Assembly (NCBI RefSeq): GCF_003605635.1
Contig: NZ_QMDW01000007.1
Coordinates: forward strand, 62,001 to 126,000
DNA length: 64,000 nucleotides
Source: Halonotius pteroides
Lineage (GTDB): Archaea > Halobacteriota > Halobacteria > Halobacteriales > Haloferacaceae
Direction of reading: 5' to 3'
Numbering within the stretch: the stretch's first letter is position 1; each line of letters starts with the position of its first letter. Of this stretch, positions 1 to 64,000 are shown in pieces. The notes under the pieces are model-generated. The model had not been told where the DNA came from. It saw only the letters and a program-made list of their open reading frames with translations, and did not search any database. Made by a program: the position numbers and the translations under genes.

Positions 1-316
1 TGCCCTCGTACTGATGTGTGTCGTTGACGGTATCGACATAGCGGTATGCTGGTGGCGGATCGATACCCCACTGTTGGAGTCGGCTATCGACCGCATCAAC
101 GATAGTCGTTACAAACGACCCCCGATCCCTGAGCGTTGGCGGTGAGTGCGTATGAACTGTCTTGTATCGACAGATAGCACTCGACCCGTTAGGCGGACTG
201 ATCTCAATCTGCAGGTCGTCTCTGAGCGTCCCGCTTACGCCACTTGCGTCCCCGAGTAACAGCCGTTCGCCGAACCTGTCGATCGCTGTCACCACTGTAT
301 CAGGAACGTGGTTCAT
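1..316 (-). CDS. Hypothetical protein, C-terminus beyond window edge
   Basis: Reading the complementary strand, an uninterrupted frame runs from an ATG at 316 past base 1, giving at least 105 residues. A stop codon (TAA) lies four codons upstream of this ATG, so it is the first possible start. The visible part is rich in Asp, Thr and Val, with one Cys and no obvious membrane segment or known motif. It lies 46 bp downstream of the archaellin gene on the same strand and could be co-transcribed with it. I do not recognise the family. Confidence 0.6.
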   Translation of the reverse strand, partial: MNHVPDTVVTAIDRFGERLLLGDASGVSGTLRDDLQIEISPPNGSSAICRYKTVHTHSPPTLRDRGSFVTTIVDAVDSRLQQWGIDPPPAYRYVDTVNDTHQYEG

Positions 317-362
317 CTGCCGGGATTACGTGCTGCTTCGGCAAATGCGTTTGCTGGGTCTT

Positions 363-938
363 CTAGAGGATGTACGATTCATTGTTGACAATATTGTTTG
401 GGGCTCTGAACTCCTTGTATGTCGTCCCACCGTCAGGTGCGATCGCAATGAAACGAACCTTCGTCCGCTCCTCAAGATGGCTCACCCCCTGAATCGCGGT
501 CAGATTAAGCCGAGTCGTAATAAGATCTGATTGATCCGATAAGGTGCTGGTGCCGTTGTCAGCCAGCCCCTGTACCGAGTGGTAGGAAACGCCGTCGCTG
601 ACAGCCTCGTTGCCGTTGACGACGGTCGCGTTGCCGTTGACCTCTACGGTGTAGGAGGCGTCGCTGAGATTAATCGGATCCGAGCCCGGTGTCAGGCGCA
701 TACTAATATTCAGCACGTCGATGTCGCCGTTGTTCGTTGTCTCCTCGCCGATGGCGTGTTTGATCTGGATGACGTTGCTGACCTCAGCGGTCGTTTCCTC
801 GCCGGTGGCCTGGGCTTGAGCCTGCAGCAACCCCGCGGTATTGATCAGGACGCCCGCCGCGATCGCCGCGACCAGCACCATCGCTATGAAGACGATGAGT
901 GTCCCGATCCCAACCTGACCGCGAGCCCCGTCGGACAT
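363..938 (-). CDS. Archaellin (archaellum filament protein)
   Basis: Structural subunit of the archaeal rotary filament. The mature N-terminus is diagnostic: after a very short basic leader come [12 protein letters not shown] and a hydrophobic stretch ending [12 protein letters not shown], the class III signal peptide cut by the prepilin peptidase. The rest is a Thr/Asn/Ser-rich beta domain typical of haloarchaeal archaellins. I chose the ATG at 938 (protein about 191 aa, leader MSDGAR) because the second archaellin in this window has the same short leader. An upstream ATG at 1007 would give a 23-residue extension. No other archaellum assembly genes are present, so this is an isolated copy; a filament pseudo-subunit or minor archaellin is possible. 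Confidence 0.85.
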
Positions 939-1246
939 AGTGTGACTTTGCCCACCCAGAACAGGTGCAGCGTTACCTGTATCTGTAATCAGGAACGCAT
1001 TAAACATAGGCTCGCAATTATCAAATTTAATACTAAGACGCAATCTCGACCGGAGTCAGCTCCGATCTCAACTTCTTTCGACCCGTTAACGAAAGTTAGG
1101 CTGCAGATTCTTTCGTATGATTCTGCCCGGTGCCTTGGGACGCACCGATATATCAGAACGTTAGCATACTGTGACCCACCGGCTGTTGTGGGTGCTGGTG
1201 GGTCGTTGGTCGTCGCCGTCGATTCCGAGGGAGAGATTTTAGTCGG

Positions 1247-1294
1247 CGGCCGACAACGATCTGATATCAGTACACCGACGGCCGTTGTCGGCCG
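1247..1294. promoter_or_regulatory. 12-bp perfect inverted repeat upstream of the AAA ATPase
   Basis: CGGCCGACAACG at 1247-1258 is the exact reverse complement of CGTTGTCGGCCG at 1283-1294, with a 24-nt spacer. The right arm ends 17 nt before the ATG of the CDC48-like gene. It could be an operator or an mRNA hairpin; nothing else in the region explains it. Confidence 0.5.
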
Positions 1295-1311
1295 TTGCAT
1301 CGCACCAACCA

Positions 1312-2691
1312 ATGAGCCATCAGGAGTCCAACGGCGAGGCGACCGCTGATACCCAGGACGTGCCACGCCATCGGCTGCTCATCCGGAACCTCATTGAGGC
1401 GTGGCTCCTGGCTGTCGGCCTCTGTAGTACGCTTGGGTACGGCGTTCGTGATGCCTTCAACCGCCGGCTGGCTGTTGGCATCATCTATACCGCCGTCGTT
1501 GCCGTTGGGGTTTGCGGCGGTGTCACCGCCGTTGCCGTCCTGCTTGAGTATCCGCCGCTACCAGCAGTCGGGGTCGGCGGTGTCGCCGCTGGTGGGCTCA
1601 TTCTTGCCTCAATCGGCGGCTCACTGGTTCTCGATGACACCGCCCGACGGGATTACCGCTCCCACCTCGTCGCCAGCGTTCCAGGACTGTCACCGGATTC
1701 ACTCGCCGAGCAACCGGCAGCAACCGCCGACACCGCCAGCGACGGCCAGCCTGCGACCGACCAATCGACCTCCCACACTGATGACGACGCCACCGAGGAG
1801 CCCACCACCGGCGAGCACCCCACAGCCGACGAGCAGTCACCGACCGAGCAAGACACCACCGGTGATGAGGGGTCGGAATCCGGCCACAGCGACGCCTCCC
1901 ACGGCGACTCAGAAGGGGCCGGTCGCAGCACCCAGTACGTCTCTGAACCCCCTGACATCGACTTCGATGCTGTCGCCGGCATGGAATCGGTCAAAACGGA
2001 GCTCCGCGAACGCGTGATCGAACCGCTCAAAGAACCCGAAAAATACGCCACATACGGCCTTTCGGTCGAAAACGGGTTTCTGTTGTATGGGCCACCAGGC
2101 ACCGGCAAGACCTATCTCTCAAAGGCATTGGCCGGTGAGTTAGGTGTTAACTATGTCGGTATCAAGGGGGCCGATATCATCTCAAAATGGCTCGGCGAGG
2201 GCACCCAAAACGTCGCCGCGCTTTTCGACGAAGCCCGCCGCCACCAACCCTGTCTCATCTTTATCGACGAGATCGACGCGTTGACGCCGGAACGCGGCGG
2301 CGCGAACCAACATCAGGATCAGACCCAGACGGTCAATCAGTTCCTTGAGGAGGTCAGCGACATCAACGAGGGCGACGAGCGGGTTGTCATCGTAGCGGCG
2401 ACAAACCGCCGCGATCAGATCGATCCCGCGATGTTGCGCTCCGGACGCCTCTCAGTGCAGATCGAGGTCGGCAACCCTGGCCCGAAAACCCGTGTGGCGA
2501 TCTTTGATACCCATCTTGAGGCCCCACGAGCGTCCGATCTCGATGCCAAACGGATCGCTGAGACCTCCGGTGGGCTCTCGGCGGCTGATATGGAGCAGGT
2601 CGCCACCGAAGCCGCCCGATCGGCGATGCAACGTGAGGGCGCGGTGACCAACGAGGACGTTGTGACTGCCATCGAGAACGTCCGCTCGTAG
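1312..2691 (+). CDS. Membrane-anchored CDC48-like AAA ATPase
   Basis: ATP-driven unfoldase or remodelling ATPase of the CDC48/AAA class. Residues about 25-105 hold two to three hydrophobic segments, followed by a roughly 85-residue Asp/Glu/Thr/Ser-rich linker. A single AAA module then covers residues 215-459: Walker A GPPGTGKT near residue 260, Walker B FIDEID near 318, sensor AATN near 363, then an arginine-finger region and a C-terminal lid. Classical CDC48 has an N-domain plus two AAA domains; here one AAA domain is tied to a membrane anchor, suggesting a role at the membrane (FtsH-like topology but no protease domain). The start is the ATG at 1312; a TTG nine codons upstream is also open. 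The gene is monocistronic. Confidence 0.8.
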   Translation: MSHQESNGEATADTQDVPRHRLLIRNLIEAWLLAVGLCSTLGYGVRDAFNRRLAVGIIYTAVVAVGVCGGVTAVAVLLEYPPLPAVGVGGVAAGGLILASIGGSLVLDDTARRDYRSHLVASVPGLSPDSLAEQPAATADTASDGQPATDQSTSHTDDDATEEPTTGEHPTADEQSPTEQDTTGDEGSESGHSDASHGDSEGAGRSTQYVSEPPDIDFDAVAGMESVKTELRERVIEPLKEPEKYATYGLSVENGFLLYGPPGTGKTYLSKALAGELGVNYVGIKGADIISKWLGEGTQNVAALFDEARRHQPCLIFIDEIDALTPERGGANQHQDQTQTVNQFLEEVSDINEGDERVVIVAATNRRDQIDPAMLRSGRLSVQIEVGNPGPKTRVAIFDTHLEAPRASDLDAKRIAETSGGLSAADMEQVATEAARSAMQREGAVTNEDVVTAIENVRS

Positions 2692-2733
2692 CGGGATCGG
2701 AACGCCCTCATATCGCCCCGTCGAAATCGGTGT

Positions 2734-3942
2734 ATGGCGATCGGAACTGCCGTTAGGAACCTTCGTGGTGACGGCCGTGGTCGCACGCTGTTGGCGATCG
2801 CATTCGGCTGGGTGTTTGTGCTTGGTGGCCGCTTTCTCGTCCCGTCGGTGTTGCCACAGGTCAAAACCGCCTTTGCGGTCGGCGATCTTGGGGCTGGCGT
2901 CGCCGTCACCATCATCTGGGGCGGGTACGCGGTCATGCAGTCGCCGGCTGGCCTGCTGGTCGACCGGCTCGGGGAACGGTTGCTGCTGGCCGGAAGTCTA
3001 CTGCTGACCGCGGGCAGCGTGCTCGTCATCGGGCTCGCGCCGGTCTTTGTGGCGTTTCTCGTCGGGTGTGGGGCCTTCGGACTCGCGACCGGCCTGTACG
3101 GCCCGGCTCGTGGAACGGCTCTCTCACGAGCGTTTCCCGAGCATGATGGTGCGGCGATCGGCGCAACGCTGGCGGCCGGCAGCATCGGCTCGGCTGTCCT
3201 TCCGTTTCTCGCGGGCGCATTTGTCGAGACAGCCGGCTGGCGGCTGGTCGTTGCGGGGTTGGCACCGCCGCTGCTTGCGGTGACCGTCTTTGCGTGGCGG
3301 TCGGTGCCGCCGCGGCCAGCATCGACAACCCCTCCGGCGGCCGCTCCACGTGACCTCGCTGGCGATATACTCGATGCCGTCCGTACGAAAGGCGTCGCCA
3401 TTGCCGGCGCGGCCGTCACGCTGATGATATTTGTGTTTCAGGGCGTCTCAGCGTTCTACGTTACGTATCTCGTCACAGCGAAACCGTTCAGTCAGACGGT
3501 CGCCGCCGGCATGTTCGCGCTGGTGTTTCTTGGCGGAGCGATCGCACAACTGGGTGGCGGCGCCTTAGCCGACCGCGTTGGCGAACGATGGCTTCTGGTT
3601 GGTGTCTCCGCTGCCGGTGTGCCGCTGCTGGCGGCGGTACCGTCTGTTGGCGGGGTTTGGCCGGTCGCGCTGCTGTCGGTGCTGTTGGGTTCCCGGCTCG
3701 CCGTTGCACCGATCACGAACGCCTACGTGATCGCCGTCTTGCCCGAGCAGGTACAGGGAGTGACGTGGGGAACACTTCGCACCGTCTTCTTCCTGCTTGG
3801 GGCTGGGGGGTCGACGCTTGTCGGCGCGCTGGCGGATCGCGGCCGGTTTGATGCGGCATTGTACCTGCTGGCCGCCCTCACCGGTCTCGCGGCGGTGTTG
3901 TACGCGTTTCTCCCGACCCGGGCGGCCGCGCGCACAGCCTGA
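2734..3942 (+). CDS. MFS permease
   Basis: A 402-residue integral membrane protein with about 12 hydrophobic segments, of the major facilitator superfamily. The loop between TM2 and TM3 reads GLLVDRLGERLLL, the MFS signature G-x-x-x-D-R-x-G-x-R/E, and it is partly repeated in the second half (GALADRVGERWLL). This is the expected 6+6 internal duplication. Substrate unknown. It starts 42 bp after the AAA gene on the same strand. The short spacing from a TATA-like stretch suggests a near-leaderless mRNA. Confidence 0.85.
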   Translation: MAIGTAVRNLRGDGRGRTLLAIAFGWVFVLGGRFLVPSVLPQVKTAFAVGDLGAGVAVTIIWGGYAVMQSPAGLLVDRLGERLLLAGSLLLTAGSVLVIGLAPVFVAFLVGCGAFGLATGLYGPARGTALSRAFPEHDGAAIGATLAAGSIGSAVLPFLAGAFVETAGWRLVVAGLAPPLLAVTVFAWRSVPPRPASTTPPAAAPRDLAGDILDAVRTKGVAIAGAAVTLMIFVFQGVSAFYVTYLVTAKPFSQTVAAGMFALVFLGGAIAQLGGGALADRVGERWLLVGVSAAGVPLLAAVPSVGGVWPVALLSVLLGSRLAVAPITNAYVIAVLPEQVQGVTWGTLRTVFFLLGAGGSTLVGALADRGRFDAALYLLAALTGLAAVLYAFLPTRAAARTA

Positions 3943-3990
3943 CGGCTGGTGTACTGAAACCCTTATGCCGACAGCCACGCTACAAATGCT

Positions 3991-4650
3991 ATGAGTTATG
4001 ATACTGTCGTGTTTGACAACGACGGTGTCCTTGTTGGCCGTACCCGGTTTGATGTGCTGCGTTCGGCGACCGAGGAGACGTTTGAACAGTTCGGCGTGAG
4101 CGACCCTGATCCTGATCATATCGAAGATATGACGATCGGTGCAACCCCACGGAGCGTTGCCGACGTGTGTGAGGCCTACGACCTTCAGCCGGAGACCTTC
4201 TGGCGCGTCCGCGATAAGACGATGTCCGGTGCCCAACAGGCTGAGGCTCGCGCTGGCCGCAAGACGCCGTACGGCGACCTTGGCGTGTTAGACGACCTCG
4301 ATGCCACCTGCGGCATCGTCAGCTCTAATCAACAGGAGACGGTCGATTTCCTGCTTGATCATTTTGATATCGGTGGGCTCTTCGAGACGGCCTACGGCCG
4401 AGAGGCAACCGTCGAAAGCCTTGATCTTCGGAAGCCAAATCCCCACTATCTTGAGCGCGCGCTGGCGGATCTTGATGCTGACTCCGCGCTGTTCGTCGGC
4501 GACAACGAATCCGACATCAAGGCCGCGGAAAACGCCGGCATCGACTCGGCGTTCATCCGCCGGCCCCATCGCACCGACTGGGAGCTCAACGTTTGGCCGA
4601 CATGGGATATCGACTCCCTTGAGGATCTCCACCGCGTCTGCAGCACGTAG
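3991..4650 (+). CDS. HAD-superfamily phosphatase
   Basis: Cytosolic HAD hydrolase of 219 residues. Motif I is FDNDGVL at residues 8-14 with the nucleophile and acid/base Asp pair (D-x-D). Motif II is SSNQ near residue 111, the motif III Lys lies in LRKPNP near 150, and motif IV is VGDNESDI near 170. The cap domain sits between motifs I and II (subclass I, phosphoglycolate phosphatase-like). The substrate cannot be predicted from the sequence. It follows the MFS permease by 48 bp and may have its own promoter. Confidence 0.85.
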   Translation: MSYDTVVFDNDGVLVGRTRFDVLRSATEETFEQFGVSDPDPDHIEDMTIGATPRSVADVCEAYDLQPETFWRVRDKTMSGAQQAEARAGRKTPYGDLGVLDDLDATCGIVSSNQQETVDFLLDHFDIGGLFETAYGREATVESLDLRKPNPHYLERALADLDADSALFVGDNESDIKAAENAGIDSAFIRRPHRTDWELNVWPTWDIDSLEDLHRVCST

Positions 4651-4817
4651 TCGGTGGCTGTACAGCTTTAACACTCAGCCAGCGACCAGAGCCAGCAGCG
4701 GCCACCGTACACTCTGTCGAATTCTCACCAGTGGAGAACAGCCGCAGTACTCATTCCCGTTGATACCCAACTACAGATATGATGCACACAGACCGCTGTC
4801 GGAAGATTGGATCGCTC

Positions 4818-5045
4818 ATGGCAATCGGACAGGGAATCGTGACCGCGCTTGCGCCGGGGCTGTCGGCAAAGCTGACGAAAAAGCTGGTCGGCAAGAACTT
4901 CGAGAACGCCGATGTCTTGGAAGCGAAACCGGCGTACCGCCGCCAAACACGCGCGTTCGGGATCGGGCTGGCAGCCGCCGGCATCGCCGGCTACGTGATG
5001 GAGGTTGTCGCTGCCGACGAGACGAACGACGACACCGACGAGTAG
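4818..5045 (+). CDS. Small conserved haloarchaeal membrane protein
   Basis: A 75-residue protein beginning MAIGQGIVTALAPG. It has a basic middle (KLTKKLVGKNFENAD), one hydrophobic segment near residues 45-62 (FGIGLAAAGIAGYVME) and an acidic tail. The in-frame ATG at 4779 would add 13 residues; I prefer 4818 because the extra residues (HTDRCRK) are unlike the rest. Function unknown. Confidence 0.55.
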   Translation: MAIGQGIVTALAPGLSAKLTKKLVGKNFENADVLEAKPAYRRQTRAFGIGLAAAGIAGYVMEVVAADETNDDTDE

Positions 5046-5116
5046 CGGTCGTCTGCTGTCACGGCACGCCTACACGGCTGTATCGACGACTAAGGCCGGA
5101 TCCCTGCTTCATAATC

Positions 5117-5124
5117 CTTATATC
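5117..5124 (+). promoter_or_regulatory. TATA box of the cold-shock gene
   Basis: CTTATATC is centred about 29 nt upstream of the ATG at 5150, the spacing expected for a leaderless haloarchaeal transcript. Confidence 0.6.
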
Positions 5125-5149
5125 CGTGTCACTGCTCCATGCAGTTGCA

Positions 5150-5344
5150 ATGGCAAACGGTACGGTTGACTTCTTCAACGACACTGGCGGTTACGGCTTT
5201 ATCGATACTGACGATGCTGACGACGACGTGTTCTTCCACATGGAAGACGTCGGCGGCCCGGACCTCGAGGAGGGTCAGGACGTTGAGTTCGACATCGAGC
5301 AGTCCCCGAAAGGCCCGCGGGCCTCGAACCTGACCCGCCTGTAA
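5150..5344 (+). CDS. cspA: Cold-shock domain protein (CspA family)
   Basis: A 64-residue single-domain OB-fold nucleic-acid-binding protein, the normal length for the family. The RNA-binding motifs RNP1 and RNP2 appear as GGYGFID and DVFFHMED. The surface is strongly acidic, as usual in halophiles. It probably acts as an RNA chaperone. It stands alone with its own TATA box and leaderless start, followed by a T-rich stretch. Confidence 0.92.
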   Translation: MANGTVDFFNDTGGYGFIDTDDADDDVFFHMEDVGGPDLEEGQDVEFDIEQSPKGPRASNLTRL

Positions 5345-5390
5345 GTCGGTTTCACCGCTTACAGCCACAGACAACTACCCGGGTTTCTTC

Positions 5391-5400
5391 CATTTTTACG
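5391..5400 (+). terminator. T-rich termination site after cspA
   Basis: A run of five T at 5393-5397, preceded by further T-rich sequence (TTTCTTCC), lies 50 nt after the cspA stop. This resembles the oligo-T terminators of archaeal RNA polymerase. Confidence 0.35.
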
Positions 5401-5465
5401 ACCGCGAGCATCAGCAATCGCGGCTGCTGCCAGCACAACACCGCGTGGGGCTACACAGACGAGCG

Positions 5466-6242
5466 TTATGTGGGTGTGCCCGTTGATCCTGCATACTCTA
5501 CAGCCAACCACGCGACCCCAGTGAGCGCGACGCCGACCGCGGCGAGCACGCCACCGAACAGCGGCCAGGCGATTGTGTCGTAGGCGACCACGCCGGCGAC
5601 AACGAGATACGGCACCGCGAGGCCGGTTGCGAGAACGACGCCACCGACTGCCACCACAAGGTCAGCCACCCGTCGCCGCTCGCTGTGATGGCCGATGACG
5701 GTGGCCGCGCCGACAAGCACGCCCAACGGAAGCAGGCCGACCAGCCATGTGTAGATGCCGACCGACTGCCCGCGCAGATCACCCGTCGTATCGGCTCCCG
5801 GTTGGACGCCGGTCTGGAGAAGATACCGCTCGCCGTCGCTGTCGACGACGGTGAAGATCTCCGTTGGCTGGGCTGTGCCGTAGGTAAACGCTGTCGGCGG
5901 CTCCCGCACCGAATCGCAGACGAGAACGCCGTCGACACACACCGGTAGCTCATATCGGTACCAGCCGTCGGCATCCGGCGAGCCCGCGACCGTCCGCTCG
6001 ACAGCCTGTTGGCTTGACGGCGACAGTGTCGAGATGTCGACAGCATCGTCCGGATCAAAGCCGTACTCGGCGGTCAGTCGATCAAACCGATCGCTGGTCT
6101 CGGGAACCGCCTGATGGAGATAGGGCGCTGGCGCGGTCGTCTCATACGGCGAGTCGGCGATCGGCAGGGGGAGAAGTCCGCTGGCACACAACAAAACGGC
6201 AAGGAGCACCCCGACGACAGCTCGGCTGCGAGCCCGGCTCAT
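5466..6242 (-). CDS. Uncharacterised membrane protein
   Basis: A 258-residue protein. An N-terminal hydrophobic segment (residues 7-27) looks like a signal or anchor sequence, then an extracytoplasmic domain of about 120 residues includes two Cys (CVDGVLVCD) that could form a disulfide. Three hydrophobic segments follow in the C-terminal 120 residues. It starts 3 bp after the upstream gene (6246-6623) stops, so the two are probably one operon. Family not recognised. Confidence 0.65.
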   Translation of the reverse strand: MSRARSRAVVGVLLAVLLCASGLLPLPIADSPYETTAPAPYLHQAVPETSDRFDRLTAEYGFDPDDAVDISTLSPSSQQAVERTVAGSPDADGWYRYELPVCVDGVLVCDSVREPPTAFTYGTAQPTEIFTVVDSDGERYLLQTGVQPGADTTGDLRGQSVGIYTWLVGLLPLGVLVGAATVIGHHSERRRVADLVVAVGGVVLATGLAVPYLVVAGVVAYDTIAWPLFGGVLAAVGVALTGVAWLAVEYAGSTGTPT

Positions 6243-6245
6243 TCG

Positions 6246-6623
6246 TTATATCGACTCGGTGTAGCTGACGGTTGCGACATCGTCTTCCTGAAGCGCGACC
6301 GTGAGCTCCGTCGCCGGCTCCGGGGTGAGTCGGTCGGTGAGTCGCCCGGCGAAGATCCGCGCGAAGTGTTCGGCACTCGGATTTCGTCCCTCGAAGGCCG
6401 GCAGCTCGTTGAGCGTCGCATCCCGAAACGTCTCGACGACGGCCTCGACAGCCTCAATGACCGCATCGATGTTGACAAGATAGCCGTACTCCCCGAGTTC
6501 CGGCCCGCGGAACGTTATCTCGGCGGTGAAGTGATGGGAGTGAAGCTCACCTTCGGGGCCGGGGTTCGGAACGGTCAGATAATGCTGTGCGACAAACCGT
6601 CGGGTCACTGAAACAGTGTACAT
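6246..6623 (-). CDS. 6-pyruvoyl-tetrahydropterin synthase family protein (PTPS-III-like)
   Basis: A T-fold enzyme of the PTPS/QueD family, 125 aa. The expected zinc histidines are visible: H14 and the H28-x-H30 pair in ELHSHH. The protein contains no cysteine at all. Where QueD and PTPS have the catalytic Cys (Cys-x3-His-x-His) this protein has Glu24, the hallmark described for PTPS-III enzymes, which cut dihydroneopterin triphosphate towards 6-hydroxymethyl-dihydropterin. A QueD-like role in archaeosine synthesis remains possible. The start MYTVSVTRR at 6623 gives the canonical N-terminus. Upstream is narK (82-bp gap); downstream is a membrane protein. Confidence 0.7.
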   Translation of the reverse strand: MYTVSVTRRFVAQHYLTVPNPGPEGELHSHHFTAEITFRGPELGEYGYLVNIDAVIEAVEAVVETFRDATLNELPAFEGRNPSAEHFARIFAGRLTDRLTPEPATELTVALQEDDVATVSYTESI

Positions 6624-6704
6624 ACCTGTTCCACGACCGAGTCGTGAATAAAACATGTGGCCGGCGACCCACCACATAGGTGTGCTCGCCTCGCGTCGGT
6701 GCGA

Positions 6705-8030
6705 TCAGTCGTCGCTTGGGGTCGCCGACGGCGCGTCGCCGCTCTCGCCGACAAAGCCGGCACTGTTGGCGACGGCAGCGATCTCCGGCTGGAACACCCA
6801 GGCGGCCAGCAGGACGATCGGGATCATCGAGACGGCGGTCACGGAGTAGCCGATATGGAAGTTCGCAAGCCACGGCGCGGAGTAGATCAGCGGGTAGACG
6901 ATCCCACCGACCGTACCGACGCCGCCGACAATGCCGGCGACCGATCCTGAGCTGTTAGGAAACATCGCCGGCACTTGGGCAAAGATCGCGCCCTCAGCCC
7001 ACGCACAGCCCGTGCCAACGAGGAAGCCGACGATGACCGCGTTCATTACAACGCCCGAGAAGCCGGCCAGCGTCAGGCCGAACATCATCAGGACGATGAA
7101 ACACAGCCCACAAAACGTCCACTGTTCGCGGTACTGCCCCTTAAAGAATGGCAGGATATCCATCTCTTTGCGGGCCAGAAGATCGCTGCCGTAGCCGCCA
7201 AACGGTCGCAACAGGCCGGCGGCCACGGAGAACGTTGCCGCGAACGTACTCGCCAAGACGAGGTTGCTTGTATCGAAGGCTTCCCGGTAGTAAGTGGCGA
7301 GCCAGCCGTTCATCGATAGCTCAAGGCCGAATGACATGATGTAGGCCGCCGCGAGCACGACTGTTCCGTAGCGGGTGGCGGTGTACACCCACCCTTTGAA
7401 CGTCGCGTTCTCCTTGGTCGCTTGTCGCTTTTCGGTCGTTTTGGCGGCCTCACCGAAGACGTAGTAGACGACGGCGAGAACGATCGAGACACAGCCGGTG
7501 TAGAAAAACGCCGCCCGCCAGTTGGTCGCAAACAACGGGCCGCTCCAGCCGGTGCCGAAGACGCGCGGAAGAATGAGCGCGCCGCCAGCCGCACCGGCGT
7601 TCCCGATGCCGGCGTAGATCCCCTCAGCGAGGCCAAGATTCTCCTCTTCGAACCACTCGGCAACGTGCTGGATGCCGATGACGAACGTGATACCTGCCGT
7701 CGCCACGATCAGCCGTGTCACGAAGAACACGGAGTAGTCCTGTGCAAACGCGCTCCCGATCGAGAACACGCCGACGTACGCCAGCACAATGGCGAAGATG
7801 GCTGGCGCGCCGAACTTATCGGAGAGCCAGCCGGTGAGGATACGGCCAAATGGGGCCATCCAGATGGCCGAACTCGCGAGGATCCCGATCTCGGCCGTCG
7901 AGAGGCTGAACTCCTCGGCCATCCCGCCGGTGAACGGGGCGAAGGAGAACCAGATCAGAAATGAAAAATTGAACCCGATCGTCGCTAACACAAGCGTCCG
8001 GTACTTCGTCATCCGAATCGGACTCTTCAT
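6705..8030 (-). CDS. narK: Nitrate/nitrite transporter, NarK/NasA MFS family
   Basis: A 441-residue polytopic permease with 12 predicted membrane segments. The NarK-type nitrate signatures are present: a glycine-rich segment [12 protein letters not shown] near residue 150 and the conserved Arg in the second transmembrane segment. It brings nitrate (or exchanges nitrite) into the cytoplasm for the NasA reductases encoded upstream on the same strand. A strong Shine-Dalgarno GGAGGTG lies at 8039-8045, 8 nt before the ATG. The start codon overlaps the stop of a 33-codon leader ORF (ATGA). Confidence 0.88.
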
Positions 8031-8128
8031 GCGTTGGCCACCTCCGCAAGTTGGTTAGTGGATGGGTGCTGTCTGGCTCCCAGTCGTTGACACCACTGTA
8101 CGATGTGCCGCTGCAATACTGCGATCAT
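8027..8128 (-). CDS. 33-codon leader ORF overlapping narK start
   Basis: ATG at 8128, TGA at 8029-8027; the stop shares ATGA with the narK start. The peptide is basic and polar (begins MIAVLQRH), unlike the acidic proteome, so its translation rather than its product may matter. The narK Shine-Dalgarno is inside it. TATA-like sequences lie 26-38 nt upstream. Similar leader ORFs precede both nasA genes and nirA. Confidence 0.4.
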
Positions 8129-8543
8129 TGGTTTCAACACGTCTGTCTCACAAAAACGCTGTATTAATAAAACAATCGGCGGACAATTGACCGGATTCAG
8201 GTGGCAAATCAAAACATTACGTGACTTATCGACCACACCCATTTTGTTTCACCATTCATTCACAGAAATATACCATCTCCGATTACAATTCGGTTTTCTG
8301 TATTATTTACTACCGAAATGCGAGTTTTGTCCGTTATAATTCATCATAGTTGGGTCTGAGGGCCTACAGCGAAACTACACGGCACTCTCAGTAGTTGGAC
8401 GAACAGGCACCGCCATCCCCTGACAACTTTCTGTATCGTACTCGACCGGTTTACTCGCCGCTGAGGAGAGTCGGTACCACCGGTCGACAGTTGCCACATA
8501 TCGAAATACCGTGTCGTTGCGGTGGCCTGTGCGGCAACCGCGC
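8129..8543. other. Intergenic region between nasA (copy 1) and narK
   Basis: 415 bp with no convincing gene. Bases 8140-8345 are AT-rich and contain the narK promoter on the minus strand, including TTTTATTAATAC (8172-8161). The element TGTTGAAAC (minus strand, 8139-8131) lies about where transcription should start and recurs in front of nasA copy 2. Bases 8346-8543 hold only GC-rich non-coding sequence downstream of nasA. Confidence 0.5.
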
Positions 8544-10670
8544 CTATCTGTCGACAAGCCCGCCGTCACCGCTGAGCGCCGGCGTCGACGCCGCGGCTGT
8601 CCCCTGATCGTCGTCATCTGTCGAGCGCGGTGGGGCTCGAACGGTCACCGCACACTGCTTGAGGTTTGGTTCGTCAGATTCCGGATCCACCGCCGGCAGC
8701 GTCAGCTTGTTTGCGGCCGGGTTGTGGATCGGCACCCACACCATCCCCGGCGGGACGCTGTCGTCAGCTGCCACGGTGACGGTGACGCTATCGCGCCGGG
8801 ATTCGATCACTGTCCGACTTCGATCGAAGGCATCGAGACAGTTGCCGACTGTCTCGGGATGGATGCGGGCATCTGGAACCGTGTCGTCGTCCGCTCGGTT
8901 CCGAATCCCGGTGTTGTAAACCCCGGCACACCGCCCGGTTGTCAACACTAAAGGATACGCCGCATCGAGGGGTTCCGGCACGCCACTGTGGGTGGCCGCT
9001 GAGAATCGGGCGCGACCCGACTCCGTCTCAAACTGCCATCTGTCGCCACCCTCATGGTATCGGTAGCCGCCATGGCTGTCCGCAGTCGGAGCCGGCCATC
9101 TGACCGCCAGCTCCTCGGTCAGCCGGTCGTAGGAGAGCCCCGAGAGATCCGCGGTTGTGCCGGCGGTCAATGCGGTGAGCTCATCGAAGACACGCCCTGG
9201 ATCCAGCGGTGTCTCCGCAAACAGACCGGTCTCGACACGGTTGCCGATGGCGGCGATGATGTCGAGATCCTGTCGTGCAGCCCCCGGCGGGTCGACTGCC
9301 TGTCGTACCCGCGAGACGCGTCGCTCCATGTTGGTTGCCGTCCCCTCTGTTTCCCCCCACGTCGCCGCCGGCAACACCACATCGGCGCAGGCGACTGTTT
9401 CCGAGTAGAAGGCGTCCTGGGCGACAAGAAAGACCTCCTCTAAGACATCGGTCACCTGACCCGCATCCGGCATCCCGGCCGCCGGGTTCGTCGCTACCGT
9501 CCAGCAGACCTCGCTTTCGCCGCGAGCGATGGCGTCGACGATGCCGACAAAGCCCGGCCCTGTCGTCTCTGGAAGCCGAGAGAGCGGCACGTCCCACGCT
9601 TCGGCGACGGCCTTACGGGCTGTTTCATCGTCGAAAGCGCGATGACCGGGCCAGGTTCCCTTTGAGGAACACACACGGTTACCCATCGAGTTGGCTTGCC
9701 CGGTCAGCGAGAAGGGGCCGCTACCGGGGCCAATATTTCCGGTCACCAAACAGAGATCGATGAGGGCACGGGCCGTCGCTGTCCCCTGAATGCTCTGGTT
9801 GACACCCATCCCCCAGTACAACAGCGTGTCGTCGGTGAGGCCGTCAGCGATGGTCTCGATGGTATCAGTGTCGACACCGGCGGTCTCAGCAGCGGTGTCG
9901 AGCGTCGGCAGCGAGTCGACCAGTTCCTCGTAGCCGGTCGTCTGTGACTCGATAAATTTGGTATCGACATCGCCGGCGTCGATGACGGCTGCCAGCACCG
10001 CTCGGGCCAACGCGAGGTCGGTGCCGGGATCCGGGCGAACGTGGGTGTCGGCGTCGTCGGCGGTCGCCGTCTCAACGGGGTCAACAACGATCAGTTGGCC
10101 GTCGTCGGCGACGCTATCGGTGATCCACCGGTAAACCACCGGATGGGCGGTCGCCGGGTTCGCCCCCCAGATGAGATGGGTGTCGGCTTTCGGGATATCG
10201 TCGTATGTCGGCGGCGGTGCGTCGCTGCCAAACGACTGAAAGTACGCCGAGACCGCCGAAGCCATACAGAGCGTCGTGTTGGAATCGTAGTACGGCGTCC
10301 CAAAGCCGCCGCGGGCAAGCTTCCCAAGCGCGTATGCGGCTTCGTTGGTCTGCTGGCCGCTACCGAGGACAGCGATGTTGCCATTGTTGTTGCCGAGTGC
10401 CTCGATAAAGCGGCTGGTGACAAGCCCGAGAGCCGTCTCCCAGTCGGTTGGCTGGAGCGTGCCACCTCGCCTGATCAGGGGGTCGGTTATCCGCTTGCCG
10501 TCGGGGGCAAGGGTTTCGCTCACGCCGCGTTGGCATTTCGCGCCGCCGGTTGCGGGATGGGAGGGATCACCGGTCACCTCGCCGAGGCTATCCCCATCAG
10601 CTGTCGGTCGCTGGCGATGACCACAGCCGACCGCACACCGCATGCAGGTCGTCGACTGCCAATCGCTCAT
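8544..10670 (-). CDS. nasA: Assimilatory nitrate reductase NasA, copy 1
   Basis: Molybdopterin oxidoreductase of 708 residues that reduces nitrate to nitrite in the cytoplasm with ferredoxin as likely donor. The N-terminal [4Fe-4S] site is C9-x2-C12-x3-C16 and C46 (CQRG). C135 in NTTLCMASAV is the probable Mo ligand. Molybdopterin-binding segments include GTATARALIDL and SKGTWPGHRAF. The C-terminal dinucleotide-binding domain ends near VPIHNPAANKLTL, DPESDEPNLKQCAV. There is no C-terminal BFD-type Fe-S domain, as in other haloarchaeal NasA. Start ATG at 10670 has Shine-Dalgarno GGGAGGTG at 10679-10686 and overlaps a leader ORF. It lies downstream of a diverged paralogue (copy 2). Confidence 0.92.
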   Translation of the reverse strand: MSDWQSTTCMRCAVGCGHRQRPTADGDSLGEVTGDPSHPATGGAKCQRGVSETLAPDGKRITDPLIRRGGTLQPTDWETALGLVTSRFIEALGNNNGNIAVLGSGQQTNEAAYALGKLARGGFGTPYYDSNTTLCMASAVSAYFQSFGSDAPPPTYDDIPKADTHLIWGANPATAHPVVYRWITDSVADDGQLIVVDPVETATADDADTHVRPDPGTDLALARAVLAAVIDAGDVDTKFIESQTTGYEELVDSLPTLDTAAETAGVDTDTIETIADGLTDDTLLYWGMGVNQSIQGTATARALIDLCLVTGNIGPGSGPFSLTGQANSMGNRVCSSKGTWPGHRAFDDETARKAVAEAWDVPLSRLPETTGPGFVGIVDAIARGESEVCWTVATNPAAGMPDAGQVTDVLEEVFLVAQDAFYSETVACADVVLPAATWGETEGTATNMERRVSRVRQAVDPPGAARQDLDIIAAIGNRVETGLFAETPLDPGRVFDELTALTAGTTADLSGLSYDRLTEELAVRWPAPTADSHGGYRYHEGGDRWQFETESGRARFSAATHSGVPEPLDAAYPLVLTTGRCAGVYNTGIRNRADDDTVPDARIHPETVGNCLDAFDRSRTVIESRRDSVTVTVAADDSVPPGMVWVPIHNPAANKLTLPAVDPESDEPNLKQCAVTVRAPPRSTDDDDQGTAAASTPALSGDGGLVDR

Positions 10671-10708
10671 CGCGGCTGCACCTCCCGTGTGCGCCGATTG
10701 ATCTGCAT
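10667..10708 (-). CDS. 13-codon leader ORF overlapping nasA copy 1 start
   Basis: ATG at 10708, TGA at 10669-10667 overlapping the nasA ATG as ATGA. Peptide MQINRRTREVQPR. An in-frame ATG at 10738 would make it 23 codons. The TATA box TTAATAAA (10746-10739) lies about 34 nt upstream of the shorter start. The nasA Shine-Dalgarno sits inside the ORF. Confidence 0.4.
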   Translation of the reverse strand: MQINRRTREVQPR

Positions 10709-10836
10709 AGTTTTGTGTCTACACACCGTATTCACCATTTATTAACTGTATTTGGGTTATTCACACTGAAAACCATTTGGTTGGTTGTTATATCTATTGA
10801 CTACTGCACATATTGGCGTATGTTTTGACATCGGTG

Positions 10837-12948
10837 TCAGTCGGCATCACCGACAACCGTCTCCTCGGTAGACAGTCCTTGCGTTGATAGTGGGTTCGAC
10901 CGTGACGGCGGCCGGAGATCGACCGCACACTGTTTGAAGTTTGGCTCGTCGGACTCCGGATCGACCGCCGGCAGCGTCAACGCATTGACCGCGGGGTGGT
11001 GGATCGGCAGCCAGAGCAGGCCGGTCGGCACCCCATCGTCGGGCTGGACGGTGACGGTCACCGACGACCGTCGCGAGACGACGACGGTACGGCCGCGATC
11101 CAGTGCCTCGATATGCTTCAGTGTCGTCTCCGGGTGGACACGAACGACCGGGCAATCTTCAGCCTCGCCGCCACGCGTTCGAACCCCGGTGTTGTAGGCA
11201 TCAGGCTCCCGGCCGGTCGTCAGCGTCAGCGGATACGCCTCGGTGGTCGGCTCCGCGAGGCCGCCGTGGGTGGCAGTCGAAAACCGTGCCCGCCCGGATG
11301 CTGTCGGAAACGTCCATCTCTCGTCGTCGACGTAGCGGTAGCCGGCTTGGGTCTCGGGGTCATCCGTTGGCCATCGGACGGCGAGTTCGGCTTCCAGCCG
11401 GTCGTAGCTGATCCCCGTGCAGTCGGCGGGCGTCCCGGCAGTGAGTGCCCGAAACTCATCGAAGACCGCCGCGGGGTCTCTCGCGGGCCGATCGATGAGT
11501 TCCGGATACAACCGGTGACCGATCGTGGAGATAATATCGATATCCTGTCGTACCTTCGATGGCGTCTCGGTGGCTGCCCGAACACGGGAGATGGTTCGCT
11601 CCATGTTGGTTGCCGTCCCCTCGCTTTCACCCCACGTTGCCGCCGGCAACACGACATCTGCTATCTCGGTGGTTTCGGTGCGGAAGGCATCTTGGACGAC
11701 AAGGAAGGTGTCCTCAAGCGTCCCCCGAACCGCATCGGCGTCAGGCATGCCGGCGACCGGGTTTGTTGCTACCGCCCAACAGGCCCCCGGCGGCCCATCA
11801 GCGAGCGCATCAGCGATACCAACCGGGCCAGGGCCCGGATCGTCGGGGAACTGGTCGGCGTTGATCCCCCACGCGTCGGCGACGGTTTCGCGGTGCTCCG
11901 GATCGCCGAAGGCGCGGTGGCCGGGCCAGGTTCCCTTCGAGGAGCAGATCCGCGTTCCCATCGAGTTGGCTTGGCCGGTCAGCGAGAAGGGGCCACTGCC
12001 GGAACCCATGTTCCCGGTTGCCAGACAGAGATCGATCAACGCCCGTGCTGTCGCTGTCCCCTGAATGCTCTGGTTGACACCCATCCCCCAGTACAACAGC
12101 GTATCGTCGGCCAACGCCGTAGCGACGGTGTCGACAGTTTCCATCTTAACGCCGGCGGTGTCAGCAGCGACTTTGGCCTCAGGGAGTGCATCGAGAAGTG
12201 CTTCAAAACCGACTGTCGCGTCGTCGATGAACGACCGGTCGATCTCGTTGGTTGCGACCAGCCGGGCAAGGATGGCCCGAGCGAACGCAAGATCGGTGCC
12301 AGGATCGAGTTGGACGTGGGTATCGCCGTCCTCAGCAGTTTCACTTTCGACAGGATCGACGACAAGCAGCCGACTATCGTCCTCGTCTGCGCTCTGGTTG
12401 ATCCACCGATACATAACCGGATGAGCGGCTGTGGGGTTGGCTCCCCAGACGAGATGCGTTTTTGCTTCGGGGATGTCGTCGTACGTTGGCGGTGGCGCGT
12501 CGCTGCCAAAGGCTTGGTAGTAAGCGGTGACCGCCGAGGCCATACAGAGAGTGGTGTTGGCGTCGTAGTATCGGGTGCCAAAGCCGCCGCGGGCAAGCTT
12601 GCCGAGCACGTAGGCGGCCTCATTGGTCTGTTGCCCACTCCCGAGCACCGCAACGCCGTGGGGTGACCGTTGGAGTGCAGTCTCAAATCTGTTTACCACG
12701 GTGCCGATGGCAGTGTCCCAACTTGTCGCGACCAGTTCGTCGCCTTTCCTGATGAGCGGCCGGGTGAGCCACTCGCCGTCCGGATCAGCCGATTCGCTGA
12801 TCCCGCGCTGACAGGCTAACCCGTGGCTAACCGGGTGATTTGCGTCGCCACGAACGGTGTCAATCCCATAGCCACTGTCGACGCCCTTCTGGAGGTGACC
12901 ACACCCGACCGCACACCGCATACACGTTGTCGGCGTCCACTCGGTCAT
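10837..12948 (-). CDS. nasA: Assimilatory nitrate reductase NasA, copy 2
   Basis: A 703-residue paralogue of copy 1, collinear with it over the first 140 residues without gaps. It has the same [4Fe-4S] ligands (C9, C12, C16, C46) and Mo ligand C135. By eye about 60% of residues match, with long identical blocks such as LYWGMGVNQSIQGTATARAL. It has its own promoter region and leader ORF, so the two reductases may be expressed separately. A 53-bp block (12050-12102) is identical in DNA to 9775-9827 of copy 1, suggesting gene conversion or very tight constraint. It is divergent from nirA. Confidence 0.92.
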   Translation of the reverse strand: MTEWTPTTCMRCAVGCGHLQKGVDSGYGIDTVRGDANHPVSHGLACQRGISESADPDGEWLTRPLIRKGDELVATSWDTAIGTVVNRFETALQRSPHGVAVLGSGQQTNEAAYVLGKLARGGFGTRYYDANTTLCMASAVTAYYQAFGSDAPPPTYDDIPEAKTHLVWGANPTAAHPVMYRWINQSADEDDSRLLVVDPVESETAEDGDTHVQLDPGTDLAFARAILARLVATNEIDRSFIDDATVGFEALLDALPEAKVAADTAGVKMETVDTVATALADDTLLYWGMGVNQSIQGTATARALIDLCLATGNMGSGSGPFSLTGQANSMGTRICSSKGTWPGHRAFGDPEHRETVADAWGINADQFPDDPGPGPVGIADALADGPPGACWAVATNPVAGMPDADAVRGTLEDTFLVVQDAFRTETTEIADVVLPAATWGESEGTATNMERTISRVRAATETPSKVRQDIDIISTIGHRLYPELIDRPARDPAAVFDEFRALTAGTPADCTGISYDRLEAELAVRWPTDDPETQAGYRYVDDERWTFPTASGRARFSTATHGGLAEPTTEAYPLTLTTGREPDAYNTGVRTRGGEAEDCPVVRVHPETTLKHIEALDRGRTVVVSRRSSVTVTVQPDDGVPTGLLWLPIHHPAVNALTLPAVDPESDEPNFKQCAVDLRPPSRSNPLSTQGLSTEETVVGDAD

Positions 12949-13037
12949 TGAGCCCTCCGGTGGCCGCTCGGCTGGCGGTTGCCGGCGATGAACTCCGATG
13001 ATAACTCAGTGAACGTGTTGATGGATGATGCGACCAT
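12945..13037 (-). CDS. 30-codon leader ORF overlapping nasA copy 2 start
   Basis: ATG at 13037, TGA at 12947-12945, sharing ATGA with nasA. Peptide begins MVASSINTFTELS and is Arg-rich at its end. A GGAGG Shine-Dalgarno for nasA lies 6 nt before the ATG, within the ORF. The TATA-like AATTATTTTG (13080-13071) is about 39 nt upstream. TGTTGAAAC (13053-13045) lies between them, near the expected transcription start. Confidence 0.4.
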   Translation of the reverse strand: MVASSINTFTELSSEFIAGNRQPSGHRRAQ

Positions 13038-13390
13038 TATAGTTGTTTCAACAAGTACTGTGGCTATGAGCAAAATAATTGTTTCGATATGGCATATTTT
13101 CTGAAAAATTGAGCGTTTTTAACCATTGTGCATGCGCCCCTCGCGCGGGCACTCAGCGCGGCGTGTGCCAACTGTTGTGGGCGCAAAAATGTCGAACTGT
13201 TCTTTGCTCAGGAAATAAAGCCACAATCAACATGTCTTTGTGCGTTATCATAAAAATAGTTTAGTTCCTAACCACAGCGATGAAATATACTTCCGTTTGC
13301 CCCCGGATTTCAGAGATCACCTGGTTTTGACTGTAATTTCCATATTTATTAAACGAATACGCTTTTATGCAGAGATACAAATCTATATCT
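13038..13390. other. Divergent promoter region nasA2 / nirA
   Basis: 353 bp separating divergent units. The left part carries the nasA2 promoter. The centre (13125-13195) is a GC-rich island in AT-rich surroundings and holds a GGCAC/GTGCC inverted repeat (13147-13168). The right part holds the nirA promoter CTTTTATG (13362-13369), 25 nt upstream of the nirA leader ORF. This is a good candidate for binding of a nitrogen-responsive regulator. Confidence 0.5.
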
Positions 13391-13459
13391 ATGCTCACTG
13401 AGCATCCGATCAAAGAACCGGTTGATGATTCACACTTTGATGTGACGGGAGGCGACTGA
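13391..13459 (+). CDS. 22-codon leader ORF overlapping nirA start
   Basis: ATG at 13391 and TGA at 13457-13459, overlapping the nirA ATG as TGATG. The peptide begins MLTEHPIKEPVDDSHFD and is acidic, unlike the other leader peptides. Box A centred at 13366 predicts transcription starting at or next to this ATG, so it should be leaderless. The nirA Shine-Dalgarno GGGAGG lies in its last codons. Confidence 0.5.
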   Translation: MLTEHPIKEPVDDSHFDVTGGD

Positions 13460-15210
13460 TGGCACATAAAAAAGAGACGTACAAAGACGAGCTCTACGGC
13501 GATGCGGTTCGCGAGAAGATCCATGAGTTCGCCGAGCAGGGGTATGAGTCGATCCCGGAAGACGAGCGCGAGGCGTGGTTCTCTCGATTCAAGTTCTGTG
13601 GTGTCTTTCACCAGCGAGACGGACAGGACGGCTACTTCATGATGCGGTTGACCAACTGCAACGGCCGGCTGCAACCGGGGCAGCTTCGCGCCATCGGCGA
13701 GGTGGCCAGCGAGTACGCCCAAGGGCCGGTTGCCAACCCCGAGTACGGCAACGGCTGGATCGACTTCACCACCCGGCAGTCGATTCAGCTACACTGGATC
13801 GAACTTGAGGATGTCCCGGAGATCTGGGAAAAACTGGAAGCCGTCGGCGTTACGACACGGTCATCCGGTGGCGACACGATGCGCAACATTTCCGGCTGTC
13901 CCGTCGCCGGCATCTCAAAAGACGAGATCATCGATACCTTGCCGCTGTTGGATCGGTTCCAAGAGGAGATCCGCGGCGACAACGATCTCTGTAATATGCC
14001 GCGGAAATTCAATATCTCGATCACAGGAACCCCAGAGGGTGGCGCACAGGACTCGATCAACGATATCGGGCTCGAACCCGCAACGAAAGAGATCGACGGG
14101 GAGGAAACCCTCGGCTTCAACGTCCGCGTCGGTGGCGGCCTCGGCGGGCACGAACCACGGGTGGCTCGCCCGCTGGATGTTTTCGTCGATCCGGACAACG
14201 CCTACGAGGTGGTTCGTGGCTTCGTCGAACTCTACCACGACCACGGCAACCGACAGAACCGGAACAAGAACCGCTCACGGTTCTTCGTTGACGAACACGG
14301 GACAGAGTGGATTCGGGAGCTGTTAGGGGAGGAGTACGTCGATTTCGAGCTTCATACCGCCGGCGAAGATATGCGAGAGGAGTACACATACAACGCCGGT
14401 CGCGGCGATGGCGACGAGTTCGACTACCTCGGCGTCCACGAGCAGCAGGACGGCAACTACTACGTCGGGCTCAGCGTCGCCGTCGGACGCATGCCAGCCG
14501 AGGAGGCGATCGAACTCGCCGACCTCGCAGACGAGTACGGCTCCGGCCGGCTCCGGCTGACCCGGCGACAGAACCCGATTCTCATCGATATTGAGGGTGA
14601 CCGCCTCAACGAGCTGCTGGAGGAGCCACTGCTGGACAAACACACACCCGAACCCAATCCCTTCACCCGCGGGGCGATGGCCTGTACCGGCACCGAGTTC
14701 TGCAATCTCGCGCTCACCGAGACCAAGGCCCGGATGTCGAGGATGCTGCGGTGGCTGCGCGACAACGTCGAACTCCCGGCCGATGTCGAGCAGCTCAAGA
14801 TCCACTACTCGGGCTGTACGGCCGACTGTGGACACGCCAACACCGCGGATATCGGGCTGATCGGGATGCGCGGCCGCAAGGATGGGGAGATGGTCGAGAC
14901 GCTGGATCTGGGTGTCGGCGGCGGCATCGGCGAGGAGCCGTCGTTCGTTGAGTGGATTCGCCAGCGCATCCCCGCAGACGAGGTTCCCGGCGCGATCCGA
15001 AATCTTGTCGAGGCGTTCGCGGCCCACCGTGAGGCCGGCCAGACGTTCCGCGAATGGGCCGACACAGCCGGCGACGAGCAGTTGATCGAGTTCGCCGAAC
15101 CCGAGGAGACAACGTACGACGACCCGTGTCTCACGGATGCCAAACAGGCGTGGTACCCCTTCGCCGAGACAGGCGACCCGAGCCCCGAGGCTGCCTCAGC
15201 GGACGACTGA
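13459..15210 (+). CDS. nirA: Ferredoxin-nitrite reductase
   Basis: Siroheme enzyme of 583 residues reducing nitrite to ammonium with six electrons from ferredoxin. The siroheme/[4Fe-4S] cysteines are C412 and C418 (CTGTEFC) and C453 and C457 (CTADC). Two ferrodoxin-like half domains are recognisable, including GNGWIDFTTRQSIQLHW in the first and GSGRLRLTRRQNPIL in the second. The C-terminal acidic tail is a halophilic feature. It is divergent from the nasA genes and completes nitrate assimilation. Translation start is the ATG at 13459, coupled to the leader ORF. Confidence 0.95.
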   Translation: MAHKKETYKDELYGDAVREKIHEFAEQGYESIPEDEREAWFSRFKFCGVFHQRDGQDGYFMMRLTNCNGRLQPGQLRAIGEVASEYAQGPVANPEYGNGWIDFTTRQSIQLHWIELEDVPEIWEKLEAVGVTTRSSGGDTMRNISGCPVAGISKDEIIDTLPLLDRFQEEIRGDNDLCNMPRKFNISITGTPEGGAQDSINDIGLEPATKEIDGEETLGFNVRVGGGLGGHEPRVARPLDVFVDPDNAYEVVRGFVELYHDHGNRQNRNKNRSRFFVDEHGTEWIRELLGEEYVDFELHTAGEDMREEYTYNAGRGDGDEFDYLGVHEQQDGNYYVGLSVAVGRMPAEEAIELADLADEYGSGRLRLTRRQNPILIDIEGDRLNELLEEPLLDKHTPEPNPFTRGAMACTGTEFCNLALTETKARMSRMLRWLRDNVELPADVEQLKIHYSGCTADCGHANTADIGLIGMRGRKDGEMVETLDLGVGGGIGEEPSFVEWIRQRIPADEVPGAIRNLVEAFAAHREAGQTFREWADTAGDEQLIEFAEPEETTYDDPCLTDAKQAWYPFAETGDPSPEAASADD

Positions 15211-15508
15211 GGTATGGACAGGTGCTTGTCTAAGACGACACACCGTTCCTCATGAACAACTGCTCTTGGTAATTAAGCACTGAAGAAACCTACCTTCGAC
15301 AGCTTCGGTTTGCTGTTCATTTGTGTGCAACGGCGACGACAGCAAACTACCGACGACCATTTCTGTTGACAGCGATCCGGCTGTTTGCCACAAAATGCGA
15401 GCGATGTAATTGAAGTCAATAGCAGTATCTGGCTATGAAATTGATTCTTATTACTAAATTAGTCGAATCCCCCGTACATTTAATTATCGGAGCGGCGAGG
15501 GGGTAGAT
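15211..15508. other. Intergenic region nirA - moaA
   Basis: 298 bp without a gene, AT-rich at 15395-15485. The TATA box TTTAATTATC at 15479-15488 is centred 25 nt before the moaA ATG, so moaA should be leaderless. The GAGGGGG stretch between them is probably coincidental. Confidence 0.5.
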
Positions 15509-16534
15509 ATGAACGGGCCGCTGGAAGACGAGTTCGGTCGAGAGGTCACGGGCGTGCGCGTATCGCTCACCGACCGGTGTAACTTCGACTGTGTCTACTG
15601 CCACAACGAAGGGCTTGGTGACACCCGCGGCCCGATGGAGCCCGACGACAACGAGATGACCGCCGATGACGTGGTTCGGTTTCTGGATGTCGTCGAGGAG
15701 TTCGGCGTCAAGAAGGTCAAGTTCACCGGTGGCGAGCCCATGTTGCGACAGGATCTGGCGGAAATCATCCGCCGTACACCCGAGTCGATGGAGGCGTCGA
15801 TGACGACCAACGGAACATTCCTCCCCGGGCGTGCTGAGAAGCTCAAAGCTGCCGGGCTTGAACGCGTCAACGTCTCACAGGACGCGATCGATCCCGACGC
15901 CTTCGCCGAGATCACGAAATCCGGCGCGTACGAACAGGTGCTTGCGGGTGTCGAGGCAGCCGTCGACGCCGGGCTCGCGCCGGTAAAGCTCAACATGGTC
16001 GTGTTCAAACACACTGCCGGCTACGTCGAAGGGATGGTCGAACACGCTGCCAACAACGACGGCCTCCGGCTGCAGTTGATCGAGTATATGCCTGAATTGA
16101 CCGGCCACCCGGAGTGGAATATCGACATCGAACGTGTCCACGACTGGTTGACAGACCTCGCCGACCGGGTCGAACAGCGCGAGATGCACAACCGGACGCG
16201 CTACTGGATCGCCGGCGACGACGCCGACGAGAACGAGGCGATCAACGAATCGAACGGCGGGATGGTCGAGATCGTCGACCCGGTCGAAAATCCGACCTTC
16301 TGTGCGAACTGCCACCGCGTGCGCGTCACACACGAAGGCTACCTGAAGGGCTGTCTCAACCGCAACGACGACCTCCGGTCGATGGGTGAGATGAGCCGCG
16401 ATGAGATCCAGGAAACGTTCCGCGAAACGGTCGCCAACCGCGTCCCCTACTACGGCGAGTACATGGTTCGCAACGATAACGACGAGTGGGTCGTCAACGA
16501 TGCGTATCTGTCAGCCACCTCCCCCGCTGACTGA
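15509..16534 (+). CDS. moaA: GTP 3',8-cyclase MoaA (molybdenum cofactor)
   Basis: Radical SAM enzyme of 341 residues catalysing the first step of molybdopterin synthesis. N-terminal cluster: C24-x3-C28-x2-C31 ([11 protein letters not shown]). C-terminal GTP-binding cluster: C265-x2-C268 ... C282 (FCANCHR, GCL). GGEP near residue 74 is the SAM-binding motif. It sits between nirA and mobA, supplying cofactor for NasA. The usual C-terminal GG dipeptide of bacterial MoaA is not obvious; the protein ends in an acidic tail, as in other haloarchaea. Confidence 0.93.
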
Positions 16535-16554
16535 CGATTTTGTATCACTAGCGG

Positions 16555-17202
16555 CTACTGACCATCTCGCGTGCTGCTGTCGTCGGCCGTTTCGCGGATA
16601 AACTCCTCGCGTGAATTGATATCACGCAGTGACCGCCAACTGGTCTGTTCTGAAACCGTTGCCGCAGGGATCGTCAGAGTATCTAGCTCCGATAGCGCAC
16701 CGCGTAGGCTCAACGCATCGGCCGCCAGCCGCTGGTCGCCAACAGTCACCGTTCGCCCAACGCGGTAGACCGCCTGTGCCGGTTGGCGGTGGCCGTCGTC
16801 GAGTTCAGGAACCGCGGCGTCGTGTCCCATCGCCTGTTCGAACAGAAACTCAACGAACGCCGGATCGACAAACGGCATATCACAGGCGACGACCGCAGCA
16901 TACGTCGTCTCTATCTGCTTAAAGCTGGATACGATACCGGCGAGTGGCCCCCGATCGGGTTCGGGATCGGGCACAATCTCTATGGGCACATCGGCATCGA
17001 GTGCTGAGAGCACGCGGTCGAACGCCGGCTGTTGGCGTTCCCGACAGCTTACGAGGATTCGGTCGACAGCGCTTGCAAGTCGGCTACTGACGTGAGCGAT
17101 CATCGCCGTTCCATCGATCTCAGCGAGGGCCTTATCGGTCTCGCCAAACCGAGTGGAGTACCCCCCAGCGAGGACAACGCTGGTTCGTGGTTGGGTGTCC
17201 AT
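16555..17202 (-). CDS. mobA: Molybdenum cofactor guanylyltransferase MobA-like
   Basis: A 215-residue nucleotidyltransferase. The N-terminal motif LAGGYSTRFGETDKAL is the GTP-binding signature. GPLAGI near residue 85 and CDMPFVDP near 112 (metal-binding Asp) match MobA. It transfers GMP to molybdopterin for nitrate reductase, corresponding to the MobA-like gene in Haloferax nas operons. Convergent with moaA (20-bp gap). Confidence 0.88.
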   Translation of the reverse strand: MDTQPRTSVVLAGGYSTRFGETDKALAEIDGTAMIAHVSSRLASAVDRILVSCRERQQPAFDRVLSALDADVPIEIVPDPEPDRGPLAGIVSSFKQIETTYAAVVACDMPFVDPAFVEFLFEQAMGHDAAVPELDDGHRQPAQAVYRVGRTVTVGDQRLAADALSLRGALSELDTLTIPAATVSEQTSWRSLRDINSREEFIRETADDSSTRDGQ

Positions 17203-17222
17203 TGGCGTTTGTCATGCGGTGG

Positions 17223-18110
17223 CTACTCGATCTGCTTGTCAACAAGCTGCCTGATCTCGGTGATATCCTGTTGATGTGTTTCTGCGACCGCCTCGGTGTT
17301 TTCGATCGCACTGACAGCATCGTCAAGCCCGTCGACGGTCTCGTCGATCAGCGAGGCGACTTCCTGGGTGCTTTCGGCCTGTTCGTCGGTCGCATCTGAG
17401 ACCTGCAGCAGGCTGGCCGAGACCTCGTCGATGCTCTCATTGATATCTGCGAGCCTGTCCGCCGCGGTCTCGATCTCGTCGATCCCGGTGTCGATGCGGT
17501 CGTTCATCGTCTCTAAGCTATCGACGGTTTCCTCGGTTGAGGCCTGAATCGCGTTGATCATCTCCTCGATGGTCTCGGCGTTCTCTTGGGACTCCCCGGC
17601 GAGGTTTTTCACCTCGTCGGCGACGACCGCGAACCCATCGCCGGCCTCGCCGGCGCGGGCGGCCTCAATTGAGGCGTTGAGCGCTAATAGATTTGTCTGG
17701 TCGGCGATTCCGTTGATTACCTCGACGATCGCGTCGATCTCGTGGGCTTTCTCTTGGAGGTCTTTGATCTCAGAGGACACCGTTTCGGAGGCATCGGTCA
17801 CGTCGTGCATCGCCGCAACAGCGTCATGCGTTGATTCCTCGCCTTGGGTGGCGAGGGCCGCTGCCTCGTCGGCCTGCTCGTCAACGTCGCTGACGGTCGC
17901 GGCGATCTCCTCGATGGTCGCGGTGAGATTTGAGACCTCATCGTTGATCTCGTTGAGCGTCGGTGCGTACCCCTGGATAACCTCGTTGTTAGCGGTCACC
18001 ATCTCACCGAGCTGTTGACCGCTCTGCTCAAGTTCCGCGATCAGATTCTGCAGCTGCCTAAATGACGCTTTGTCGACTTCGACCGTTTCGCTGTCAGAAG
18101 ATCGTGACAT
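17223..18110 (-). CDS. Soluble methyl-accepting chemotaxis transducer
   Basis: A cytoplasmic transducer of about 295 residues with no membrane segment, HAMP or recognisable sensor domain. Almost the whole length is the coiled-coil signalling module. The hairpin tip, [20 protein letters not shown], is the most conserved part of the MCP family and contacts CheA/CheW. Flanking helices are Glu/Gln/Ala-rich, with potential methylation pairs. The start MSRSSDSE at 18110 is preferred over an upstream ATG ten codons earlier. Its position beside the nitrate genes suggests, but does not show, a nitrogen-related input through an unknown partner. Confidence 0.85.
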
Positions 18111-18415
18111 TACCAGCCTAACGCCGGATGGGATATTCAAACTTGTGACAGGGTGTACGGTGTCGAATTCGCCCCGGAGCTGCTGGGAGCAACCCTTCAG
18201 CTCGGCGTGAGCACTCCCTATGATGATGGTCAGTTGTCATCCTGCAGTGATGCTTCATAGCTGCGTTGCCGGCCACCGCCTCGGAGTGATCTTTCGGACT
18301 GAACACGTGTCGGCTCGGGTGACCGTCGACACGGCAGCCCAGCGCGTGAGCTTCTGTCGCATTCCCCGATCGGATCGGGAACGGCTATGCGGATGTGGAG
18401 ATTAATACCAGTAAA

Positions 18416-18424
18416 CTTAATAAT
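18416..18424 (+). promoter_or_regulatory. TATA box of the Lrp gene
   Basis: CTTAATAAT is centred 26 nt upstream of the ATG at 18446, which fits a leaderless transcript. Confidence 0.55.
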
Positions 18425-18445
18425 ACAAACTATCTCGTGGTGGGT

Positions 18446-18904
18446 ATGGCACATGAACATCTTGATGAGAAGCTGATTAATTCGCTGCTCGGTGACGGCC
18501 GCTCTAGCCTCCGGAGTCTCGCCGAGGAGCTCGACGTGTCGGTGACAACCGTCTCGAATCACCTGAAGGATCTCGAAGCTGACGGCGTCATCGAGGGCTA
18601 CTCCCCGATCGTCGACTACGAAAGCCTTGGCTACGATGTCACCGCGATCATGCATCTCAAGGTTGAGGGAAGTGCGATCCCGCAGATCACCGACAAACTT
18701 GAGTCCGAAAAGCAGATGATCTCGGTGTATGAGACAACAGGTGACTACGACATCATCGCGATCGGAAAGTTCGACGACACCGACGATATGAACGATCAGA
18801 TCAAGTCACTCTTGGAGGATGTTGATATCCGCGAGTCCAACACCAGCGTCGTGCTCAACGCCGTCAAGGACAACGAGCAGTTCGAACTCGATATCCCCGA
18901 ATAG
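18446..18904 (+). CDS. Lrp/AsnC-family transcription regulator
   Basis: A 152-residue protein with an N-terminal winged helix-turn-helix (residues 5-52, [20 protein letters not shown]) and a C-terminal RAM/AsnC ligand-binding domain (residues 65-140, with [11 protein letters not shown]). The family controls amino-acid and nitrogen metabolism. The neighbouring nitrate genes make a nitrogen role plausible but unproven. The ATG at 18446 gives the canonical length; an earlier in-frame ATG is upstream of the TATA box and cannot be used. Confidence 0.9.
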
Positions 18905-18952
18905 CGACGGCACGGGCGTTGCTCCCACACCGCCACCGACTTCTGCTATCAC

Positions 18953-19126
18953 CTACAGCCGAAAGGTATCCCCACGCCGTCCGTCTGCCGTTCGCTTTTG
19001 TGCACAGTCGGCACACAGCTCCAACTCGCCGTCGTAGTGGAGTCGACAGACAGTCGCCCCACAGCGGCGACAACTGAACGCCCCGGGGCGTTGGTTACAG
19101 TGTTCACAGAGACCAGCAACAGCCAT
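18953..19126 (-). CDS. 57-residue zinc-finger protein (HIT-like)
   Basis: A short gene with ATG at 19126 and TAG at 18955-18953. It carries eight potential zinc ligands in the order C-x2-C (CEHC), C-x2-C (CRRC), C-x2-H (CRLH) and C-x2-C (CADC). This cross-brace pattern resembles HIT-type or B-box fingers. It ends in a basic segment. Possible roles are RNA or protein binding; nothing in the context fixes one. Confidence 0.7.
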   Translation of the reverse strand: MAVAGLCEHCNQRPGAFSCRRCGATVCRLHYDGELELCADCAQKRTADGRRGDTFRL

Positions 19127-19151
19127 ACTTAATTGTGGTGCGAGAGCGGTA

Positions 19152-19793
19152 TCAACCTTTGCCGCTGTCGTTGGCCACCGTCATATCGGTCTCGGCCGCA
19201 GTGAGTTCGTATTCGACCTCGACACGCTCGGTAACGCTGATCGGGGCGGGATGGACGGACGGATCTGACTCCCACGCGTCATCGACGGGCTCGTTGCCGG
19301 GGCGGGCCGGTTGGGTCGTGATCGACCGGGCCGCCCCGACCGCGAGCCCGTCGGCGGCCGCCAGTCGATCGGCCTTTCGGCGGGCTCGATCGACGGCAGC
19401 TGTCATGGCTTCCGCTTGGAGGTCTGCCCGCGCTGTGTCCGTGAGCGCGAACTGCACGTGATCGACGCCGCCACCACCGTCGGTCGCTTCGACGACGACG
19501 GTGGCGACCGCGTCCGGCTCACACCGGACGTGAAACTCCTCGACCGCCCGGAAGGCGGCGTCAGTTTCCGGCTCGAAGGTAACCGCGCTGTTGGTCACCC
19601 GGTGGTCAACTGTCTCGATCCCCACCTCAACGGTCGCCTCGATCGCCGTTCGCACCGTTGCCGCGCGGTTGCGAGCCCGTTTGCGGGCGCGGGCTGCCGA
19701 GGCAGCCTCTCCGAGGGCGGTGACTGCGACTGTCGCGCTATCCGGAGCAGCTGCTCGTGTTGCTGACGCTGTTGCCGTTACGGTTCCTGTCAC
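19152..19793 (-). CDS. SIMPL domain protein (DUF541)
   Basis: A 213-residue protein starting with the typical TGTVTATASATRAAAPDSAT strand pattern, followed by two copies of an alpha/beta repeat with long Ala/Arg helices (residues 27-52 and 128-150). The SIMPL family is usually periplasmic or surface-associated with poorly defined function; no convincing signal peptide is visible here. It lies 25 bp downstream of the next gene boundary and is probably monocistronic. Confidence 0.75.
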   Translation of the reverse strand: MTGTVTATASATRAAAPDSATVAVTALGEAASAARARKRARNRAATVRTAIEATVEVGIETVDHRVTNSAVTFEPETDAAFRAVEEFHVRCEPDAVATVVVEATDGGGGVDHVQFALTDTARADLQAEAMTAAVDRARRKADRLAAADGLAVGAARSITTQPARPGNEPVDDAWESDPSVHPAPISVTERVEVEYELTAAETDMTVANDSGKG

Positions 19794-19844
19794 ACCCCAG
19801 CGGTCGGTCGAGCGGGTAATGAATCCGGCGGCGGCTCGATCCGC

Positions 19845-20963
19845 TCAGTCAGCCGGCTCCTCGGTAAACTCATTCTCCCACCGAAAGATACCGTTTCGCT
19901 GGATGACCTCGCCGTCAACCGTGAGGCGGCTGTCAGCCCGCATGTCGGCCAGCAAGTCGACATGAATCGCCGACCCGTTGCCGGCCTCGCCGCCCGGTAG
20001 GCAGGCGTCGTACGCCCGGCCGATCGCAAGGTGAACCGTCTCGGCCATCTTCTCATCGAAGAGAATCCGATCGGTAATCCGGTCGATGCCATGGTTCATC
20101 CCGATCCCAAGCTCGCCAAGCCGGCTGGCCCCGTCGTCGGTTTCCAGTAGCTCCCCCAGCGTTGCCTCACCCTGATCGGCCGCGTAGTCAACAACCTCGT
20201 TGTTCTCAATGGTGAGCGTTACACCTTCCAGCCGCGTTCCGTCGACGGTTCTCGGCAGGTCGAAGCTGACTGTCCCGTTGGCGTCAGCCGGCGCGGTAAA
20301 CACCTCGCCGGAGGGGAGGTTATGAGAGTCGTCGGCGACCGAGGCTGTGCTGTTGACGGCGGTTCGACCCGTGATCGACAGCCGGAGATCGGTTGTTGGG
20401 GTCTCGATGTGGACAGTCGATCCCGTATCAAGGATGCGTTTGAGTTGGGCCATCTCCTCGGCCAGCGATTCCCAGTCGCGGAGCACCGCATCGTAGACAA
20501 ACTCCTGGTAGGCTTCAAACGACATCCCGGCCTGTTGGGCGAGCGACCGTGTTGGGTGAACGGTTGAGACCCAGTCGGTCGCCAGCCGGGCTTCTCGCAC
20601 CTCCGCTTGCCCACGCCGGGCGGCCTGTCGGGTTTCGGGTGGTACATCCGCGGTGGCGGCAGTGTTTCGCCCGCCACCAAGTCCCAAATAAACATCGGCC
20701 GCCTCCAGCATCGCCAGCTCGTGGGCCGGTGGGTCGGCAAAGTCGGTGTCGCTGGCGGCCCGGCCCTGCAGATACGCCCGCGAGAGCTCCGCTGCGTTGT
20801 TGACTGCAAGGAGCTCCCCGCCGCGCTCGCCGACGGCTTCGGCGACGGCGACCCCAAGCTCGTGGGCTCCCTCTGCGACGCTGACGACGACGTTATCCCC
20901 GGGATCGATCCGGGCACTCCAGTCGACCAACACGGCGGCGTGTTCGTGGATTCGTTCGTCCAT
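19845..20963 (-). CDS. M29 family aminopeptidase
   Basis: Metallo-aminopeptidase of 372 residues, like the thermophilic aminopeptidases T, S and II. Co-catalytic metal ligands are expected in the segments NLPSGEVFTAP (Glu), LGELGIGMN (Glu), MAETVHLAIG (His) and IHVDLLADM (His/Asp); all four are present. It acts in cytoplasmic peptide turnover. It lies downstream of the XPB-like helicase on the same strand (90-bp gap). Confidence 0.88.
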   Translation of the reverse strand: MDERIHEHAAVLVDWSARIDPGDNVVVSVAEGAHELGVAVAEAVGERGGELLAVNNAAELSRAYLQGRAASDTDFADPPAHELAMLEAADVYLGLGGGRNTAATADVPPETRQAARRGQAEVREARLATDWVSTVHPTRSLAQQAGMSFEAYQEFVYDAVLRDWESLAEEMAQLKRILDTGSTVHIETPTTDLRLSITGRTAVNSTASVADDSHNLPSGEVFTAPADANGTVSFDLPRTVDGTRLEGVTLTIENNEVVDYAADQGEATLGELLETDDGASRLGELGIGMNHGIDRITDRILFDEKMAETVHLAIGRAYDACLPGGEAGNGSAIHVDLLADMRADSRLTVDGEVIQRNGIFRWENEFTEEPAD

Positions 20964-21053
20964 ACGGATTCAGGGGTCGCCAGCGATAAAACACTCACCG
21001 CCGACGCAGCGACAGTCCTGTCACGCCGTCATCGGCGATGTTACCCGACGACG

Positions 21054-22406
21054 TTACCGCCGACGCTGGGCGACCCGTTCCTCGGCGGTTTCGCTGCTGA
21101 CGACCTCATAGAGAATCGCTCTGCCCCCGTCGGCTTTGGGTCGGAGAATACGGCCGAGTCGCTGGGTGAACTCGCGTTCACTCCCGCTGCCCGAGAGGAC
21201 GACGCCGACGTTGGCGTCGGGCACGTCGACGCCTTCGTCAAGCACGTTGGCGGTGATGATCCGGCTGTACTCGCCGTCGCGAAACCGCTGGAGAATCTCG
21301 CGTCGTTCGCCCGCGCCGGTTTCGTTTGTGATCGCCGGAATGAGAAATCGCTCAGAGAGGTCGTACACTAACTCGGTGTGGGCGGTGAAGACGATGAGTC
21401 GATCCTCGCGGTGACCGTCGAGAATCCGCCCCAGTTGGTGGCGTTTATTATCAGCGTTCATCATGATCTCGCGGGCGCGCTGTTTGGCGAGCAACGCTTC
21501 GCGGGCTTGGGGATCGTTGCCGGAGCGTTTGACCAACTGGCGGTAGTCGCTGCCGCTGGTGAAATCGATGTTTGAGCTCCGGACGTAGTCGACGAAGGTG
21601 CCCTGTGCGTCGTCGTACTCGGCGCGCTCCTCAGGCGTGAGTTCAACTTCGATCCGCCGGATCTCGTAGGGCGCGAGATGATCACCAGCCAGTTCGTCGG
21701 TGTCGATGGTGTAGACACGAGACCCGATGAGACCGGCCACCGTCTCGTGGGCTCCGTCCGGCCGCTCGAACGTCGCCGTCAGCCCGAGCCGATCCGGCGC
21801 GGCCAGCAGGCGGGCAATATCCTGATAGCCTTCCGCGCCGAGGTGGTGAACCTCATCGAAGACGACGAGCCCGAACCGGTCGCCGAGTTCGTCCGCCCGG
21901 AGGTACGCCGAATCGTAGGTCGCCACTGTCACCGCTTCGACGCGCTGTTCGCCGCCGCCGAGCCGGCCGATGGGGGCCTCAAACTCGGTTTCGAGTTCGC
22001 ACTGCCACTGCTCTAAGAGATCGATAGTCGGCACGACGATTAGGGTCGGCTCGTCGCAGGCGGCCATCGCCGCAAGCGCGATGACCGTTTTCCCCGCGCC
22101 GGTCGGCAGTTCGAGTACGCCGCGGCGGTTGTTGTCGAGCCATGCGTTGAGGGCGTCCTGTTGGTACTCACGGAGTTCGTAACTCGTCGTCAGCGAGACG
22201 GGATCAGTACCGAGCACGGTGTCGACAACGTCGGCGTCAACGTGGTGGAGCACATCCCGAATCGCCGCATAGTGGTGGGCCGGCGCGCGCGCCGTTCCGC
22301 TCCGCGGGTCGCCCTTGACGCCCGGCAGGCTACCGAGGGCGGGATCGCTCTCGCGGTCGCTTTCAACCCGGAGCGTCCCATCCTCGAAGCCGAGGGTAAT
22401 CGTCAC
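21054..22406 (-). CDS. XPB/Rad25-like DNA helicase
   Basis: Superfamily 2 helicase of 450 residues. An N-terminal damage-recognition-like domain of about 75 residues precedes Q-motif/Walker A LPTGAGKT (near 99), DEVHH (near 186), SAT-type motif LTATF (near 211), and the C-terminal RecA domain with NVLDEGVDVPD and QRLGRILRP. The family acts in nucleotide-excision repair or transcription. The acidic-patch length and domain order match archaeal XPB. It is monocistronic, or followed by the M29 peptidase. Confidence 0.88.
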   Translation of the reverse strand: MTITLGFEDGTLRVESDRESDPALGSLPGVKGDPRSGTARAPAHHYAAIRDVLHHVDADVVDTVLGTDPVSLTTSYELREYQQDALNAWLDNNRRGVLELPTGAGKTVIALAAMAACDEPTLIVVPTIDLLEQWQCELETEFEAPIGRLGGGEQRVEAVTVATYDSAYLRADELGDRFGLVVFDEVHHLGAEGYQDIARLLAAPDRLGLTATFERPDGAHETVAGLIGSRVYTIDTDELAGDHLAPYEIRRIEVELTPEERAEYDDAQGTFVDYVRSSNIDFTSGSDYRQLVKRSGNDPQAREALLAKQRAREIMMNADNKRHQLGRILDGHREDRLIVFTAHTELVYDLSERFLIPAITNETGAGERREILQRFRDGEYSRIITANVLDEGVDVPDANVGVVLSGSGSEREFTQRLGRILRPKADGGRAILYEVVSSETAEERVAQRRR

Positions 22407-22457
22407 GGTCAGGGGTGTGGCGGCAGAAAGTAAAATCGCTCCGGCTTCGTTACCCCG

Positions 22458-23618
22458 TTAGGCCTCAAGCTCCTCGCCGACCAACTCGGTTGCTTTCTGC
22501 ACCTCTCGAATCGAACTGAGATAGCCTGCGCCGACGCTGGCTTTCAGTGCCTTGGCTGCACCCCCGCTAACAACTTCTGGGCCGACCTGTGCGACCGCGC
22601 CGTCACCCACAGAGACAATCCAGCCGGGGACGTTGAATCGGAACGGTGTGAGCTCTGGCTCGAAGCCCCCGCGGCCGGCCAACTCCCACTCCACCAACCT
22701 GGTGATGTTTTCGGCGGCCGGATCGGCGGCGCGGATCGCCGCGGACGCGCTGGCGGGAACGGCCTCGCCGTCGGCGTCGACGATGCGAGCGGTGTCGCCG
22801 ACCGCAAACGTCGAGTTCGTCAGCCGCAGATCGCGGCGGACAACCGGCCGGTCGCCGGCCATCGACTCAGGGCCGGCGATGCCGCCCGTCCAGACGAACA
22901 GGTCAGCGTCGAGCGTATCTGTCTCACCGGTGGCTTGATGCTGCGTGGCGACCGCCGATTCCGTTGCTTCGGTGACGGCCGTTTCAACCTGGATTTCGAT
23001 TCCGCGCTCGGTCAGCTCATCGGCGACGGCGTCTTGGAAGGCCTCGGGGAACACGGGCGCGACAGTATCGAGCTGTTCGAGCAGCGTAATGTCGATACGG
23101 TCGCTGGCTCCCTTCTCGTCAGCGAGCGCGGCGAGTTCCCCGGCGACCTGAACACCGGAGAGGCCCGCGCCGCCAACAACGATTGACGCCGGTGTGTCAC
23201 CACCGAGTAAGTCGAGTGCCCGCCCACGGATTGCCTCGGCGTCGCCGACAGCTTTCAGCGTCTGGCCGTGCGCTTCGACGCCTGGCAGATCGTAGAAGGC
23301 GGTTTCCGCACCGAGACAGAGCGCGCCATAATCGTAGGAGAGGGTTTCTCCAGAGTCGAAAACGACCTCATTGGCGTCGGGATCGACGTTCTCGACGCGG
23401 GCAGTGACGACCGCCGCGCGGTCAAACAGCGACGCCAGCGGAACCTCGATAGCGTCGGTGATCGAGGGGCGTCTGATCACGCGGTGAACCTCGTGTTGGA
23501 CGAGGTGGGTATCGGATTCGTCGACGATGGTGAGATCGGCTTCCGGTGGGAGGGTTTCTTCGAGTTTGCGGGTGAGGGTGACGCCTGCGTAGCCGGCACC
23601 GAGAACAACGACGTGCAT
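22458..23618 (-). CDS. Type II NADH dehydrogenase-like FAD oxidoreductase
   Basis: A 386-residue pyridine nucleotide-disulfide oxidoreductase family flavoprotein. The N-terminal FAD-binding Rossmann motif is VVLGAGYAGVTLTRKLE (G-x-G-x-x-G). A second Rossmann motif, VVGGAGLSGVQVAGEL, near residue 146 binds NAD(P)H. The FAD-ribityl motif FAVGDTA lies near residue 277. No disulfide cysteine pair is present, so NDH-2 (quinone reductase at the membrane) or a sulfide:quinone-like enzyme is more likely than a disulfide reductase. The MITE-like palindrome lies just upstream. Confidence 0.85.
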   Translation of the reverse strand: MHVVVLGAGYAGVTLTRKLEETLPPEADLTIVDESDTHLVQHEVHRVIRRPSITDAIEVPLASLFDRAAVVTARVENVDPDANEVVFDSGETLSYDYGALCLGAETAFYDLPGVEAHGQTLKAVGDAEAIRGRALDLLGGDTPASIVVGGAGLSGVQVAGELAALADEKGASDRIDITLLEQLDTVAPVFPEAFQDAVADELTERGIEIQVETAVTEATESAVATQHQATGETDTLDADLFVWTGGIAGPESMAGDRPVVRRDLRLTNSTFAVGDTARIVDADGEAVPASASAAIRAADPAAENITRLVEWELAGRGGFEPELTPFRFNVPGWIVSVGDGAVAQVGPEVVSGGAAKALKASVGAGYLSSIREVQKATELVGEELEA

Positions 23619-23700
23619 ACCTGTGGTTGGGGAGCCAGCCGAATGAACATAACGTTAGATGTGGCGGGACATGTAGTGGTTGACAACGGGAACCGATAGA

Positions 23701-23925
23701 AAGCCCTCGACGCGCTGGGCTCCCGGGACTCGCTGCGCGTGGTTCGATAGAGCAAGCTCTCTCGTCATCACGAAAATCTTCGATTTTCGAACGACTTCGT
23801 CGCTCATTGCGTTTGCTCCTGCAATGCTTACGTCGTCACCAGAAATCGGAGATTTCTGGTTGGCTCACGAGAGCTTGCTCTCGTGAACGTCCGGGTTCGC
23901 CCAGCGCGTCTCGCCTCTTGATTCC
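23701..23925. repeat. Nested palindromic element (MITE-like or structured RNA)
   Basis: Outer inverted repeats GACGCGCTGGGC (23709-23720) and GCCCAGCGCGTC (23899-23910) bound a set of internal hairpins. These are AGAGC-AA-GCTCT (23749-23760), CGAAAATC-TTC-GATTTTCG (23771-23789), a 10-bp stem ACCAGAAATC-GGA-GATTTCTGGT (23838-23860) and a 10-bp stem TCACGAGAGC-TT-GCTCTCGTGA (23865-23886). The second and fourth outer regions also pair beyond the repeats (CC-x-GGAC ... AGAGCAAGCTCTC). There is no coding frame that looks real. Element identity is inferred. Confidence 0.6.
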
Positions 23926-23956
23926 GTCAGGAATTCGGTTGGCAGGCAGGCTGTCG

Positions 23957-24304
23957 TCAGTCGTCGGCCGGCTGCTCTGGGGGGACACCGACTTGATCGG
24001 CCTCGGGGCCGAAGACGGATTCGAGCAACCCAGGCACGTCCTCTGGCTGCACGTCGGAGTACCACTCGTCGCGGGGCTGGATCGCAATCGCCGCCCCGCC
24101 CTCGCTACACAGCCCGAGACAGCCGGTTTCGGCGACCGACACCGACGACCAGAACGCGTCGCGCTCGCGGAGCCACTCTTTGACTGCGGTCAGCGTCTCG
24201 TCACCGTTGGCGTCGGCACAGCAGTCGTACTCCTCGCGGTTGTTCGTACAGACGAAAACATGCGAATCGAGTCGCTCGCGGTGTTCGGCGGTTCGATCTT
24301 TCAT
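23957..24304 (-). CDS. (2Fe-2S) thioredoxin-like ferredoxin
   Basis: A 115-residue protein with the four-plus-one cysteine pattern of thioredoxin-fold [2Fe-2S] ferredoxins: C19 (VFVCTNNRE), C28-C29 (CCADANGD), C62 and C66 (GCLGLC). An acidic tail follows. Its ATG overlaps the cbtA stop (ATGA), so it is translationally coupled to the cobalt transporter. Such ferredoxins often accompany cobalamin genes, where they may donate electrons for cobalt reduction; that role is inferred. Confidence 0.85.
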   Translation of the reverse strand: MKDRTAEHRERLDSHVFVCTNNREEYDCCADANGDETLTAVKEWLRERDAFWSSVSVAETGCLGLCSEGGAAIAIQPRDEWYSDVQPEDVPGLLESVFGPEADQVGVPPEQPADD

Positions 24305-25023
24305 GTCGCTGGCTGTGGGTCAGTGGCCGTCGATTCATGTCGCGTGCGTCGCTGAAGCCAGCCGAATGTCGTGGCGATACACAGCCAGATCGAGCCCTGA
24401 CTCAACACGACCATCGCTTGATAGGCGGTGAGAAGCTCTGTCGACAGCTCAGGATGACGAACAATCGTTGGTGTCACCGCCGGGAGAAGTACCGCTGCGG
24501 CCAGTATTGGCCCGATGCCACCGGCGACGGCCAGCCAGCGGTGTCGGCCAACAAGTCGGTTGTACGCAGCCACACCGCTTGCAGCGACTGCTGCGCCGAG
24601 AACTACAAGGCCACCGTACAGGAGGAATTGCGTGGTCACTGTCAGCAGTTGCTCGGCACCGGGTGCAGACGGCGGTAACACCAGCCATGGCACGGCCGAA
24701 ACGGTCAGAAACCCGCTGCCGGCGAGGCTGAGCCGGCGTCCGGTTGAGCGGCCCGGCAGTGCCGGTTCAAACAGGTAGAGACCGATACCGAAACAGCCGC
24801 CGAGGAACACAGCCCACAACAGCCCACCCCCGATGCTGACAAGTGCGGTCGTCGATTCAGCCACGACCGATTCGGCCGCTGGGCCGTGGCTGTGGGCGTG
24901 CCCATGCTGTGCGTGTTCGAGATAGCCGACCAGTGGGTTGGCGACGGCTGCCATGAACAGTCCGTACGCGATGCCAGCGACGCCACCGGCCAGCAGCCCG
25001 CGCTTGAGATAGGCAAAGAGCAT
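24301..25023 (-). CDS. cbtA: Cobalt transporter subunit CbtA
   Basis: A 240-residue membrane protein with six to seven hydrophobic segments and an early His-rich loop HAQHGHAHSHG (residues 37-47), the expected metal-binding feature of CbtA. It partners with CbtB encoded 2 bp upstream. The pair is predicted to import cobalt for cobalamin synthesis. No cobalamin riboswitch is visible upstream of cbtB. Confidence 0.85.
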   Translation of the reverse strand: MLFAYLKRGLLAGGVAGIAYGLFMAAVANPLVGYLEHAQHGHAHSHGPAAESVVAESTTALVSIGGGLLWAVFLGGCFGIGLYLFEPALPGRSTGRRLSLAGSGFLTVSAVPWLVLPPSAPGAEQLLTVTTQFLLYGGLVVLGAAVAASGVAAYNRLVGRHRWLAVAGGIGPILAAAVLLPAVTPTIVRHPELSTELLTAYQAMVVLSQGSIWLCIATTFGWLQRRTRHESTATDPQPAT

Positions 25024-25025
25024 CG

Positions 25026-25214
25026 TTAGTGGCAGACGATCCCGGCGGCATGCCGGAAGTTGTGGAGCGACTCGTGGGCCAACGGCTCCTGTAACACCAC
25101 CAGCGTGAACGTGATTGCCGCGCCGAAGCCGAAGATCGCAAGCGCTGTCGTCGGCGCGATCTCGGCGCGGGTCGTTTCGATCCGGTCGGCGACCGTGTCG
25201 GATTGCGAGGTCAT
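25026..25214 (-). CDS. cbtB: Cobalt transporter subunit CbtB
   Basis: A 62-residue protein with one transmembrane helix (residues 24-42) and a C-terminal histidine cluster (AHESLHNFRHAAGIVCH) matching the CbtB family. It is the first gene of the cbtB-cbtA-ferredoxin operon. A TATA-like CTTTTACAA lies about 30 nt upstream. Confidence 0.85.
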   Translation of the reverse strand: MTSQSDTVADRIETTRAEIAPTTALAIFGFGAAITFTLVVLQEPLAHESLHNFRHAAGIVCH

Positions 25215-25291
25215 GAAAGTCTACTTTGTCTTTTGAAAATCAGATTGTAAAAGTTGCGGTTCGACCGACAGCGAACGGATGACAGAACGAC

Positions 25292-26278
25292 TCAGAACAG
25301 CGCGTCGCTCTCCGGCAGGACGTGAGCCGGCCCGCCGACCTCCCATACGTCGGTTTCGATGCCGATCTCGTCGATGCGGGATCGAACCGTATCGACGTGC
25401 TCCTCGGTCGTGTTGACGTAGACGCTTGCGCCTGTGTCAGTCGAGAAATACACCTCAACGCCCTCTTCGCGGAGTTCCCGCACCGCGTTGAAGACGGCAA
25501 TCGTTTCGGGCTGCCAGTAGACCCACCCTGAGGGGCCGGTCATCGTCGCCGCCGTCAGCGACAGCGAGTCGTGTTCGGCGAGTTCGAACACGCGCTCGAA
25601 GGAGGCCTTTCGCAGCGCGTCCCGCATCTCGACGATCTGATCCGGGATGTGGGCGACCCGCGCTTGGAACATGTGACTCTCGGCGGCCTCCTTGTGGGCC
25701 TCTTCGGTCTCCTTGTACGAGGGTACGTGGGCGGCAACGATCTTGAGATCGTCTTCGAGATCGGAGTCGAGCCGGTAGGAGCGGCAGTCCTCGTCGTTGA
25801 GCCCGGCGTAGAGATGCGAGAACGCGCCCGTCACGGCGCGGGCGGCCGACGACGAGCCGCGACGCGCGACCGTCGATATCTCCGGCAACGACATGTCGAG
25901 GCCTGCGGCTTCAACGAGTGCCATCGCGGCCGCCGCGAAGCCCGACGACGACGAACCGAAACCGATGTTTGAGGGGAAGGAGTTCTCACTCTCAAAGCGG
26001 ACAGCATGGTCGAAATCAGCCAGCTCGCGGACGTGCTCAACGACCATGTTGATCCGCTCGGCTGCCCGGCCCTCAACCGCCTCGCCGTCGATGCGGTAGG
26101 TGTCTTGTGCGCCGCCCTCCGCGTCAACGTCGGTGAGCCACCTGACGGTCGTCGTCGTGTTCGTTGGCGCGGTGCAGACGCTGATCGAATCGTGGTACGG
26201 CAGCCGAAGCTCCGGATCGCGCATCCCGTGATATTTGACGAGCCCTTGGATCGGGTGGGCTCGTGCGGTCGTCTTCAT
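25292..26278 (-). CDS. mvaD: Phosphomevalonate/diphosphomevalonate decarboxylase
   Basis: GHMP-family enzyme of 328 residues beginning MKTTARAHPIQGLVKYHGMRD. The phosphate-binding motif is SNIGFGSSSSGFAAAAMAL (near residue 97). This sequence type matches the Haloferax enzyme, shown to decarboxylate phosphomevalonate in the halophilic variant of the mevalonate pathway to isopentenyl phosphate. It supplies precursors for archaeal lipids and carotenoids. Two ATGs (26284, 26278) are two codons apart; I use the second because it gives the family N-terminus. Confidence 0.88.
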   Translation of the reverse strand: MKTTARAHPIQGLVKYHGMRDPELRLPYHDSISVCTAPTNTTTTVRWLTDVDAEGGAQDTYRIDGEAVEGRAAERINMVVEHVRELADFDHAVRFESENSFPSNIGFGSSSSGFAAAAMALVEAAGLDMSLPEISTVARRGSSSAARAVTGAFSHLYAGLNDEDCRSYRLDSDLEDDLKIVAAHVPSYKETEEAHKEAAESHMFQARVAHIPDQIVEMRDALRKASFERVFELAEHDSLSLTAATMTGPSGWVYWQPETIAVFNAVRELREEGVEVYFSTDTGASVYVNTTEEHVDTVRSRIDEIGIETDVWEVGGPAHVLPESDALF

Positions 26279-26409
26279 GCTCATAGATCGGTATGGCGGC
26301 CGGTTGCGGGTTAGGCGTTCCGGATCAGCGACCGCGGCCAAATCCGACCGGGAGCCAAGGACAAAACCGATAACAAGAGTTTTGGGCGGAGTCACCGAAC
26401 TCTCGGTAA

Positions 26410-26745
26410 ATGACTGAGTACACCGTCGAGTTCGTCGGAACCGACGAGACGATCACGGTCTCCGACAAGGAAACCATCCTCAGTGCCTGTCTGGATGAGG
26501 GTATCGCACAGGAGTACTCCTGTCGCGTCGGGATGTGTCTGGCCTGTTCAGCCGAGATCATCGAAGGCGATGTCGCCCAGCCCGCTGCCCGCGGCTTCAC
26601 CGAAGACGAGAAACAAAACTACGCGCTCACCTGTATGGCGCGCCCGCAGTCGGATCTCAAAATTGAGCGCGGCGTTTATCCACCAAGCATCGAAACTGAC
26701 GCCACAAGCGGAACCGCCGACGCCGCGCCCGCTGACGACGACTAA
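26410..26745 (+). CDS. Plant-type [2Fe-2S] ferredoxin
   Basis: A 111-residue soluble electron carrier. The cluster ligands are C-x4-C-x2-C (CRVGMCLAC) near residues 39-47 and a fourth Cys in LTCMARPQSD near residue 76. Its N-terminal beta-grasp strands are normal, but it lacks the large acidic insertion of the main halobacterial ferredoxin. It ends in an acidic tail. It is divergent from mvaD. Possible donor to NirA or NasA among others; unproven. Confidence 0.88.
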   Translation: MTEYTVEFVGTDETITVSDKETILSACLDEGIAQEYSCRVGMCLACSAEIIEGDVAQPAARGFTEDEKQNYALTCMARPQSDLKIERGVYPPSIETDATSGTADAAPADDD

Positions 26746-26763
26746 CTGCCGCTGCCGACGCCG

Positions 26764-27078
26764 CTACTGCGCTTCGAATCGGTGCCGCACCACAGCCGCG
26801 TCGTCATCCCATTCAAAATCCCCACCGTGGGCTCTAACAAGCCGCTTTTTGTACGCGTCTAAATCTGCCGATCCCTCACGTTGGGCATCCTCGTCGGTCA
26901 ACTCCCCCAGCGTGAGCTCCTCGACGGTCGTGACCGCGTAGGTATCACCATCGATCTCGAAGGTATCGCCCTCGTCGGCGTAGGTCTGCCCGCGGGTTAG
27001 CTGTGTCATCTCGCCGTCGGCAACCAGTTCCTTGACGTGTCCGTTCGGCAACAGCGTGTCCACATCGATGTGTGCCAT
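26764..27078 (-). CDS. ASCH domain protein
   Basis: A 104-residue protein with a beta-barrel pattern and the segment [21 protein letters not shown], as in ASCH/PUA-like domains. These are predicted to bind RNA and sometimes act on modified nucleosides. It ends in a helix with Arg/His residues (KRLVRAHGG). Convergent with the ferredoxin gene (18 bp apart). Confidence 0.65.
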
Positions 27079-27182
27079 GGGCGTATTTTAGCGTCGAACA
27101 GCAAAAACATCCGGCCGTGGTCGTTCGGCAGGTCGCCCCCAACCCGCGGGATTCAAGAGCGTCCGGCGACCCACCTGCAACA

Positions 27183-28100
27183 ATGCGTCAGGACCACCTC
27201 ATCACCGCGACCCAACTCTCGCGGGCCGACATCGAGGCGGTGCTCGACCGAGCGGCGGAGATCGACGCCGATCCCGGGGCGGTCGCCGACCGGTATCGGG
27301 AGGCCGTCCTCGCCCTCTGCTTTTTCGAGCCGAGCACGCGCACGAAGATGAGCTTCGAGACCGCGATCAAACGCCTCGGCGGGGCGACAACTGACATGGG
27401 CACGGTCGAATCCTCCTCGGTCAAGAAGGGCGAGAGTCTCGCCGACACCGTCCGCGTCGTCGAGGGCTACGCCGACGCGCTTGTGCTCCGCCATCCCAGC
27501 GAGGGCGCGGCGAAGATGGCCGCCGAGTTCGTCGATGTGCCCGTGATCAACGCCGGCGACGGCGCGGGCCAACACCCGAGTCAAACGCTGCTTGATCTCT
27601 ACACCATCCGCGAAAACGTCGGACTTGATGATCTCTCGATCGGCATCATGGGCGACCTGAAATATGGCCGGACGGTACACTCTCTGGCTGAGGCGCTCAC
27701 CAACTTTGACGTGCGCCAACACTTTATCAGCCCTGAAAGCCTCAAACTCCCGCGTGGCGTTCGATTCGATCTCCACAACTCCGGTGCGCAACTCCGGGAA
27801 CACACCGACCTTGCGGAGGTGTTGCCTGAGCTTGATGTGCTCTACGTGACCCGCATCCAGCGCGAGCGATTCCCTGACGAAACCGAGTACGAACAGATCG
27901 CCGGCGAGTACCAGATTGACGACGACACCCTAGAGCTGGCCGACGATGATCTCGCGGTGATGCACCCATTGCCCCGCGTCGACGAGATCGATCCCGCCGT
28001 CGATGCGTTGTCACAGGCAACCTACTTCAAACAGGCCCACAACGGCGTCCCGGTCAGAATGGCACTGCTTGATTTCTTACTATCGGAGGGTGAGCTATGA
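27183..28100 (+). CDS. pyrB: Aspartate carbamoyltransferase catalytic subunit
   Basis: A 305-residue enzyme joining carbamoyl phosphate and aspartate in pyrimidine synthesis. Signature motifs: carbamoyl-phosphate loop [11 protein letters not shown] (residues 45-55), [10 protein letters not shown] near residue 126, and HPLPRVDEI near 260 (binding loop). The ATG at 27183 gives the canonical N-terminus [13 protein letters not shown]. Overlaps pyrI by ATGA, so the two are translationally coupled. Confidence 0.95.
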
Positions 28101-28558
28101 GCGACCGTGAACTCCGCGTCTCAAAGATCCGCAACGGCACCGTCATCGACCACGTTTCCGGCGGCCAAGCCCTCAACGTCCTGTCGATTCTCGGCATCGA
28201 TGGCTCGGCGGGGTTGGGCGTCTCTGTCGTGATGAACGTCCCCAGCGATCGGTTGGGGCTGAAAGATGTGGTCAAGGTCGAAGACCGCGAGCTCAGCCAA
28301 TCCGAGGTTGATGTGATCTCGCTGATCGCCCCCGAGGCAACGATCAACATCATCCGCGAGTTCGATGTCGTCGAAAAGAACCGCGTCGACCGCCCGGAAA
28401 CTGTCATCGGCCTCCTGTCGTGTCCGAACCGCAACTGTATCACCAACGCCAACGAGCCCGTCGAAACGAAGTTCGATGTCGTCGACGAAGGCGTTCGCTG
28501 CGCCTACTGTGGGACGATCATCCGCGAGGAGCTTGCCACACATATCGACCCCGAGTAG
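28097..28558 (+). CDS. pyrI: Aspartate carbamoyltransferase regulatory subunit
   Basis: A 153-residue subunit with an N-terminal allosteric nucleotide-binding domain ([15 protein letters not shown]) and a C-terminal zinc domain whose ligands are C-x5-C-type CPNRNC and C-x2-C in CAYC. It mediates feedback control of PyrB. Its start is fused to the pyrB stop. Confidence 0.95.
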
Positions 28559-28613
28559 GTCGCTGTCGTCCGGCCACGCAAAGCCTATTACCCACCCGAC
28601 ACTGAGAGCAGAT

Positions 28614-28718
28614 ATGTCCAAGAAAGTAAAACTGCTCGGCGTTCTCGTGGTCATCGCACTGGCATACGTCCTTTTCTCGGGCGATACCGAACCCGTCGAA
28701 GTCAACGTCGACGAGTAA
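28614..28718 (+). CDS. 34-residue single-span membrane protein
   Basis: MSKKVKLLGVLVVIALAYVL is a basic N-terminus plus one transmembrane helix, followed by an acidic tail (SGDTEPVEVNVDE). An archaeal TATA-like CCTATTAC lies about 28 nt upstream of the ATG, consistent with leaderless expression. The short gene lies between pyrI and a TIM-barrel-like protein. Function unknown. Confidence 0.55.
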   Translation: MSKKVKLLGVLVVIALAYVLFSGDTEPVEVNVDE

Positions 28719-28800
28719 CCCTCTCGTTCCGTCGGGCGTTTTTAGCCCTCACAGCACCGGAGAGCGAACCACTTACCCACGGCTGTGCCCAATCCGGCGT

Positions 28801-29661
28801 ATGGATGGCATTGTCACGCGGAACGAACCGGAGACCGAGTGGAACGAGTTCGAGCAGGCGTTCTACGAGGTCAAAGACGTGACCGGCCGTCCCAACGAAC
28901 CGATCGCGGGGGCGATCAACATGGTCTCGTGTTTTGGTGATAACGCTGCCGCAGCCGAGAACCCGGATCTCGTCGCTGTCGACAGCGAGGGCCGACCGGC
29001 GACCCGTGACCGCGAGTACTTTGATTGGGACTACATCTGTCCAACACACGACGCCTACCGCGAGGGACTGCTCGAGATGATCGCCGACTGTGGAGCCGAA
29101 CACGACGATGTTCGACTCGACGATGTTGGCTTCCCACGCGATGACTACTGCCGTTGTGAGCGCTGTGAGCGGCGGTTTGCCGACAGTGAGTTCGACGACT
29201 GGCGCGCGTGGCGAGCGTCTGTGATCACCGAGTTCGTCGCCGCCGCACGTGAGCACGTCCCGGGCCGACTGTATCTCACACTGTATCCCGATCCCTATCC
29301 AGGCCACCTTTCTGCGCGGGCTGGGCTGGATCTCGATACCCTCGCCACATATGTCGACGAGTTTGTCGTCCCGCTGTATGATCTAGACTACGGCACCACC
29401 TACTGGCTGGAGTCGCTCGCCCGCGGGTTCCGAACCGCGTTGGGTGGTGACTACGACCCTGATGACGCCGATCCTGAGCCCCCGTTTTCGATTGAGCTCT
29501 ACGCGGTCGATGTCGATGTCGACAACCTGATTCAGGCGGCCGAGGTAGCCGGCACCTACGCAACAAACGTGTTTTTCGGCTACGATGCCGCCCAAGCGTC
29601 GGCGGCGATTCGGCGACAGGGTGCCGACCAACAGGACGGCGAGACGTACATGCCTGAGTGA
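28801..29661 (+). CDS. Conserved protein with glycoside-hydrolase-like (TIM-barrel) features
   Basis: A 286-residue soluble acidic protein. Segments such as DWDYICPTHDAYREGLLEMI, the later DDVRLDDVGFP and the cysteine pair CRCERC are reminiscent of putative glycosidase-like TIM barrels (the GHL families), in which a conserved Asp follows a strand and precedes a Cys pair. The remainder has alternating strands and helices ending FFGYDAAQASAAIR. No clear signal peptide. Assignment is by weak pattern only. Confidence 0.45.
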   Translation: MDGIVTRNEPETEWNEFEQAFYEVKDVTGRPNEPIAGAINMVSCFGDNAAAAENPDLVAVDSEGRPATRDREYFDWDYICPTHDAYREGLLEMIADCGAEHDDVRLDDVGFPRDDYCRCERCERRFADSEFDDWRAWRASVITEFVAAAREHVPGRLYLTLYPDPYPGHLSARAGLDLDTLATYVDEFVVPLYDLDYGTTYWLESLARGFRTALGGDYDPDDADPEPPFSIELYAVDVDVDNLIQAAEVAGTYATNVFFGYDAAQASAAIRRQGADQQDGETYMPE

Positions 29662-29681
29662 GCGGGCGTGGAGCCGGTGAG

Positions 29682-29894
29682 TCAGTTCGTGTAGTGGTCT
29701 GCCCACGCGATCCAGAGACACATCACAGCCGAGAAGCCGAGTATCGCCAGATACAGACCAGTGAGCCCGCCACTAACCCACAGATACACTCCCCCGAAGA
29801 GAACAAAGAAAAGCCCGAAGCCGCCGATCCGGGTGCTCTTGAGATTTGGATACGCCGCGAGCCGCGCTACAACCCCGTCCTGATCGCGTGTCAT
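29682..29894 (-). CDS. Small two-span membrane protein
   Basis: A 70-residue protein from the ATG at 29894 (a second ATG at 29912 is 6 codons upstream). Basic N-terminus, then two hydrophobic segments (residues 24-42 and 44-62) around a short loop. It ends ADHYTN. Conserved-looking but not recognised. Confidence 0.5.
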   Translation of the reverse strand: MTRDQDGVVARLAAYPNLKSTRIGGFGLFFVLFGGVYLWVSGGLTGLYLAILGFSAVMCLWIAWADHYTN

Positions 29895-29952
29895 CGTGCT
29901 CACAGCAACCACCGCCGGTGGGTTAAACTACCCTCTCTGCCGTCGGGGCGGG

Positions 29953-30081
29953 CTACCGAAGATAGCTGAGATAGTAGATCACGCCGATCCCGAGGATGAA
30001 CACGAGCAGTGCGAGTCCACCAAGCGCAACCATCAACCTCAGTCCATCGTCGGTCTCGACCGCAGCCTCGTCGGCACTCAT
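29953..30081 (-). CDS. 42-residue single-span membrane protein
   Basis: ATG at 30081, TAG at 29955-29953. An acidic N-terminus (SADEAAVETDDG) is followed by one transmembrane helix rich in Leu/Ile/Gly/Val and a short YYLSYLR end. Its codon use and acidic head look genuine. Function unknown. Confidence 0.5.
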   Translation of the reverse strand: MSADEAAVETDDGLRLMVALGGLALLVFILGIGVIYYLSYLR

Positions 30082-30129
30082 TACCGGCTGTATGGCCGCC
30101 AGCCGTTTAGCTGATACGTTGGCCGCCGG

Positions 30130-30870
30130 TCAGTGGACGGTTCGGTCGTCGCTGCCGTCGATGGCCTCGATCGACTCGTTGTTCCCGAAGTTAGGGGTCG
30201 GCCCATCGCCGGGGGCTGCCCACGCGACCGCATTGGCGATCACCTGTTGGATCGACTCGTCGTGGTAGATCGGATACGTCTCATGACCCGGCCGAAAATA
30301 GAAGATCCGCCCGTTGCCGCGTCGGTAACAACAGCCCGACCGGAACACCTCGCCGCCCTCAAACCACGAGGTGAAGACAAGCGTGTCGGGGGCCGGAATA
30401 TCGAACCGCTCGCCGTACATCTCTGCGTCGTCGAGTTCGATGTATTCGTCCACCCCGTCGGCGATCGGATGCCCGGGCTCGATAACCCAGAGCCGCTCGG
30501 TCTCGGCGGCCTCACGCCATTTCAGCGAACAGGAGCTACCCATCAGTCGGGTGAACGGCTTTGAATAGTGGCCTGAATGGAGGACGATGAGGCCCATCCC
30601 CTCGCGGACGCGCTCACAGACCCGGTCGACGATCTCCTCGCCCACCGCATCATGTGCGGCATGACCCCACCACGTGAGCACGTCGGTGTCGTCAAGAACC
30701 GCCTCGGTCAGGCCGTGGTCGGGCTCGTCAAGTGTGGCGGTTTGGGTCTCGAACCCGGCCTCGCTGAGGGCATCGGCGATGACGATGTGAATCCCCTCCG
30801 GGTAGACCTCGGCGACGGTGTTGTCGTGGCGTTCGTGCCGAAACTCGTTCCAGACGGTCACCTGTGTCAT
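30130..30870 (-). CDS. ThuA-like protein
   Basis: A 246-residue ThuA domain (class I glutamine amidotransferase-like fold). Typical segments: VTVWNEFRHERHD at the start, DVLTWWGHAAHD near residue 63, GLIVLHSGHYSKPF near residue 93 and RIFYFRPGHETYP near residue 198. ThuA proteins are linked to sugar (trehalose) utilisation in bacteria. No sugar genes are nearby, so the role is open. Confidence 0.82.
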   Translation of the reverse strand: MTQVTVWNEFRHERHDNTVAEVYPEGIHIVIADALSEAGFETQTATLDEPDHGLTEAVLDDTDVLTWWGHAAHDAVGEEIVDRVCERVREGMGLIVLHSGHYSKPFTRLMGSSCSLKWREAAETERLWVIEPGHPIADGVDEYIELDDAEMYGERFDIPAPDTLVFTSWFEGGEVFRSGCCYRRGNGRIFYFRPGHETYPIYHDESIQQVIANAVAWAAPGDGPTPNFGNNESIEAIDGSDDRTVH

Positions 30871-30989
30871 AGCTGCTCGGAGTCGACCATCAGTGATAGC
30901 GTTTGGGCTGTCCTGAAAGTCGTTGTACTGCGGTAGCTACCGTGTGCTGCGGCTCGGTGGTGTAGCACAACACACAGCGAGAAACTGTG

Positions 30990-31232
30990 TTAGTCCGCGT
31001 TCGGTGCCAGCGGCTCGGCGGTCTCGGCGTCGACATCCTCCATCGAGGAGGTGATTCCTTTCGCGAGTTCGAAAACAGCCGCTTTGTGGTCGGTCTTCGA
31101 TTTGTGGATCGATGTCGGCTTGATGCCAAGCGATTCGTACTCAGTAAGATCAACGGTGTCTTCCCACGCTTCACACTGCGTACGTACCTCGGCAAGCAGG
31201 CCGTGTAGGTGGATGAGCTCCTGCTTTTTCAT
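30990..31232 (-). CDS. UPF0058 family protein
   Basis: An 80-residue protein beginning MKKQELIHLHGLLAEVRTQC, which matches the conserved haloarchaeal UPF0058 family, with IHKSKTDHKAAVFELA in its middle. Helical and acidic; function unknown. The ATG at 31232 is chosen over one three codons upstream. Confidence 0.8.
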   Translation of the reverse strand: MKKQELIHLHGLLAEVRTQCEAWEDTVDLTEYESLGIKPTSIHKSKTDHKAAVFELAKGITSSMEDVDAETAEPLAPNAD

Positions 31233-31393
31233 GAGCAACAAGTCGTAACGACTGGAGGGTTATAGTAGTATCCTGAGATAGGTTACCATAGGTCGCCCAC
31301 AATATCTCTCGTCGATTTCGTTGTTACTACCGGATCAAACGGTCAAAAAACACCGATCAGCACCGAAGCTCACCGTCCGGCTTGTCGCTTCGA

Positions 31394-32371
31394 CTACTGC
31401 ACTAATTCGCCGTGATCGAGTTCGAGCAGCTCTTTGTAGCGGTTTCGGATCGTGACCTCGGAGATGTCGGCGACCTCGCCGACTTGGCTCTGTGTGACTT
31501 TCTGGTTTGTCAGCAGCGCGGCCGCATACACCGCGGCGGCAGCGAGGCCGACCGGCGATTTTCCGCTGGTGACGGCGGCGTCCTTGGCGGCCCGCAGCAA
31601 CGCCCGGGCCTCACGTTCGACCTCCTCGTTGAGGTCGAGCCGGGAGACAAACCGCGGAACGTACTGTTCGGGATCGGCCGGCTTGACTTCGAGGCCGAGC
31701 TGTCGGACGATGTAGCGGTAGGTGCGGGTCATCTCCATTTTCTCGACTCGGGAGACCGCGGCAAACTCATCGAGGCTGCGGGGGTTGTTCAGCTGGCGCG
31801 CCGCGGCGTAAAGCGCGGCGGTCGCAACGCCTTCGATCGAGCGCCCCGGCAGGAGATCCTCATCGAGAGCGCGCCGGTAGATGACCGAGGCCGTCTCGCG
31901 GACGGCCTTCGGGAGACCCAGCGCCGAGGCCATCCGATCGATCTCGCCGAGGGCCTGTTTGAGGTTGCGCTCCTTGCTATCGCGGGTGCGGAACCGCTCG
32001 TTCCAGGTGCGAAGCCGCTGCATCTTCTGGCGTTGATTTGAGGACAACGACTTCCCGTAGGCGTCTTTGTCCTGCCAGCCGATGTTAGTCGACAGCCCCT
32101 TATCGTGCATCATATTCGTCGTTGGTGCACCAACACGGGACTTTGAGTCACGTTCCGCGCTGTCGAAGGCCCGCCACTCCGGGCCGCGGTCGATCTCGTC
32201 GCTTTCGACGACGAGACCACACTCGCGGCAAACGGTTTCGCCGTGTTCCTCGTCGGTGATGAGCTGGCCGCTGCACTCGGGGCAGCGGGTTGTTTCGTCG
32301 GTCGACTCGGTTTCGGATTCGGTCTCGTGTTGTCGGACGGTTGGTGTGGTTCGTGGTGTGCTGTTGCTCAT
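31394..32371 (-). CDS. tfb: Transcription initiation factor TFB
   Basis: Archaeal TFIIB homologue of 325 residues that recruits RNA polymerase to TBP-bound promoters. An acidic Thr/Glu-rich N-terminus precedes the zinc ribbon C-x2-C ... C-x2-C (CPEC, CREC), the B-finger/B-reader (GPEWRAFDSAERDSKSRVGAP), then two cyclin repeats (residues about 130-220 and 230-320). The second repeat ends in a recognition helix, DISEVTIRNRYKEL. Haloarchaea carry several TFBs; this looks like a standard one. Leader about 70 nt long. Confidence 0.93.
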   Translation of the reverse strand: MSNSTPRTTPTVRQHETESETESTDETTRCPECSGQLITDEEHGETVCRECGLVVESDEIDRGPEWRAFDSAERDSKSRVGAPTTNMMHDKGLSTNIGWQDKDAYGKSLSSNQRQKMQRLRTWNERFRTRDSKERNLKQALGEIDRMASALGLPKAVRETASVIYRRALDEDLLPGRSIEGVATAALYAAARQLNNPRSLDEFAAVSRVEKMEMTRTYRYIVRQLGLEVKPADPEQYVPRFVSRLDLNEEVEREARALLRAAKDAAVTSGKSPVGLAAAAVYAAALLTNQKVTQSQVGEVADISEVTIRNRYKELLELDHGELVQ

Positions 32372-32458
32372 TGATTGGGTGAGTAGGGATGACCGCTGCC
32401 CGGAGAAAGAACATGTAAAGGCAGGGTCAGATCCGTACAATATGTAGGAGATCGAAGG

Positions 32459-32470
32459 TTATAAATATAT
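32459..32470 (-). promoter_or_regulatory. TATA box of tfb
   Basis: On the minus strand ATATATTTATAA (32470-32459) is the strongest TATA element upstream of tfb. Transcription would start near 32440, leaving about 70 nt of untranslated leader before the ATG at 32371. Confidence 0.5.
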
Positions 32471-32608
32471 CGGTTAGATTCAGCAGTATGATAGCTCCTC
32501 ACGTGCGATTTTCATAAGCAACGTTCGTTATATTTGTGATGACTCGCTACCGCGCTGTTGTGGTTCGTTTTGCTACGCTGCTAGTGCTCGCTTGCGCTCA
32601 CACATGAC

Positions 32609-32624
32609 GGGCATGATGGGACTC
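32609..32624. repeat. Second degenerate copy of the tRNA-Arg 3' end
   Basis: GGGCATGATGGGACTC resembles the start of the tRNA-Arg 3' segment GGGCACGGTGGGATTC (32799-32814, minus-strand gene). It is truncated after the T-loop. It may be a relic of an att site. Confidence 0.35.
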
Positions 32625-32689
32625 CCGCGAGCGAACGGAGTGAGCGAGTGGGGGGCAATCATGCGTGTGATCGACCGCAAGGAGAGAAC

Positions 32690-32710
32690 GGGCATGATAG
32701 GATTCGAACC
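32690..32710. repeat. Degenerate copy of the tRNA-Arg 3' end (att-like)
   Basis: GGGCATGATAGGATTCGAACC matches GGGCACGGTGGGATTCGAACC of the tRNA gene at 18 of 21 positions. Read on the minus strand, its acceptor strand CATGCCC would pair perfectly with the tRNA 5' end GGGCATG, better than the strand now in use. This is the expected footprint of an integration that replaced the tRNA 3' end. Confidence 0.5.
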
Positions 32711-32797
32711 GCAGTCGAACATGCTCGCTGCCGCTGCGCGTGCCCTCCCTGCTTCGAATCCCTGCAGCCGCTGTTGCTCACTATCGTTCGCAGACAG

Positions 32798-32870
32798 CGG
32801 GCACGGTGGGATTCGAACCCACGATCGAGCGGTTAGGAACCACTCGCCTTGTCCACTAGGCCACATGCCC
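32798..32870 (-). tRNA. tRNA-Arg (anticodon CCU)
   Basis: Cloverleaf on the minus strand, 73 nt. Acceptor GGGCATG pairs with CGTGCCC (one G-T pair), D-arm GCCTAGTGGACAAGGC, anticodon stem AGTGG/CCGCT around the loop TTCCTAA (anticodon CCT at 32837-32835), T-arm GTGGGTTCGAATCCCAC, discriminator G. No intron. It reads AGG codons. Confidence 0.95.
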
Positions 32871-32906
32871 AAAAAATCAGGTTCGCGGTCGGCAACCCGA
32901 AGCGGC

Positions 32907-33167
32907 TCAGTTCGTTGGTTCGCGGTCGGTTTCAAGCTCCTCGTCGTCGAGCTCCGAGACATCCTCAACTGGCTCGGCTTTTGGATCGGCGGCCTCGTTC
33001 AGTTCCTCCTCGATCTCCTCACGACCCTTTTTGAACTCGCCCATCGCTTCACCCGTCGAGCGGGCAAGCTTTGGGATCTTGTTCGCGCCGAACAGCAACA
33101 CGAGCACGAGCAGGATGATGAGCATCTCTGGGCCGACCGGACCAAACAGCGGAAGCAGACCACTCAT
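32907..33167 (-). CDS. tatA: Sec-independent translocase protein TatA
   Basis: An 86-residue TatA/E protein with one N-terminal membrane helix (PVGPEMLIILLVLVLLFGANK), a conserved hinge FGANKIPKLARSTGEAMGEF forming the amphipathic helix, and a long acidic tail. It forms the pore of twin-arginine export, the dominant export route in haloarchaea. Downstream of tRNA-Arg, divergent from the peroxiredoxin. Confidence 0.92.
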   Translation of the reverse strand: MSGLLPLFGPVGPEMLIILLVLVLLFGANKIPKLARSTGEAMGEFKKGREEIEEELNEAADPKAEPVEDVSELDDEELETDREPTN

Positions 33168-33262
33168 GAGTCCGGCTACTCCGGTGGCGAATATAGGCCT
33201 TTTGCTCCGTCTACCGCGCCGCCAACCGTAATCTTCAACGCAAATCCCCGTGTTGGGACGGT

Positions 33263-33739
33263 ATGCTTACCGTTGGCGACGATGCACCCGATTTTGCCGC
33301 CCCACTGGTCGGCGCGGAGACCGAACCGTTCCGGCTGTCGAACCGCCGCGACACCGGCCCGGTCGTCCTTGCCTTCTTCCCGGCGGCGTTTTCGACGACC
33401 TGCACCGAAGAGCTGTGTACGTTCCGCGACGAGTTGCACGCGCTTGACGACCTCAACGCCCGCGTCTTCGGTATCAGCACCGACCTGCCATATGCACTCA
33501 GCCGATTCCGGGCTGAACACGACCTTGGCTTTGATCTGGTCAGCGACAACGACGGCGCGATCATCGACGCCTACGATGTTGCCGACGAGTGGGAGCACAT
33601 CAACCTCACTGAGGTCGCCCAACGAGCCGTTTTCCTCGTCGGTGCTGGTGGAACCGTCCGCTACGCCTGGCGCGCAGCCAATCCCGGCGAAGAACCCGAC
33701 TATGCTGCAGTTATCGACGCGGTCGAATCGCTGGCCTGA
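33263..33739 (+). CDS. Peroxiredoxin (AhpC/TSA family)
   Basis: A 158-residue thioredoxin-fold peroxidase. The active-site segment is FFPAAFSTTCTEELCTFRDEL with the peroxidatic Cys at about residue 47 and a nearby second Cys (TEELC), a spacing seen in bacterioferritin-comigratory-type peroxiredoxins. It detoxifies peroxides with a thioredoxin-like donor. Confidence 0.88.
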   Translation: MLTVGDDAPDFAAPLVGAETEPFRLSNRRDTGPVVLAFFPAAFSTTCTEELCTFRDELHALDDLNARVFGISTDLPYALSRFRAEHDLGFDLVSDNDGAIIDAYDVADEWEHINLTEVAQRAVFLVGAGGTVRYAWRAANPGEEPDYAAVIDAVESLA

Positions 33740-33767
33740 GCCGGAGCCACCGCTGCGCGACGACCGC

Positions 33768-34205
33768 TCACGGCCGCTCGGCGCGGTAGATTGTTGACAC
33801 GCGAGCGTTTTCCTTGAGTGTGAGCCCGGCACCGCCGACGCTGAGGGGAACACGCCCAAGTTTCTGTGTGTGACGCGTTGGGTGGAACGCCCCACGCGTC
33901 AGAAGCTCGTCGCGGGTCTGGACAACGAGGAACACATCTTCGGGCGGTGATAGCGTCTCGTTGTACTCGATGAGATACCGGCCAGCGTCGAGTGTCCACC
34001 ACTCGTAGTCGTCACCGGGACTGCGTTTGGCCGAGGGGTGAGGCTCGCTATCGGCCGATTCTAACTCGCCGCCGCCGAAATCGACACGCCCGGGTGTCGT
34101 GATCTCGTAGATCTCGGTGACGGTGAGATCGACGCCTGGGCCCTCGGCCTGTGTCGGTTCGTGGACGATGCCGTCGACAAAGGCGGTGAGATCCGTAGTC
34201 TGCAT
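33768..34205 (-). CDS. dCTP deaminase/dUTPase-like protein
   Basis: A 145-residue protein. Its C-terminal half (GRYLIEYNETLSPPEDVFLV, then VQTRDELLTRGAF and a final GGAGLTLKENARVS segment) resembles the jelly-roll of the dCTP deaminase/dUTPase superfamily. The catalytic residues of true deaminases are not all obvious, so a nucleotide-binding or degenerate role is possible. Confidence 0.55.
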   Translation of the reverse strand: MQTTDLTAFVDGIVHEPTQAEGPGVDLTVTEIYEITTPGRVDFGGGELESADSEPHPSAKRSPGDDYEWWTLDAGRYLIEYNETLSPPEDVFLVVQTRDELLTRGAFHPTRHTQKLGRVPLSVGGAGLTLKENARVSTIYRAERP

Positions 34206-34277
34206 ATATCGCCATACAGCACCCGACAGTAAAGGGGTGGTGTGGGTTTTTGATCGCCGGGCGGCTACGCTCCCCGT

Positions 34278-35078
34278 ATGCGATCATCCGATGGCGTCTC
34301 GGCGTACGCTCCCGACGCCGACCACCCGTTTCCTGACACAGCACTCAATGATATTCTCCCGGTGCTTAGGAGCGATCCCGAGATCACGGCCTACCTCGAC
34401 GCTCAAAACGTCACCGCCGTCGATCGGATGGGGTACAGCGACCACGGCCCGAAACACATCGAGATCGTCCGCAACCGCGCCCTTGGGCTGTATGCGCTGC
34501 TGAAACAGGCCGGTGTGACGTTCAACGGTGCGAGCCAGCAAGGCCTCGATGAGCGATTCGAGCCAGTGATCCTCGTCTTGGCCGCCACGCTTCACGACAT
34601 CGGCCACGTTGTCCACCGCGAGGAGCACTCCTACTACTCGATTCCGCTCGCGGCCGACTTCCTTGATCGACTGCTCGGTGACCGCTACGACACCGACACC
34701 GCGGTTCGGCTCAAAAGCGAGGTGCTGCATGCAATTCTCTGTCATCACACCGAGGAGACGCCGCTGACAACCGAGGCGGGGATCATCCGGATCGCTGACG
34801 GCCTCGACATGGAGCGCGGTCGCTCACGGATCCCCTACGAACACGGTGGTCGCGGGATCAACACCCTCTCCAGTCAGGCTATCGAGGACGTGCGACTCAA
34901 AGCTGGCGACGACACCCCTGTCTTAGTCGAAATCGAGATGAACAACGCTGCTGGCGTTTATCAGGTCGATACCCTCCTGAAAGCAAAGCTCGTAGACTCC
35001 CGACTTGAAGACCAGGTTCGCATCATCGCGGTCAACACGAAAGGCGACGACGGGTTGGTCGAGCGGATCGAACTGTAG
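34278..35078 (+). CDS. HD-domain phosphohydrolase
   Basis: A 266-residue protein with metal ligands in the pattern H...HD...D. GYSDHGPKHIEIV (near residue 52) provides the first His, TLHDIGHVVHREEH (near 104) the HD pair, and IRIADGLDMERGR (near 175) the last Asp. It may hydrolyse nucleotides or a signalling phosphate; substrate unknown. It precedes the PilB-type gene by 48 bp. Confidence 0.82.
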   Translation: MRSSDGVSAYAPDADHPFPDTALNDILPVLRSDPEITAYLDAQNVTAVDRMGYSDHGPKHIEIVRNRALGLYALLKQAGVTFNGASQQGLDERFEPVILVLAATLHDIGHVVHREEHSYYSIPLAADFLDRLLGDRYDTDTAVRLKSEVLHAILCHHTEETPLTTEAGIIRIADGLDMERGRSRIPYEHGGRGINTLSSQAIEDVRLKAGDDTPVLVEIEMNNAAGVYQVDTLLKAKLVDSRLEDQVRIIAVNTKGDDGLVERIEL

Positions 35079-35126
35079 CCGCCGAGAGTTTAAATCGGAA
35101 GCGGCGGCCACAACGCGTAGCTCCTC

Positions 35127-37163
35127 ATGCCGACCCCCGACCGCCCCGAACCGATCGATCCCGACACGGCAGCCCGCGACACGTCGATCGCTGCTGGTCT
35201 GCTCGCTCGCCTGCGTCAGGTTACCCGCGCGCTTCGTGGCTCAACGTTCGACCGCCACCCCGACGAGCCCGCCGCCGCTGACCCGCTGGCGACGTTTACT
35301 GTCCCTGACGACGAGCAGGAACTCGACCGCTACTGGGTGAACCGACCGTTTGCCTTCGTTGTCATCACCGAGCACGACGCCGACGGCGACCGGTCGTACT
35401 ACGCCGTCGAACCGGATCTCGATGCCTTCGAGGTCGACCTGCTTGACCGTGTCCGCCGTGACATCCGCGCGCCGCTGATATACGATGCCGGCGACGACGC
35501 TTCAGCCGAACCACAAGCCAACGCCGCGACCGACGCCAGCGACGAGTTGGCTGTTGAGCACGACATCGGGGCAACGGCCACATCTGCCGATCGAATCGAT
35601 GCCGACATCGATCCCGATGCCGGCCGTATCGGCGAAGCTGCCGAAACGGATGCCGGTCTCGACGATACAGCCGCTGAGACTGTTGCTAGTCGTGTTGCTG
35701 ACAAGGGCGACGCCGACGATGCTGACACCGACGCTGCCGAGCGACTGCGCACCGAACTTGCCGGGCTGATCGAGCGATACGGGATCACCGTCGACAGCCG
35801 GACGTTTCACGCGCTGTGGTACTACTTGCACCGTGATTTCCGTGGGTATGGCCGACTTGATCCGTTGCTACAGGATGACCACATCGAGGATATCTCCTGT
35901 GATGGCCCCGACCATCCGGTCTTCATCTACCACGAGACCTACACCGACCTCGAAACCAACGTTACCTTCGAGACGGCCGCACTCGACGATTTCGTCGTCC
36001 GACTGGCCCAACAAGCCGGCCACCACATCAGCGTTGGCGAGCCACTCATCGAGGCAACGTTGCCGGACGGCTCGCGGGCGGAGCTCAGCCTCGGCGAGGA
36101 GGTCACGCCACACGGATCGGCGTTTACCATCCGACAGTACGCTGCCGACCCGCTCACACCGATCGATCTCATTGAGCGCGGGACGTTTGACGCCGCTGGG
36201 TTGGCCTACTGCTGGCTCTGTATCGAGCACAACAAGAGTCTGCTGGTGGCTGGTGGCACCGCCGCTGGGAAAACCACCACACTGAACGCGCTATCGATGT
36301 TCGTGCCACCAGGCGCAAAGGTCGTCACCATCGAAGACACCCGGGAACTCACGCTCGCCCACGACAACTGGTTAGCGGCGGTCACCCGAGAGCAACTGAC
36401 TGAAGGAACCGCCATCGGTATGTACGACCTCCTGCGATCGGCTCTCCGACATCGCCCGGAGTATCTGCTTGTCGGCGAGGTGCGCGGCGAGGAGGCCAAA
36501 ACGCTGTTTCAGGCGATGAACACCGGCCACACGACGCTGTCGACGATTCACGCCGACTCTATCGAGACCGCTGTCACCCGGCTGGAAAACGAGCCGATCG
36601 ATCTTCCGCGGACGATGGTCGAGTCGCTGGATCTGTGTGCCGTCCAAACCCAACGACGCCTTGGGGGCCGGCGTGTCCGACGGATCGATGGGATCGCCGA
36701 GATTCGTGGCATCGACGACCGCACGGGCGATCTTGATTACGCTGAACCCATCTCATGGCACCCACAAAGCGACAGTTTCAGCCGATCACACAGCGAGGTG
36801 TTGGAATCGATTCAGACCGAACGCGGCTGGGATCCCGACGATCTGCGAGCGGAGCTTGCTGCTCGCAAACAGTTCCTCAACACGCTGTTGGAGCGCGGCG
36901 TGACCGACTACCGCGAGTTCACCGCACAACTCCGGGCCTATGACGCCGACGCTGCTGACGCCGACCGTCAGGCTGACCAGCCGCCGTCCGCGACGAAGAC
37001 GAACAGCCAATCCGCAACCGCGTCGCCACCGGGTGCGTCCGCTGGCGATGGCTCGGCGTCAACGACCAGAACTACTGTTGATGAGTCGGTATCGGACGAT
37101 GACACCATCGACCAGCGCGCCGGCGTTGTCTCGTCGATCACGGGGAGCTGGTCATCCCGATGA
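35127..37163 (+). CDS. PilB/TadA-type secretion ATPase
   Basis: A 678-residue ATPase of the type II/IV secretion family that powers pilus assembly. An N-terminal region of 240 residues is unusually Asp/Ala/Thr-rich (about 120-205 is a low-complexity acidic insertion). The catalytic core starts near residue 230. Walker A is VAGGTAAGKTTTLNAL near residue 372 and Walker B with the aspartate-box is LLVGEVRGEEAKTL near 446. An acidic tail follows. Overlaps the membrane platform gene by ATGA. Confidence 0.88.
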   Translation: MPTPDRPEPIDPDTAARDTSIAAGLLARLRQVTRALRGSTFDRHPDEPAAADPLATFTVPDDEQELDRYWVNRPFAFVVITEHDADGDRSYYAVEPDLDAFEVDLLDRVRRDIRAPLIYDAGDDASAEPQANAATDASDELAVEHDIGATATSADRIDADIDPDAGRIGEAAETDAGLDDTAAETVASRVADKGDADDADTDAAERLRTELAGLIERYGITVDSRTFHALWYYLHRDFRGYGRLDPLLQDDHIEDISCDGPDHPVFIYHETYTDLETNVTFETAALDDFVVRLAQQAGHHISVGEPLIEATLPDGSRAELSLGEEVTPHGSAFTIRQYAADPLTPIDLIERGTFDAAGLAYCWLCIEHNKSLLVAGGTAAGKTTTLNALSMFVPPGAKVVTIEDTRELTLAHDNWLAAVTREQLTEGTAIGMYDLLRSALRHRPEYLLVGEVRGEEAKTLFQAMNTGHTTLSTIHADSIETAVTRLENEPIDLPRTMVESLDLCAVQTQRRLGGRRVRRIDGIAEIRGIDDRTGDLDYAEPISWHPQSDSFSRSHSEVLESIQTERGWDPDDLRAELAARKQFLNTLLERGVTDYREFTAQLRAYDADAADADRQADQPPSATKTNSQSATASPPGASAGDGSASTTRTTVDESVSDDDTIDQRAGVVSSITGSWSSR

Positions 37164-39211
37164 GTGCTCCAACCCGATTGATCGATTACCACCGCTGGCT
37201 CCGCCGTATTGCGACGATCCGATCGATCGGGGTTCGACTGCGTTGCGGCGTTGATGCCATCGCGCTCGCGTGGTGTCGCCCACTTGTCCCAGCGACTGGT
37301 CGGCGTGAGCGCAACACACAGTTGGCTGCGATCCACGCCGACGACCCGCCTCGGCTTATCGCCGCTCGAATCATGCTCTACGCTCTCACCGCCGGTATCG
37401 CTGCCGGAATGCTCACGCTCGTGACGATCCTCCGGATTCGAGCCGAGCCCGCGGTGGTGACAGCGCTCACCGGGCGAATCGGGATCAATACGCTCACGGC
37501 GTCACCGGTATCGGCGGCCACCCTCGCGGCCGGCTGTAGCGTTCTCGTCGCTGTCGCAGTCACGGCAGTAACCTACCGAGTTCAGTGGGTGCTGATCGAT
37601 CGGCGTGTGGCCGCCCGTGAGCGACGGATCGACCGGACGTTGCCGCGGGCTGTCGCGTGCATGTACGCACTCGCCCGAAGTGGGATGCCGTTGCCAGCGG
37701 TGTTGCGAACCGTGGCTGCCCACCGAAACGTCTACGGTGAAACCGCCGTCGCCATCGGTGTGACTGTCCGTGAGATCGATCACTTTGGGGTAGACGTGAT
37801 CACTGCCCTTGAGACGACAAGCGACCGTACACCGTCGGCTTCGTTCGCCGAGTTCACCTCGGATCTTGCCGCGGCTGTCGACAGCGGCCACCCGGTCGAC
37901 GACTACCTCCGGCGATACCACGAGCGATCCCGTGAGGCTGCTGCCGACAGCCAGCAAGGCTTTCTCACCCACCTTTCGACCGCCGCTGAGGGCTATGTGA
38001 CAGGGCTGGTCGTCGGGCCGTTGTTCGTGGTGACAACGCTGGTTGTCGTTGGGCTCGTTGTCACCGATACAGTACCAGTATTGCGTGCTGTCATCTTCGG
38101 GTTCGTTCCGATCGGGACGGTTGGGTTCCTCCTCGGGCTTGACCGGCTGCTTGCGAGCCATCGACTCCCCGTAGCGACCCACAACAACGGCCGGTCTTCG
38201 TATCGATCTGTCGACCCTCCTGGTGCTCACGCCACGATCCGGCCGATGGGATCGTCTCGGGACTGGAGCCACCAGCGATCGATACTTCGGATCGCGGATC
38301 GGCTATCGCGGTGGCGTCGCTGGCTGCGGCGGCCAATCGCAACGCTTGGGAGCAATCCGTGGCTGACGCTGCTGGCAACCGCGCCACTCGGGGTGGGGTG
38401 GATTTATCTCGCTACCGAGCCGCCGCGGCTTTCGATGGCGACGCTCTCAACAGCCACCCGGCCGCTTTCGATCGCATTGATCGGTATCTGTAGCAGCTAC
38501 GCGGCCGCCTACGAGGCTGGTGCCGCCCGCCGTCGCCGACTTGCGGCTGCCGTGCCGGTGTTCCTTGACCGGCTTGCCGACGTCAACGAGGCTGGCCTTT
38601 CGGTCGTCGATGGCCTCGACCGGGTGGCCAACGGTGATCTCGGCGCGCTCTCGGAACCACTTGCTCGGGTTCGGCGTGATGTTCGGTGGGGTGCCGACGT
38701 GACAAACGCGTTCCGGCGGCTGGCCTCCCGGGTTCGATCACCGCCAGTTACCGGTGCTGTCGCCTTGGTTACCAACGCCTTGCGTGCCAGCAACCGGATC
38801 GGCCCGGTCGCCGCCATCGCCGCTGCGGAACTCCGAGCCAGCCAGCGACTCGCCGCCCGTCGCCGGCGGGCGATGGCAACGTATCTTGTCGTGATCTACA
38901 TCGCCTTCCTGGTCTTTATCGGGATTATCGCCGCCCTTTCGGCGTCGTTTTTCCCCGCAGTCGAGACCGCTGTCACCGGGTCGACCGGCGGGCTGTCGAC
39001 CACTGGCGTCACAGAGACCGGCATGGCTCGTGCCGGCGGTATCACACCTAACATCGATGCCTACGAGACACTCCTCGTACAGCTCACGATGATTCAGGCC
39101 ATCTGCTCCGGCCTCGTCGCTGGTCGACTCGGTGAGGGTGAGTTGCGGGCTGGCGTCAAACATGTCGTGGTGTTGCTGATGATCTCGCAGGCCGTCTGGT
39201 GGTTCATCTGA
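37160..39211 (+). CDS. PilC/GspF-type pilus assembly platform protein
   Basis: A 683-residue integral membrane protein. It contains two GspF-like cytoplasmic domains (for example RRIDRTLPRAVACMYALARSGMP in the first and RRLAAAVPVFLDRLADVNEAGL in the second) separated by transmembrane segments. There is a hydrophobic region near residue 70 and a cluster of helices at the C-terminus (VVIYIAFLVFIGIIAALSAS). It is the inner-membrane anchor for the PilB ATPase. No pilin or prepilin peptidase gene is beside them except the archaellin-like gene 650 bp downstream. Confidence 0.85.
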   Translation: MSAPTRLIDYHRWLRRIATIRSIGVRLRCGVDAIALAWCRPLVPATGRRERNTQLAAIHADDPPRLIAARIMLYALTAGIAAGMLTLVTILRIRAEPAVVTALTGRIGINTLTASPVSAATLAAGCSVLVAVAVTAVTYRVQWVLIDRRVAARERRIDRTLPRAVACMYALARSGMPLPAVLRTVAAHRNVYGETAVAIGVTVREIDHFGVDVITALETTSDRTPSASFAEFTSDLAAAVDSGHPVDDYLRRYHERSREAAADSQQGFLTHLSTAAEGYVTGLVVGPLFVVTTLVVVGLVVTDTVPVLRAVIFGFVPIGTVGFLLGLDRLLASHRLPVATHNNGRSSYRSVDPPGAHATIRPMGSSRDWSHQRSILRIADRLSRWRRWLRRPIATLGSNPWLTLLATAPLGVGWIYLATEPPRLSMATLSTATRPLSIALIGICSSYAAAYEAGAARRRRLAAAVPVFLDRLADVNEAGLSVVDGLDRVANGDLGALSEPLARVRRDVRWGADVTNAFRRLASRVRSPPVTGAVALVTNALRASNRIGPVAAIAAAELRASQRLAARRRRAMATYLVVIYIAFLVFIGIIAALSASFFPAVETAVTGSTGGLSTTGVTETGMARAGGITPNIDAYETLLVQLTMIQAICSGLVAGRLGEGELRAGVKHVVVLLMISQAVWWFI

Positions 39212-39247
39212 GTGCGTCTCAGGTTGTGTCGTCGTTGGCGTGACACG

Positions 39248-39724
39248 CTACAGTGTGGTGAGCAACACGCCACCCAGCAGGATGGCGATCCCGAGTACAA
39301 CCTTGGTGATCGCTGTGGCTGTCTGGGGATCGGCGATGAGAAACGAGTGTGCCGGATCATCCGGGTCGTAGTAGACGGTTGTTTGGGTGCCGGGCTCGTA
39401 GTCGTTGATCGCTGTTTCGGCGGCGGCTTCCGTTCCGAACAGCTTGGCGAACCGGTGCTTCCCGGGATAGACAGTGTTGCCGTCGCGTCGTTCTGTCGGC
39501 GTCCGGTACTCGTAGTCGACGACGGGCAGATACTCCTGTGTGCCAGCCGCCTCCTTGACCATCTGTATGTCCACCTGTTGTACGGTTCCGGTTGTCTCGA
39601 CGGCCCGCCGGCTGATCGCTCGCAACCGCCGGTATCGCCGGATGCCGATCCCGGTGAGAACCACGCCACCACCGACGGCGACGACAGCGAGTATATCAAG
39701 CAGCCCAAGCGTCGAACCGATCAT
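39248..39724 (-). CDS. DUF3592 domain membrane protein
   Basis: A 158-residue protein with a hydrophobic N-terminus (residues 8-27) and C-terminus (residues 136-155) flanking a beta-rich domain containing DYEYRTPTERRDGNTVYPG and the motif YYDPDDPAHSFL, typical of DUF3592. Function unknown. Confidence 0.75.
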   Translation of the reverse strand: MIGSTLGLLDILAVVAVGGGVVLTGIGIRRYRRLRAISRRAVETTGTVQQVDIQMVKEAAGTQEYLPVVDYEYRTPTERRDGNTVYPGKHRFAKLFGTEAAAETAINDYEPGTQTTVYYDPDDPAHSFLIADPQTATAITKVVLGIAILLGGVLLTTL

Positions 39725-39866
39725 ACCATCTATCGGGTATGACGCTATTTAAAAACCCGATCGCACACCGGCTGTAGAATCAGCGAGTGGCCCCACAGCG
39801 ACGGTTGCAGGTGTGGCACACGTACACTTATTTTATCCCAATCACAATGTTGACTTAGCGGTTACC

Positions 39867-40454
39867 ATGTTCAGCACTGGTTCGCGCGGACAAGTAGGAA
39901 CAGGTACACTCATCGTCTTCATCTCGGTGGTGCTCGTCGCGGGGGCAGCCGCGGGAGTTATCACCAACACAGCGGGGTTTCTACAGTTTGACTCCACGGA
40001 GACGAGCGAGAGCAGTACAGCGGAGGTCAGCGATCGGCTTGCGGTCGCATACTCGATCGGCGTCGTCGACAGCGACAGCGCCGAGACTGAACTCCAACAG
40101 CTAGAGCTCATCGTGGGGCCAGCCCCCGATGCGACGGCGATCGATCTCGATAACACAACGGTGCAGTATCAAAGCCCTGACCGAGCGACAACGCTCGTCA
40201 GCGATGGGGCCAACGGTAGCGAACCAACGTTCCGCGTTGAGCCGCTTCAGGGTGATACCGATGATAACGTCCTCAGCGATCCGACCGACCGATCAAAGCT
40301 TGTCATCCCGCTTAATGACGAGACAACAGCGTTGGAGCCGCTTCAGCGCGGGGAGGGGGTCACGGTCACGCTGACAACCGCAAGCGGTGCCACAACGCAG
40401 GTTCAGCACACGGTTCCGCCGGTTGATCCCAATGACAGAGCCGTCAGGCTCTGA
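39867..40454 (+). CDS. Archaellin-like filament protein
   Basis: A 195-residue archaellin paralogue. After MFSTGS comes the class III signal RGQVGTGTLIVFISVVLVAG, cut by the prepilin peptidase before the mature N-terminus; the body is a Thr/Ser/Asp-rich beta domain with the archaellin-type end GEGVTVTLTTASGATTQV. It is unlinked to any archaellum operon, as is the copy at 363-938. The TATA box ACTTATTTTATC (39827-39838) lies about 35 nt upstream. Whether it is assembled by the archaellum machinery or by the upstream PilB/PilC pair is unknown. Confidence 0.82.
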   Translation: MFSTGSRGQVGTGTLIVFISVVLVAGAAAGVITNTAGFLQFDSTETSESSTAEVSDRLAVAYSIGVVDSDSAETELQQLELIVGPAPDATAIDLDNTTVQYQSPDRATTLVSDGANGSEPTFRVEPLQGDTDDNVLSDPTDRSKLVIPLNDETTALEPLQRGEGVTVTLTTASGATTQVQHTVPPVDPNDRAVRL

Positions 40455-40698
40455 GCGTGACCCCCAGTTGTCGATACATTCCCCCTATCGACGCATCAAA
40501 ACCACTGCACGACGGTCAGTCGCCACCGGTATCGATCACTCACACAGAATCTGCCGTACTGCACCGATCCTGGCGTCATCGGGAACGATATATGACACAC
40601 GTTTGCTACAGCGGCTATTCGACGGGAAGGTGAAATATGGCACTTTGTTTGTCATCGCTCAACGAGAGATTTACGGTCACGGCCGTTGAAGATATAGT

Positions 40699-40836
40699 AT
40701 GACATTTGGCCCACTGACAACGCTGATCAATCTCGTTGGGCCGTTTGCGATCCCTGTTGTGCTCTTTGGTGGTGGGCTCATCGGCTATCTGGTGTTGCGA
40801 TGGCTGTTCCAGCGACGGGACAGCGACACGGTGTGA
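40699..40836 (+). CDS. 45-residue membrane protein
   Basis: ATG at 40699 and TGA at 40834-40836. One long hydrophobic segment (residues 9-36, PFAIPVVLFGGGLIGYLVLR) and a basic end (RWLFQRRDSDTV). Codon choice resembles neighbours. Unrecognised. Confidence 0.45.
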   Translation: MTFGPLTTLINLVGPFAIPVVLFGGGLIGYLVLRWLFQRRDSDTV

Positions 40837-40909
40837 GACTGTCACCAACGTGCATGCCTGCGGCGGGAAGATGCCACGATTTAACTGGCTTCGGAGCCCC
40901 TAGAGGTGT

Positions 40910-41194
40910 GTGTCAGAAGAATCAGGGCGGAACGACCTCCGGATGCCCGACGAAAACGAGATGTTCGCGGTTGTCACCGATATGCTCGGTGGGGGCCGCG
41001 TTCGGCTGCGCTGCAACGACGGGAAAGAGCGGATGGGTCGCATCCCCGGCCGGATGCGGTTCCGCACGTGGATCAACGAGGACGACATCGTCCTCATCGA
41101 ACCGTGGGATTGGCAAGACGAGAAGGCCGACGTGGAGTGGCGATACGACAGTCAAGACGCCGACCAGCTCCGCCGCGAAGGCCACATCGACTGA
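40910..41194 (+). CDS. eif1a: Translation initiation factor aIF-1A
   Basis: A 94-residue OB-fold factor binding the 30S A-site region. Typical segments: [39 protein letters not shown] and [14 protein letters not shown]. The start is a GTG at 40910 (leaderless, with TTTAA-like box A about 30 nt upstream). Monocistronic. Confidence 0.95.
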
Positions 41195-41352
41195 CAACCA
41201 GCGATCTTACACACCGGTATCAACCATCGCCAGCGTCGCTGAGGCGTAATCGCGGATACATCCCCGCTGAGAAGCGACGGAATGAGTGCTCTATCACATG
41301 CCTGTGGTTTTGCCCCCGATTGTGGTTTTTTCATTGATTCGTTACCCCTGTA

Positions 41353-41368
41353 GTGACGATTACTAGAG
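41353..41368 (+). promoter_or_regulatory. Regulatory element GTGAC-GA-TTACTAGAG upstream of the kinase
   Basis: GTGACGATTACTAGAG matches GTGACGATAGCTAGAG (44861-44876) at 14 of 16 positions. It lies 7-8 nt upstream of the TATA box GCTTATATC (41375-41383), where an activator could contact the basal factors. Confidence 0.55.
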
Positions 41369-41374
41369 GGTGAG

Positions 41375-41383
41375 GCTTATATC
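41375..41383 (+). promoter_or_regulatory. TATA box of the sensor kinase gene
   Basis: GCTTATATC, centred about 26 nt upstream of the ATG of the leader ORF at 41405. Confidence 0.55.
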
Positions 41384-41404
41384 AGGGAATAACCACGACG
41401 AGGT

Positions 41405-41488
41405 ATGCACGTGTTCACCCCACCGTCAAATACCATGCATGCTGGATTGCAGCCACACCAACCCCCAGTTGACGAGCAGCGTCGCTAA
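41405..41488 (+). CDS. 27-codon leader ORF before the sensor kinase
   Basis: ATG at 41405, the position predicted for leaderless transcription from the TATA box; TAA at 41486-41488. The kinase ATG begins 5 nt later. The peptide starts MHVFTPPSNTMHAG and is Gln/Pro/His-rich. In-frame alternatives for the kinase start (41439) would overlap it. Confidence 0.35.
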   Translation: MHVFTPPSNTMHAGLQPHQPPVDEQRR

Positions 41489-41492
41489 GGGG

Positions 41493-42521
41493 ATGGACGA
41501 GTCCACCGACGTACCTGAGTCGACACCGATCCCCCCGGATGCCCTCCCAGTTCCGGTCGTTGGCATCGACCACAAAGACGCCGAGGCCATCATCACGAGC
41601 GAAAACGACGCCTTTGAGGCGACGTTTGGCGATGCCGTCGGCACACCAGCCACCGCGTGGGTTGACAGCCACGTCGCGCCGACAGCGGCTGACACCACAG
41701 CGGCTGTAGCTGTCCTCCGGGGCGACCGCGCCAGCGATACCACCCTCAGGCTAACATCGTCTGTCGAAGCTGAGCCAACCTGCTACCGACTCCAGCCGAT
41801 TGCAGTGTCGGCCGACCGGCCGGTGTACACGCTGTTGACCCCGGCTGACTCAGCATGTACCGTCGAGGTTGATCGGCTGGCCAGCGTCATCAGCCACGAC
41901 CTCCGAAACCCGCTGGATGTCGCCGCCGCCCACCTCCAGGCCGCCCGTGAGACGGGTGATCCCGAACACTTCGAGCAGCTGACCGCGGCCCACGACCGGA
42001 TGGAACGCATCATTCAGGATGTGCTCACGCTCGCTCGCGGCGAGGACGCAGTTACCTCGGTTGCTGGGATCGACCTCGGGGCTGTTGCTGCCGACGCGTG
42101 GGCAACCGTTGATACCGAGACCACGTCGTTGTCGGTCGCCGACGATCTGCCGACGCTTGCGGCCGACCGCGACCGCCTCCAACGACTGTTTGAAAATCTG
42201 TTTCGAAACAGTGTCGAACACGGTTCAACGAGCACTCGATCGCAGTCTACCGATGCTACCAACGAGACCCTTACCGTCACCGTCGGCCGCGACGGCAACG
42301 GCTTCTTCGTTGCCGACGATGGAGCCGGGATTCCGGTCGCCGACCGCGAGCAGGTCTTTGAGTCCGGCTACGTTCGCGACGATAGCGGCCACACGACGGG
42401 GTTGGGGTTGACGATCGTCGAGGAGATCGCTGAGGCCCACGAGTGGGAGATCTCTCTGACCGACAGCGACGCCGGCGGTGCACGCTTCGAGTTCCATCCA
42501 TGTGAGTCGTCAACCACATGA
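41493..42521 (+). CDS. Sensor histidine kinase
   Basis: A 342-residue cytosolic kinase. The N-terminal 110 residues look like a small PAS-like sensor (VVGIDHKDAEAIITSENDA). H-box SVISHDLRNPLDVAAAHLQ lies near residue 130, N-box FENLFRNSVEHGS near 235, and G-boxes DDGAGIPV and TTGLGLTIV follow. No transmembrane segment. Starts at 41493, after the leader ORF; an ATG at 41439 gives 18 more residues. First gene of the signalling cluster; a Bat-like regulator follows by 36 bp. Confidence 0.85.
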   Translation: MDESTDVPESTPIPPDALPVPVVGIDHKDAEAIITSENDAFEATFGDAVGTPATAWVDSHVAPTAADTTAAVAVLRGDRASDTTLRLTSSVEAEPTCYRLQPIAVSADRPVYTLLTPADSACTVEVDRLASVISHDLRNPLDVAAAHLQAARETGDPEHFEQLTAAHDRMERIIQDVLTLARGEDAVTSVAGIDLGAVAADAWATVDTETTSLSVADDLPTLAADRDRLQRLFENLFRNSVEHGSTSTRSQSTDATNETLTVTVGRDGNGFFVADDGAGIPVADREQVFESGYVRDDSGHTTGLGLTIVEEIAEAHEWEISLTDSDAGGARFEFHPCESSTT

Positions 42522-42557
42522 GCCCACACGTTGTACAGCCGACAACCCCCCGTCCGC

Positions 42558-44207
42558 ATGAATGAGGCATTGGCGACCGCCCCGGTCGGTGTGATCGAGG
42601 CGACACGTGACGGCGAGATTACCGCGATCAACGAGCGGGCAGCAACGCTGACCGAAACCGAGCCTGATGCCGTCGTCGGCGAGTCGCTGTCGGCCGGATT
42701 TCCGACCGCTGCCACCGACCATCTCGGTGATGTGGTCGACGACGAGCCAACGGCGACCGCCTTCGAGGAGTATTACCCCCGTATCGATCGCTGGCTCGCT
42801 GTCGACGTACAGGTCGACGATGGCCTCCGGCTGTTTCTGCGTGAGACCACCGAGACCCACGAGCTCAAACGGCGTGTCGACCGCCTCGACCGCCGGCTCG
42901 ATCGCGTCCAGCGAATCGACGCGCTGATCGTCCGTGTGCTCCAGCAGGTGCTTGGCGCGGCTGACCGCGAGGAGATCGCCACATCCGTCTGTGACCACCT
43001 TGGCGGGGCCGACCGCTACGATTTCGTCTGGGTTGGCGACCGAGAGTTCCAAACCGATAGCCTTCGGGTTGTTGCCGCCGCGGGAACCGCCCCGGAGCTC
43101 CGCGACCGGATCGATACCGCTCTCGGCGAGCCGGACAGCCTGCCGGGGCAACGCGCCGTCGACGCCGGCGAGACGCAGGTGATCGACGCCTTCGCCGATG
43201 ACACGTCGGTTCCGCGAGCGGTTCGGCAGGCGGCGTTCGCCAGCGGCTTGCAGTCCTGTCTGGCGGTGCCGCTGCAGTATCAGGAGACGGTCTACGGCGT
43301 CGTCTCGGTGTATGCCAGCCAGGTCGATGGGTTCAGCGAGCAGGAGCGCGCCGGCCTCGAAACGCTCGGCCGTGCCGCTGGCTTTGCGATCCGTGCGATC
43401 CGACAGGAGGATCTGCTCGTCGCTGACACCGTCACCGAGGTGACGCTCTCGGTCTCCGGTGGCTCGATCCCGCTCAATCAGGCCGCTGCCGCGACCGACA
43501 CAACGTTCTCGCTGGTGGGGGCTGTCCCCCGCGGCGACGGCCCGGTTGTGTGTTATGTTGCGCCGGATGATACCGTCGCCAACGCTGCGGCCAGCGACGA
43601 TGCTGACACAACCGCCGACGATTCGGCCCCTACCGACGGCGAACCCGTCGCCGGCGATGAGCCACTCACACCGGAGCTGATCGAACGGACGCTTCACGAC
43701 CACGAGCAGGTCGTGGCTGTGTCATGGATCCGTATCGGCGACGACCCGCTCGTACAGGTCACGGTCGACGGCAAGACACCGGTGACCGCGCTCACCTCGT
43801 GGGGGGCGTCGATCCGGTCGGCAACCTATCGCGGTGGGTCGACACGGATCATCGCCGACGCGCCGCCGGCAGAGAGTGTCCGACAGCTGATCGAAACCGT
43901 CGACGAGACGGTCGCCGAGACCGACCTCCTCGCAAAGGAGGCAACCACACCCAGCCAAGAGCCGGTCGCAGCGTTCCAAAACGAGCTGGCTGAGCGGCTG
44001 ACCGACCGTCAACAGGCCGTCCTCCGGGCAGCCTACCTGGCCGACTACTTTGAATCACCGCGCGGCAGTACCGCCGCTGAAGTCGCCGACAGCCTCGATA
44101 TCGCGGGGCCGACGCTGTTGTACCATCTTCGGCGTGCCGAGCGAAAGCTGGTGGCGGCGTTTCTGGCAGCCGATCCGACGACCCCGGCCGGCGACACCGA
44201 TCAGTAG
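42558..44207 (+). CDS. Bat-like transcription regulator (PAS-GAF-HTH)
   Basis: A 549-residue protein with domains as in the haloarchaeal bacterioopsin activator Bat: a PAS-like N-terminal segment (residues 1-95), a coiled linker (98-120), GAF (125-275, with CLAVPLQYQETVYGVVSVYA), a Bat-type middle region (290-440) and a C-terminal HTH_10-type helix-turn-helix (490-540, LTDRQQAVLRAAYLADYF then a probable recognition helix TLLYHLRRAERKL). It probably senses a small molecule or redox state and regulates nearby genes. Its 3' end overlaps HalX by 7 bp on the other strand. Confidence 0.85.
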   Translation: MNEALATAPVGVIEATRDGEITAINERAATLTETEPDAVVGESLSAGFPTAATDHLGDVVDDEPTATAFEEYYPRIDRWLAVDVQVDDGLRLFLRETTETHELKRRVDRLDRRLDRVQRIDALIVRVLQQVLGAADREEIATSVCDHLGGADRYDFVWVGDREFQTDSLRVVAAAGTAPELRDRIDTALGEPDSLPGQRAVDAGETQVIDAFADDTSVPRAVRQAAFASGLQSCLAVPLQYQETVYGVVSVYASQVDGFSEQERAGLETLGRAAGFAIRAIRQEDLLVADTVTEVTLSVSGGSIPLNQAAAATDTTFSLVGAVPRGDGPVVCYVAPDDTVANAAASDDADTTADDSAPTDGEPVAGDEPLTPELIERTLHDHEQVVAVSWIRIGDDPLVQVTVDGKTPVTALTSWGASIRSATYRGGSTRIIADAPPAESVRQLIETVDETVAETDLLAKEATTPSQEPVAAFQNELAERLTDRQQAVLRAAYLADYFESPRGSTAAEVADSLDIAGPTLLYHLRRAERKLVAAFLAADPTTPAGDTDQ

Positions 44208-44782
44208 CCTTCCCTGTCGATTCCGTCAAACGTTGACAGCAGTGTGTCAGCCTCGGGAAGGAGGTCACGAACACGCTGTTTTGCCGTTTCGAGATCGGCT
44301 TCGATCGCGGCGAGTCGCTCGTCGGCGTCGGTGGCTGCGGTGGCGTCGGCGGCAAGGACAGCCCGGGTTGATTCACGCCGGAAATACTCACCGAGGAGCT
44401 CGTAGGCCAGTACCTGACACTGTTGATCGACAGCCGCATACAGATCCGGGCGGTCGACCGGCTTCGAGAGATAGTCGTCGAACGGCATCTCAACGATGCC
44501 GAGGTCGGGGTCGATGGCGGTCACCATGATCACCCGCGTCGTCAGGTCGCGCTCACGGAGCTCGTCGAGCACCGCATCGCCGGATAGCCCCGGCATGTGG
44601 CGATCCAAGAGCACGACATCCGGTGGGCGGCCCTCAGCAACAATCGCCAGCGCTTCCTCGCCGCCGTAGGCGACGGTCACGTCGGCGACATCCTGCAGGC
44701 GTAACGCGTAGGCGTCGGCAACCTGCTTTTCATCGTCGACCATGAGCACCCGTGGTTCGTCGACGTGGAGGCCCTCACCCAT
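44201..44782 (-). CDS. HalX-type response regulator
   Basis: A 193-residue protein. The receiver domain covers residues 8-125: acidic pocket VDDE, phospho-acceptor Asp in LLDRHMPG (near residue 60), Thr in MVTA (near 88) and Lys in SKPV (near 110). A C-terminal HalX domain follows (residues 130-190, a helical region of unknown function). No DNA-binding domain. Partner kinase is likely in the cluster. The TATA-like GGTATTAG lies about 30 nt upstream. Confidence 0.85.
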   Translation of the reverse strand: MGEGLHVDEPRVLMVDDEKQVADAYALRLQDVADVTVAYGGEEALAIVAEGRPPDVVLLDRHMPGLSGDAVLDELRERDLTTRVIMVTAIDPDLGIVEMPFDDYLSKPVDRPDLYAAVDQQCQVLAYELLGEYFRRESTRAVLAADATAATDADERLAAIEADLETAKQRVRDLLPEADTLLSTFDGIDREGY

Positions 44783-44824
44783 TGATAGATAGTGAGGCGG
44801 CACCGTACTAATACCCGGTGGACG

Positions 44825-44930
44825 GTGACACCGATATACTGTGGTGTTGTCACCAATCGAGTGACGATAGCTAGAGCAACGTGTACAGAATGGTTGTGAC
44901 TGGTAGCTAGCCGCTATAGCTGGCTGTCAC
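44825..44930. promoter_or_regulatory. Cluster of five GTGAC boxes in a divergent promoter
   Basis: GTGAC occurs at 44825-44829, 44861-44865 and 44896-44900, and its complement GTCAC at 44849-44853 and 44926-44930. Three copies extend to GTGAC-(2-4 nt)-TAGCTA. The last one overlaps the TATA box CTATAGC (44914-44920) of the downstream regulator gene. The spacing (36, 35 and 30 nt, plus inverted copies) suggests a dimer array. Confidence 0.6.
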
Positions 44931-44948
44931 TCCAACAGGTAGGTATCG

Positions 44949-45317
44949 ATGTCAACGACCCAGCAATCTCACCGTGGCGTGGTTCAGTCAGCCGCGGCCA
45001 CCACCGAGAAAACGCGGCGAGCAGCTACTGCTGTTGAGACGGATGCCGTGCTTGAGCTGTTGAGCGACGAGTACGCCCGTCAGGTGCTCGAATCGTTGTG
45101 TGACCGACCCGCTACAGCACCCGCGCTTGTGGAGTCGATGGCGGCCTCACGGGCGACGGTCTACCGCCGACTCAACGACCTCGAAGCCGCCGGCCTTATT
45201 GCACCTGCTGTCGCCGTCGATCCCGACGGTCACCACCGCAAACGCTATCATCTCATCGTCGATGACCTCCAACTCCAGTTCGGGGCCGACGGCATCGAGA
45301 TCACCCTCGTCGACTAA
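44949..45317 (+). CDS. Winged-helix transcription regulator (copy A)
   Basis: A 122-residue DNA-binding protein. A winged helix spans residues 30-90 (LLSDEYARQVLESLCDRPA, recognition helix SRATVYRRLNDLEAAGLI) followed by a beta-hairpin wing (VDPDGHHRKRYHLIVDD). It pairs with the paralogue at 45460. The GTGAC array lies directly upstream and overlaps its TATA box, suggesting autoregulation. Confidence 0.8.
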   Translation: MSTTQQSHRGVVQSAAATTEKTRRAATAVETDAVLELLSDEYARQVLESLCDRPATAPALVESMAASRATVYRRLNDLEAAGLIAPAVAVDPDGHHRKRYHLIVDDLQLQFGADGIEITLVD

Positions 45318-45407
45318 CTCCAGCGGGTAATATCGACTGCGTCGTCGCCTGTCATCGTCGCCGACTTCGTTGCTACCATCGTTGCTGCATAGAAGTTGAA
45401 CGCTCTG

Positions 45408-45422
45408 TATAGCTAGTGTCAC
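45408..45422 (+). promoter_or_regulatory. GTGAC-type element at the copy B promoter
   Basis: TATAGCTAGTGTCAC (reverse complement GTGACACTAGCTATA) matches TATAGCTGGCTGTCAC upstream of copy A. Both overlap a TATA-like sequence about 30-50 nt upstream of the start. Confidence 0.5.
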
Positions 45423-45459
45423 ATTTGCTGTGGGGTTGTAGATAGAAGCCCCATGACGG

Positions 45460-45882
45460 ATGTCCCGGGCGTTCGATAATACTACCACGATGGTGACCTC
45501 ACCCCCAACGCTGCCGCCGTCTCAGGAGTCAGCAGCCGATGACCGCTCGGTCGACACCGAGCAGTTGCTCACGTTGCTTGGCGATGAGTATTCCCGCGCG
45601 ATCATCGACGCCCTCGGTACCGAATCGCTGCCAGCCCGCGAGATCGCCGCCCGCACCGATATCTCCCGACCGACCGTCTACCGGCGTCTTGATCGCCTGA
45701 AAGACGCTGGGGTGGTCGAACCAACGATGACGGTCGATCCCGACGGTCACCACCGGCAGGCGTTTGCGGTCGTGATCGATGGGGTTGAACTCAGTCTTGG
45801 TGACACAGCAGCAACACCGGCTGCGTCGAGCACAGACACAGCATCACCGATCACGCTGTCAGTGCGGTCAGACTCGACCTGA
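45460..45882 (+). CDS. Winged-helix transcription regulator (copy B)
   Basis: A 140-residue paralogue of copy A. The winged helix covers residues 36-95 (LLGDEYSRAIIDALGTESL, recognition helix SRPTVYRRLDRLKDAGVV), then VDPDGHHRQAFAVVIDG and an acidic/Thr-rich tail. An in-frame ATG at 45490 would shorten it by 10 residues. The 144 bp before it include the shared GTGAC element, so it probably has its own promoter. Confidence 0.8.
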   Translation: MSRAFDNTTTMVTSPPTLPPSQESAADDRSVDTEQLLTLLGDEYSRAIIDALGTESLPAREIAARTDISRPTVYRRLDRLKDAGVVEPTMTVDPDGHHRQAFAVVIDGVELSLGDTAATPAASSTDTASPITLSVRSDST

Positions 45883-45947
45883 CGCCTCGCTGTGGCTGCG
45901 CGACTGCGAACAGAATTGATTTGTGACCCCTGACAGATCGTACGATC

Positions 45948-46604
45948 ATGCCCTCCATGAACGACAGTGGTGATGCCACCAAGACACTCGATACCGTTGT
46001 CACACGCTACCGACGAGCCGAACGCGCAGCGAGTTGGGCGACAGCCCTCTTCGCCGGCCTTGTCGCTGCCGGACTGATACTCTTTTTGCCGTTGTGGCAG
46101 GGGCTTCTCGGCGCGGTGGCCGTCCTTGCCGTCTTTCGGGTGCCGTTGTTCACCACCGGCGGCACCGCACGCCTCCGGACGACGGCGACGCCGACCGCTG
46201 TCCGAGACGCGTTCAGTGGCTCCCACCCGCCGGTGCTTATCCTGCAGTGGGCGATCGCTGAGGAGCGTACCGCCACCACGGACGGTGCCACATTCGAGCT
46301 CAGCTATCTCCTCGGATTGCGGTCGATCACGATGTCGACAACGGTGGCGGAGACACCGGCTGCCGAAACCGATTTTGCACTTCGGGTAACTGCCGGCGAC
46401 AAGCCGTGGGGCACCTACGGCGTCACACTGACCGACCAGGGCGATGAGACGCTCATCGAGATCGATGTCCGGAGCGATCGGCGGTTCGGCCTCCGTGGTC
46501 TCCCCTCGTGGCTGATCGCCCAGCGATATTACGATGCCGCCCTCGCCGCGCACGGATACACTGTCTGTGCCCGTGATCGATCGCTCTCACTTCGTCGTCG
46601 TTGA
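45948..46604 (+). CDS. Membrane protein of unknown function
   Basis: A 218-residue protein. Basic N-terminus, two close hydrophobic segments (residues 30-66), then a soluble C-terminal domain (residues 75-210) with beta-rich character and a basic end (CARDRSLSLRRR). Two ATGs (45948, 45957) are possible. Not recognised. Confidence 0.6.
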   Translation: MPSMNDSGDATKTLDTVVTRYRRAERAASWATALFAGLVAAGLILFLPLWQGLLGAVAVLAVFRVPLFTTGGTARLRTTATPTAVRDAFSGSHPPVLILQWAIAEERTATTDGATFELSYLLGLRSITMSTTVAETPAAETDFALRVTAGDKPWGTYGVTLTDQGDETLIEIDVRSDRRFGLRGLPSWLIAQRYYDAALAAHGYTVCARDRSLSLRRR

Positions 46605-46660
46605 GCGCAGCAAAACGAGCCGATCGCACCCTCAACACAGTTTACCCTGTCGCATCCGCC

Positions 46661-47395
46661 TCAGTTCTCGTCGTCTTCGACCGCATCGTCGTCGCCGTAG
46701 CGATCTCCGTCGTCGACGGCTTCCGGCTCCTCGGGCTCGTGGGCGTCAGCCTCCCCGTAGGATGAGCGGGCGGCGATAACCGAGGCCTCCTCTGACCATC
46801 GGGGTTCGATCTCGCCGTACAGCGACTCCGGCGTTGTTTCGGCGTGATCCTCGAAGGGCGTGGCCGCATCTTGGCCGTACACATCGCCGGATTCGACGGC
46901 TTCGGGTTCCGGCGGTTCGTAGGCGACCCCATCGCCGTACCCTAGAGCCGCGCTGTCGGTATCGGCTGCGGTCACCTCCTCCGGGAGGTGAACAACAGTC
47001 TTCGGTGGCTTGGCGTCACCGGGTTCCAGTGTGGTCGTTTTGCCATCCGCAAACTCGATGACGACTGTCGGCGGCGTGAGCCACGCCTCCAGCGCGTCGG
47101 CGATGCCGCCGGCGTAGGCGTAGGCGGTTTCGATGCTTTCGCCGTCGGCCAGCGAGATCGTCAGCTCGAGTTCGTCGTCTCGCGCTGTCCAGTGGTCGGC
47201 CGTCTCGGCGTCGAACTCAATGAGAGCGCCATCAGCATCCGCCGGAATCGACTCGGTGACAGTGACCTCCGTGGCGTCGGGTTCAAACTGTTCGATGATG
47301 ATCACGATCGCCGGCTCCGGGTAGGCGGCGTCCTGGTATGATTTATGTACTGTTATCCCGCCGCCGGAGAGCACAATCGGGTCTGCGTCGGTCAT
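46661..47395 (-). CDS. Acidic protein with internal C-terminal repeats
   Basis: A 244-residue acidic protein without membrane segments. The N-terminal 125 residues are beta-rich (VTVTESIPADADGALIEFDA, VVIEFADGKTTTLEPGDAKP). The C-terminal 90 residues contain two near-copies of the motif EPEAV-x-x-GD-x-YG-x-D-x-A, each preceded by YG-x-x-x-A-x-EP. No domain recognised. Confidence 0.6.
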   Translation of the reverse strand: MTDADPIVLSGGGITVHKSYQDAAYPEPAIVIIIEQFEPDATEVTVTESIPADADGALIEFDAETADHWTARDDELELTISLADGESIETAYAYAGGIADALEAWLTPPTVVIEFADGKTTTLEPGDAKPPKTVVHLPEEVTAADTDSAALGYGDGVAYEPPEPEAVESGDVYGQDAATPFEDHAETTPESLYGEIEPRWSEEASVIAARSSYGEADAHEPEEPEAVDDGDRYGDDDAVEDDEN

Positions 47396-47842
47396 ATATC
47401 AGGTGGTCTCTTCTTCATTCCAACGGCCCGGTAATGAGTGTATGGGTTCCTCTCACACTGGCCGCAGCAGTCGGACAGTGGTGGGGCCATATCCGACGAC
47501 ATCACCAAGCTGTGACTACAAACACCCAATATTCGGATCGAAAACCACAACGCGTCGACCATCCGGACAACCGACAGTCGGCCGCGACGGCCGCATCATG
47601 GCGAGCGTACGTGTGGACATCCTGTCAGCGGGGATATGCCCGACCGTGGAGGGCGGAACCGTCAACGGGGATGGAATCACCAGCGGAGAGGGTGTTGTCA
47701 CCGGGGACGATGTGGCGGTCGCAGCGTGTGGTGGTGATCCCACTCGAAGCCATACATTCCGGCATAAAAACGCCCCATGGCGTGTTTCAGCGACAGAAAC
47801 TCGTGGTGTTGGTTTAGGTGACGTGGGGTCGATGCATACTGT
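47396..47842. other. Intergenic region with degenerate coding look
   Basis: 447 bp with no supported gene. Several overlapping frames stay open over 200 bp on both strands, but codon choice and composition (basic, Cys/Trp/His-rich) do not resemble the neighbours. A TATA-like GGTTTAGG near 47811-47818 serves the gene at 47843. Confidence 0.4.
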
Positions 47843-48178
47843 ATGCCACTCGCACCACCGACCCAGCGATCGACGACGCCCTCTGAGGCGGTCTGTACAG
47901 ACGCATTGCTCCTCCGCAACTACGAGGGCGCAAGCCCGGTGACGATCGACATAGCCATCAGCGATGACGGCCAGCCCGTCTGCGAGACGACGGTTACATT
48001 TGAGCCGCTGACGATCGAAAGCATCGATCTTCCGGTCGCACCCGGCGAGTATCGCCTGACGGCAGCGACCGCCGACTCCGATGCCACGGCGATCTGTGAG
48101 CTTGGTGACGCACCGACCGCACTCGCGTTCGTCGAAGCCGGCAACGGGATCGTTAGCGTTGTCGACGAGGTCTACTGA
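47843..48178 (+). CDS. Hypothetical beta-rich protein
   Basis: A 111-residue protein with three Cys (one near each of residues 18, 47 and 85) and alternating beta strands such as VTIDIAISDDGQPVCETTVTF. No signal peptide or membrane segment. Leaderless start consistent with the TATA-like sequence upstream. Not recognised. Confidence 0.55.
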   Translation: MPLAPPTQRSTTPSEAVCTDALLLRNYEGASPVTIDIAISDDGQPVCETTVTFEPLTIESIDLPVAPGEYRLTAATADSDATAICELGDAPTALAFVEAGNGIVSVVDEVY

Positions 48179-48220
48179 GCAGCCACAAGGGTTATTTGCG
48201 TCTCGATTGCGCTATCACAC

Positions 48221-48448
48221 ATGTCTGATTGGTCTCCACCCACCCTCTCACGGGGCCAACTCGCTGGAATCGTCGTTGGACTGCTCGCGGTCGCTGCCTA
48301 CTCGCTGGTTATCGTCGGACAGCTCCTCCTCGTTGTTGTTCCGGCGGCCGCGATACTTGCCGTCTATCTCACCTGGCGGTTCATCGTCGCCGTTGAGGCG
48401 ATCGCCGACGCGCTCCAGCGGCTTGCGGCCGACAAAACTGACGAGTAG
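48221..48448 (+). CDS. Small membrane protein
   Basis: A 75-residue protein with two hydrophobic segments (residues 15-35 and 35-57) ending in an amphipathic acidic helix (IADALQRLAADKTDE). TATA-like GGTTATTTG about 30 nt upstream. Common type in haloarchaea; function unknown. Confidence 0.6.
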   Translation: MSDWSPPTLSRGQLAGIVVGLLAVAAYSLVIVGQLLLVVVPAAAILAVYLTWRFIVAVEAIADALQRLAADKTDE

Positions 48449-48497
48449 TGCGCCGCAACAACACGATTTATTTGCATCAACCCACTATCACACACTT

Positions 48498-48563
48498 GTG
48501 TTTCCTGTCGTTGCTCGGTGTGTCGGTGTCGACGAAGCCGCCCGCCTTGGAGGTCGCCGATGA
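48498..48563 (+). CDS. 21-codon leader ORF overlapping the MATE exporter start
   Basis: GTG at 48498, TGA at 48561-48563, giving ATGA with the exporter start at 48560. The TATA box GATTTATTTG (48465-48474) is centred about 28 nt before the GTG, so translation could be leaderless. The Shine-Dalgarno GGAGG (48549-48553) is inside it. The peptide begins VFPVVARCVGVDEAARLGG. Confidence 0.4.
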   Translation: MFPVVARCVGVDEAARLGGRR

Positions 48564-50050
48564 GCCTCCGGCGTCGCCTCGGGAGCCTCTTTAAGAGTCA
48601 GTCGGAGCTTGACCTCACCGACGGCTCGATCCCACGATCGTTGTTTTTCCTCTCGTTTCCGATCGTTATCACCAATCTTCTTCAGGTCGGCTACAACCTC
48701 GCCGACACCTTCTGGCTGGGTCGCTACAGCACGGAGGCGTTGGCGGCGATCAGCCTTGGGTTTCCGCTCGTGTATCTGTTCATCTCGTTGGGGCTCGGGC
48801 TTACCGTCGCCGGCAGCGTGCTCGTCGCCCAACACACCGGCGCCGATCAGCCCGAGCAGGCTGAGTACGCTGCCTCGCAAACGGTTGTGTTCACACTGTT
48901 GACGGGGGTTGTACTCGGTACCCTTTGGTTCCAGTTTGTCGCTGAGCTGTTGAGCGTCTTTGGCGCGGAGCCGGCTGTGTTGACGCTGGCGATCGACTAC
49001 ATGGAGGTCATCAGCCTCGGACTGCCGTTTCTGTTTGGCTTCACCGTGTTTATCGCGTTAATGCGCGGGGCCGGCGACACGGTCACGCCGATGCTTGTTA
49101 TGTTTGGAACCGTCGTGCTCAACGTCGCGCTCGATCCGCTGTTGATCTTCGGCGTCGGCCCACTGCCGGAACTCGGCGTCGAAGGGGCGGCGATCGCAAC
49201 CGTGTTCTCTCGGGGGTCAGCCATGGTCGTTGGCCTGCTGTTGATGCTCCGCGGGGCCCACGGGATTCAGATCAACCTCCGACAGATGATCCCGGATCTC
49301 GCCTACAGTAAGAAACTCCTCCGGATCGGCGTGCCCGCATCAGTCGAAAACACCGGTCGTGCAATCTCCGTTAACGCTGTGTTGGTCATCGTGACGTTGT
49401 TTTCGACGCCGGTCGTCGCCGCCTTCGGCGTCGGCATCCGCGTTTTTTCGATGATCTTCATGCCCGCGATCGCCATCGATCGTGGTGTTGAGGCGATGAC
49501 CGGCCAAAACATCGGCGCGGGCCGGCAGGATCGCGTTGTCGCCACCAACCGGTTTGCGGCGAAAACGTCGTTTCTGATCCTCTCGGCGCTTGGCGTTGTC
49601 ACGTTCGTCTTTGCGCCGGAGATCATCGGCATCTTCGATGACTCGCCGGCGGTCGTCGCCGAAGGGGCGACATTCCTCCGGTGGATCGCGCCAACATTCG
49701 GCTTTGTTGGAATCCTGCGTGCCTACAGCGGTGGCTTCCGTGGGGCCGGCAAGACGCTGACCGCCGCTGCCATCGCGGTGTTGTTGTTTGGGTTCATCCG
49801 GCTGCCGATCGCCTACGTCGCCTCCCAAGGGCTGGTGCCGACTGATATGTGGTTTTTCGCCGAACCTGACCCCACCGGCATCTGGTTTGCCTTTGCTGTC
49901 TCTGGGGTTATTGCGGCGGCTGTCGCTGCGAGCTGGTTCGAACGCGGCGGCTGGCGCGGCGGCGACCTGACGGAGCGATCAGCCACCGACGCCGAGCCTG
50001 ACGGCGATGCGGAACCGAGCGATGAGCCGACCGCCGTCGGCGACGACTGA
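48560..50050 (+). CDS. MATE-family multidrug/toxin exporter
   Basis: A 496-residue polytopic antiporter with 12 predicted membrane helices, in the DinF/NorM-like group. Recognisable features: N-terminal basic segment SLRRRLGSLFKSQSELDLTD, TM1 ILITNLLQVGYNLADTFWLG-type signature and the repeated half ASVENTGRAISVNAVLVIV. Likely drives cation-coupled efflux of organic compounds. The ATG overlaps a leader ORF and is preceded by GGAGG at 7 nt. Acidic C-terminal tail. Confidence 0.88.
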   Translation: MSLRRRLGSLFKSQSELDLTDGSIPRSLFFLSFPIVITNLLQVGYNLADTFWLGRYSTEALAAISLGFPLVYLFISLGLGLTVAGSVLVAQHTGADQPEQAEYAASQTVVFTLLTGVVLGTLWFQFVAELLSVFGAEPAVLTLAIDYMEVISLGLPFLFGFTVFIALMRGAGDTVTPMLVMFGTVVLNVALDPLLIFGVGPLPELGVEGAAIATVFSRGSAMVVGLLLMLRGAHGIQINLRQMIPDLAYSKKLLRIGVPASVENTGRAISVNAVLVIVTLFSTPVVAAFGVGIRVFSMIFMPAIAIDRGVEAMTGQNIGAGRQDRVVATNRFAAKTSFLILSALGVVTFVFAPEIIGIFDDSPAVVAEGATFLRWIAPTFGFVGILRAYSGGFRGAGKTLTAAAIAVLLFGFIRLPIAYVASQGLVPTDMWFFAEPDPTGIWFAFAVSGVIAAAVAASWFERGGWRGGDLTERSATDAEPDGDAEPSDEPTAVGDD

Positions 50051-50166
50051 CAGCGCGGCGAACCGGTGTTGACTGCCGGCTCACTGCGGTGTTGGCGGCC
50101 ACGGATTCCGACCGGCTGGGAATACCAACAGCTTATTTTGCTACTATCTCTCGTAGCTCGTATGGC

Positions 50167-52899
50167 ATGGTCGTGAGCGACCCCCTCTCAATCCGGGGCG
50201 TGTACGTGCTCGCCTTTGGACTGGCGGCGGTGATCTGCCTTGCCGGCACTGTCGGTGTTCGGAGCCTTTCACATCCTGATATTCGACGGGGGCTTGGGGG
50301 ATTGCTCGGATTGAGCGGGCTGTGGTCGCTGTTTACCGCCGCACAGTTGGCGACGCCATCGCCGCTGGCCCAGCGGATCTTTCATCTCGGCGGGTTGATC
50401 GCCGGCCTCTCGACGATCGTCGCGTGGGTTGTCTTCGCCGCGGCCTACACCGGTCGATCCTACCACCGGCAACGCTCATTTCAGATCGGCAGCGTGTTGT
50501 TGCTCGCCATCGTTACCGGAATCAAGCTCACAAATCCGATTCACGGGCTTTACTACACTACGACAGCGGCAACAACGCCGTTTTCATATCTTCAGTTCAG
50601 CTACGGGGCGATCCACTGGTTTGTCACCGGGGTCGTCTACACGGTCGCCTTTGTCGGCTTTGGCTGGCTGTTTGAGTCCTTTGAGCGAAGCGACAGTCGG
50701 CCGACAGTGCTCTATGTGCTTGTCGCTGTGACAGGGGTGCCCCTGATCCCCTATCTGCTTTCACCATCGATTGAGCCGCTGTTGGGGATCAACTACGAGC
50801 CGCTTGGTGTCGCCGTTTTCGCCGTCGGGATTCTTCGGTATGCCCGCACAGAGTTTGCCAACCATAGCTCGCCGGGGTTATCAACACTGGCTGACAGCGT
50901 CGCTGTCGGCGGGCTTGTCCTCGATAGCTCGGGGACGGTCATCGCCTACAACAACGAGGCAACAACCATCCTCGGCAGCGAGACGATCCCGCGGCGACCC
51001 CTTTCGGCGATCGATGACGGGCTGGCATCGATCTCCCCCGGCGAAACGGGCCATCGAACCTACACTGTTGACGGCCGGCAACAGACCTACGAGGTCACCC
51101 GCTCGCCGATCGACGGTGACGTGATCGCCGAGGAGATTCTCACACTGAAAACTGTCACCAGAGTAACCCGGATCGAACGACTTGTCCGGCTCAACCGCGA
51201 TCTGACCGATGCCCTGCTTGCGTCACCGGAGCCGTGGGAGCTGATCCAACGCGTTCCCGAGCGCATGGCCGAGATCGGGGCGTATGACCTCGTGTGGCTG
51301 GTGCCGGTTGTCGCCGCCGACCCAACCACGGCTGATAGCTCCCTCACCACCGATGGCGACCCATCCGACCACACCGGCGGTCGGGAGTTTCATACAAACC
51401 CAGATCCGGTTGCTGGTGTTGTCGCCGGCGACGCAACCCCCTACGCCGGGTGGGTCGCTGACGACGCGACCGACGCCGAGCCGGTGATCGATGCTGCCAC
51501 AACCAACTCGGCAAGTCATGTTGCTGTCGACGAGACAGACGCCGACTGGAGCGGGCGCGCAGCCGCCCACGATATCACCGATTCGCTGGCGGTACCGGTC
51601 GCTTTCGACAACCAGCAGGCGTTCGTCCTCGGCGTCTACACAACCGCGCCGACCGGTTTCGACGCTGTTGAGCGAGAGGTCATCGAAGAGATCGGCGAGA
51701 GCATCCCGCAGGTCGTCTCAACGATCGAGACACACGAGGAAGCGCTTCACTACGAGGAAGCAATGAAACACGCCGGCGTCGCAATCAGCATCACCGACAG
51801 CGACGGCGTGATCCAGTATGTCAACCCTGCCTTCGAGGAGCTAACCGGCTACAGCGCGGCCGAAGCTGTCGGATCAACCCACAGCATCCTCAAATCCGGC
51901 GAGATGAGCGAAACCCACTACGAACAGCTGTGGGAGACGATCACCGACGGTGACATCTTTGAAAAACAGGTCATCAACCGAACGAAGGATGGCGACCGGT
52001 ATATCCTCCAGGAGACCGTCTCGCCGGTCACAAACGACGACGGCGAGCCGGAAGCCTACGTCGCCGTCCAGTTCGATATCACCGACAAGCTGTTGCGCGA
52101 ACAGCGGCTTGCGGTGTTGAACCGCGTTCTCCGTCACAATCTGCGAGCCAGCGTCAACGTCATCACCGGCCAAACCGGCCTGCTGGAAGATCAAATTCAG
52201 GAGGCGATCGGCGGGGACGCGCTGTCGGCGGCCATCGAGGACTCCTTGCAGACGATCCGCGACCGGGTCGAACACGTCCACTCTCAGGCCGAAACCGCCC
52301 GCGAGATCGAGGCCGTATTAGGTGATGACCCGGCCCAACAAACCTGGGAGTCCGTCGACACGCTCTGTGAGACAGCCACAGAGGCCGCGGCCGCACTGGG
52401 TGGGAGCTGTGTCTGCGATGTCGACGGTGATATTGACGACCGGCTGGTCGACGGCGAGGTGACCCGAATCATCGAGGAGCTGGTCGAAAACGCGATCAGC
52501 CACCACGACGACCAGCCCTCGGCCGTTGAGGTGCGGGTAACGCTGTCGGTTGCCGGCGATGATCTGCTGCTCACCGTCGCCGACGATGGGCCAGGCCTCT
52601 CCGAGCAGGAGTTAGTCGTCGTCGAGGAGGGTGCCGAAGAGCCGCTGCGACACGGCAGCGGCCTCGGGCTGTGGATGGTCAACTGGTTGGCGATCGCCTG
52701 CGGCGGCTCGATCAGCGCGACGACAGACGACAGCGGGACAACCATCAGCGTTCGGGTGCCGTTGCGCGACACCGATGCGTCCACAGCCACTGATCCGGGG
52801 GTTGACGCCGGCTGGGCGGCCGAAACCGGGGCGTCAGATACTGAGCGCATGCCTGCTGACGGCACTGATCCCGACGATCACCCGACCGAGGGCTCGTAG
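50167..52899 (+). CDS. Multi-domain sensor histidine kinase (7TM-PAS-GAF-PAS)
   Basis: A 910-residue membrane kinase. Residues 1-230 hold about seven hydrophobic segments (the histidine-kinase 7TM-N type). A PAS-like segment follows near 250-340, then a GAF-like region (350-560), a second PAS (570-690, with DSDGVIQYVNPAFEELTGYS), an H-box in VLNRVLRHNLRASVNVITG near residue 660, and a HATPase domain (750-880, with N-box ELVENAISHHDD, DDGPGLS and GSGLGLWMV). Acidic tail. ATG at 50167 lies about 35 nt after the TATA-like CTTATTTTG. No response regulator is adjacent. Confidence 0.85.
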   Translation: MVVSDPLSIRGVYVLAFGLAAVICLAGTVGVRSLSHPDIRRGLGGLLGLSGLWSLFTAAQLATPSPLAQRIFHLGGLIAGLSTIVAWVVFAAAYTGRSYHRQRSFQIGSVLLLAIVTGIKLTNPIHGLYYTTTAATTPFSYLQFSYGAIHWFVTGVVYTVAFVGFGWLFESFERSDSRPTVLYVLVAVTGVPLIPYLLSPSIEPLLGINYEPLGVAVFAVGILRYARTEFANHSSPGLSTLADSVAVGGLVLDSSGTVIAYNNEATTILGSETIPRRPLSAIDDGLASISPGETGHRTYTVDGRQQTYEVTRSPIDGDVIAEEILTLKTVTRVTRIERLVRLNRDLTDALLASPEPWELIQRVPERMAEIGAYDLVWLVPVVAADPTTADSSLTTDGDPSDHTGGREFHTNPDPVAGVVAGDATPYAGWVADDATDAEPVIDAATTNSASHVAVDETDADWSGRAAAHDITDSLAVPVAFDNQQAFVLGVYTTAPTGFDAVEREVIEEIGESIPQVVSTIETHEEALHYEEAMKHAGVAISITDSDGVIQYVNPAFEELTGYSAAEAVGSTHSILKSGEMSETHYEQLWETITDGDIFEKQVINRTKDGDRYILQETVSPVTNDDGEPEAYVAVQFDITDKLLREQRLAVLNRVLRHNLRASVNVITGQTGLLEDQIQEAIGGDALSAAIEDSLQTIRDRVEHVHSQAETAREIEAVLGDDPAQQTWESVDTLCETATEAAAALGGSCVCDVDGDIDDRLVDGEVTRIIEELVENAISHHDDQPSAVEVRVTLSVAGDDLLLTVADDGPGLSEQELVVVEEGAEEPLRHGSGLGLWMVNWLAIACGGSISATTDDSGTTISVRVPLRDTDASTATDPGVDAGWAAETGASDTERMPADGTDPDDHPTEGS

Positions 52900-52964
52900 G
52901 GGCGGTGCTATCGGGGGTCGTCGACAAACGGTATTCCTATACTCGCTGCCACACGACGACCGGT

Positions 52965-53426
52965 ATGGATCTGTTCGGGCGCGATGAGCCGGCCGACGGC
53001 ATCGCGCTGTTTGTCGACGGGCCGAACATGTTGCGCGATGAGTTCGATGTCGATCTCGACGACATTCGAGAGGCGACGGCGGCAAAAGATCGGTTGGCGA
53101 CCGCCCGGCTCTACGTCGATGAACACGCGACTCCGGGGCTGATTCAGGCCGCCGAGGCCCGAGGCTTTGAGGTAGTTGTCACCAGCGGCGATGTCGACGT
53201 GAAGCTCTCCGTCGATGCCACCCGGTTTGCGACCGAAGGACGGGCGGAGACGCTGGCGATCGCCTCCCGTGATACGGATTTCAAACCGGTGTTGGAGGTT
53301 GCCAACAGCTACGGGCTATCGACGCTGGCGATCGCGCCGGCCAGCCATGGCCGATCTGATGCCCTGCGGAACGCCGCCACGGAGAGTCTCACCCTGAGCG
53401 ACGACAACGAGACACCCACCGACTAA
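52965..53426 (+). CDS. NYN-domain (LabA/DUF88-like) ribonuclease
   Basis: A 153-residue protein with the PIN-like catalytic acidic residues in LFVDGPNMLRDEFDVDLDD (near 15), GDVDVKLSVDATR (near 75) and ASRDTDFKPVL (near 99). NYN proteins usually cleave RNA with divalent metal. Its stop overlaps the stop of the convergent methylthiotransferase gene by 3 nt. Confidence 0.85.
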   Translation: MDLFGRDEPADGIALFVDGPNMLRDEFDVDLDDIREATAAKDRLATARLYVDEHATPGLIQAAEARGFEVVVTSGDVDVKLSVDATRFATEGRAETLAIASRDTDFKPVLEVANSYGLSTLAIAPASHGRSDALRNAATESLTLSDDNETPTD

Positions 53427-54685
53427 GCTGACGACACGGGCTGTCCGAAGGTGTACATCGTTTGGTGATCAGTCACCTCGACAGTAGCGAAGTCGCCAGG
53501 CGAGAGATCATACTCGTCGGCGTGTTGAACGATGATCTGCCGGTAGGCACCATCACGGCACTTCACCGAGTCGCCGGTGCCCTCCTCGACGACCAACACA
53601 TCCTGTGTTGTGCCGACCATCTCCTCGTGTACGTCGCCGACGATCTCGCGTTTAACCGCCGACATCTCCTTTGAGCGTTCCTTCTTCAGTGTTCCGCCGA
53701 GGCCCTTCATCTCGGCGGCATCGGTGCCGGGTCGCTTCGAAAACCGGGTGACGTTGACCTTCTCGGGGCGGATCTCTCGCAGCAGTTCCATCGAGGCCTC
53801 GTGGTCGGCGTCGGTCTCGGTCGGGAAGCCAACGATGAAATCCGTCGACAGCGTCCAGTAGTCCAGCCGCTCGTCGAAGGCACCGACGATCTCGCGGAAC
53901 TTCTCGACACGGTGCTGTCTGCGCATATCCCCTAACACGTCGTCGCTCCCGGACTGGACAGGCGCGTGGATGAAATTATAGAGCTCATCGTGGCGAGCGA
54001 AGGTGTCGGCCAACTCCTCGCGGATTCCGTGAATGCCGCCGGGACAGGCCATCCCAACCCGAACCCGAAACTCGTCGTCTATCTCGGTACAGATGCGATC
54101 CAGCAGCTCGGGCAGCTTGCGCTCGCCGGTATCCCAGCCGTAGACACCGGTGTCTTGGCCGGTGATACGGATCTCCTTCGCCCCGGCGTGGACGAGCGCA
54201 CGGGCCTTTTCGACATTTTCCTCGACTGGCGGGGAGTCAACCCGGCCGGTAGCAAACTTGGTAATACAGTACGAGCAGTTGCTCATACAGCCGCGAGCGA
54301 TCGGGAGGATCCCGATTTCGCCCTCTAAGATCGGTTGGGTGTCAGGGGCGACAGTCGGACATTCGCCGTTGAGTACGGCCTCGGGCACCTCATCCCAGTG
54401 GAGGATCTGGGCGTCGATACCGGCCTCGTCGAACTCCTCGCCCTGTGCGAGGGCCATACAGCCGGTGACGATGAGGTCAGCCGTCTGGTCTTGAAGCTCC
54501 TCGGCTCGGCTGAGCATGTTCCGTTCAGTTTTCTCGACAACGGTGCAGCTGTTGAGGATCGCTACATCCGCCTCCGCCGGCCCCTCTGCTGGGTAGTGGC
54601 CGCCCTCGCGGAGGGCCTGCTCGATCTGTCGGCTCTCGCCGCGGTTTGACGTACAACCGTACGTCTCAATATGATAAGAGGCCAT
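53423..54685 (-). CDS. tRNA methylthiotransferase (ms2t6A37-type)
   Basis: Radical SAM enzyme of 420 residues with the MiaB/MtaB layout. N-terminal methylthiotransferase domain with three Cys (C11 in ETYGCTSN, NSCTV, TGCMA). Radical SAM motif GCMSNCSYCITKFATGR (C-x3-C-x2-C). C-terminal TRAM domain near residue 360-420. It modifies t6A37 in tRNAs. Start MASYHIETYGC at 54685 gives the family N-terminus. Confidence 0.9.
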   Translation of the reverse strand: MASYHIETYGCTSNRGESRQIEQALREGGHYPAEGPAEADVAILNSCTVVEKTERNMLSRAEELQDQTADLIVTGCMALAQGEEFDEAGIDAQILHWDEVPEAVLNGECPTVAPDTQPILEGEIGILPIARGCMSNCSYCITKFATGRVDSPPVEENVEKARALVHAGAKEIRITGQDTGVYGWDTGERKLPELLDRICTEIDDEFRVRVGMACPGGIHGIREELADTFARHDELYNFIHAPVQSGSDDVLGDMRRQHRVEKFREIVGAFDERLDYWTLSTDFIVGFPTETDADHEASMELLREIRPEKVNVTRFSKRPGTDAAEMKGLGGTLKKERSKEMSAVKREIVGDVHEEMVGTTQDVLVVEEGTGDSVKCRDGAYRQIIVQHADEYDLSPGDFATVEVTDHQTMYTFGQPVSSA

Positions 54686-54853
54686 CCAGTTATCATTTAT
54701 TTTGCCCCGGCGAGCAAAAGGCCGACGATCCGGGTTACGGCGTCGCAGTGGTGGCATACAAATCGATTACATACCTCGGTTGGCAGGGCGTATGTGACCA
54801 CCGACCGGCGAGACCAGAACCGTTTTTACCCGCCATCGCCGTCTTGCGAATGC

Positions 54854-54936
54854 GGTGGGATGGCAGAGTGGACTATTGCGCCTGCCTTGAAAGCAGGTGG
54901 CCTTTGGCCTCCTGGGTTCGAATCCCAGTCCCACCG
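54854..54936 (+). tRNA. tRNA-Ser (anticodon UGA)
   Basis: An 83-nt class II tRNA with a long variable arm. Acceptor GGTGGGA/TCCCACC (perfect), anticodon stem CCTGC/GCAGG around loop CTTGAAA (anticodon TGA at 54888-54890), variable arm GTGGCCTTTGGCCTC, T-arm CTGGGTTCGAATCCCAG, discriminator G. No intron. Its 3' end recurs 178 bp downstream. Confidence 0.95.
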
Positions 54937-55093
54937 AATCTTTGCGCAAACAACACGGTGAGCACCGCGTGTGCTCGCCATTATCCTGATCGCATCGTTC
55001 GTCGTCGGGATTCGAGCAGCGAACAGCGCCAAGTCCCTTGCGACCGCGAAAGCGAACGGCGAAGCCGTGAGCAGATCTTCGATCTGTGAGTGA

Positions 55094-55114
55094 GTTCGGA
55101 TCCCAGTCCCACCG
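55094..55114. repeat. Duplicated 3' end of tRNA-Ser (att-like)
   Basis: GTTCGGATCCCAGTCCCACCG matches the tRNA 3' segment GTTCGAATCCCAGTCCCACCG (54916-54936) at 20 of 21 positions and is followed by a related TTTGCG. The 157-bp spacer contains a hairpin CAGATC-TTC-GATCTG (55069-55083) but no gene. It looks like the boundary of a former integration. Confidence 0.55.
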
Positions 55115-55178
55115 CGTTTTTGCGATCATCATGCCGGGCACTGCTTGCTGTAGCTCTGTCCCAGTTCGAGTTACGTCG

Positions 55179-55709
55179 TTAATACCGCAACACGGCGTCG
55201 CCGATGCCGAGCGTTTGGCCGACGGCGGTCACCCCGATCGCGGCGATAGCGATGAGGTCGACCCCGACGAGAACCGAGAGGAAGTAGATGATCGGCCCAG
55301 CAATCGAGAGCGTCCCACCGGCGACATAGATGGTCGTCGCCTCCGGCAGTACCGCGCCGGTGTAAAACAGCCCGATCGCAGGAATGATCATCCAGCCAAT
55401 GAGGCTGATCGCCCACAGCGGTGTCGCCACCGGGTCGATGAGGAAGCCGGCGATCCCACTGAGCGTGACCCCGACGCCGACAACCATGACGACACGCCAG
55501 CCTTGGAGGGCGCGATCGGTCATCTCGTCCCAGCCCGTCACAAGGAAAAACGTAATAAACGCCACCATCACGAGATGCGCGATGAAGATCGATCTGGCTG
55601 TGACCATCCCACGGTGGGCCGCGGCGACGACGAGCCACGCTGCGGGAACGAGCAGTCCCGGGCCGGACTCGCGTAGTGTCTGCAGCACGGCAACGGTTTT
55701 CGCAGCCAC
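55179..55709 (-). CDS. Membrane protein of unknown function
   Basis: A 176-residue protein with five predicted transmembrane segments, and no known motif. An N-terminal amphipathic stretch (residues 3-15) precedes the first helix. It begins close to the divergent dsbA-like gene (69-bp gap) and ends near the tRNA-Ser repeat. Confidence 0.6.
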   Translation of the reverse strand: MAAKTVAVLQTLRESGPGLLVPAAWLVVAAAHRGMVTARSIFIAHLVMVAFITFFLVTGWDEMTDRALQGWRVVMVVGVGVTLSGIAGFLIDPVATPLWAISLIGWMIIPAIGLFYTGAVLPEATTIYVAGGTLSIAGPIIYFLSVLVGVDLIAIAAIGVTAVGQTLGIGDAVLRY

Positions 55710-55777
55710 CTACAAGAGGGTTGTTCGTTTGGCTTCCTGACCCGTTGTTTTTGTGACCTGAGATCGAATAAGCTGTA

Positions 55778-56413
55778 ATGAGTGAAGCCACCACGGCGTC
55801 GATTACGGTGTACTCGGATTACGTCTGCCCGTTCTGTTATCTCGGCCGCGAGTCGCTGTCGCGGTATCAGGCTGACCGAGACAAGCCACTGCGGATCGAT
55901 TGGCGGCCGTTCGATCTGCGGGCCGGCAAGCGAACCGCCGACGGTGAGATCGACCACTCGGTCGACGACGGCAAAGACGATGACTACTTTGAGCAGGCCA
56001 AGGAGTCCGTGCGTCGCCTCCAACAGGAGTACGATGTCGAGATGACACTGGAGTTGGCGACCGAGGTCGACTCACTCGACGCTCAGGTTGCCTCCGCCTC
56101 CGTCAGCAACGAGCATCCCTATGAGACGTGGCTGGCCTTCGATGAGGCGATCTTCGCCGCCCTTTGGCAGGATGGCCGCGATATCGGGAGCGAGAACGTG
56201 CTCGTCGACCTTGCAACAAGCGTTGGCATCGACGGCTCAGAGATTACCGCCGCACTCAACGACGACGCCCACCGGGAGACGGTCACCGACGCGTTCGCAG
56301 CTGCCCAACAGGCCGGTATCACCGGTGTTCCGACGTTTGTCGCCGACGGCCACGCCGCACGCGGGGCGGTGCCGCCAGCCCAACTCCGCCGACTCGTTGA
56401 GGGTGCGGAATGA
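55778..56413 (+). CDS. DsbA-family oxidoreductase (FrnE/HCCA-isomerase-like)
   Basis: A 211-residue thioredoxin-fold protein with active site CPFC (YSDYVCPFCYLGRESL, near residue 17) and the cis-Pro loop GITGVPTFV near residue 182. The internal helical insertion is typical of the FrnE group. No signal peptide, so cytoplasmic. Possible role in disulfide or glutathione-type chemistry. Overlaps the next gene by ATGA. Confidence 0.85.
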   Translation: MSEATTASITVYSDYVCPFCYLGRESLSRYQADRDKPLRIDWRPFDLRAGKRTADGEIDHSVDDGKDDDYFEQAKESVRRLQQEYDVEMTLELATEVDSLDAQVASASVSNEHPYETWLAFDEAIFAALWQDGRDIGSENVLVDLATSVGIDGSEITAALNDDAHRETVTDAFAAAQQAGITGVPTFVADGHAARGAVPPAQLRRLVEGAE

Positions 56414-57315
56414 CACAGCCTGCCGAACAGGCTGGCGTTGCCGACGTTGATTGTGCGGGACAGACTGCGCTGGTTACCGGTTCAACCAGCGGGATCGGCC
56501 GTGAGACCGCCCTCGCGTTGGGGCGGCTCGGTGCCGATGTGATGGTACACGGTCGCGACGCCGAAGCCGGCCGCGCGGTCGTCGACGAACTCACAGCGAT
56601 GGGTGTGGAGGCGACCTTTGAGACAGCCGATTTTGCTGCTGTCTCCGCGGTCAGGTCGCTGGCAACCGCTGTCGACGACTGGGTTGACAGCCTCGATATC
56701 CTCGTCAACAACGCCGGCGGCCTGTTCCGTGAGGGCCGTCTTACCGACATCGGCGTCGAATACACCTTCCACGTCAACCATCTCGGGCCGTACCTGTTGA
56801 CCGCCGAGTTATTGCCGACACTGGCAGACGATGCCCGGATCGTTACCACAGCCTCAGCGGCTCACCGCGGGGTGTCGCTGAACCTCGATGCCGTCGAATC
56901 CGTCGATGACTACTCCTCGTTCAGTGCCTACCAGCAGTCGAAACTCGCCAATATCCAGTTTGCCTTCGAGGTAGCGCGTCGATTGGAGCACTCCGAGCAC
57001 GAGATCACCTCGAATGCGTTCCACCCGGGTGCGATCCCCGGCAGCGGCTTCACGCGGTTTCTGCCGGGGCCACTGTCCGATCTTGCGAGCCTCGCTGGCG
57101 GACTCCCGTTTGTGCCGACCCCGGCCGATGGCGCGGCGACCGCGGTCTATCTCGCTGTCAGTCCTCGCGTGTCGTCAGTGTCGGGTCGTTACTTTGCTGA
57201 CTGCGAGCCAACCCAACCCTCAGCTGCCGCTCGCGATCAGGCGGCCGCACGCCGGTTGTTTGAGCGCAGTGCCGCCCTGCTCGACATTCAGGCCCCGCTG
57301 TCGGCCGACGACTGA
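56410..57315 (+). CDS. Short-chain dehydrogenase/reductase
   Basis: A 301-residue NAD(P)-dependent oxidoreductase of the classical SDR type, near human retinol dehydrogenase/WW-oxidase-like members. Motifs: cofactor TGSTSGIGRETAL (residues 24-36), NNAGG near residue 98, catalytic Tyr-Lys in SAYQQSKLANIQ near residue 175. The substrate is unknown. Translationally coupled to the upstream DsbA-like gene. Confidence 0.87.
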   Translation: MTQPAEQAGVADVDCAGQTALVTGSTSGIGRETALALGRLGADVMVHGRDAEAGRAVVDELTAMGVEATFETADFAAVSAVRSLATAVDDWVDSLDILVNNAGGLFREGRLTDIGVEYTFHVNHLGPYLLTAELLPTLADDARIVTTASAAHRGVSLNLDAVESVDDYSSFSAYQQSKLANIQFAFEVARRLEHSEHEITSNAFHPGAIPGSGFTRFLPGPLSDLASLAGGLPFVPTPADGAATAVYLAVSPRVSSVSGRYFADCEPTQPSAAARDQAAARRLFERSAALLDIQAPLSADD

Positions 57316-57348
57316 CGGATTTATGAGCCTTCGTTGCTGACGACCGAT

Positions 57349-57822
57349 ATGGCAATCGAGGCTGGCGATACGGTCGTCATCGAGTACATCGGTCGCTTCC
57401 CCGACGGCAGCGTCTTTGATACCTCTCGCTACGAGGTCGCCGAGGAACATGGGCTGGTCGAGGCCCAAGACGCTGATCCAGACGACTACTCCTCGCTGTC
57501 GTTCAAGATCGGCGATGAGGAGGTCATCGAGGGGTTAGCACAGGGCGTGATCGGCCTCAATGCCGGCGAAACGGAGACGCTGACAATCCCACCCGAGAAG
57601 GGATACGGCGAGTTCGACGACGAGAAGCTACGAGAGTACGATCCGGAGGTCTTCGAGGGGATGGTCGGCCAACCACCCGAGGTTGGGCTTCACGTCCATG
57701 CGGAAAACGGGCTCCACGGCGATGTGACCGCTGTCACCGACGACGCCGTCGAGATCGACTTCAACCACGAACTCGCGGGCCGGACGCTGGAGTTTGAGGT
57801 CGAAATCCTCGATACGTGGTAG
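57349..57822 (+). CDS. FKBP-type peptidyl-prolyl isomerase (SlyD-like)
   Basis: A 157-residue prolyl isomerase. FKBP core: VIEYIGRFPDGSVFDTS, then GDEEVIEGLAQGVIGLNAGET, and after an IF (insert-in-flap) domain the closing strands GRTLEFEVEILDTW. It assists folding of cytoplasmic proteins. The ATG at 57349 gives a clean N-terminus MAIEAGDTVVIEY; TATA-like GATTTATGAG about 30 nt upstream. Confidence 0.9.
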   Translation: MAIEAGDTVVIEYIGRFPDGSVFDTSRYEVAEEHGLVEAQDADPDDYSSLSFKIGDEEVIEGLAQGVIGLNAGETETLTIPPEKGYGEFDDEKLREYDPEVFEGMVGQPPEVGLHVHAENGLHGDVTAVTDDAVEIDFNHELAGRTLEFEVEILDTW

Positions 57823-57859
57823 GTGGTGTCGACCGCGAAGTCAGATTCTGCTGGATCGC

Positions 57860-58264
57860 TTAGGATTCTGCCGGGGCGGTTACGTCGGCAGCGTCGCTGT
57901 ATTTTTCCTCGAACTCCTGTATCAGCTGGCCCATCTCAGCATACCAGTCGTTGAGGAGTCGCTGCATATCCTCTCGGATCGCACCGGGGTCAGCCGGCTT
58001 GTAAACGTGGTAGTAGCCGCCTTGGTCGTAGTTGATCTGCTCTTTTTGAATCAGCCCGGCGTTGAGCAGCCGCTGTACCGAGCGGTAGACCGTCGACCGT
58101 TCGCGGTCGACATGGTCGGAGAGGTCATCGATCGTCACCGCGGTCTCGGCGTCGACGAGTTCCCGAAAACATCGCTTATCGAGCTCCTTGAGCCCGTGAA
58201 AACACTCAAGCAAGCCTTCGCATTCCATATCGGATCGGAGCATTTCCGCAAGTGAATTGGCCAT
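57860..58264 (-). CDS. Winged-helix transcription regulator
   Basis: A 134-residue protein with a TrmB/MarR-like winged helix: residues 40-95 with IDDLSDHVDRERSTVYRSVQ and wing YDQGGYYHVYKP, followed by an acidic C-terminal helix (WYAEMGQLIQEFEEKYSDAA), a possible oligomerisation segment. Convergent with the FKBP gene. Regulon unknown. Confidence 0.78.
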   Translation of the reverse strand: MANSLAEMLRSDMECEGLLECFHGLKELDKRCFRELVDAETAVTIDDLSDHVDRERSTVYRSVQRLLNAGLIQKEQINYDQGGYYHVYKPADPGAIREDMQRLLNDWYAEMGQLIQEFEEKYSDAADVTAPAES

Positions 58265-58388
58265 TTTGATTCATCTGTTGTTATCGCTGGCAGCATATAA
58301 GTTTGCAGGATACGTACAACACACCTCAGACCAGTCGGTATCGGCTCGGTGCGACGACCAGTGATCGAGACAATCGACCCCCGACGGC

Positions 58389-58655
58389 TTAGATTCGGCC
58401 GACGTCCTCAACGGAGACGCTTTCAACGCCCTCAACATCGGCGAATGCGTCCTCGACGACCTCGGTACCACCGGCGTCGTCGGCGACGATCACGGTCGGC
58501 AGCAGGGCAACGAGGCCGAAGGCGACATCGTCACGCTCGAAGCCGTTGATCTGGGCTCCCTCAGGGAGTGACGCTTCGAGCCGCTCTTGGAGCTCGTCGA
58601 GATCAATCTCCGGGCTCTGCGGCATGATCTTCATGTTGGCGGCGACCTTGCCCAT
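58389..58655 (-). CDS. ef1b: Translation elongation factor aEF-1beta
   Basis: An 88-residue nucleotide-exchange factor for aEF-1alpha: N-terminal [20 protein letters not shown], core with [16 protein letters not shown] and an acidic end. Start MGKVAAN at 58655. It follows the zinc-finger micro-protein gene by 2 bp, probably co-transcribed. Confidence 0.92.
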
Positions 58656-58657
58656 CG

Positions 58658-58837
58658 TTATGGCCCCCGGAAGCCGCAGTCGGGACACTCATAGAGGTTG
58701 CTCTGCTTGCGGCAGGTCGGACAGCGGTGGATCTCGGTGCCACACTCCGGACAGTCAAACGCCGCAGCGTTCATCGCTGCGACCTTGATGCCACAGGAGA
58801 CACACTGGCTCTCGGCTTCCTGTTGGGTCTCGCTCAT
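58658..58837 (-). CDS. Zinc-ribbon micro-protein (HVO_2753-like)
   Basis: A 59-residue protein with four C-x2-C-type zinc ligand pairs (CVSC, CPEC, CPTC, CPDC), each a CPxCG-like knuckle. It closely matches in length and pattern the Haloferax volcanii micro-protein HVO_2753, which as I recall binds two zinc ions. The ATG at 58837 is chosen because the upstream frame is not coding-like. Transcribed with aEF-1beta. Confidence 0.85.
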
Positions 58838-58941
58838 ACCCATAGGGATCACCGCGCGGGTTTTAACCATTGTCTTTCGGCTCGTCACGACCGCCCTGCC
58901 GTCGGTGAGGAACGTGCTGTGCCGGCGTATCACACGGCGGC

Positions 58942-60168
58942 TCACAGCAGTAGCGGGCCGATCAACACCCCCATGAGATGGACGCGGCGGGCCCCAAACC
59001 GTGGCGGCACCAACCCAACGAGTGTGGCGACCAGAAAGACCCCGACACCGACCCAACCGGTGAACACAAACGACAACCCGATCAGCAGCGCAAACACACC
59101 ACTAGAAACGACCGTGTAGTTCAGATTCCCGACCGTCCGGAGATACCGGTCGCCGACTCCAACCACGAGCAAGAACCCACACGCCGCACCGATGATGACG
59201 GCCGTCAGCAACACCGGGAGGGTCAGCGGCACGCCGGTGGTATCCATCGCCACCATCACGCCGGTTCGCGGGGTTCCGAGCGCAAGCAACGCACACAGCG
59301 CGAAGACGGTGTTTGCTGTGCTGGCCCCGCTGGTGGCGACGATGAACCCCCGATCGGGATCGGCGTTCGGCACCGCCGGCAGCGCGATCACCGAGGCGAT
59401 CGCCGCCGACACCCCCGGCAGATAGCCGACGAGCGCGCCGGCCAGCGAGCCCGCCCCCGCGGTCAACCCCAACTCACGGCCCGGCATCGCTAACTTTGCG
59501 TCGGCCTGCGGCGGCACCCCACCGCCACCCATCGCATCCAGGAGGATCGGCGCGCCGAACAACCCGGTGAGCAGTGGTGTCAACATACTGCCGGCATCCA
59601 GTGGCGCGGCCGGCCGGACATCAAGCGTTGCCCAGCCCAACGCGGCCGCCAACCCGAACGCAAACAGCCCACCGAGAACCCCCTGAAGCGACGACTCGGT
59701 CAACAGGAGAAACACGACGACAGCCACCAACACGAGCGTGAGATGGGCGGTGATCGTCGAATACCACGACATCATGAGCCACGTAATCGGCGGCGCGAGC
59801 GGCAGGGCGATCGCGACAGCCAGCGCGCTCCCGACCGCCGACAGTCGGAGGGCTTCCCGGCCACGACCCGCCAACACGAGTCGGTGCCCCGGCAACGCGG
59901 CGATCGCCATCGACGCGTCGGGCACCCCGAGCGTGAGCGCGGGGACAACGTCGAGAAACGTGTGGACGACGCCCGCCGCGAGCATGGCGACGCCGAGCAA
60001 CAACGGATCAGCCGGGATCGACGGCGCGGCCGCCGCCAGCAGAATCGCGAAGTTGTTGGCGTGCAGTCCGGGAACCAGTCCGCTACAGGTGCCAAGAGCG
60101 ACACCGCCAACCGCGAAGGCGACGACACCCGCCGTCAGTCCCGGATCGAAACCAACTGCGACTCCCAT
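58942..60168 (-). CDS. TctA-like membrane permease (DUF112 type)
   Basis: A 408-residue protein with about 12 hydrophobic segments. Sequence features resemble the large permease of tripartite tricarboxylate transporters: [21 protein letters not shown] at the start, [20 protein letters not shown], and later [24 protein letters not shown]. The partner genes TctB/TctC are absent, so it may work alone. Start ATG at 60168, with GTTTAACC about 30 nt upstream (leaderless). Confidence 0.78.
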
Positions 60169-60292
60169 CGGATTGGCTGGCCGCGGCTTCGGGGTTAAAC
60201 CTCCGGGCGACAGGCTGCCCAAGCATGATCCAGGCGCTATCGCTGTCCGGATGCCGTCGCAAAAAAACAGGGAACTGCTGGCTAACCGCGAT

Positions 60293-60652
60293 TCAGCCGA
60301 AGAGGTTGCCGAGGCCCTCGCCGTCGGCTTCCTCGTCGTCGTCACCGGCGTCGTCCGGCACGTCGGCGTCGTCGCCGTCGTCAGCTTCCGCTTCGTCAGC
60401 GTCGTCGCCGTCGGCCTCGTCGGCTCCACCGGCGTCAGCCGACGCGCCGCCAGCGGCCCCACCGGCCGCGGGGGCTGCGGCCGCGGTTTCAACGGCTTCC
60501 TCGATGTCGACGTCTTCGAGCGCGGCGACGAGTGCCTTAACTCGTGACTCCTCGACATCGACGCCCGCGGCCTCGAGGACGGCGGTGATGTTGTCTTCGG
60601 TGATCTCTGCGTCTGCTTCGTTCAGGGTGAGTGCTGTGTAAACGTATTCCAT
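60293..60652 (-). CDS. rpl12: Ribosomal protein P1/L12
   Basis: A 119-residue stalk protein. The N-terminal dimerisation domain is [20 protein letters not shown], followed by an Ala-rich hinge and a very acidic linker ([18 protein letters not shown]) ending in the factor-binding tail GEGLGNLFG. It recruits translation GTPases. Last gene of the L1-L10-L12 operon; Shine-Dalgarno GGAG precedes the ATG. Confidence 0.95.
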
Positions 60653-60670
60653 TGGTGTAATCTCCGCTTG

Positions 60671-61714
60671 TTAGAGCATATCGAGCCCGGCACCGGCGTC
60701 GGTGTCGTCGTCGCCGTCATCGGCCTCGGCTTCAGTTTCGTCGTCAGTCTGTGCGTCGTCTGTCTCGGCCTCCTCGGCCTCGCCGTCGTCAGCCTCGTCG
60801 GCTTCCTCGGCGTCGTCAAGCTCACGGAGCTCCTCGGGGAGAGCCTCCGGATCGTCGATCTGGCCGGCAAGCGCGCGAACTTGTGCGTCGGCCTTGCCGA
60901 TGAGGTCGTCGACCACGTCCGGGCTCTCGACGGCGGCGGCGAGGGCCACCGATTTGGCCTCGCCGGTCGCCGTGGCGATGAGCGTCGGCGCGGTCTGGGT
61001 CGTCGGATACGCGGCGTTGACCGAGAGGTTCCGGGCGGCCGCGGCGGCCGACTGGATATCCGCGCGGTAGTCGTCGACATCGATCTCGAGTTCCTCAGGC
61101 GCGAAGAGTACGCCTTCGGAGTACACGCTCTTGAGATCGAGACCGACCTCTTTCGGCTCGATACCGAGTTCGCTCAGCACGTTTTCGAGGTCGGCGTCGA
61201 CGGTCTCGCCGGCCGAGAGCACGGTACTGTCCGACAGCACCTGAATTGAGCCTTCCTCGATCCGGGCGTCGGCACCGATCTGCTGGAGTTCGCCGACAAA
61301 GGGCCCCGGGTCGACGCCCGTGTCACCCTCGGGGATGACGATATCGTTGGGCGCGACCTCGCCCGCGCTGATCGGGGCCGGGGTCTTTGAGCTTTCTAGC
61401 TGCTGGAACAGCGCGAAGGGGTTGTCGTTGGTGCCGATCAGGGCGATCTGGCCGGCGACATGCTCGGTGAGCTGCTCGACGCCGTCGCTGACGGCCTCAA
61501 GAGCCCGTACGACGAGCGTGTTGCGGCTCATCCGAACTTCCGCGCTGCCGTGGAGCTCCCGCCGCATGGACTGGAGCTGTCGGCTCGGGATGCCCTCGAC
61601 GCTGACGATCCCGACCGAGGCATACCGCTCGATGAAGTCGGTTAGCTCGTCGACCTCATCCTGTTTCCACTGTGGGATGGTCTCAGTCTTACGGACGGAC
61701 TCGCTTTGGCTCAT
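60671..61714 (-). CDS. rpl10: Ribosomal protein L10 (P0)
   Basis: A 347-residue stalk base protein. rRNA-binding N-domain with [20 protein letters not shown], insertion domain near residue 105-190, then an acidic Ala-rich C-terminal region carrying L12 dimers ([41 protein letters not shown]). The start overlaps the L1 stop (ATGA), so L1 and L10 are coupled. Confidence 0.95.
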
Positions 61715-62352
61715 GCGTCCACCTCAACAGCGGGCCCCATCGTCGTTTTCACGTAGATGGTATCGAGGTTCAGCGGCCCTTTTTCGAGGTCAGCTTCGAG
61801 ACGCCGGATGATCACGTCGATGTTGTCGGCGATCTCCTCGGCGTCCATGTCGTCGGCTCCCACGCGCGTGTGGAACGTGCGTCGGTCGCCGGAGCGAAGC
61901 TGCACCGTGTTTTTCATTCGGTTGACTGTTTCGACGACGTCGTCGTCTGGCTGCAGTGGCGTCGGCATCTTTCCTCGTGGCCCGAGAACGGTTCCGAGGT
62001 AGCGGCCGATGTCCTGCATCAGACTGGCCTCGGCGACGAAGAAGTCGGTGTCGTCGGCGAGGTCTTTGGCGTCGTCGTCATCGTCGCCGAGGTCTTCGAG
62101 GTCGTCCCCCGACAGCACCTCGTCGGCAACATCCTCGGCCCGAAGGGCGGTTTCGCCCTCCGCAAACACAACGATCTGTGTCTCTTGGCCGGTGCCGGAC
62201 GGGAGCACGATGCTCTCGTCGACGCGATTCGATGGGTCGTCTAGGTCTAGATCACGCAGATTCACCGCGAGATCGACGGTCTCACCGAAGTTCCGTGGTG
62301 GAGACTCGTCGAGGGCGCGCGAAACTGCTTGTACTATCGTATCGTCTGCCAT
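61711..62352 (-). CDS. rpl1: Ribosomal protein L1
   Basis: A 213-residue two-domain rRNA-binding protein of the L1 stalk. Conserved segment [21 protein letters not shown] and the end [16 protein letters not shown]. First gene of the L1-L10-L12 operon. In several archaea L1 represses its own mRNA. Here the leader contains two hairpins and a 21-codon leader ORF, and the ATG is preceded by GGAGGTG at 6 nt. Confidence 0.95.
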
Positions 62353-62417
62353 TATTCACCTCCGTAGTACGCAGGAATGCTCCTACGGGTCAGTGACACA
62401 GGCGAGGCCTGTCTCAT
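62352..62417 (-). CDS. 21-codon leader ORF overlapping the L1 start
   Basis: ATG at 62417, TAA at 62354-62352; the TAA overlaps the L1 ATG as TAATG. The box A TTTTAGG (62443-62437) is 20-26 nt upstream, so the leader ORF should be leaderless. The peptide begins [18 protein letters not shown]. The ORF runs through the GGAGGTG Shine-Dalgarno and through both leader hairpins. Confidence 0.45.
62362..62412 (-). promoter_or_regulatory. L1 mRNA leader hairpins
   Basis: Two stems within 66 nt of the L1 start. ACAGGC-CTC-GCCTGT (62412-62398) and CCGTAG-(15 nt)-CTACGG (62388-62362). The second ends immediately before the Shine-Dalgarno GGAGG. This is where an L1 binding site regulating the operon would be expected. 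Confidence 0.5.
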
Positions 62418-62615
62418 CGGAGAGAGTCGGATGACGCCTAAAAGCCCGTCGAAGCAGATTTCAGCGTCTGTGAGTCGGTCACATGGCCATTGTCAGGGAG
62501 ACACATGGTATACTCAACTCTACAGATATAGTGATACAACAGACGCTCACAGCGGTCACTCTGTAGTTGTGCGTCGTCAACAGAAACACCGCAACCGAAC
62601 AACCGACCTGCCGGA
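62418..62615. other. Intergenic region L11 - L1 with the L1 promoter
   Basis: 198 bp without a supported gene. Contains box A TTTTAGG (minus strand, 62443-62437) and AT-rich sequence at 62500-62540 that may terminate the L11 transcript. Confidence 0.4.
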
Positions 62616-63110
62616 TTACGCGGTCGCTTCCGCGTCGTCGACGAGCACGTCGTCGTACTCGCCGTCGTCAACGCGTTCCTTGAATGTGCGGGCGTCCTCG
62701 CCGTCGATGGTGACACCGAGGGTCATGCAGGTGCCGCTGACCTCCTTGGCGGCGTTTTTCACGTCGTAGGAGAGCAGATCCGTCGACTTCTGCTCGGCGA
62801 CCTTTTTGACCTGTTCGACGGACATGTCGGCGACGAAGTCCTCATGGGGTTCGCCGCTGCCGGTGTCGAAACCGGCCTCATCCTTGATGAGCTCCGACGT
62901 CGGCGGGACACCGACATCGATCTCGAAGGAGCCGTCGTCCTCGTAGTCGACGGTGATCGGGACTTCCATCCCGTCGAAGGCGTCGGTTTCGTCGTTGATC
63001 GTCTGTACGACAGCCTGCACGTCCACCGGCGTCGGGCCGAGTTCCGGCCCGAGCGGCGGGCCGGGGTTGGCCTGCCCGCCCGGGACGAGTACTTCGATAG
63101 TTCCAGCCAT
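62616..63110 (-). CDS. rpl11: Ribosomal protein L11
   Basis: A 164-residue protein of the GTPase-associated centre. N-terminal rRNA/factor domain: VLVPGGQANPGPPLGPELGP. C-terminal RNA-binding domain: LLSYDVKNAAKEVSGTCMTLGV. Acidic ending. The promoter box CTTAAAAACA (63141-63132) predicts a transcript starting at or just before the ATG at 63110 (an ATG at 63116 is two codons upstream), so it is leaderless and separate from L1. Confidence 0.95.
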   Translation of the reverse strand: MAGTIEVLVPGGQANPGPPLGPELGPTPVDVQAVVQTINDETDAFDGMEVPITVDYEDDGSFEIDVGVPPTSELIKDEAGFDTGSGEPHEDFVADMSVEQVKKVAEQKSTDLLSYDVKNAAKEVSGTCMTLGVTIDGEDARTFKERVDDGEYDDVLVDDAEATA

Positions 63111-63131
63111 ATCCATGTGCAGTCGGTTGCT

Positions 63132-63141
63132 GTTTTTAAGG
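63132..63141 (-). promoter_or_regulatory. TATA box of rpl11
   Basis: CTTAAAAACA on the minus strand is centred 26 nt upstream of the ATG at 63110. Confidence 0.5.
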
Positions 63142-63278
63142 GTTGTTCTTTCGGAGCCGCCACGCGGGAGTCTCACACGACCCCAGGTCGCACCGCGTGT
63201 CCACCCCCTGTGGTGTCGTCGACAGCGGCAGATCGCTACCAGTAAGCGGTCGGAGCATGTGTTCACAACTGGTCACAC

Positions 63279-63896
63279 ATGGATGACCCCCCGGACGGCG
63301 AGCCGATCGACGAGGCCACCCGAGCGGCGTTGCTCGAACGCGTCAACCGACAGAGCGCGACCATCGGGGCGAAAACACCCGAGACAATCACCACCGAGGG
63401 CACCGAGATCGATCTCCACGAATTTCTGATCGAGACGCGGAACCTCCCCGAGATCCCGCCGGGCACCAAGGATCTGGTGTCGACAGCGAAACGCCGGCTC
63501 AAAACCAAGCGCACCGAGCGCATCGAGCGACTCAAAACCGAGGAGCCACTCAGCGAGGCGACCGCAGAGGCACTGGCCGAGGAGATTATCGGACTGAGTC
63601 GCGCACGCAACGCGCTCGATGGGGTATACCGCCCCGACTACGGCGAGGAGGCCCACAACATGACCATCGATGACTACAAGCGATGGCTCGGATTCGTCGA
63701 ATCGATCCAATGGTCGCAGACCACAGCTGCCGGCCGCTGCTGTCGACCGGGCGGTCGTCGCATCTGCACCTTTTTAGGCTCCCGTCGCACACACCACATC
63801 AATGAGTTCCGACGCCTACGACTACGAGGCCCTCGGCTTGGTCGCCGGCCTCGAAATCCACCAACAGCTCGACACCGAGACCAAACTGTTCTGTGA
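63279..63896 (+). CDS. DUF5788-like protein with out-of-frame C-terminal extension
   Basis: A reading frame of 205 codons. Residues 1-148 are a helical, charged protein ([60 protein letters not shown]) that resembles the haloarchaeal DUF5788 family. After residue 148 the sequence becomes Arg/Cys/His-rich and overlaps gatE by 95 bp, which is unlike a genuine gene end. A +1 shift near 63720 would end the protein at a TAG at 63776-63778, about 18 residues later. Either a frameshift or a lost stop codon is likely. Confidence 0.55.
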
Positions 63897-64000
63897 GTCG
63901 CCGACTGACCGCCGCGAACCTGCGGACGCCGAGCGAACGATCACGCGCTTCCTCCACCCCACCAAAAGCGAACTCGGCGAACTCGACGACGCCGCCCTCG
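63802..64000 (+). CDS. gatE: Glu-tRNA(Gln) amidotransferase subunit GatE (partial)
   Basis: The first 66 residues of GatE, which with GatD converts Glu-tRNA(Gln) to Gln-tRNA(Gln) in archaea. It begins [31 protein letters not shown], the GatE-specific [10 protein letters not shown] (GatB has GLEVHVQL). The TATA-like CTTTTTAGG (63771-63779) is about 26 nt upstream, so it is leaderless. Continues beyond the window. Confidence 0.9.

Follow-up and report, generated by a model that had tools for sequence, protein, structure and literature searches.

Nitrate assimilation genes and their leader ORFs

The window comprised 64,000 nucleotides of the Halonotius pteroides genome and held the nitrate assimilation genes narK, nasA1 and nasA2, oriented leftward, and nirA, oriented rightward. 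All four start codons (4/4) overlapped the stop codon of a short ORF. The overlap was ATGA at narK (8030, minus strand), nasA1 (10670, minus strand) and nasA2 (12948, minus strand) and TGATG at nirA (13459, plus strand). The following features were located.

6705 to 8030, minus strand: narK, nitrate/nitrite MFS transporter (TIGR00886, E 2e-52, under its cut-off; PF07690)
8027 to 8128, minus strand: narK leader ORF, 33 codons plus TGA from ATG; 37 codons from an in-frame GTG at 8140
8039 to 8045, minus strand: narK Shine-Dalgarno GGAGGTG, within the leader ORF
8164 to 8170, minus strand: narK TATA box TTATTAA, 30 nt upstream of the in-frame GTG and 42 nt upstream of the ATG
8544 to 10670, minus strand: nasA1, assimilatory nitrate reductase (NF041323, above cut-off)
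10667 to 10708, minus strand: nasA1 leader ORF, 13 codons plus TGA; 23 codons from an ATG at 10738
10679 to 10685, minus strand: nasA1 Shine-Dalgarno GGAGGTG, within the leader ORF
10739 to 10745, minus strand: nasA1 TATA box TTAATAA, 37 nt upstream of the 13-codon ATG
10837 to 12948, minus strand: nasA2, assimilatory nitrate reductase (NF041323, above cut-off)
12945 to 13037, minus strand: nasA2 leader ORF, 30 codons plus TGA
12954 to 12958, minus strand: nasA2 Shine-Dalgarno GGAGG, within the leader ORF
13073 to 13079, minus strand: nasA2 TATA-like ATTATTT, 42 nt upstream of the leader ATG, with identical spacing in Halorubrum
13363 to 13369, plus strand: nirA TATA box TTTTATG, 27-28 nt upstream of the leader ATG
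13391 to 13459, plus strand: nirA leader ORF, 22 codons plus TGA, overlapping the nirA ATG (TGATG)
13448 to 13452, plus strand: nirA Shine-Dalgarno GGAGG, within the leader ORF
13459 to 15210, plus strand: nirA, ferredoxin-nitrite reductase family (PRK09566, E 3e-129, under its cut-off; NIR_SIR domains)

The gene identities proposed by the sequence-only reading were confirmed, the two NasA proteins scoring above the haloarchaeal NasA cut-off and the NarK-type MFS transporter and the NirA-type reductase below strict cut-offs. The four overlaps and the leader lengths were likewise found as that reading had described them, as was the GGAGG of the downstream gene within the last codons of its leader (4/4). 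The 3' end of the 16S rRNA of the Halonotius pteroides genome was GGCTGGATCACCTCCT (ending ATCACCTCCT), so GGAGGTG is able to pair with it. The leaders and their genes had the arrangement of a termination-reinitiation pair, with stop and start overlapping in the window, leader stops at -8 to +8 in relatives, and a Shine-Dalgarno in the upstream ORF matching the 16S rRNA. A second nitrite/sulfite reductase-type protein, encoded at another place in the genome (G000:C20:43936-45648), showed 56% identity to NirA and is probably a sulfite reductase paralog.

TATA-like pentamers upstream of leaderless-type ATGs peaked at -30 in the Halonotius pteroides genome. The nirA leader ATG and the narK GTG matched leaderless spacing, and a UTR of about 7-13 nt was predicted for the remaining leader ATGs. 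The ATG of the 23-codon nasA1 variant (10738) coincided with the TATA box itself. The earlier description of the leaders as lying at leaderless or near-leaderless distance is right as a prediction from TATA spacing (27-42 nt against the -30 peak); judged only by this spacing, the leader cistrons would be leaderless or near-leaderless. About ten narK leaders had GTG as the sole start near the predicted +1. Leaderless GUG was reported to be non-functional in Haloferax volcanii (PMC3986360), which counts against the narK GTG starts. No mapped transcription start was found in the text of the nasABC promoter paper. An element of the type TTGTCAACCGA or TTATTAAACGA, common to relatives, was located about 17 nt upstream of the narK and nirA TATA boxes, at about 8165-8190 (minus strand) and 13343-13369 (plus strand), and may be a regulator or BRE site.

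Occurrence and frame of the leaders in relatives

Background rates were calculated from 624 kb of the Halonotius pteroides genome, 1.27 Mb of relatives and 800 kb of Halohasta, with a simple gene caller whose start choices are approximate. An ATG-initiated ORF of 8-62 codons ended exactly on the start of 10% of the leading genes without Shine-Dalgarno in the 624 kb of the own genome. At this rate, the chance of 4/4 is about 1e-4, before correcting for the free choice of feature in the sequence-only reading. Exact ATGA or TGATG overlap was too narrow a measure for nirA, whose leader ended at -8, -5, -4, +5 or +8 in many genera. The wider measure comprised ATG-initiated ORFs of 10-70 codons with a stop at -8 to +8; widening the stop window raises the background too, and the background was measured at equal width. 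It was then 17% of the leading genes without Shine-Dalgarno in the own genome and 13% in relatives. In two sets of relatives (family and named), which share some genomes and in which operonic cases were counted, leaders were present at 79% and 63% of nirA, 87% and 94% of nasA2, 75% and 70% of nasA1 and 63% and 75% of narK. Among genes with an apparent promoter of their own, ATG leaders preceded 52/66 nirA, 28/34 nasA2, 24/31 nasA1 and 24/32 narK, the other eight narK having a GTG leader; the sequences are related, and these raw counts overstate independence. The congeners compared were the uncultured Halonotius A07HN63, H. roseus and H. terrestris. Comparison across relatives showed leader ORFs and stop-start linkage to be kept for narK, nasA2 and nirA, and the reverse pattern, in which overlap and leader are lost while Shine-Dalgarno and spacing stay, was not observed for these three genes.

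For narK, the TATA box was used as an anchor, picked without regard to frame, in 29 genes from as many genomes. The distance from TATA box to start ranged from 130 to 233 nt. It equalled 2 modulo 3 in 28/29 cases, and in these a start codon in frame lay 30, 33 or 42 nt past the TATA start. These 28 cases represented 12 distinct lengths (137, 140, 149, 170, 191, 194, 197, 200, 203, 212, 218 and 233). The exception, L103, had a distance of 130 nt and starts at 29 and 35. No stop interrupted the leader frame in any of the genes (29/29), and up to five stops occurred in the other two frames. nasA2 showed six lengths in one phase, with L039 as the single outlier. Where narK directly adjoined nasA (L051, L053 and L056), the narK start overlapped the end of nasA itself, and the short leader therefore occupies the place that an upstream cistron holds elsewhere. 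We infer that the start regions of these genes are designed for reinitiation and that, for a gene transcribed from its own promoter, the leader takes the part of the upstream cistron. nasA1 is the weakest of the four cases, because Halonotius roseus (L044) has no ATG leader there.

Two further observations concern nasA. Where nirA and nasA2 were co-directed, an ORF of about 45-75 codons with a kept MDVAPELF or APELF motif lay between them and ended on the nasA2 start (L078, L080, L083, L086, L090, L095, L062, L064, L070 and L079). The nasA leaders of Natrialbaceae (L168, L172, L175, L187, L198 and L209) had a DCK(S)H-like stretch in common, which was the closest to a conserved leader peptide seen in the comparison.

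A nirA leader, mostly of 17-25 codons, was present in 14/17 Haloferacaceae genera and also in Natrialbaceae. It was absent from Halobaculum, both g20 genomes and several Haloarculaceae. The nirA tree showed about 29 changes in stop-site class and 11 in the presence of a leader. The TATA-to-start distance was near-constant (94-97 nt in most genomes), which makes the frame-phase test weak for this gene. In many genera a T at the third position of codon 3, followed by a Lys or Glu codon, places the end of the leader 11 nt inside nirA. Usage of such T-ending codons in these genomes was 7% for CAT, 5% for AAT and 13% for AGT. Codon 3 ended in T in 33/40 sequences in which a frame opened by ATG extends to +8 and the T creates a stop, compared with 7/65 in which no such frame extends to +8 (Fisher 1e-12, a value overstated by the relatedness of the sequences). 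Co-occurrence of the nirA leader with a Shine-Dalgarno of at least 5 was not significant (p 0.057); with at least 4 it was significant, and on independent pairs it was not (median p 0.25). A GGACNATNGTCC-like element, possibly an operator, was located about 20-30 nt upstream of nirA (e.g. L071, L100, L102 and L211), within the leader ORF or replacing it.

A look-alike was present in the window at rpl1, the gene for ribosomal protein L1. A 21-codon ORF (62352-62417, minus strand) ended on the rpl1 start and was accompanied by an 8-nt Shine-Dalgarno and by a TATA-like box with the spacing of a leaderless start. Among 30 genomes, the Shine-Dalgarno and its surroundings were conserved and the ORF was present in 3/30, all of them Halonotius. 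It was rejected as a fifth leader cistron, being absent in 27/30 relatives, and by its pattern of occurrence probably arose by chance over a leader that is conserved. The comparative test is thus able to reject a candidate, and the presence of a strong Shine-Dalgarno at a leading gene is not enough to infer a leader cistron. Outside the nas genes of Halonotius pteroides and Halohasta, a short ORF ended on the start of 12/18 leading genes with a Shine-Dalgarno of at least 6 versus 73/460 without one, counts in which some 'leading' genes may follow a missed upstream gene and, given rpl1, some of the ORFs are chance.

Leader peptides, proposed ribosome handover and alternative explanations

Leader dN/dS was near 1 (0.49-1.9 across eight small sets). 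GC3 was 0.50-0.68 in leaders versus 0.78-0.88 in genes. No gene-like codon bias was detected in the leaders, and no peptide sequence was shared between genera. The leaders had no codon run in common and none of the regulatory, attenuator type, and no amino-acid enrichment pointing to a sensed amino acid was common to the leaders of the four genes. RNA folds of the four window leaders were no better than shuffles (z 0.40, -0.30, -0.65 and 0.88), and no terminator-like site was found within 8000-13500. The earlier remark that three of the peptides are basic holds in Halonotius pteroides and does not carry over to relatives, in which the other two frames were more basic than the leaders. The leaders also contained more Asp and Glu than these frames, part of which may stem from the Shine-Dalgarno itself; this leaves room for some peptide constraint. 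An argument for a functional peptide from codon usage or acidity was rejected as unsupported, given dN/dS near 1 and GC3 below that of genes.

Leaderless or near-leaderless initiation is the main mode in haloarchaea. In Haloferax volcanii, Shine-Dalgarno sequences are reported not to be used at 5'-UTRs for de novo initiation (PMC3986360) and ATGA/TGATG pairs are strictly coupled (PMC6728339). Coupling drops with distance and is gone at about 22 nt, and for coupling the final 15 nt of the upstream gene are enough, a result from E. coli pairs (PMC10666635). Position, frame, stop site and Shine-Dalgarno of the leaders were kept across genera while the peptide drifted. This pattern suggests that the role of the leader is ribosome delivery and not the peptide. 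Because of the conservation pattern and the published Haloferax volcanii work, the simplest reading is that the leader cistrons hand ribosomes to the nas genes by termination-reinitiation with the peptide as a by-product, and we consider this very likely. The lineages lacking a nirA leader, the missing nasA1 ATG leader of Halonotius roseus and the narK leaders with GTG as sole start count against it. Each of the four mRNAs would start at the leader cistron or about 7-13 nt upstream of it. A ribosome would load at the mRNA 5' end in leaderless or near-leaderless mode, translate 13-37 leader codons and terminate atop the start codon of the main gene, where it would reinitiate, aided by the GGAGG in the last codons of the leader. 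Of the mechanism in the sequence-only reading, leaderless loading and termination-reinitiation with reuse of the Shine-Dalgarno are thus backed by the conserved frame, stop site and spacing and by the published Haloferax work. Its suggestion of tRNA starvation is not, given the missing codon run, fold and amino-acid enrichment and dN/dS near 1.

Short ORFs immediately upstream of pathway genes would also be expected of attenuator-type leader peptides, in which stalling at particular codons under nitrogen or amino-acid starvation sets downstream expression, and stop-start coupling would pass on a stall. This is improbable for drifting peptides with dN/dS near 1 and no common codon run, the more so as the window leaders showed neither a fold above shuffles nor a terminator-like site in 8000-13500. 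The leaders might instead encode small functional proteins, to which their lower basicity relative to the alternative frames and the MDVAPELF motif kept in the nirA-nasA2 intergenic ORF of other genera would be suited. However, dN/dS near 1, the lack of sequence common to genera and the lack of gene-like codon bias make such proteins highly unlikely. A frame that is open even in leaders of 50-68 codons would agree with translation serving mainly to hold ribosomes close to RNA polymerase on the 5' region. Such a role needs neither a stop within 8 nt of the start, nor its repeated re-creation, nor a Shine-Dalgarno in the leader, and appears quite unlikely compared with reinitiation.

Chance was weighed in the same way. 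Neither ATGA starts nor short open frames are unusual, 46% of leading starts without Shine-Dalgarno overlapping some stop codon, and the Shine-Dalgarno or an operator might be all that is conserved; rpl1, with its conserved Shine-Dalgarno and an ORF in 3/30, is such a case. The test that rejects rpl1 nevertheless supports the nas genes through frame phase, rate and the rare codon 3, and coincidence can hardly account for them. Judged by the comparative sequence data, which settle this point, the leader ORFs before the nas genes are not chance, and in our view chance is excluded at the level of the family for narK and nirA.

Relation to known systems and implications

The proposed termination-reinitiation leaders resemble the leaderless, RTGA-coupled small ORFs of mycobacteria (Shell et al. 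2015, PMC4633059). In both, a short ORF, predicted from TATA spacing to be leaderless or near-leaderless at the nas genes, ends on the gene start, linkage is kept with an unconserved peptide, and ribosome delivery has been proposed; conserved linkage with an unconserved peptide was also what the nas leaders showed. Mycobacteria, however, are bacteria that use Shine-Dalgarno sequences at 5'-UTRs, whereas haloarchaea reportedly make no use of them in that position and have leaders throughout an entire pathway. The overlapping pairs of Haloferax volcanii (PMC6728339, PMC10666635) likewise have ATGA or TGATG, with overlaps of -4, -1 and -8 nt, and a Shine-Dalgarno in the upstream ORF. They consist of annotated protein genes, whereas the nas genes have as upstream cistron a short ORF whose peptide is not conserved. 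The Haloferax volcanii uORFs in long 5'-UTRs are similarly short (15-31 codons); in the part of that source consulted, sixteen cases in UTRs of 150-250 nt are given by size and pI, and no overlap, conservation or coupling is described (PMC4983044). Leader peptides of trp-type attenuators are also short ORFs before pathway genes, but no regulatory codons, hairpins or terminator were found for the nas leaders. No description of leaders at haloarchaeal nitrate genes was found in the open-access literature text. As far as found, the nas leaders are of the same kind as the mycobacterial ORFs, and the pathway-wide archaeal set is new.

A broader reading, which we hold tentatively and regard as rather evenly balanced, is that, throughout one pathway and in several families, haloarchaea load ribosomes by means of dedicated leader cistrons that work independently of their peptide, with many narK leaders starting at a leaderless GTG. 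A leaderless narK GTG, if true, would contradict the published data that such starts fail. The nas leaders are natural constructs for leaderless GUG initiation and for the minimum cistron length for reinitiation. If the broader reading is true, it would explain why a strong Shine-Dalgarno is kept at a few leading haloarchaeal genes although such sequences are reported not to work at 5'-UTRs, since a hidden short cistron would make the 5' region a coupled gene pair. Supposedly untranslated 5' regions of haloarchaea would then conceal translated ORFs.

Follow-up and report, generated by a model that had tools for sequence, protein, structure and literature searches.

We uncovered a short directional promoter element, widely conserved in haloarchaea and built around a CTAG core, that recurs upstream of the genes of a signaling module featuring a histidine kinase, a Bat-like regulator and small winged-helix (wH) proteins. 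Judging from sequence comparisons, its copies most likely function as an upstream activating element, with the Bat-like protein of the module as its probable reader. The prototype analyzed here lies in a window of 64,000 nucleotides of Halonotius pteroides DNA, in which domain searches of the 41.3–45.9 kb region recovered the kinase, the Bat-like protein, a divergently transcribed REC-HalX protein and two small wH proteins, wH1 and wH2 (Table 1). The Bat-like protein combines GAF, BAT and HTH_10 domains (PF15915, 1.1e-27; PF04967, 1.9e-16; GAF_2, 2.2e-14) and so has the domains of a Bat-type regulator; at E 0.01 no N-terminal Response_reg receiver was detected in it, the only match being a weak one to PAS. 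According to a census of archaeal two-component systems, some Bat-like proteins have a highly diverged receiver or another domain in its place (PMC5847659). With its start at 45490, wh2 has the distal core of the element at −82, as against −83 in wh1; the alternative ATG at 45460, which is missing in the same-genus genome G002, would place it at −52. This suggests that the wh2 start should be corrected to 45490.

Table 1. Genes of the module and features of their promoters, in positions of the window
Feature	Position	Strand	Basis or remark
Sensor histidine kinase (HisKA, HATPase_c)	41493..42521	+	start inferred
Bat-like regulator (PAS, GAF, BAT, HTH_10), proposed binder	42531..44207	+	domain matches
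REC-HalX response regulator	44201..44782	-	domain matches
wh1, small wH regulator, 122 aa	44949..45317	+	reading frame, domain match
wh2, wH regulator, 130 aa from the start at 45490	45490..45882	+	start inferred from comparison
Single element copy of the kinase-bat promoter, GTGACGATTACTAGAG	41353..41368	+	kept in G003 and G002; GGATAGCTAGATGG in G001; same position in other genera
TATA-like CTTATAT of the kinase promoter	41376..41382	+	conserved as CTTACA/CTAAG; sequence reading
Conserved TATA-like sequence of halX, TATTAGTA	44803..44812	-	sequence comparison
Distal element copy of the wh1 promoter, GTGACGATAGCTAGAG	44861..44876	+	GAT 83 bp before the wh1 ATG
Proximal element copy of the wh1 promoter, GTGACTGGTAGCTAG	44896..44910	+	conservation
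TATA-like CTATAGC of wh1	44913..44919	+	CTATAGC/GTATAGC kept in five genomes; source of the supposed inverted copy
Distal element copy of the wh2 promoter, TCTGTATAGCTAGT	45404..45417	+	one mismatch to the family consensus; forward
Proximal degenerate copy of the wh2 promoter, GATAGAAGC	45441..45449	+	GATAGAAGC/TACTAGAAGC kept in G000, G003 and G002

Two further features of the neighborhood deserve mention. A 27-codon open frame (41405–41489, + strand), which may be a leader ORF, begins 42 bp past the CTAG of the kinase element and stops just before the kinase ATG; G003 has a similar frame and G002 one of comparable length, and the matching region of G001 is in frame with the kinase. The module is also adjoined by genes for a type IV filament ATPase, membrane proteins and an archaellin/pilin-like protein (window 35127–40454), and in G356 arlI/arlJ-like matches likewise occur downstream of it.

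HalX orthologs were recovered at E ≤ 1e-45 in 67 of 383 genomes, and we compared 70 loci with a HalX gene, namely 63 fetched for this comparison, the window and six obtained earlier; most span about 10 kb and some are cut by contig ends. They define the consensus TCTGnATAnCTAG(A/C), always in the direction of transcription, with one copy upstream of the kinase-bat operon and two copies upstream of the small wH genes, usually 32 bp apart, at about −83 and −51 relative to the start codon. We collected 101 wH genes, 78 of them from module loci, own-genome paralogs or bat loci and 23 from elsewhere; with four rows dropped, 74 module wH genes, 62 of them outside Halonotius, entered the count of the strict core DATWRCTAG. 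This core was found in the forward direction at −120 to −25 before 39 of the 74 (29 of the 62 outside Halonotius) and before none of the 23 wH genes outside the module. On the opposite strand it occurs before none of the 74, none of the 62 and none of 53 kinase genes. Its background outside module genes (10 occurrences in 410,445 bp, both strands) corresponds to about 0.07 expected in the 62. Even the bare CTAG is present in the same interval before 64 of 74 module wH genes versus three of 23 others. Paired CTAGs are 32 bp apart in 20 of 37 cases and 31–33 bp apart in 27, the distal core sits at −79 to −87 from the start in 28 of 73 module wH rows, and the CTAG of the proximal copy falls at −36 to −52 in 34 of the 73. 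The wH rows of G041 and G124 (of another subfamily or cut) were left out of the strict-core, spacing and wH recognition-helix counts; rows under 90 aa and G004, with two wH in one frame, were left out of the wH tree and the helix comparison, and the wh2 row of G004 also out of the spacing count. Some observations here count against our preferred reading: non-Halonotius kinase upstreams show the strict core in only 16 of 49 cases (any CTAG, 26 of 49), and the Halonotius copies are the least consensus-like. The HalX gene is not the target of the element and lies beside it, not under it, because wH genes that have moved away from halX take the element along (G142, G186, G429 and G176).

Some loci depart from this pattern. 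The g14 genomes G173, G041 and G321 (two genes) have replaced CTAG by TTAG, TGAG or TAAG, with TCTG still at −83 and −51; in the loci L333, L334, L335, L345, L286 (G013) and L064 it is replaced by TTAG, TGAG or GTCTGCATACGCAGAC with GATACTGG, the spacing being kept. Such replacements in some genomes of the same family suggest drift of the element. In L227 (G240), kin is preceded at a distance of 1.65 kb (about 573–2224 of the oriented locus) by an intact kinase-type promoter, which is followed by an apparent insertion-sequence end; a mobile element may have separated this promoter from the gene. The Haloferax loci L090 and L102 have no wH or bat match and no element.

The earlier note had described these sites as the motif GTGAC-N(2-4)-TAGCTA, in direct and inverted copies. 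All five sequences are indeed present and clustered, and a single non-coding cis-element is common to the kinase promoter and both wH promoters; the Bat-like protein and the wH pair are sensible candidates for binding it. What did not hold up is that motif as the functional unit. It is matched exactly at 44861, 44896 and 45410 (− strand), three occurrences against a shuffled-window expectation of 0.00, and not at the other two sites, where the kinase site has TTACTA and the 44915–44930 copy CAGCTA in place of TAGCTA. A genome-wide search with the strict motif revealed no enrichment (six matches in 3.0 Mb versus 12 for the reversed control), though this control is not a fair one, as it holds the common GATC, whereas CTAG is rare (614 versus 20 in the window). 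Three of the six matches fall within 560 bp at this cluster; the others (C22:20024/20032 and C33:24089) are without the architecture of the element and were set aside.

Footprinting against four same-genus genomes (G001–G004; the window's genome is G000), all of which carry the cluster, with no kinase match in the G004 stretch, indicates that it is [GT]AT[AT][AG]CTAG, not GTGAC, that is conserved in them and in other genera. The kinase promoter keeps GATTACTAGAG in G000, G003 and G002 and has GATAGCTAGA in G001; the halX-wh1 interval keeps GATAGCTAGA in G000, G003 and G001, with variants in G002 and G004; and the wh2 promoter reads TCTGTATAGCTAGA in G003 and G002 and TCTGTATAACTAGA in G001. 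The GTGAC arm is kept only in G000, G003 and G002, with TCTGn or other sequences elsewhere, and is just the Halonotius version of TCTGn; nor is the variable spacing supported. The supposed inverted copy at 44915–44930 is mainly the TATA region of wh1, with the TATA-like sequence retained in all five genomes and the GTCAC arm not, and the site at 45408 is conserved when read forward, as TCTGTATAGCTAG. In the five genomes GATWRCTAGAG occurs seven times, five of them in module promoters, one upstream of a wH paralog (C33:15050) and one inside a reading frame (G003 C14). The looser KATWRCTAGM has 48 sites, and the promoters of the kinase, halX/wh1 and wh2 turn up among them in one genome after another; in the 30 loci inspected no other promoter was seen to do so. 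Two near-identical wH paralogs of G000 (C33:15203 and C40:23052; L046 and L047) differ in that the two-copy promoter is kept at C33 and has lost its CTAG at C40 (GATGAATAGAG).

In the window alone, the family consensus with three mismatches is not above chance (20 found, 31.6 expected), so that the case rests on conservation and position. Across 16 genomes, the full form TCTGnATAnCTAGM has 22 matches versus six for the reversed control, and each of the 22 stands before a gene of its own orientation, coding for the kinase (seven), wH proteins (10), wHTH proteins of another type (two, in G235 and G248), an MMPL transporter (one, beside bat in G028) or a MacB-type transporter (two, in G256); these genomes were picked for carrying the module, and the figure is thus no estimate for haloarchaea at large. 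Two of the 16 (G064 and G061) have no full-form match. The bare 11-mer KATWRCTAGAG has matches in 220 of 391 genomes and is by itself near background, as 28 of the 30 loci examined, out of more than 150 listed places, have no module-gene match and the other two only a weak bat or arlI-like one; five further listed places, outside these 30, lie 120–140 bp upstream of halX orthologs.

The earlier note read overlap with TATA at the wH promoters as fitting repression and saw a fit to activation at the kinase. In the loci examined, the copies are found upstream of TATA at wH and kinase genes alike, and the TATA-like sequences downstream of the proximal copy are often poor (CCAGTA, ATACAGG, CTATAGC). 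This placement beside a weak TATA box would suit activation, not repression; copies upstream of TATA, in a single orientation and about three helical turns apart, would likewise fit an activator. We infer the following path. The element would control the kinase-bat operon through one copy and the small wH genes through two copies on the same face of the helix, ending just upstream of the weak TATA of a leaderless promoter. The Bat-like HTH_10 protein would bind it and activate transcription, in the manner of Bat at the bop upstream activating sequence (UAS). A signal arriving via the kinase, and perhaps HalX too, would activate Bat; activated Bat would switch on its own operon together with wh1 and wh2, whose products would then regulate the outputs.

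Bat is the likeliest reader because the element persists where no module-type wH gene is found, precedes wHTH genes with a different helix, and shares its CTAG core and position with the Bat UAS. The first situation is seen in G097, whose kinase promoter carries CTCTGCATAGCTAGAATCCACCACTAAG and whose best wH match (E 8.5e-27) is without the element, though an undetected wHTH is possible there. The second is seen in G064, G235 and G248, where the element precedes a gene for a wHTH with the helix S(I/V)QNV instead of SRxT. Its occurrence before the MMPL and MacB transporter genes also supports Bat. The Bat recognition helix, nearly invariant in 55 loci, was counted for Bat; the wH recognition helices are also well conserved, and helix conservation hence does not decide the binder. 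Points against Bat are the flanks of the element, which differ from those of the bop UAS, and the Halorhabdus-type genomes, in which bat lies outside the kin operon and no copy of the element is found within 1.5 kb of bat.

The main rival is that wH1 and wH2 bind the element themselves, auto- and cross-regulating their own genes and the kinase-bat operon, with TCT-N8-AGA as the half-sites of a dimer. We consider this unlikely, though several observations speak for it. The element follows the wH subfamily onto other contigs, being present at 10 of the 14 best hits (11 with a variant counted; E ≤ 5e-34 or 2.8e-33 and better; three of the 14 are also among the 70 loci) and at none of 16 weaker paralogs, and the promoters of wH genes show it in a more regular form than those of kin. 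Module-type wH genes that have moved elsewhere retain it, as autoregulation would likewise predict. Moreover, the available text on CsmR, a small haloarchaeal wHTH protein of similar size, reports binding to a 14-bp semi-palindrome, TATCA(N4)TGATA, beside TATA (PMC13286277). A wH tree with few alignment columns, in which the 23 non-module wH proteins need five label changes, does not separate the two readings. Against self-binding by the wH proteins stand the kinase promoter of G097 and the copies before different-helix wHTH and transporter genes; further, all copies face one way, unlike a simple symmetrical operator, and none of these sites contains the CsmR consensus. With up to two mismatches this consensus has no match between 39.1 and 47.6 kb; in the window as a whole (1–64000) it has 17 matches versus 7.3 expected, none near the module.

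That another factor reads the element, be it HalX, an alternative TFB or some regulator whose gene lies elsewhere, strikes us as improbable. A basal factor could explain the fixed distance to TATA, but TFB/BRE contact would not extend to the distal copy at about −76, and the element is restricted to module genes and a few others. HalX, for its part, belongs to the same module; the 2018 census states that it has no documented function and no tested DNA binding, and deems its domain only possibly HTH-forming (PMC5847659). Chance, whereby the avoidance of CTAG in coding DNA would let a few intergenic copies mimic a motif, could appeal to the rarity of CTAG (20 in 64 kb), the lack of genome-wide enrichment of the strict GTGAC pattern and the chance-level count of the consensus in the window, but is already disfavored to the point of being very improbable, as a chance motif would show both orientations and no spacing rule, whereas here both are fixed, the pattern recurs across families and none of the 23 non-module wH upstreams has it.

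To our knowledge, few archaeal cis-elements have been tied to a two-component system. The present one is short, reads in one direction and obeys a spacing rule, and its specificity allows targets to be listed by genome search alone; what Bat-like and HalX proteins regulate could thereby be tested directly on a single promoter with two or three proteins. We would give even chances to the broader proposal that the module (kinase, Bat-like HTH_10 activator, HalX and one or two small wHTH proteins) sets up a regulon of its own by way of a directional direct-repeat UAS with three-turn (32 bp) spacing. The outputs would be a wHTH repertoire and occasional MMPL or MacB exporters, and the output gene could be swapped, from an SRxT wH to an SxQNV wHTH, with the element and Bat unchanged.

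Among characterized systems, the HVO_1356/HVO_1357/HVO_1358 set of Haloferax volcanii resembles the module in having a histidine kinase beside a Bat-type HTH_10 regulator, a receiver protein and a HalX domain, and the Bat-type protein HVO_1357 gives hypermotility when hit, according to the portion of the report available (PMC7824242). HVO_1357 differs in carrying the receiver and HalX on the Bat protein itself, and that portion describes neither a wH pair nor a motif. CsmR (HVO_1209) resembles wH1 and wH2 in size and in an operator near TATA; its operator sequence differs from the element, and the accessible text does not place it in a kinase-Bat-HalX cluster (PMC13286277). No description of the element appeared among the open-access papers listed in our literature searches.

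In the bop regulon of Halobacterium, the Bat UAS has the consensus ACYnnACTAGTTnGG. Its flanks, ACC..TTnGG, differ from the TCTGnAT..A/C (AGA/AGC) of our element, and are not found at the element sites, which read TCTGnATAnCTAGA/C. A search for the Bat UAS gave matches in 76 of 372 genomes; two of 30 loci examined precede bacteriorhodopsin genes, and most of the others are without an obvious nearby ORF. In G000 a bacteriorhodopsin-like gene (C22; L385 622–1362, − strand) is preceded by the Bat-UAS-like ACCAGACTAGTTAGG, with CTAG 51 bp before the start, which is conserved in G003. Both elements have a CTAG core about 50 bp before the start, just upstream of TATA: at −36 to −52 in the proximal copies described here, and at −49 to −51 in the bop-type UAS of bacteriorhodopsin genes (L307 and L323; L385 and L386 in Halonotius). 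Both also go with a regulator combining BAT and HTH_10 and occur before that regulator's own gene, Bat controlling its own gene in Halobacterium as far as the available text relates (PMC1502140). The present element differs from the bop UAS in being asymmetrical and often duplicated at 32 bp, and in its targets, which are kinase-bat operons, wHTH genes and transporters in place of opsin and carotenoid genes. By analogy, then, it would work like the bop UAS, but we do not classify it as one.
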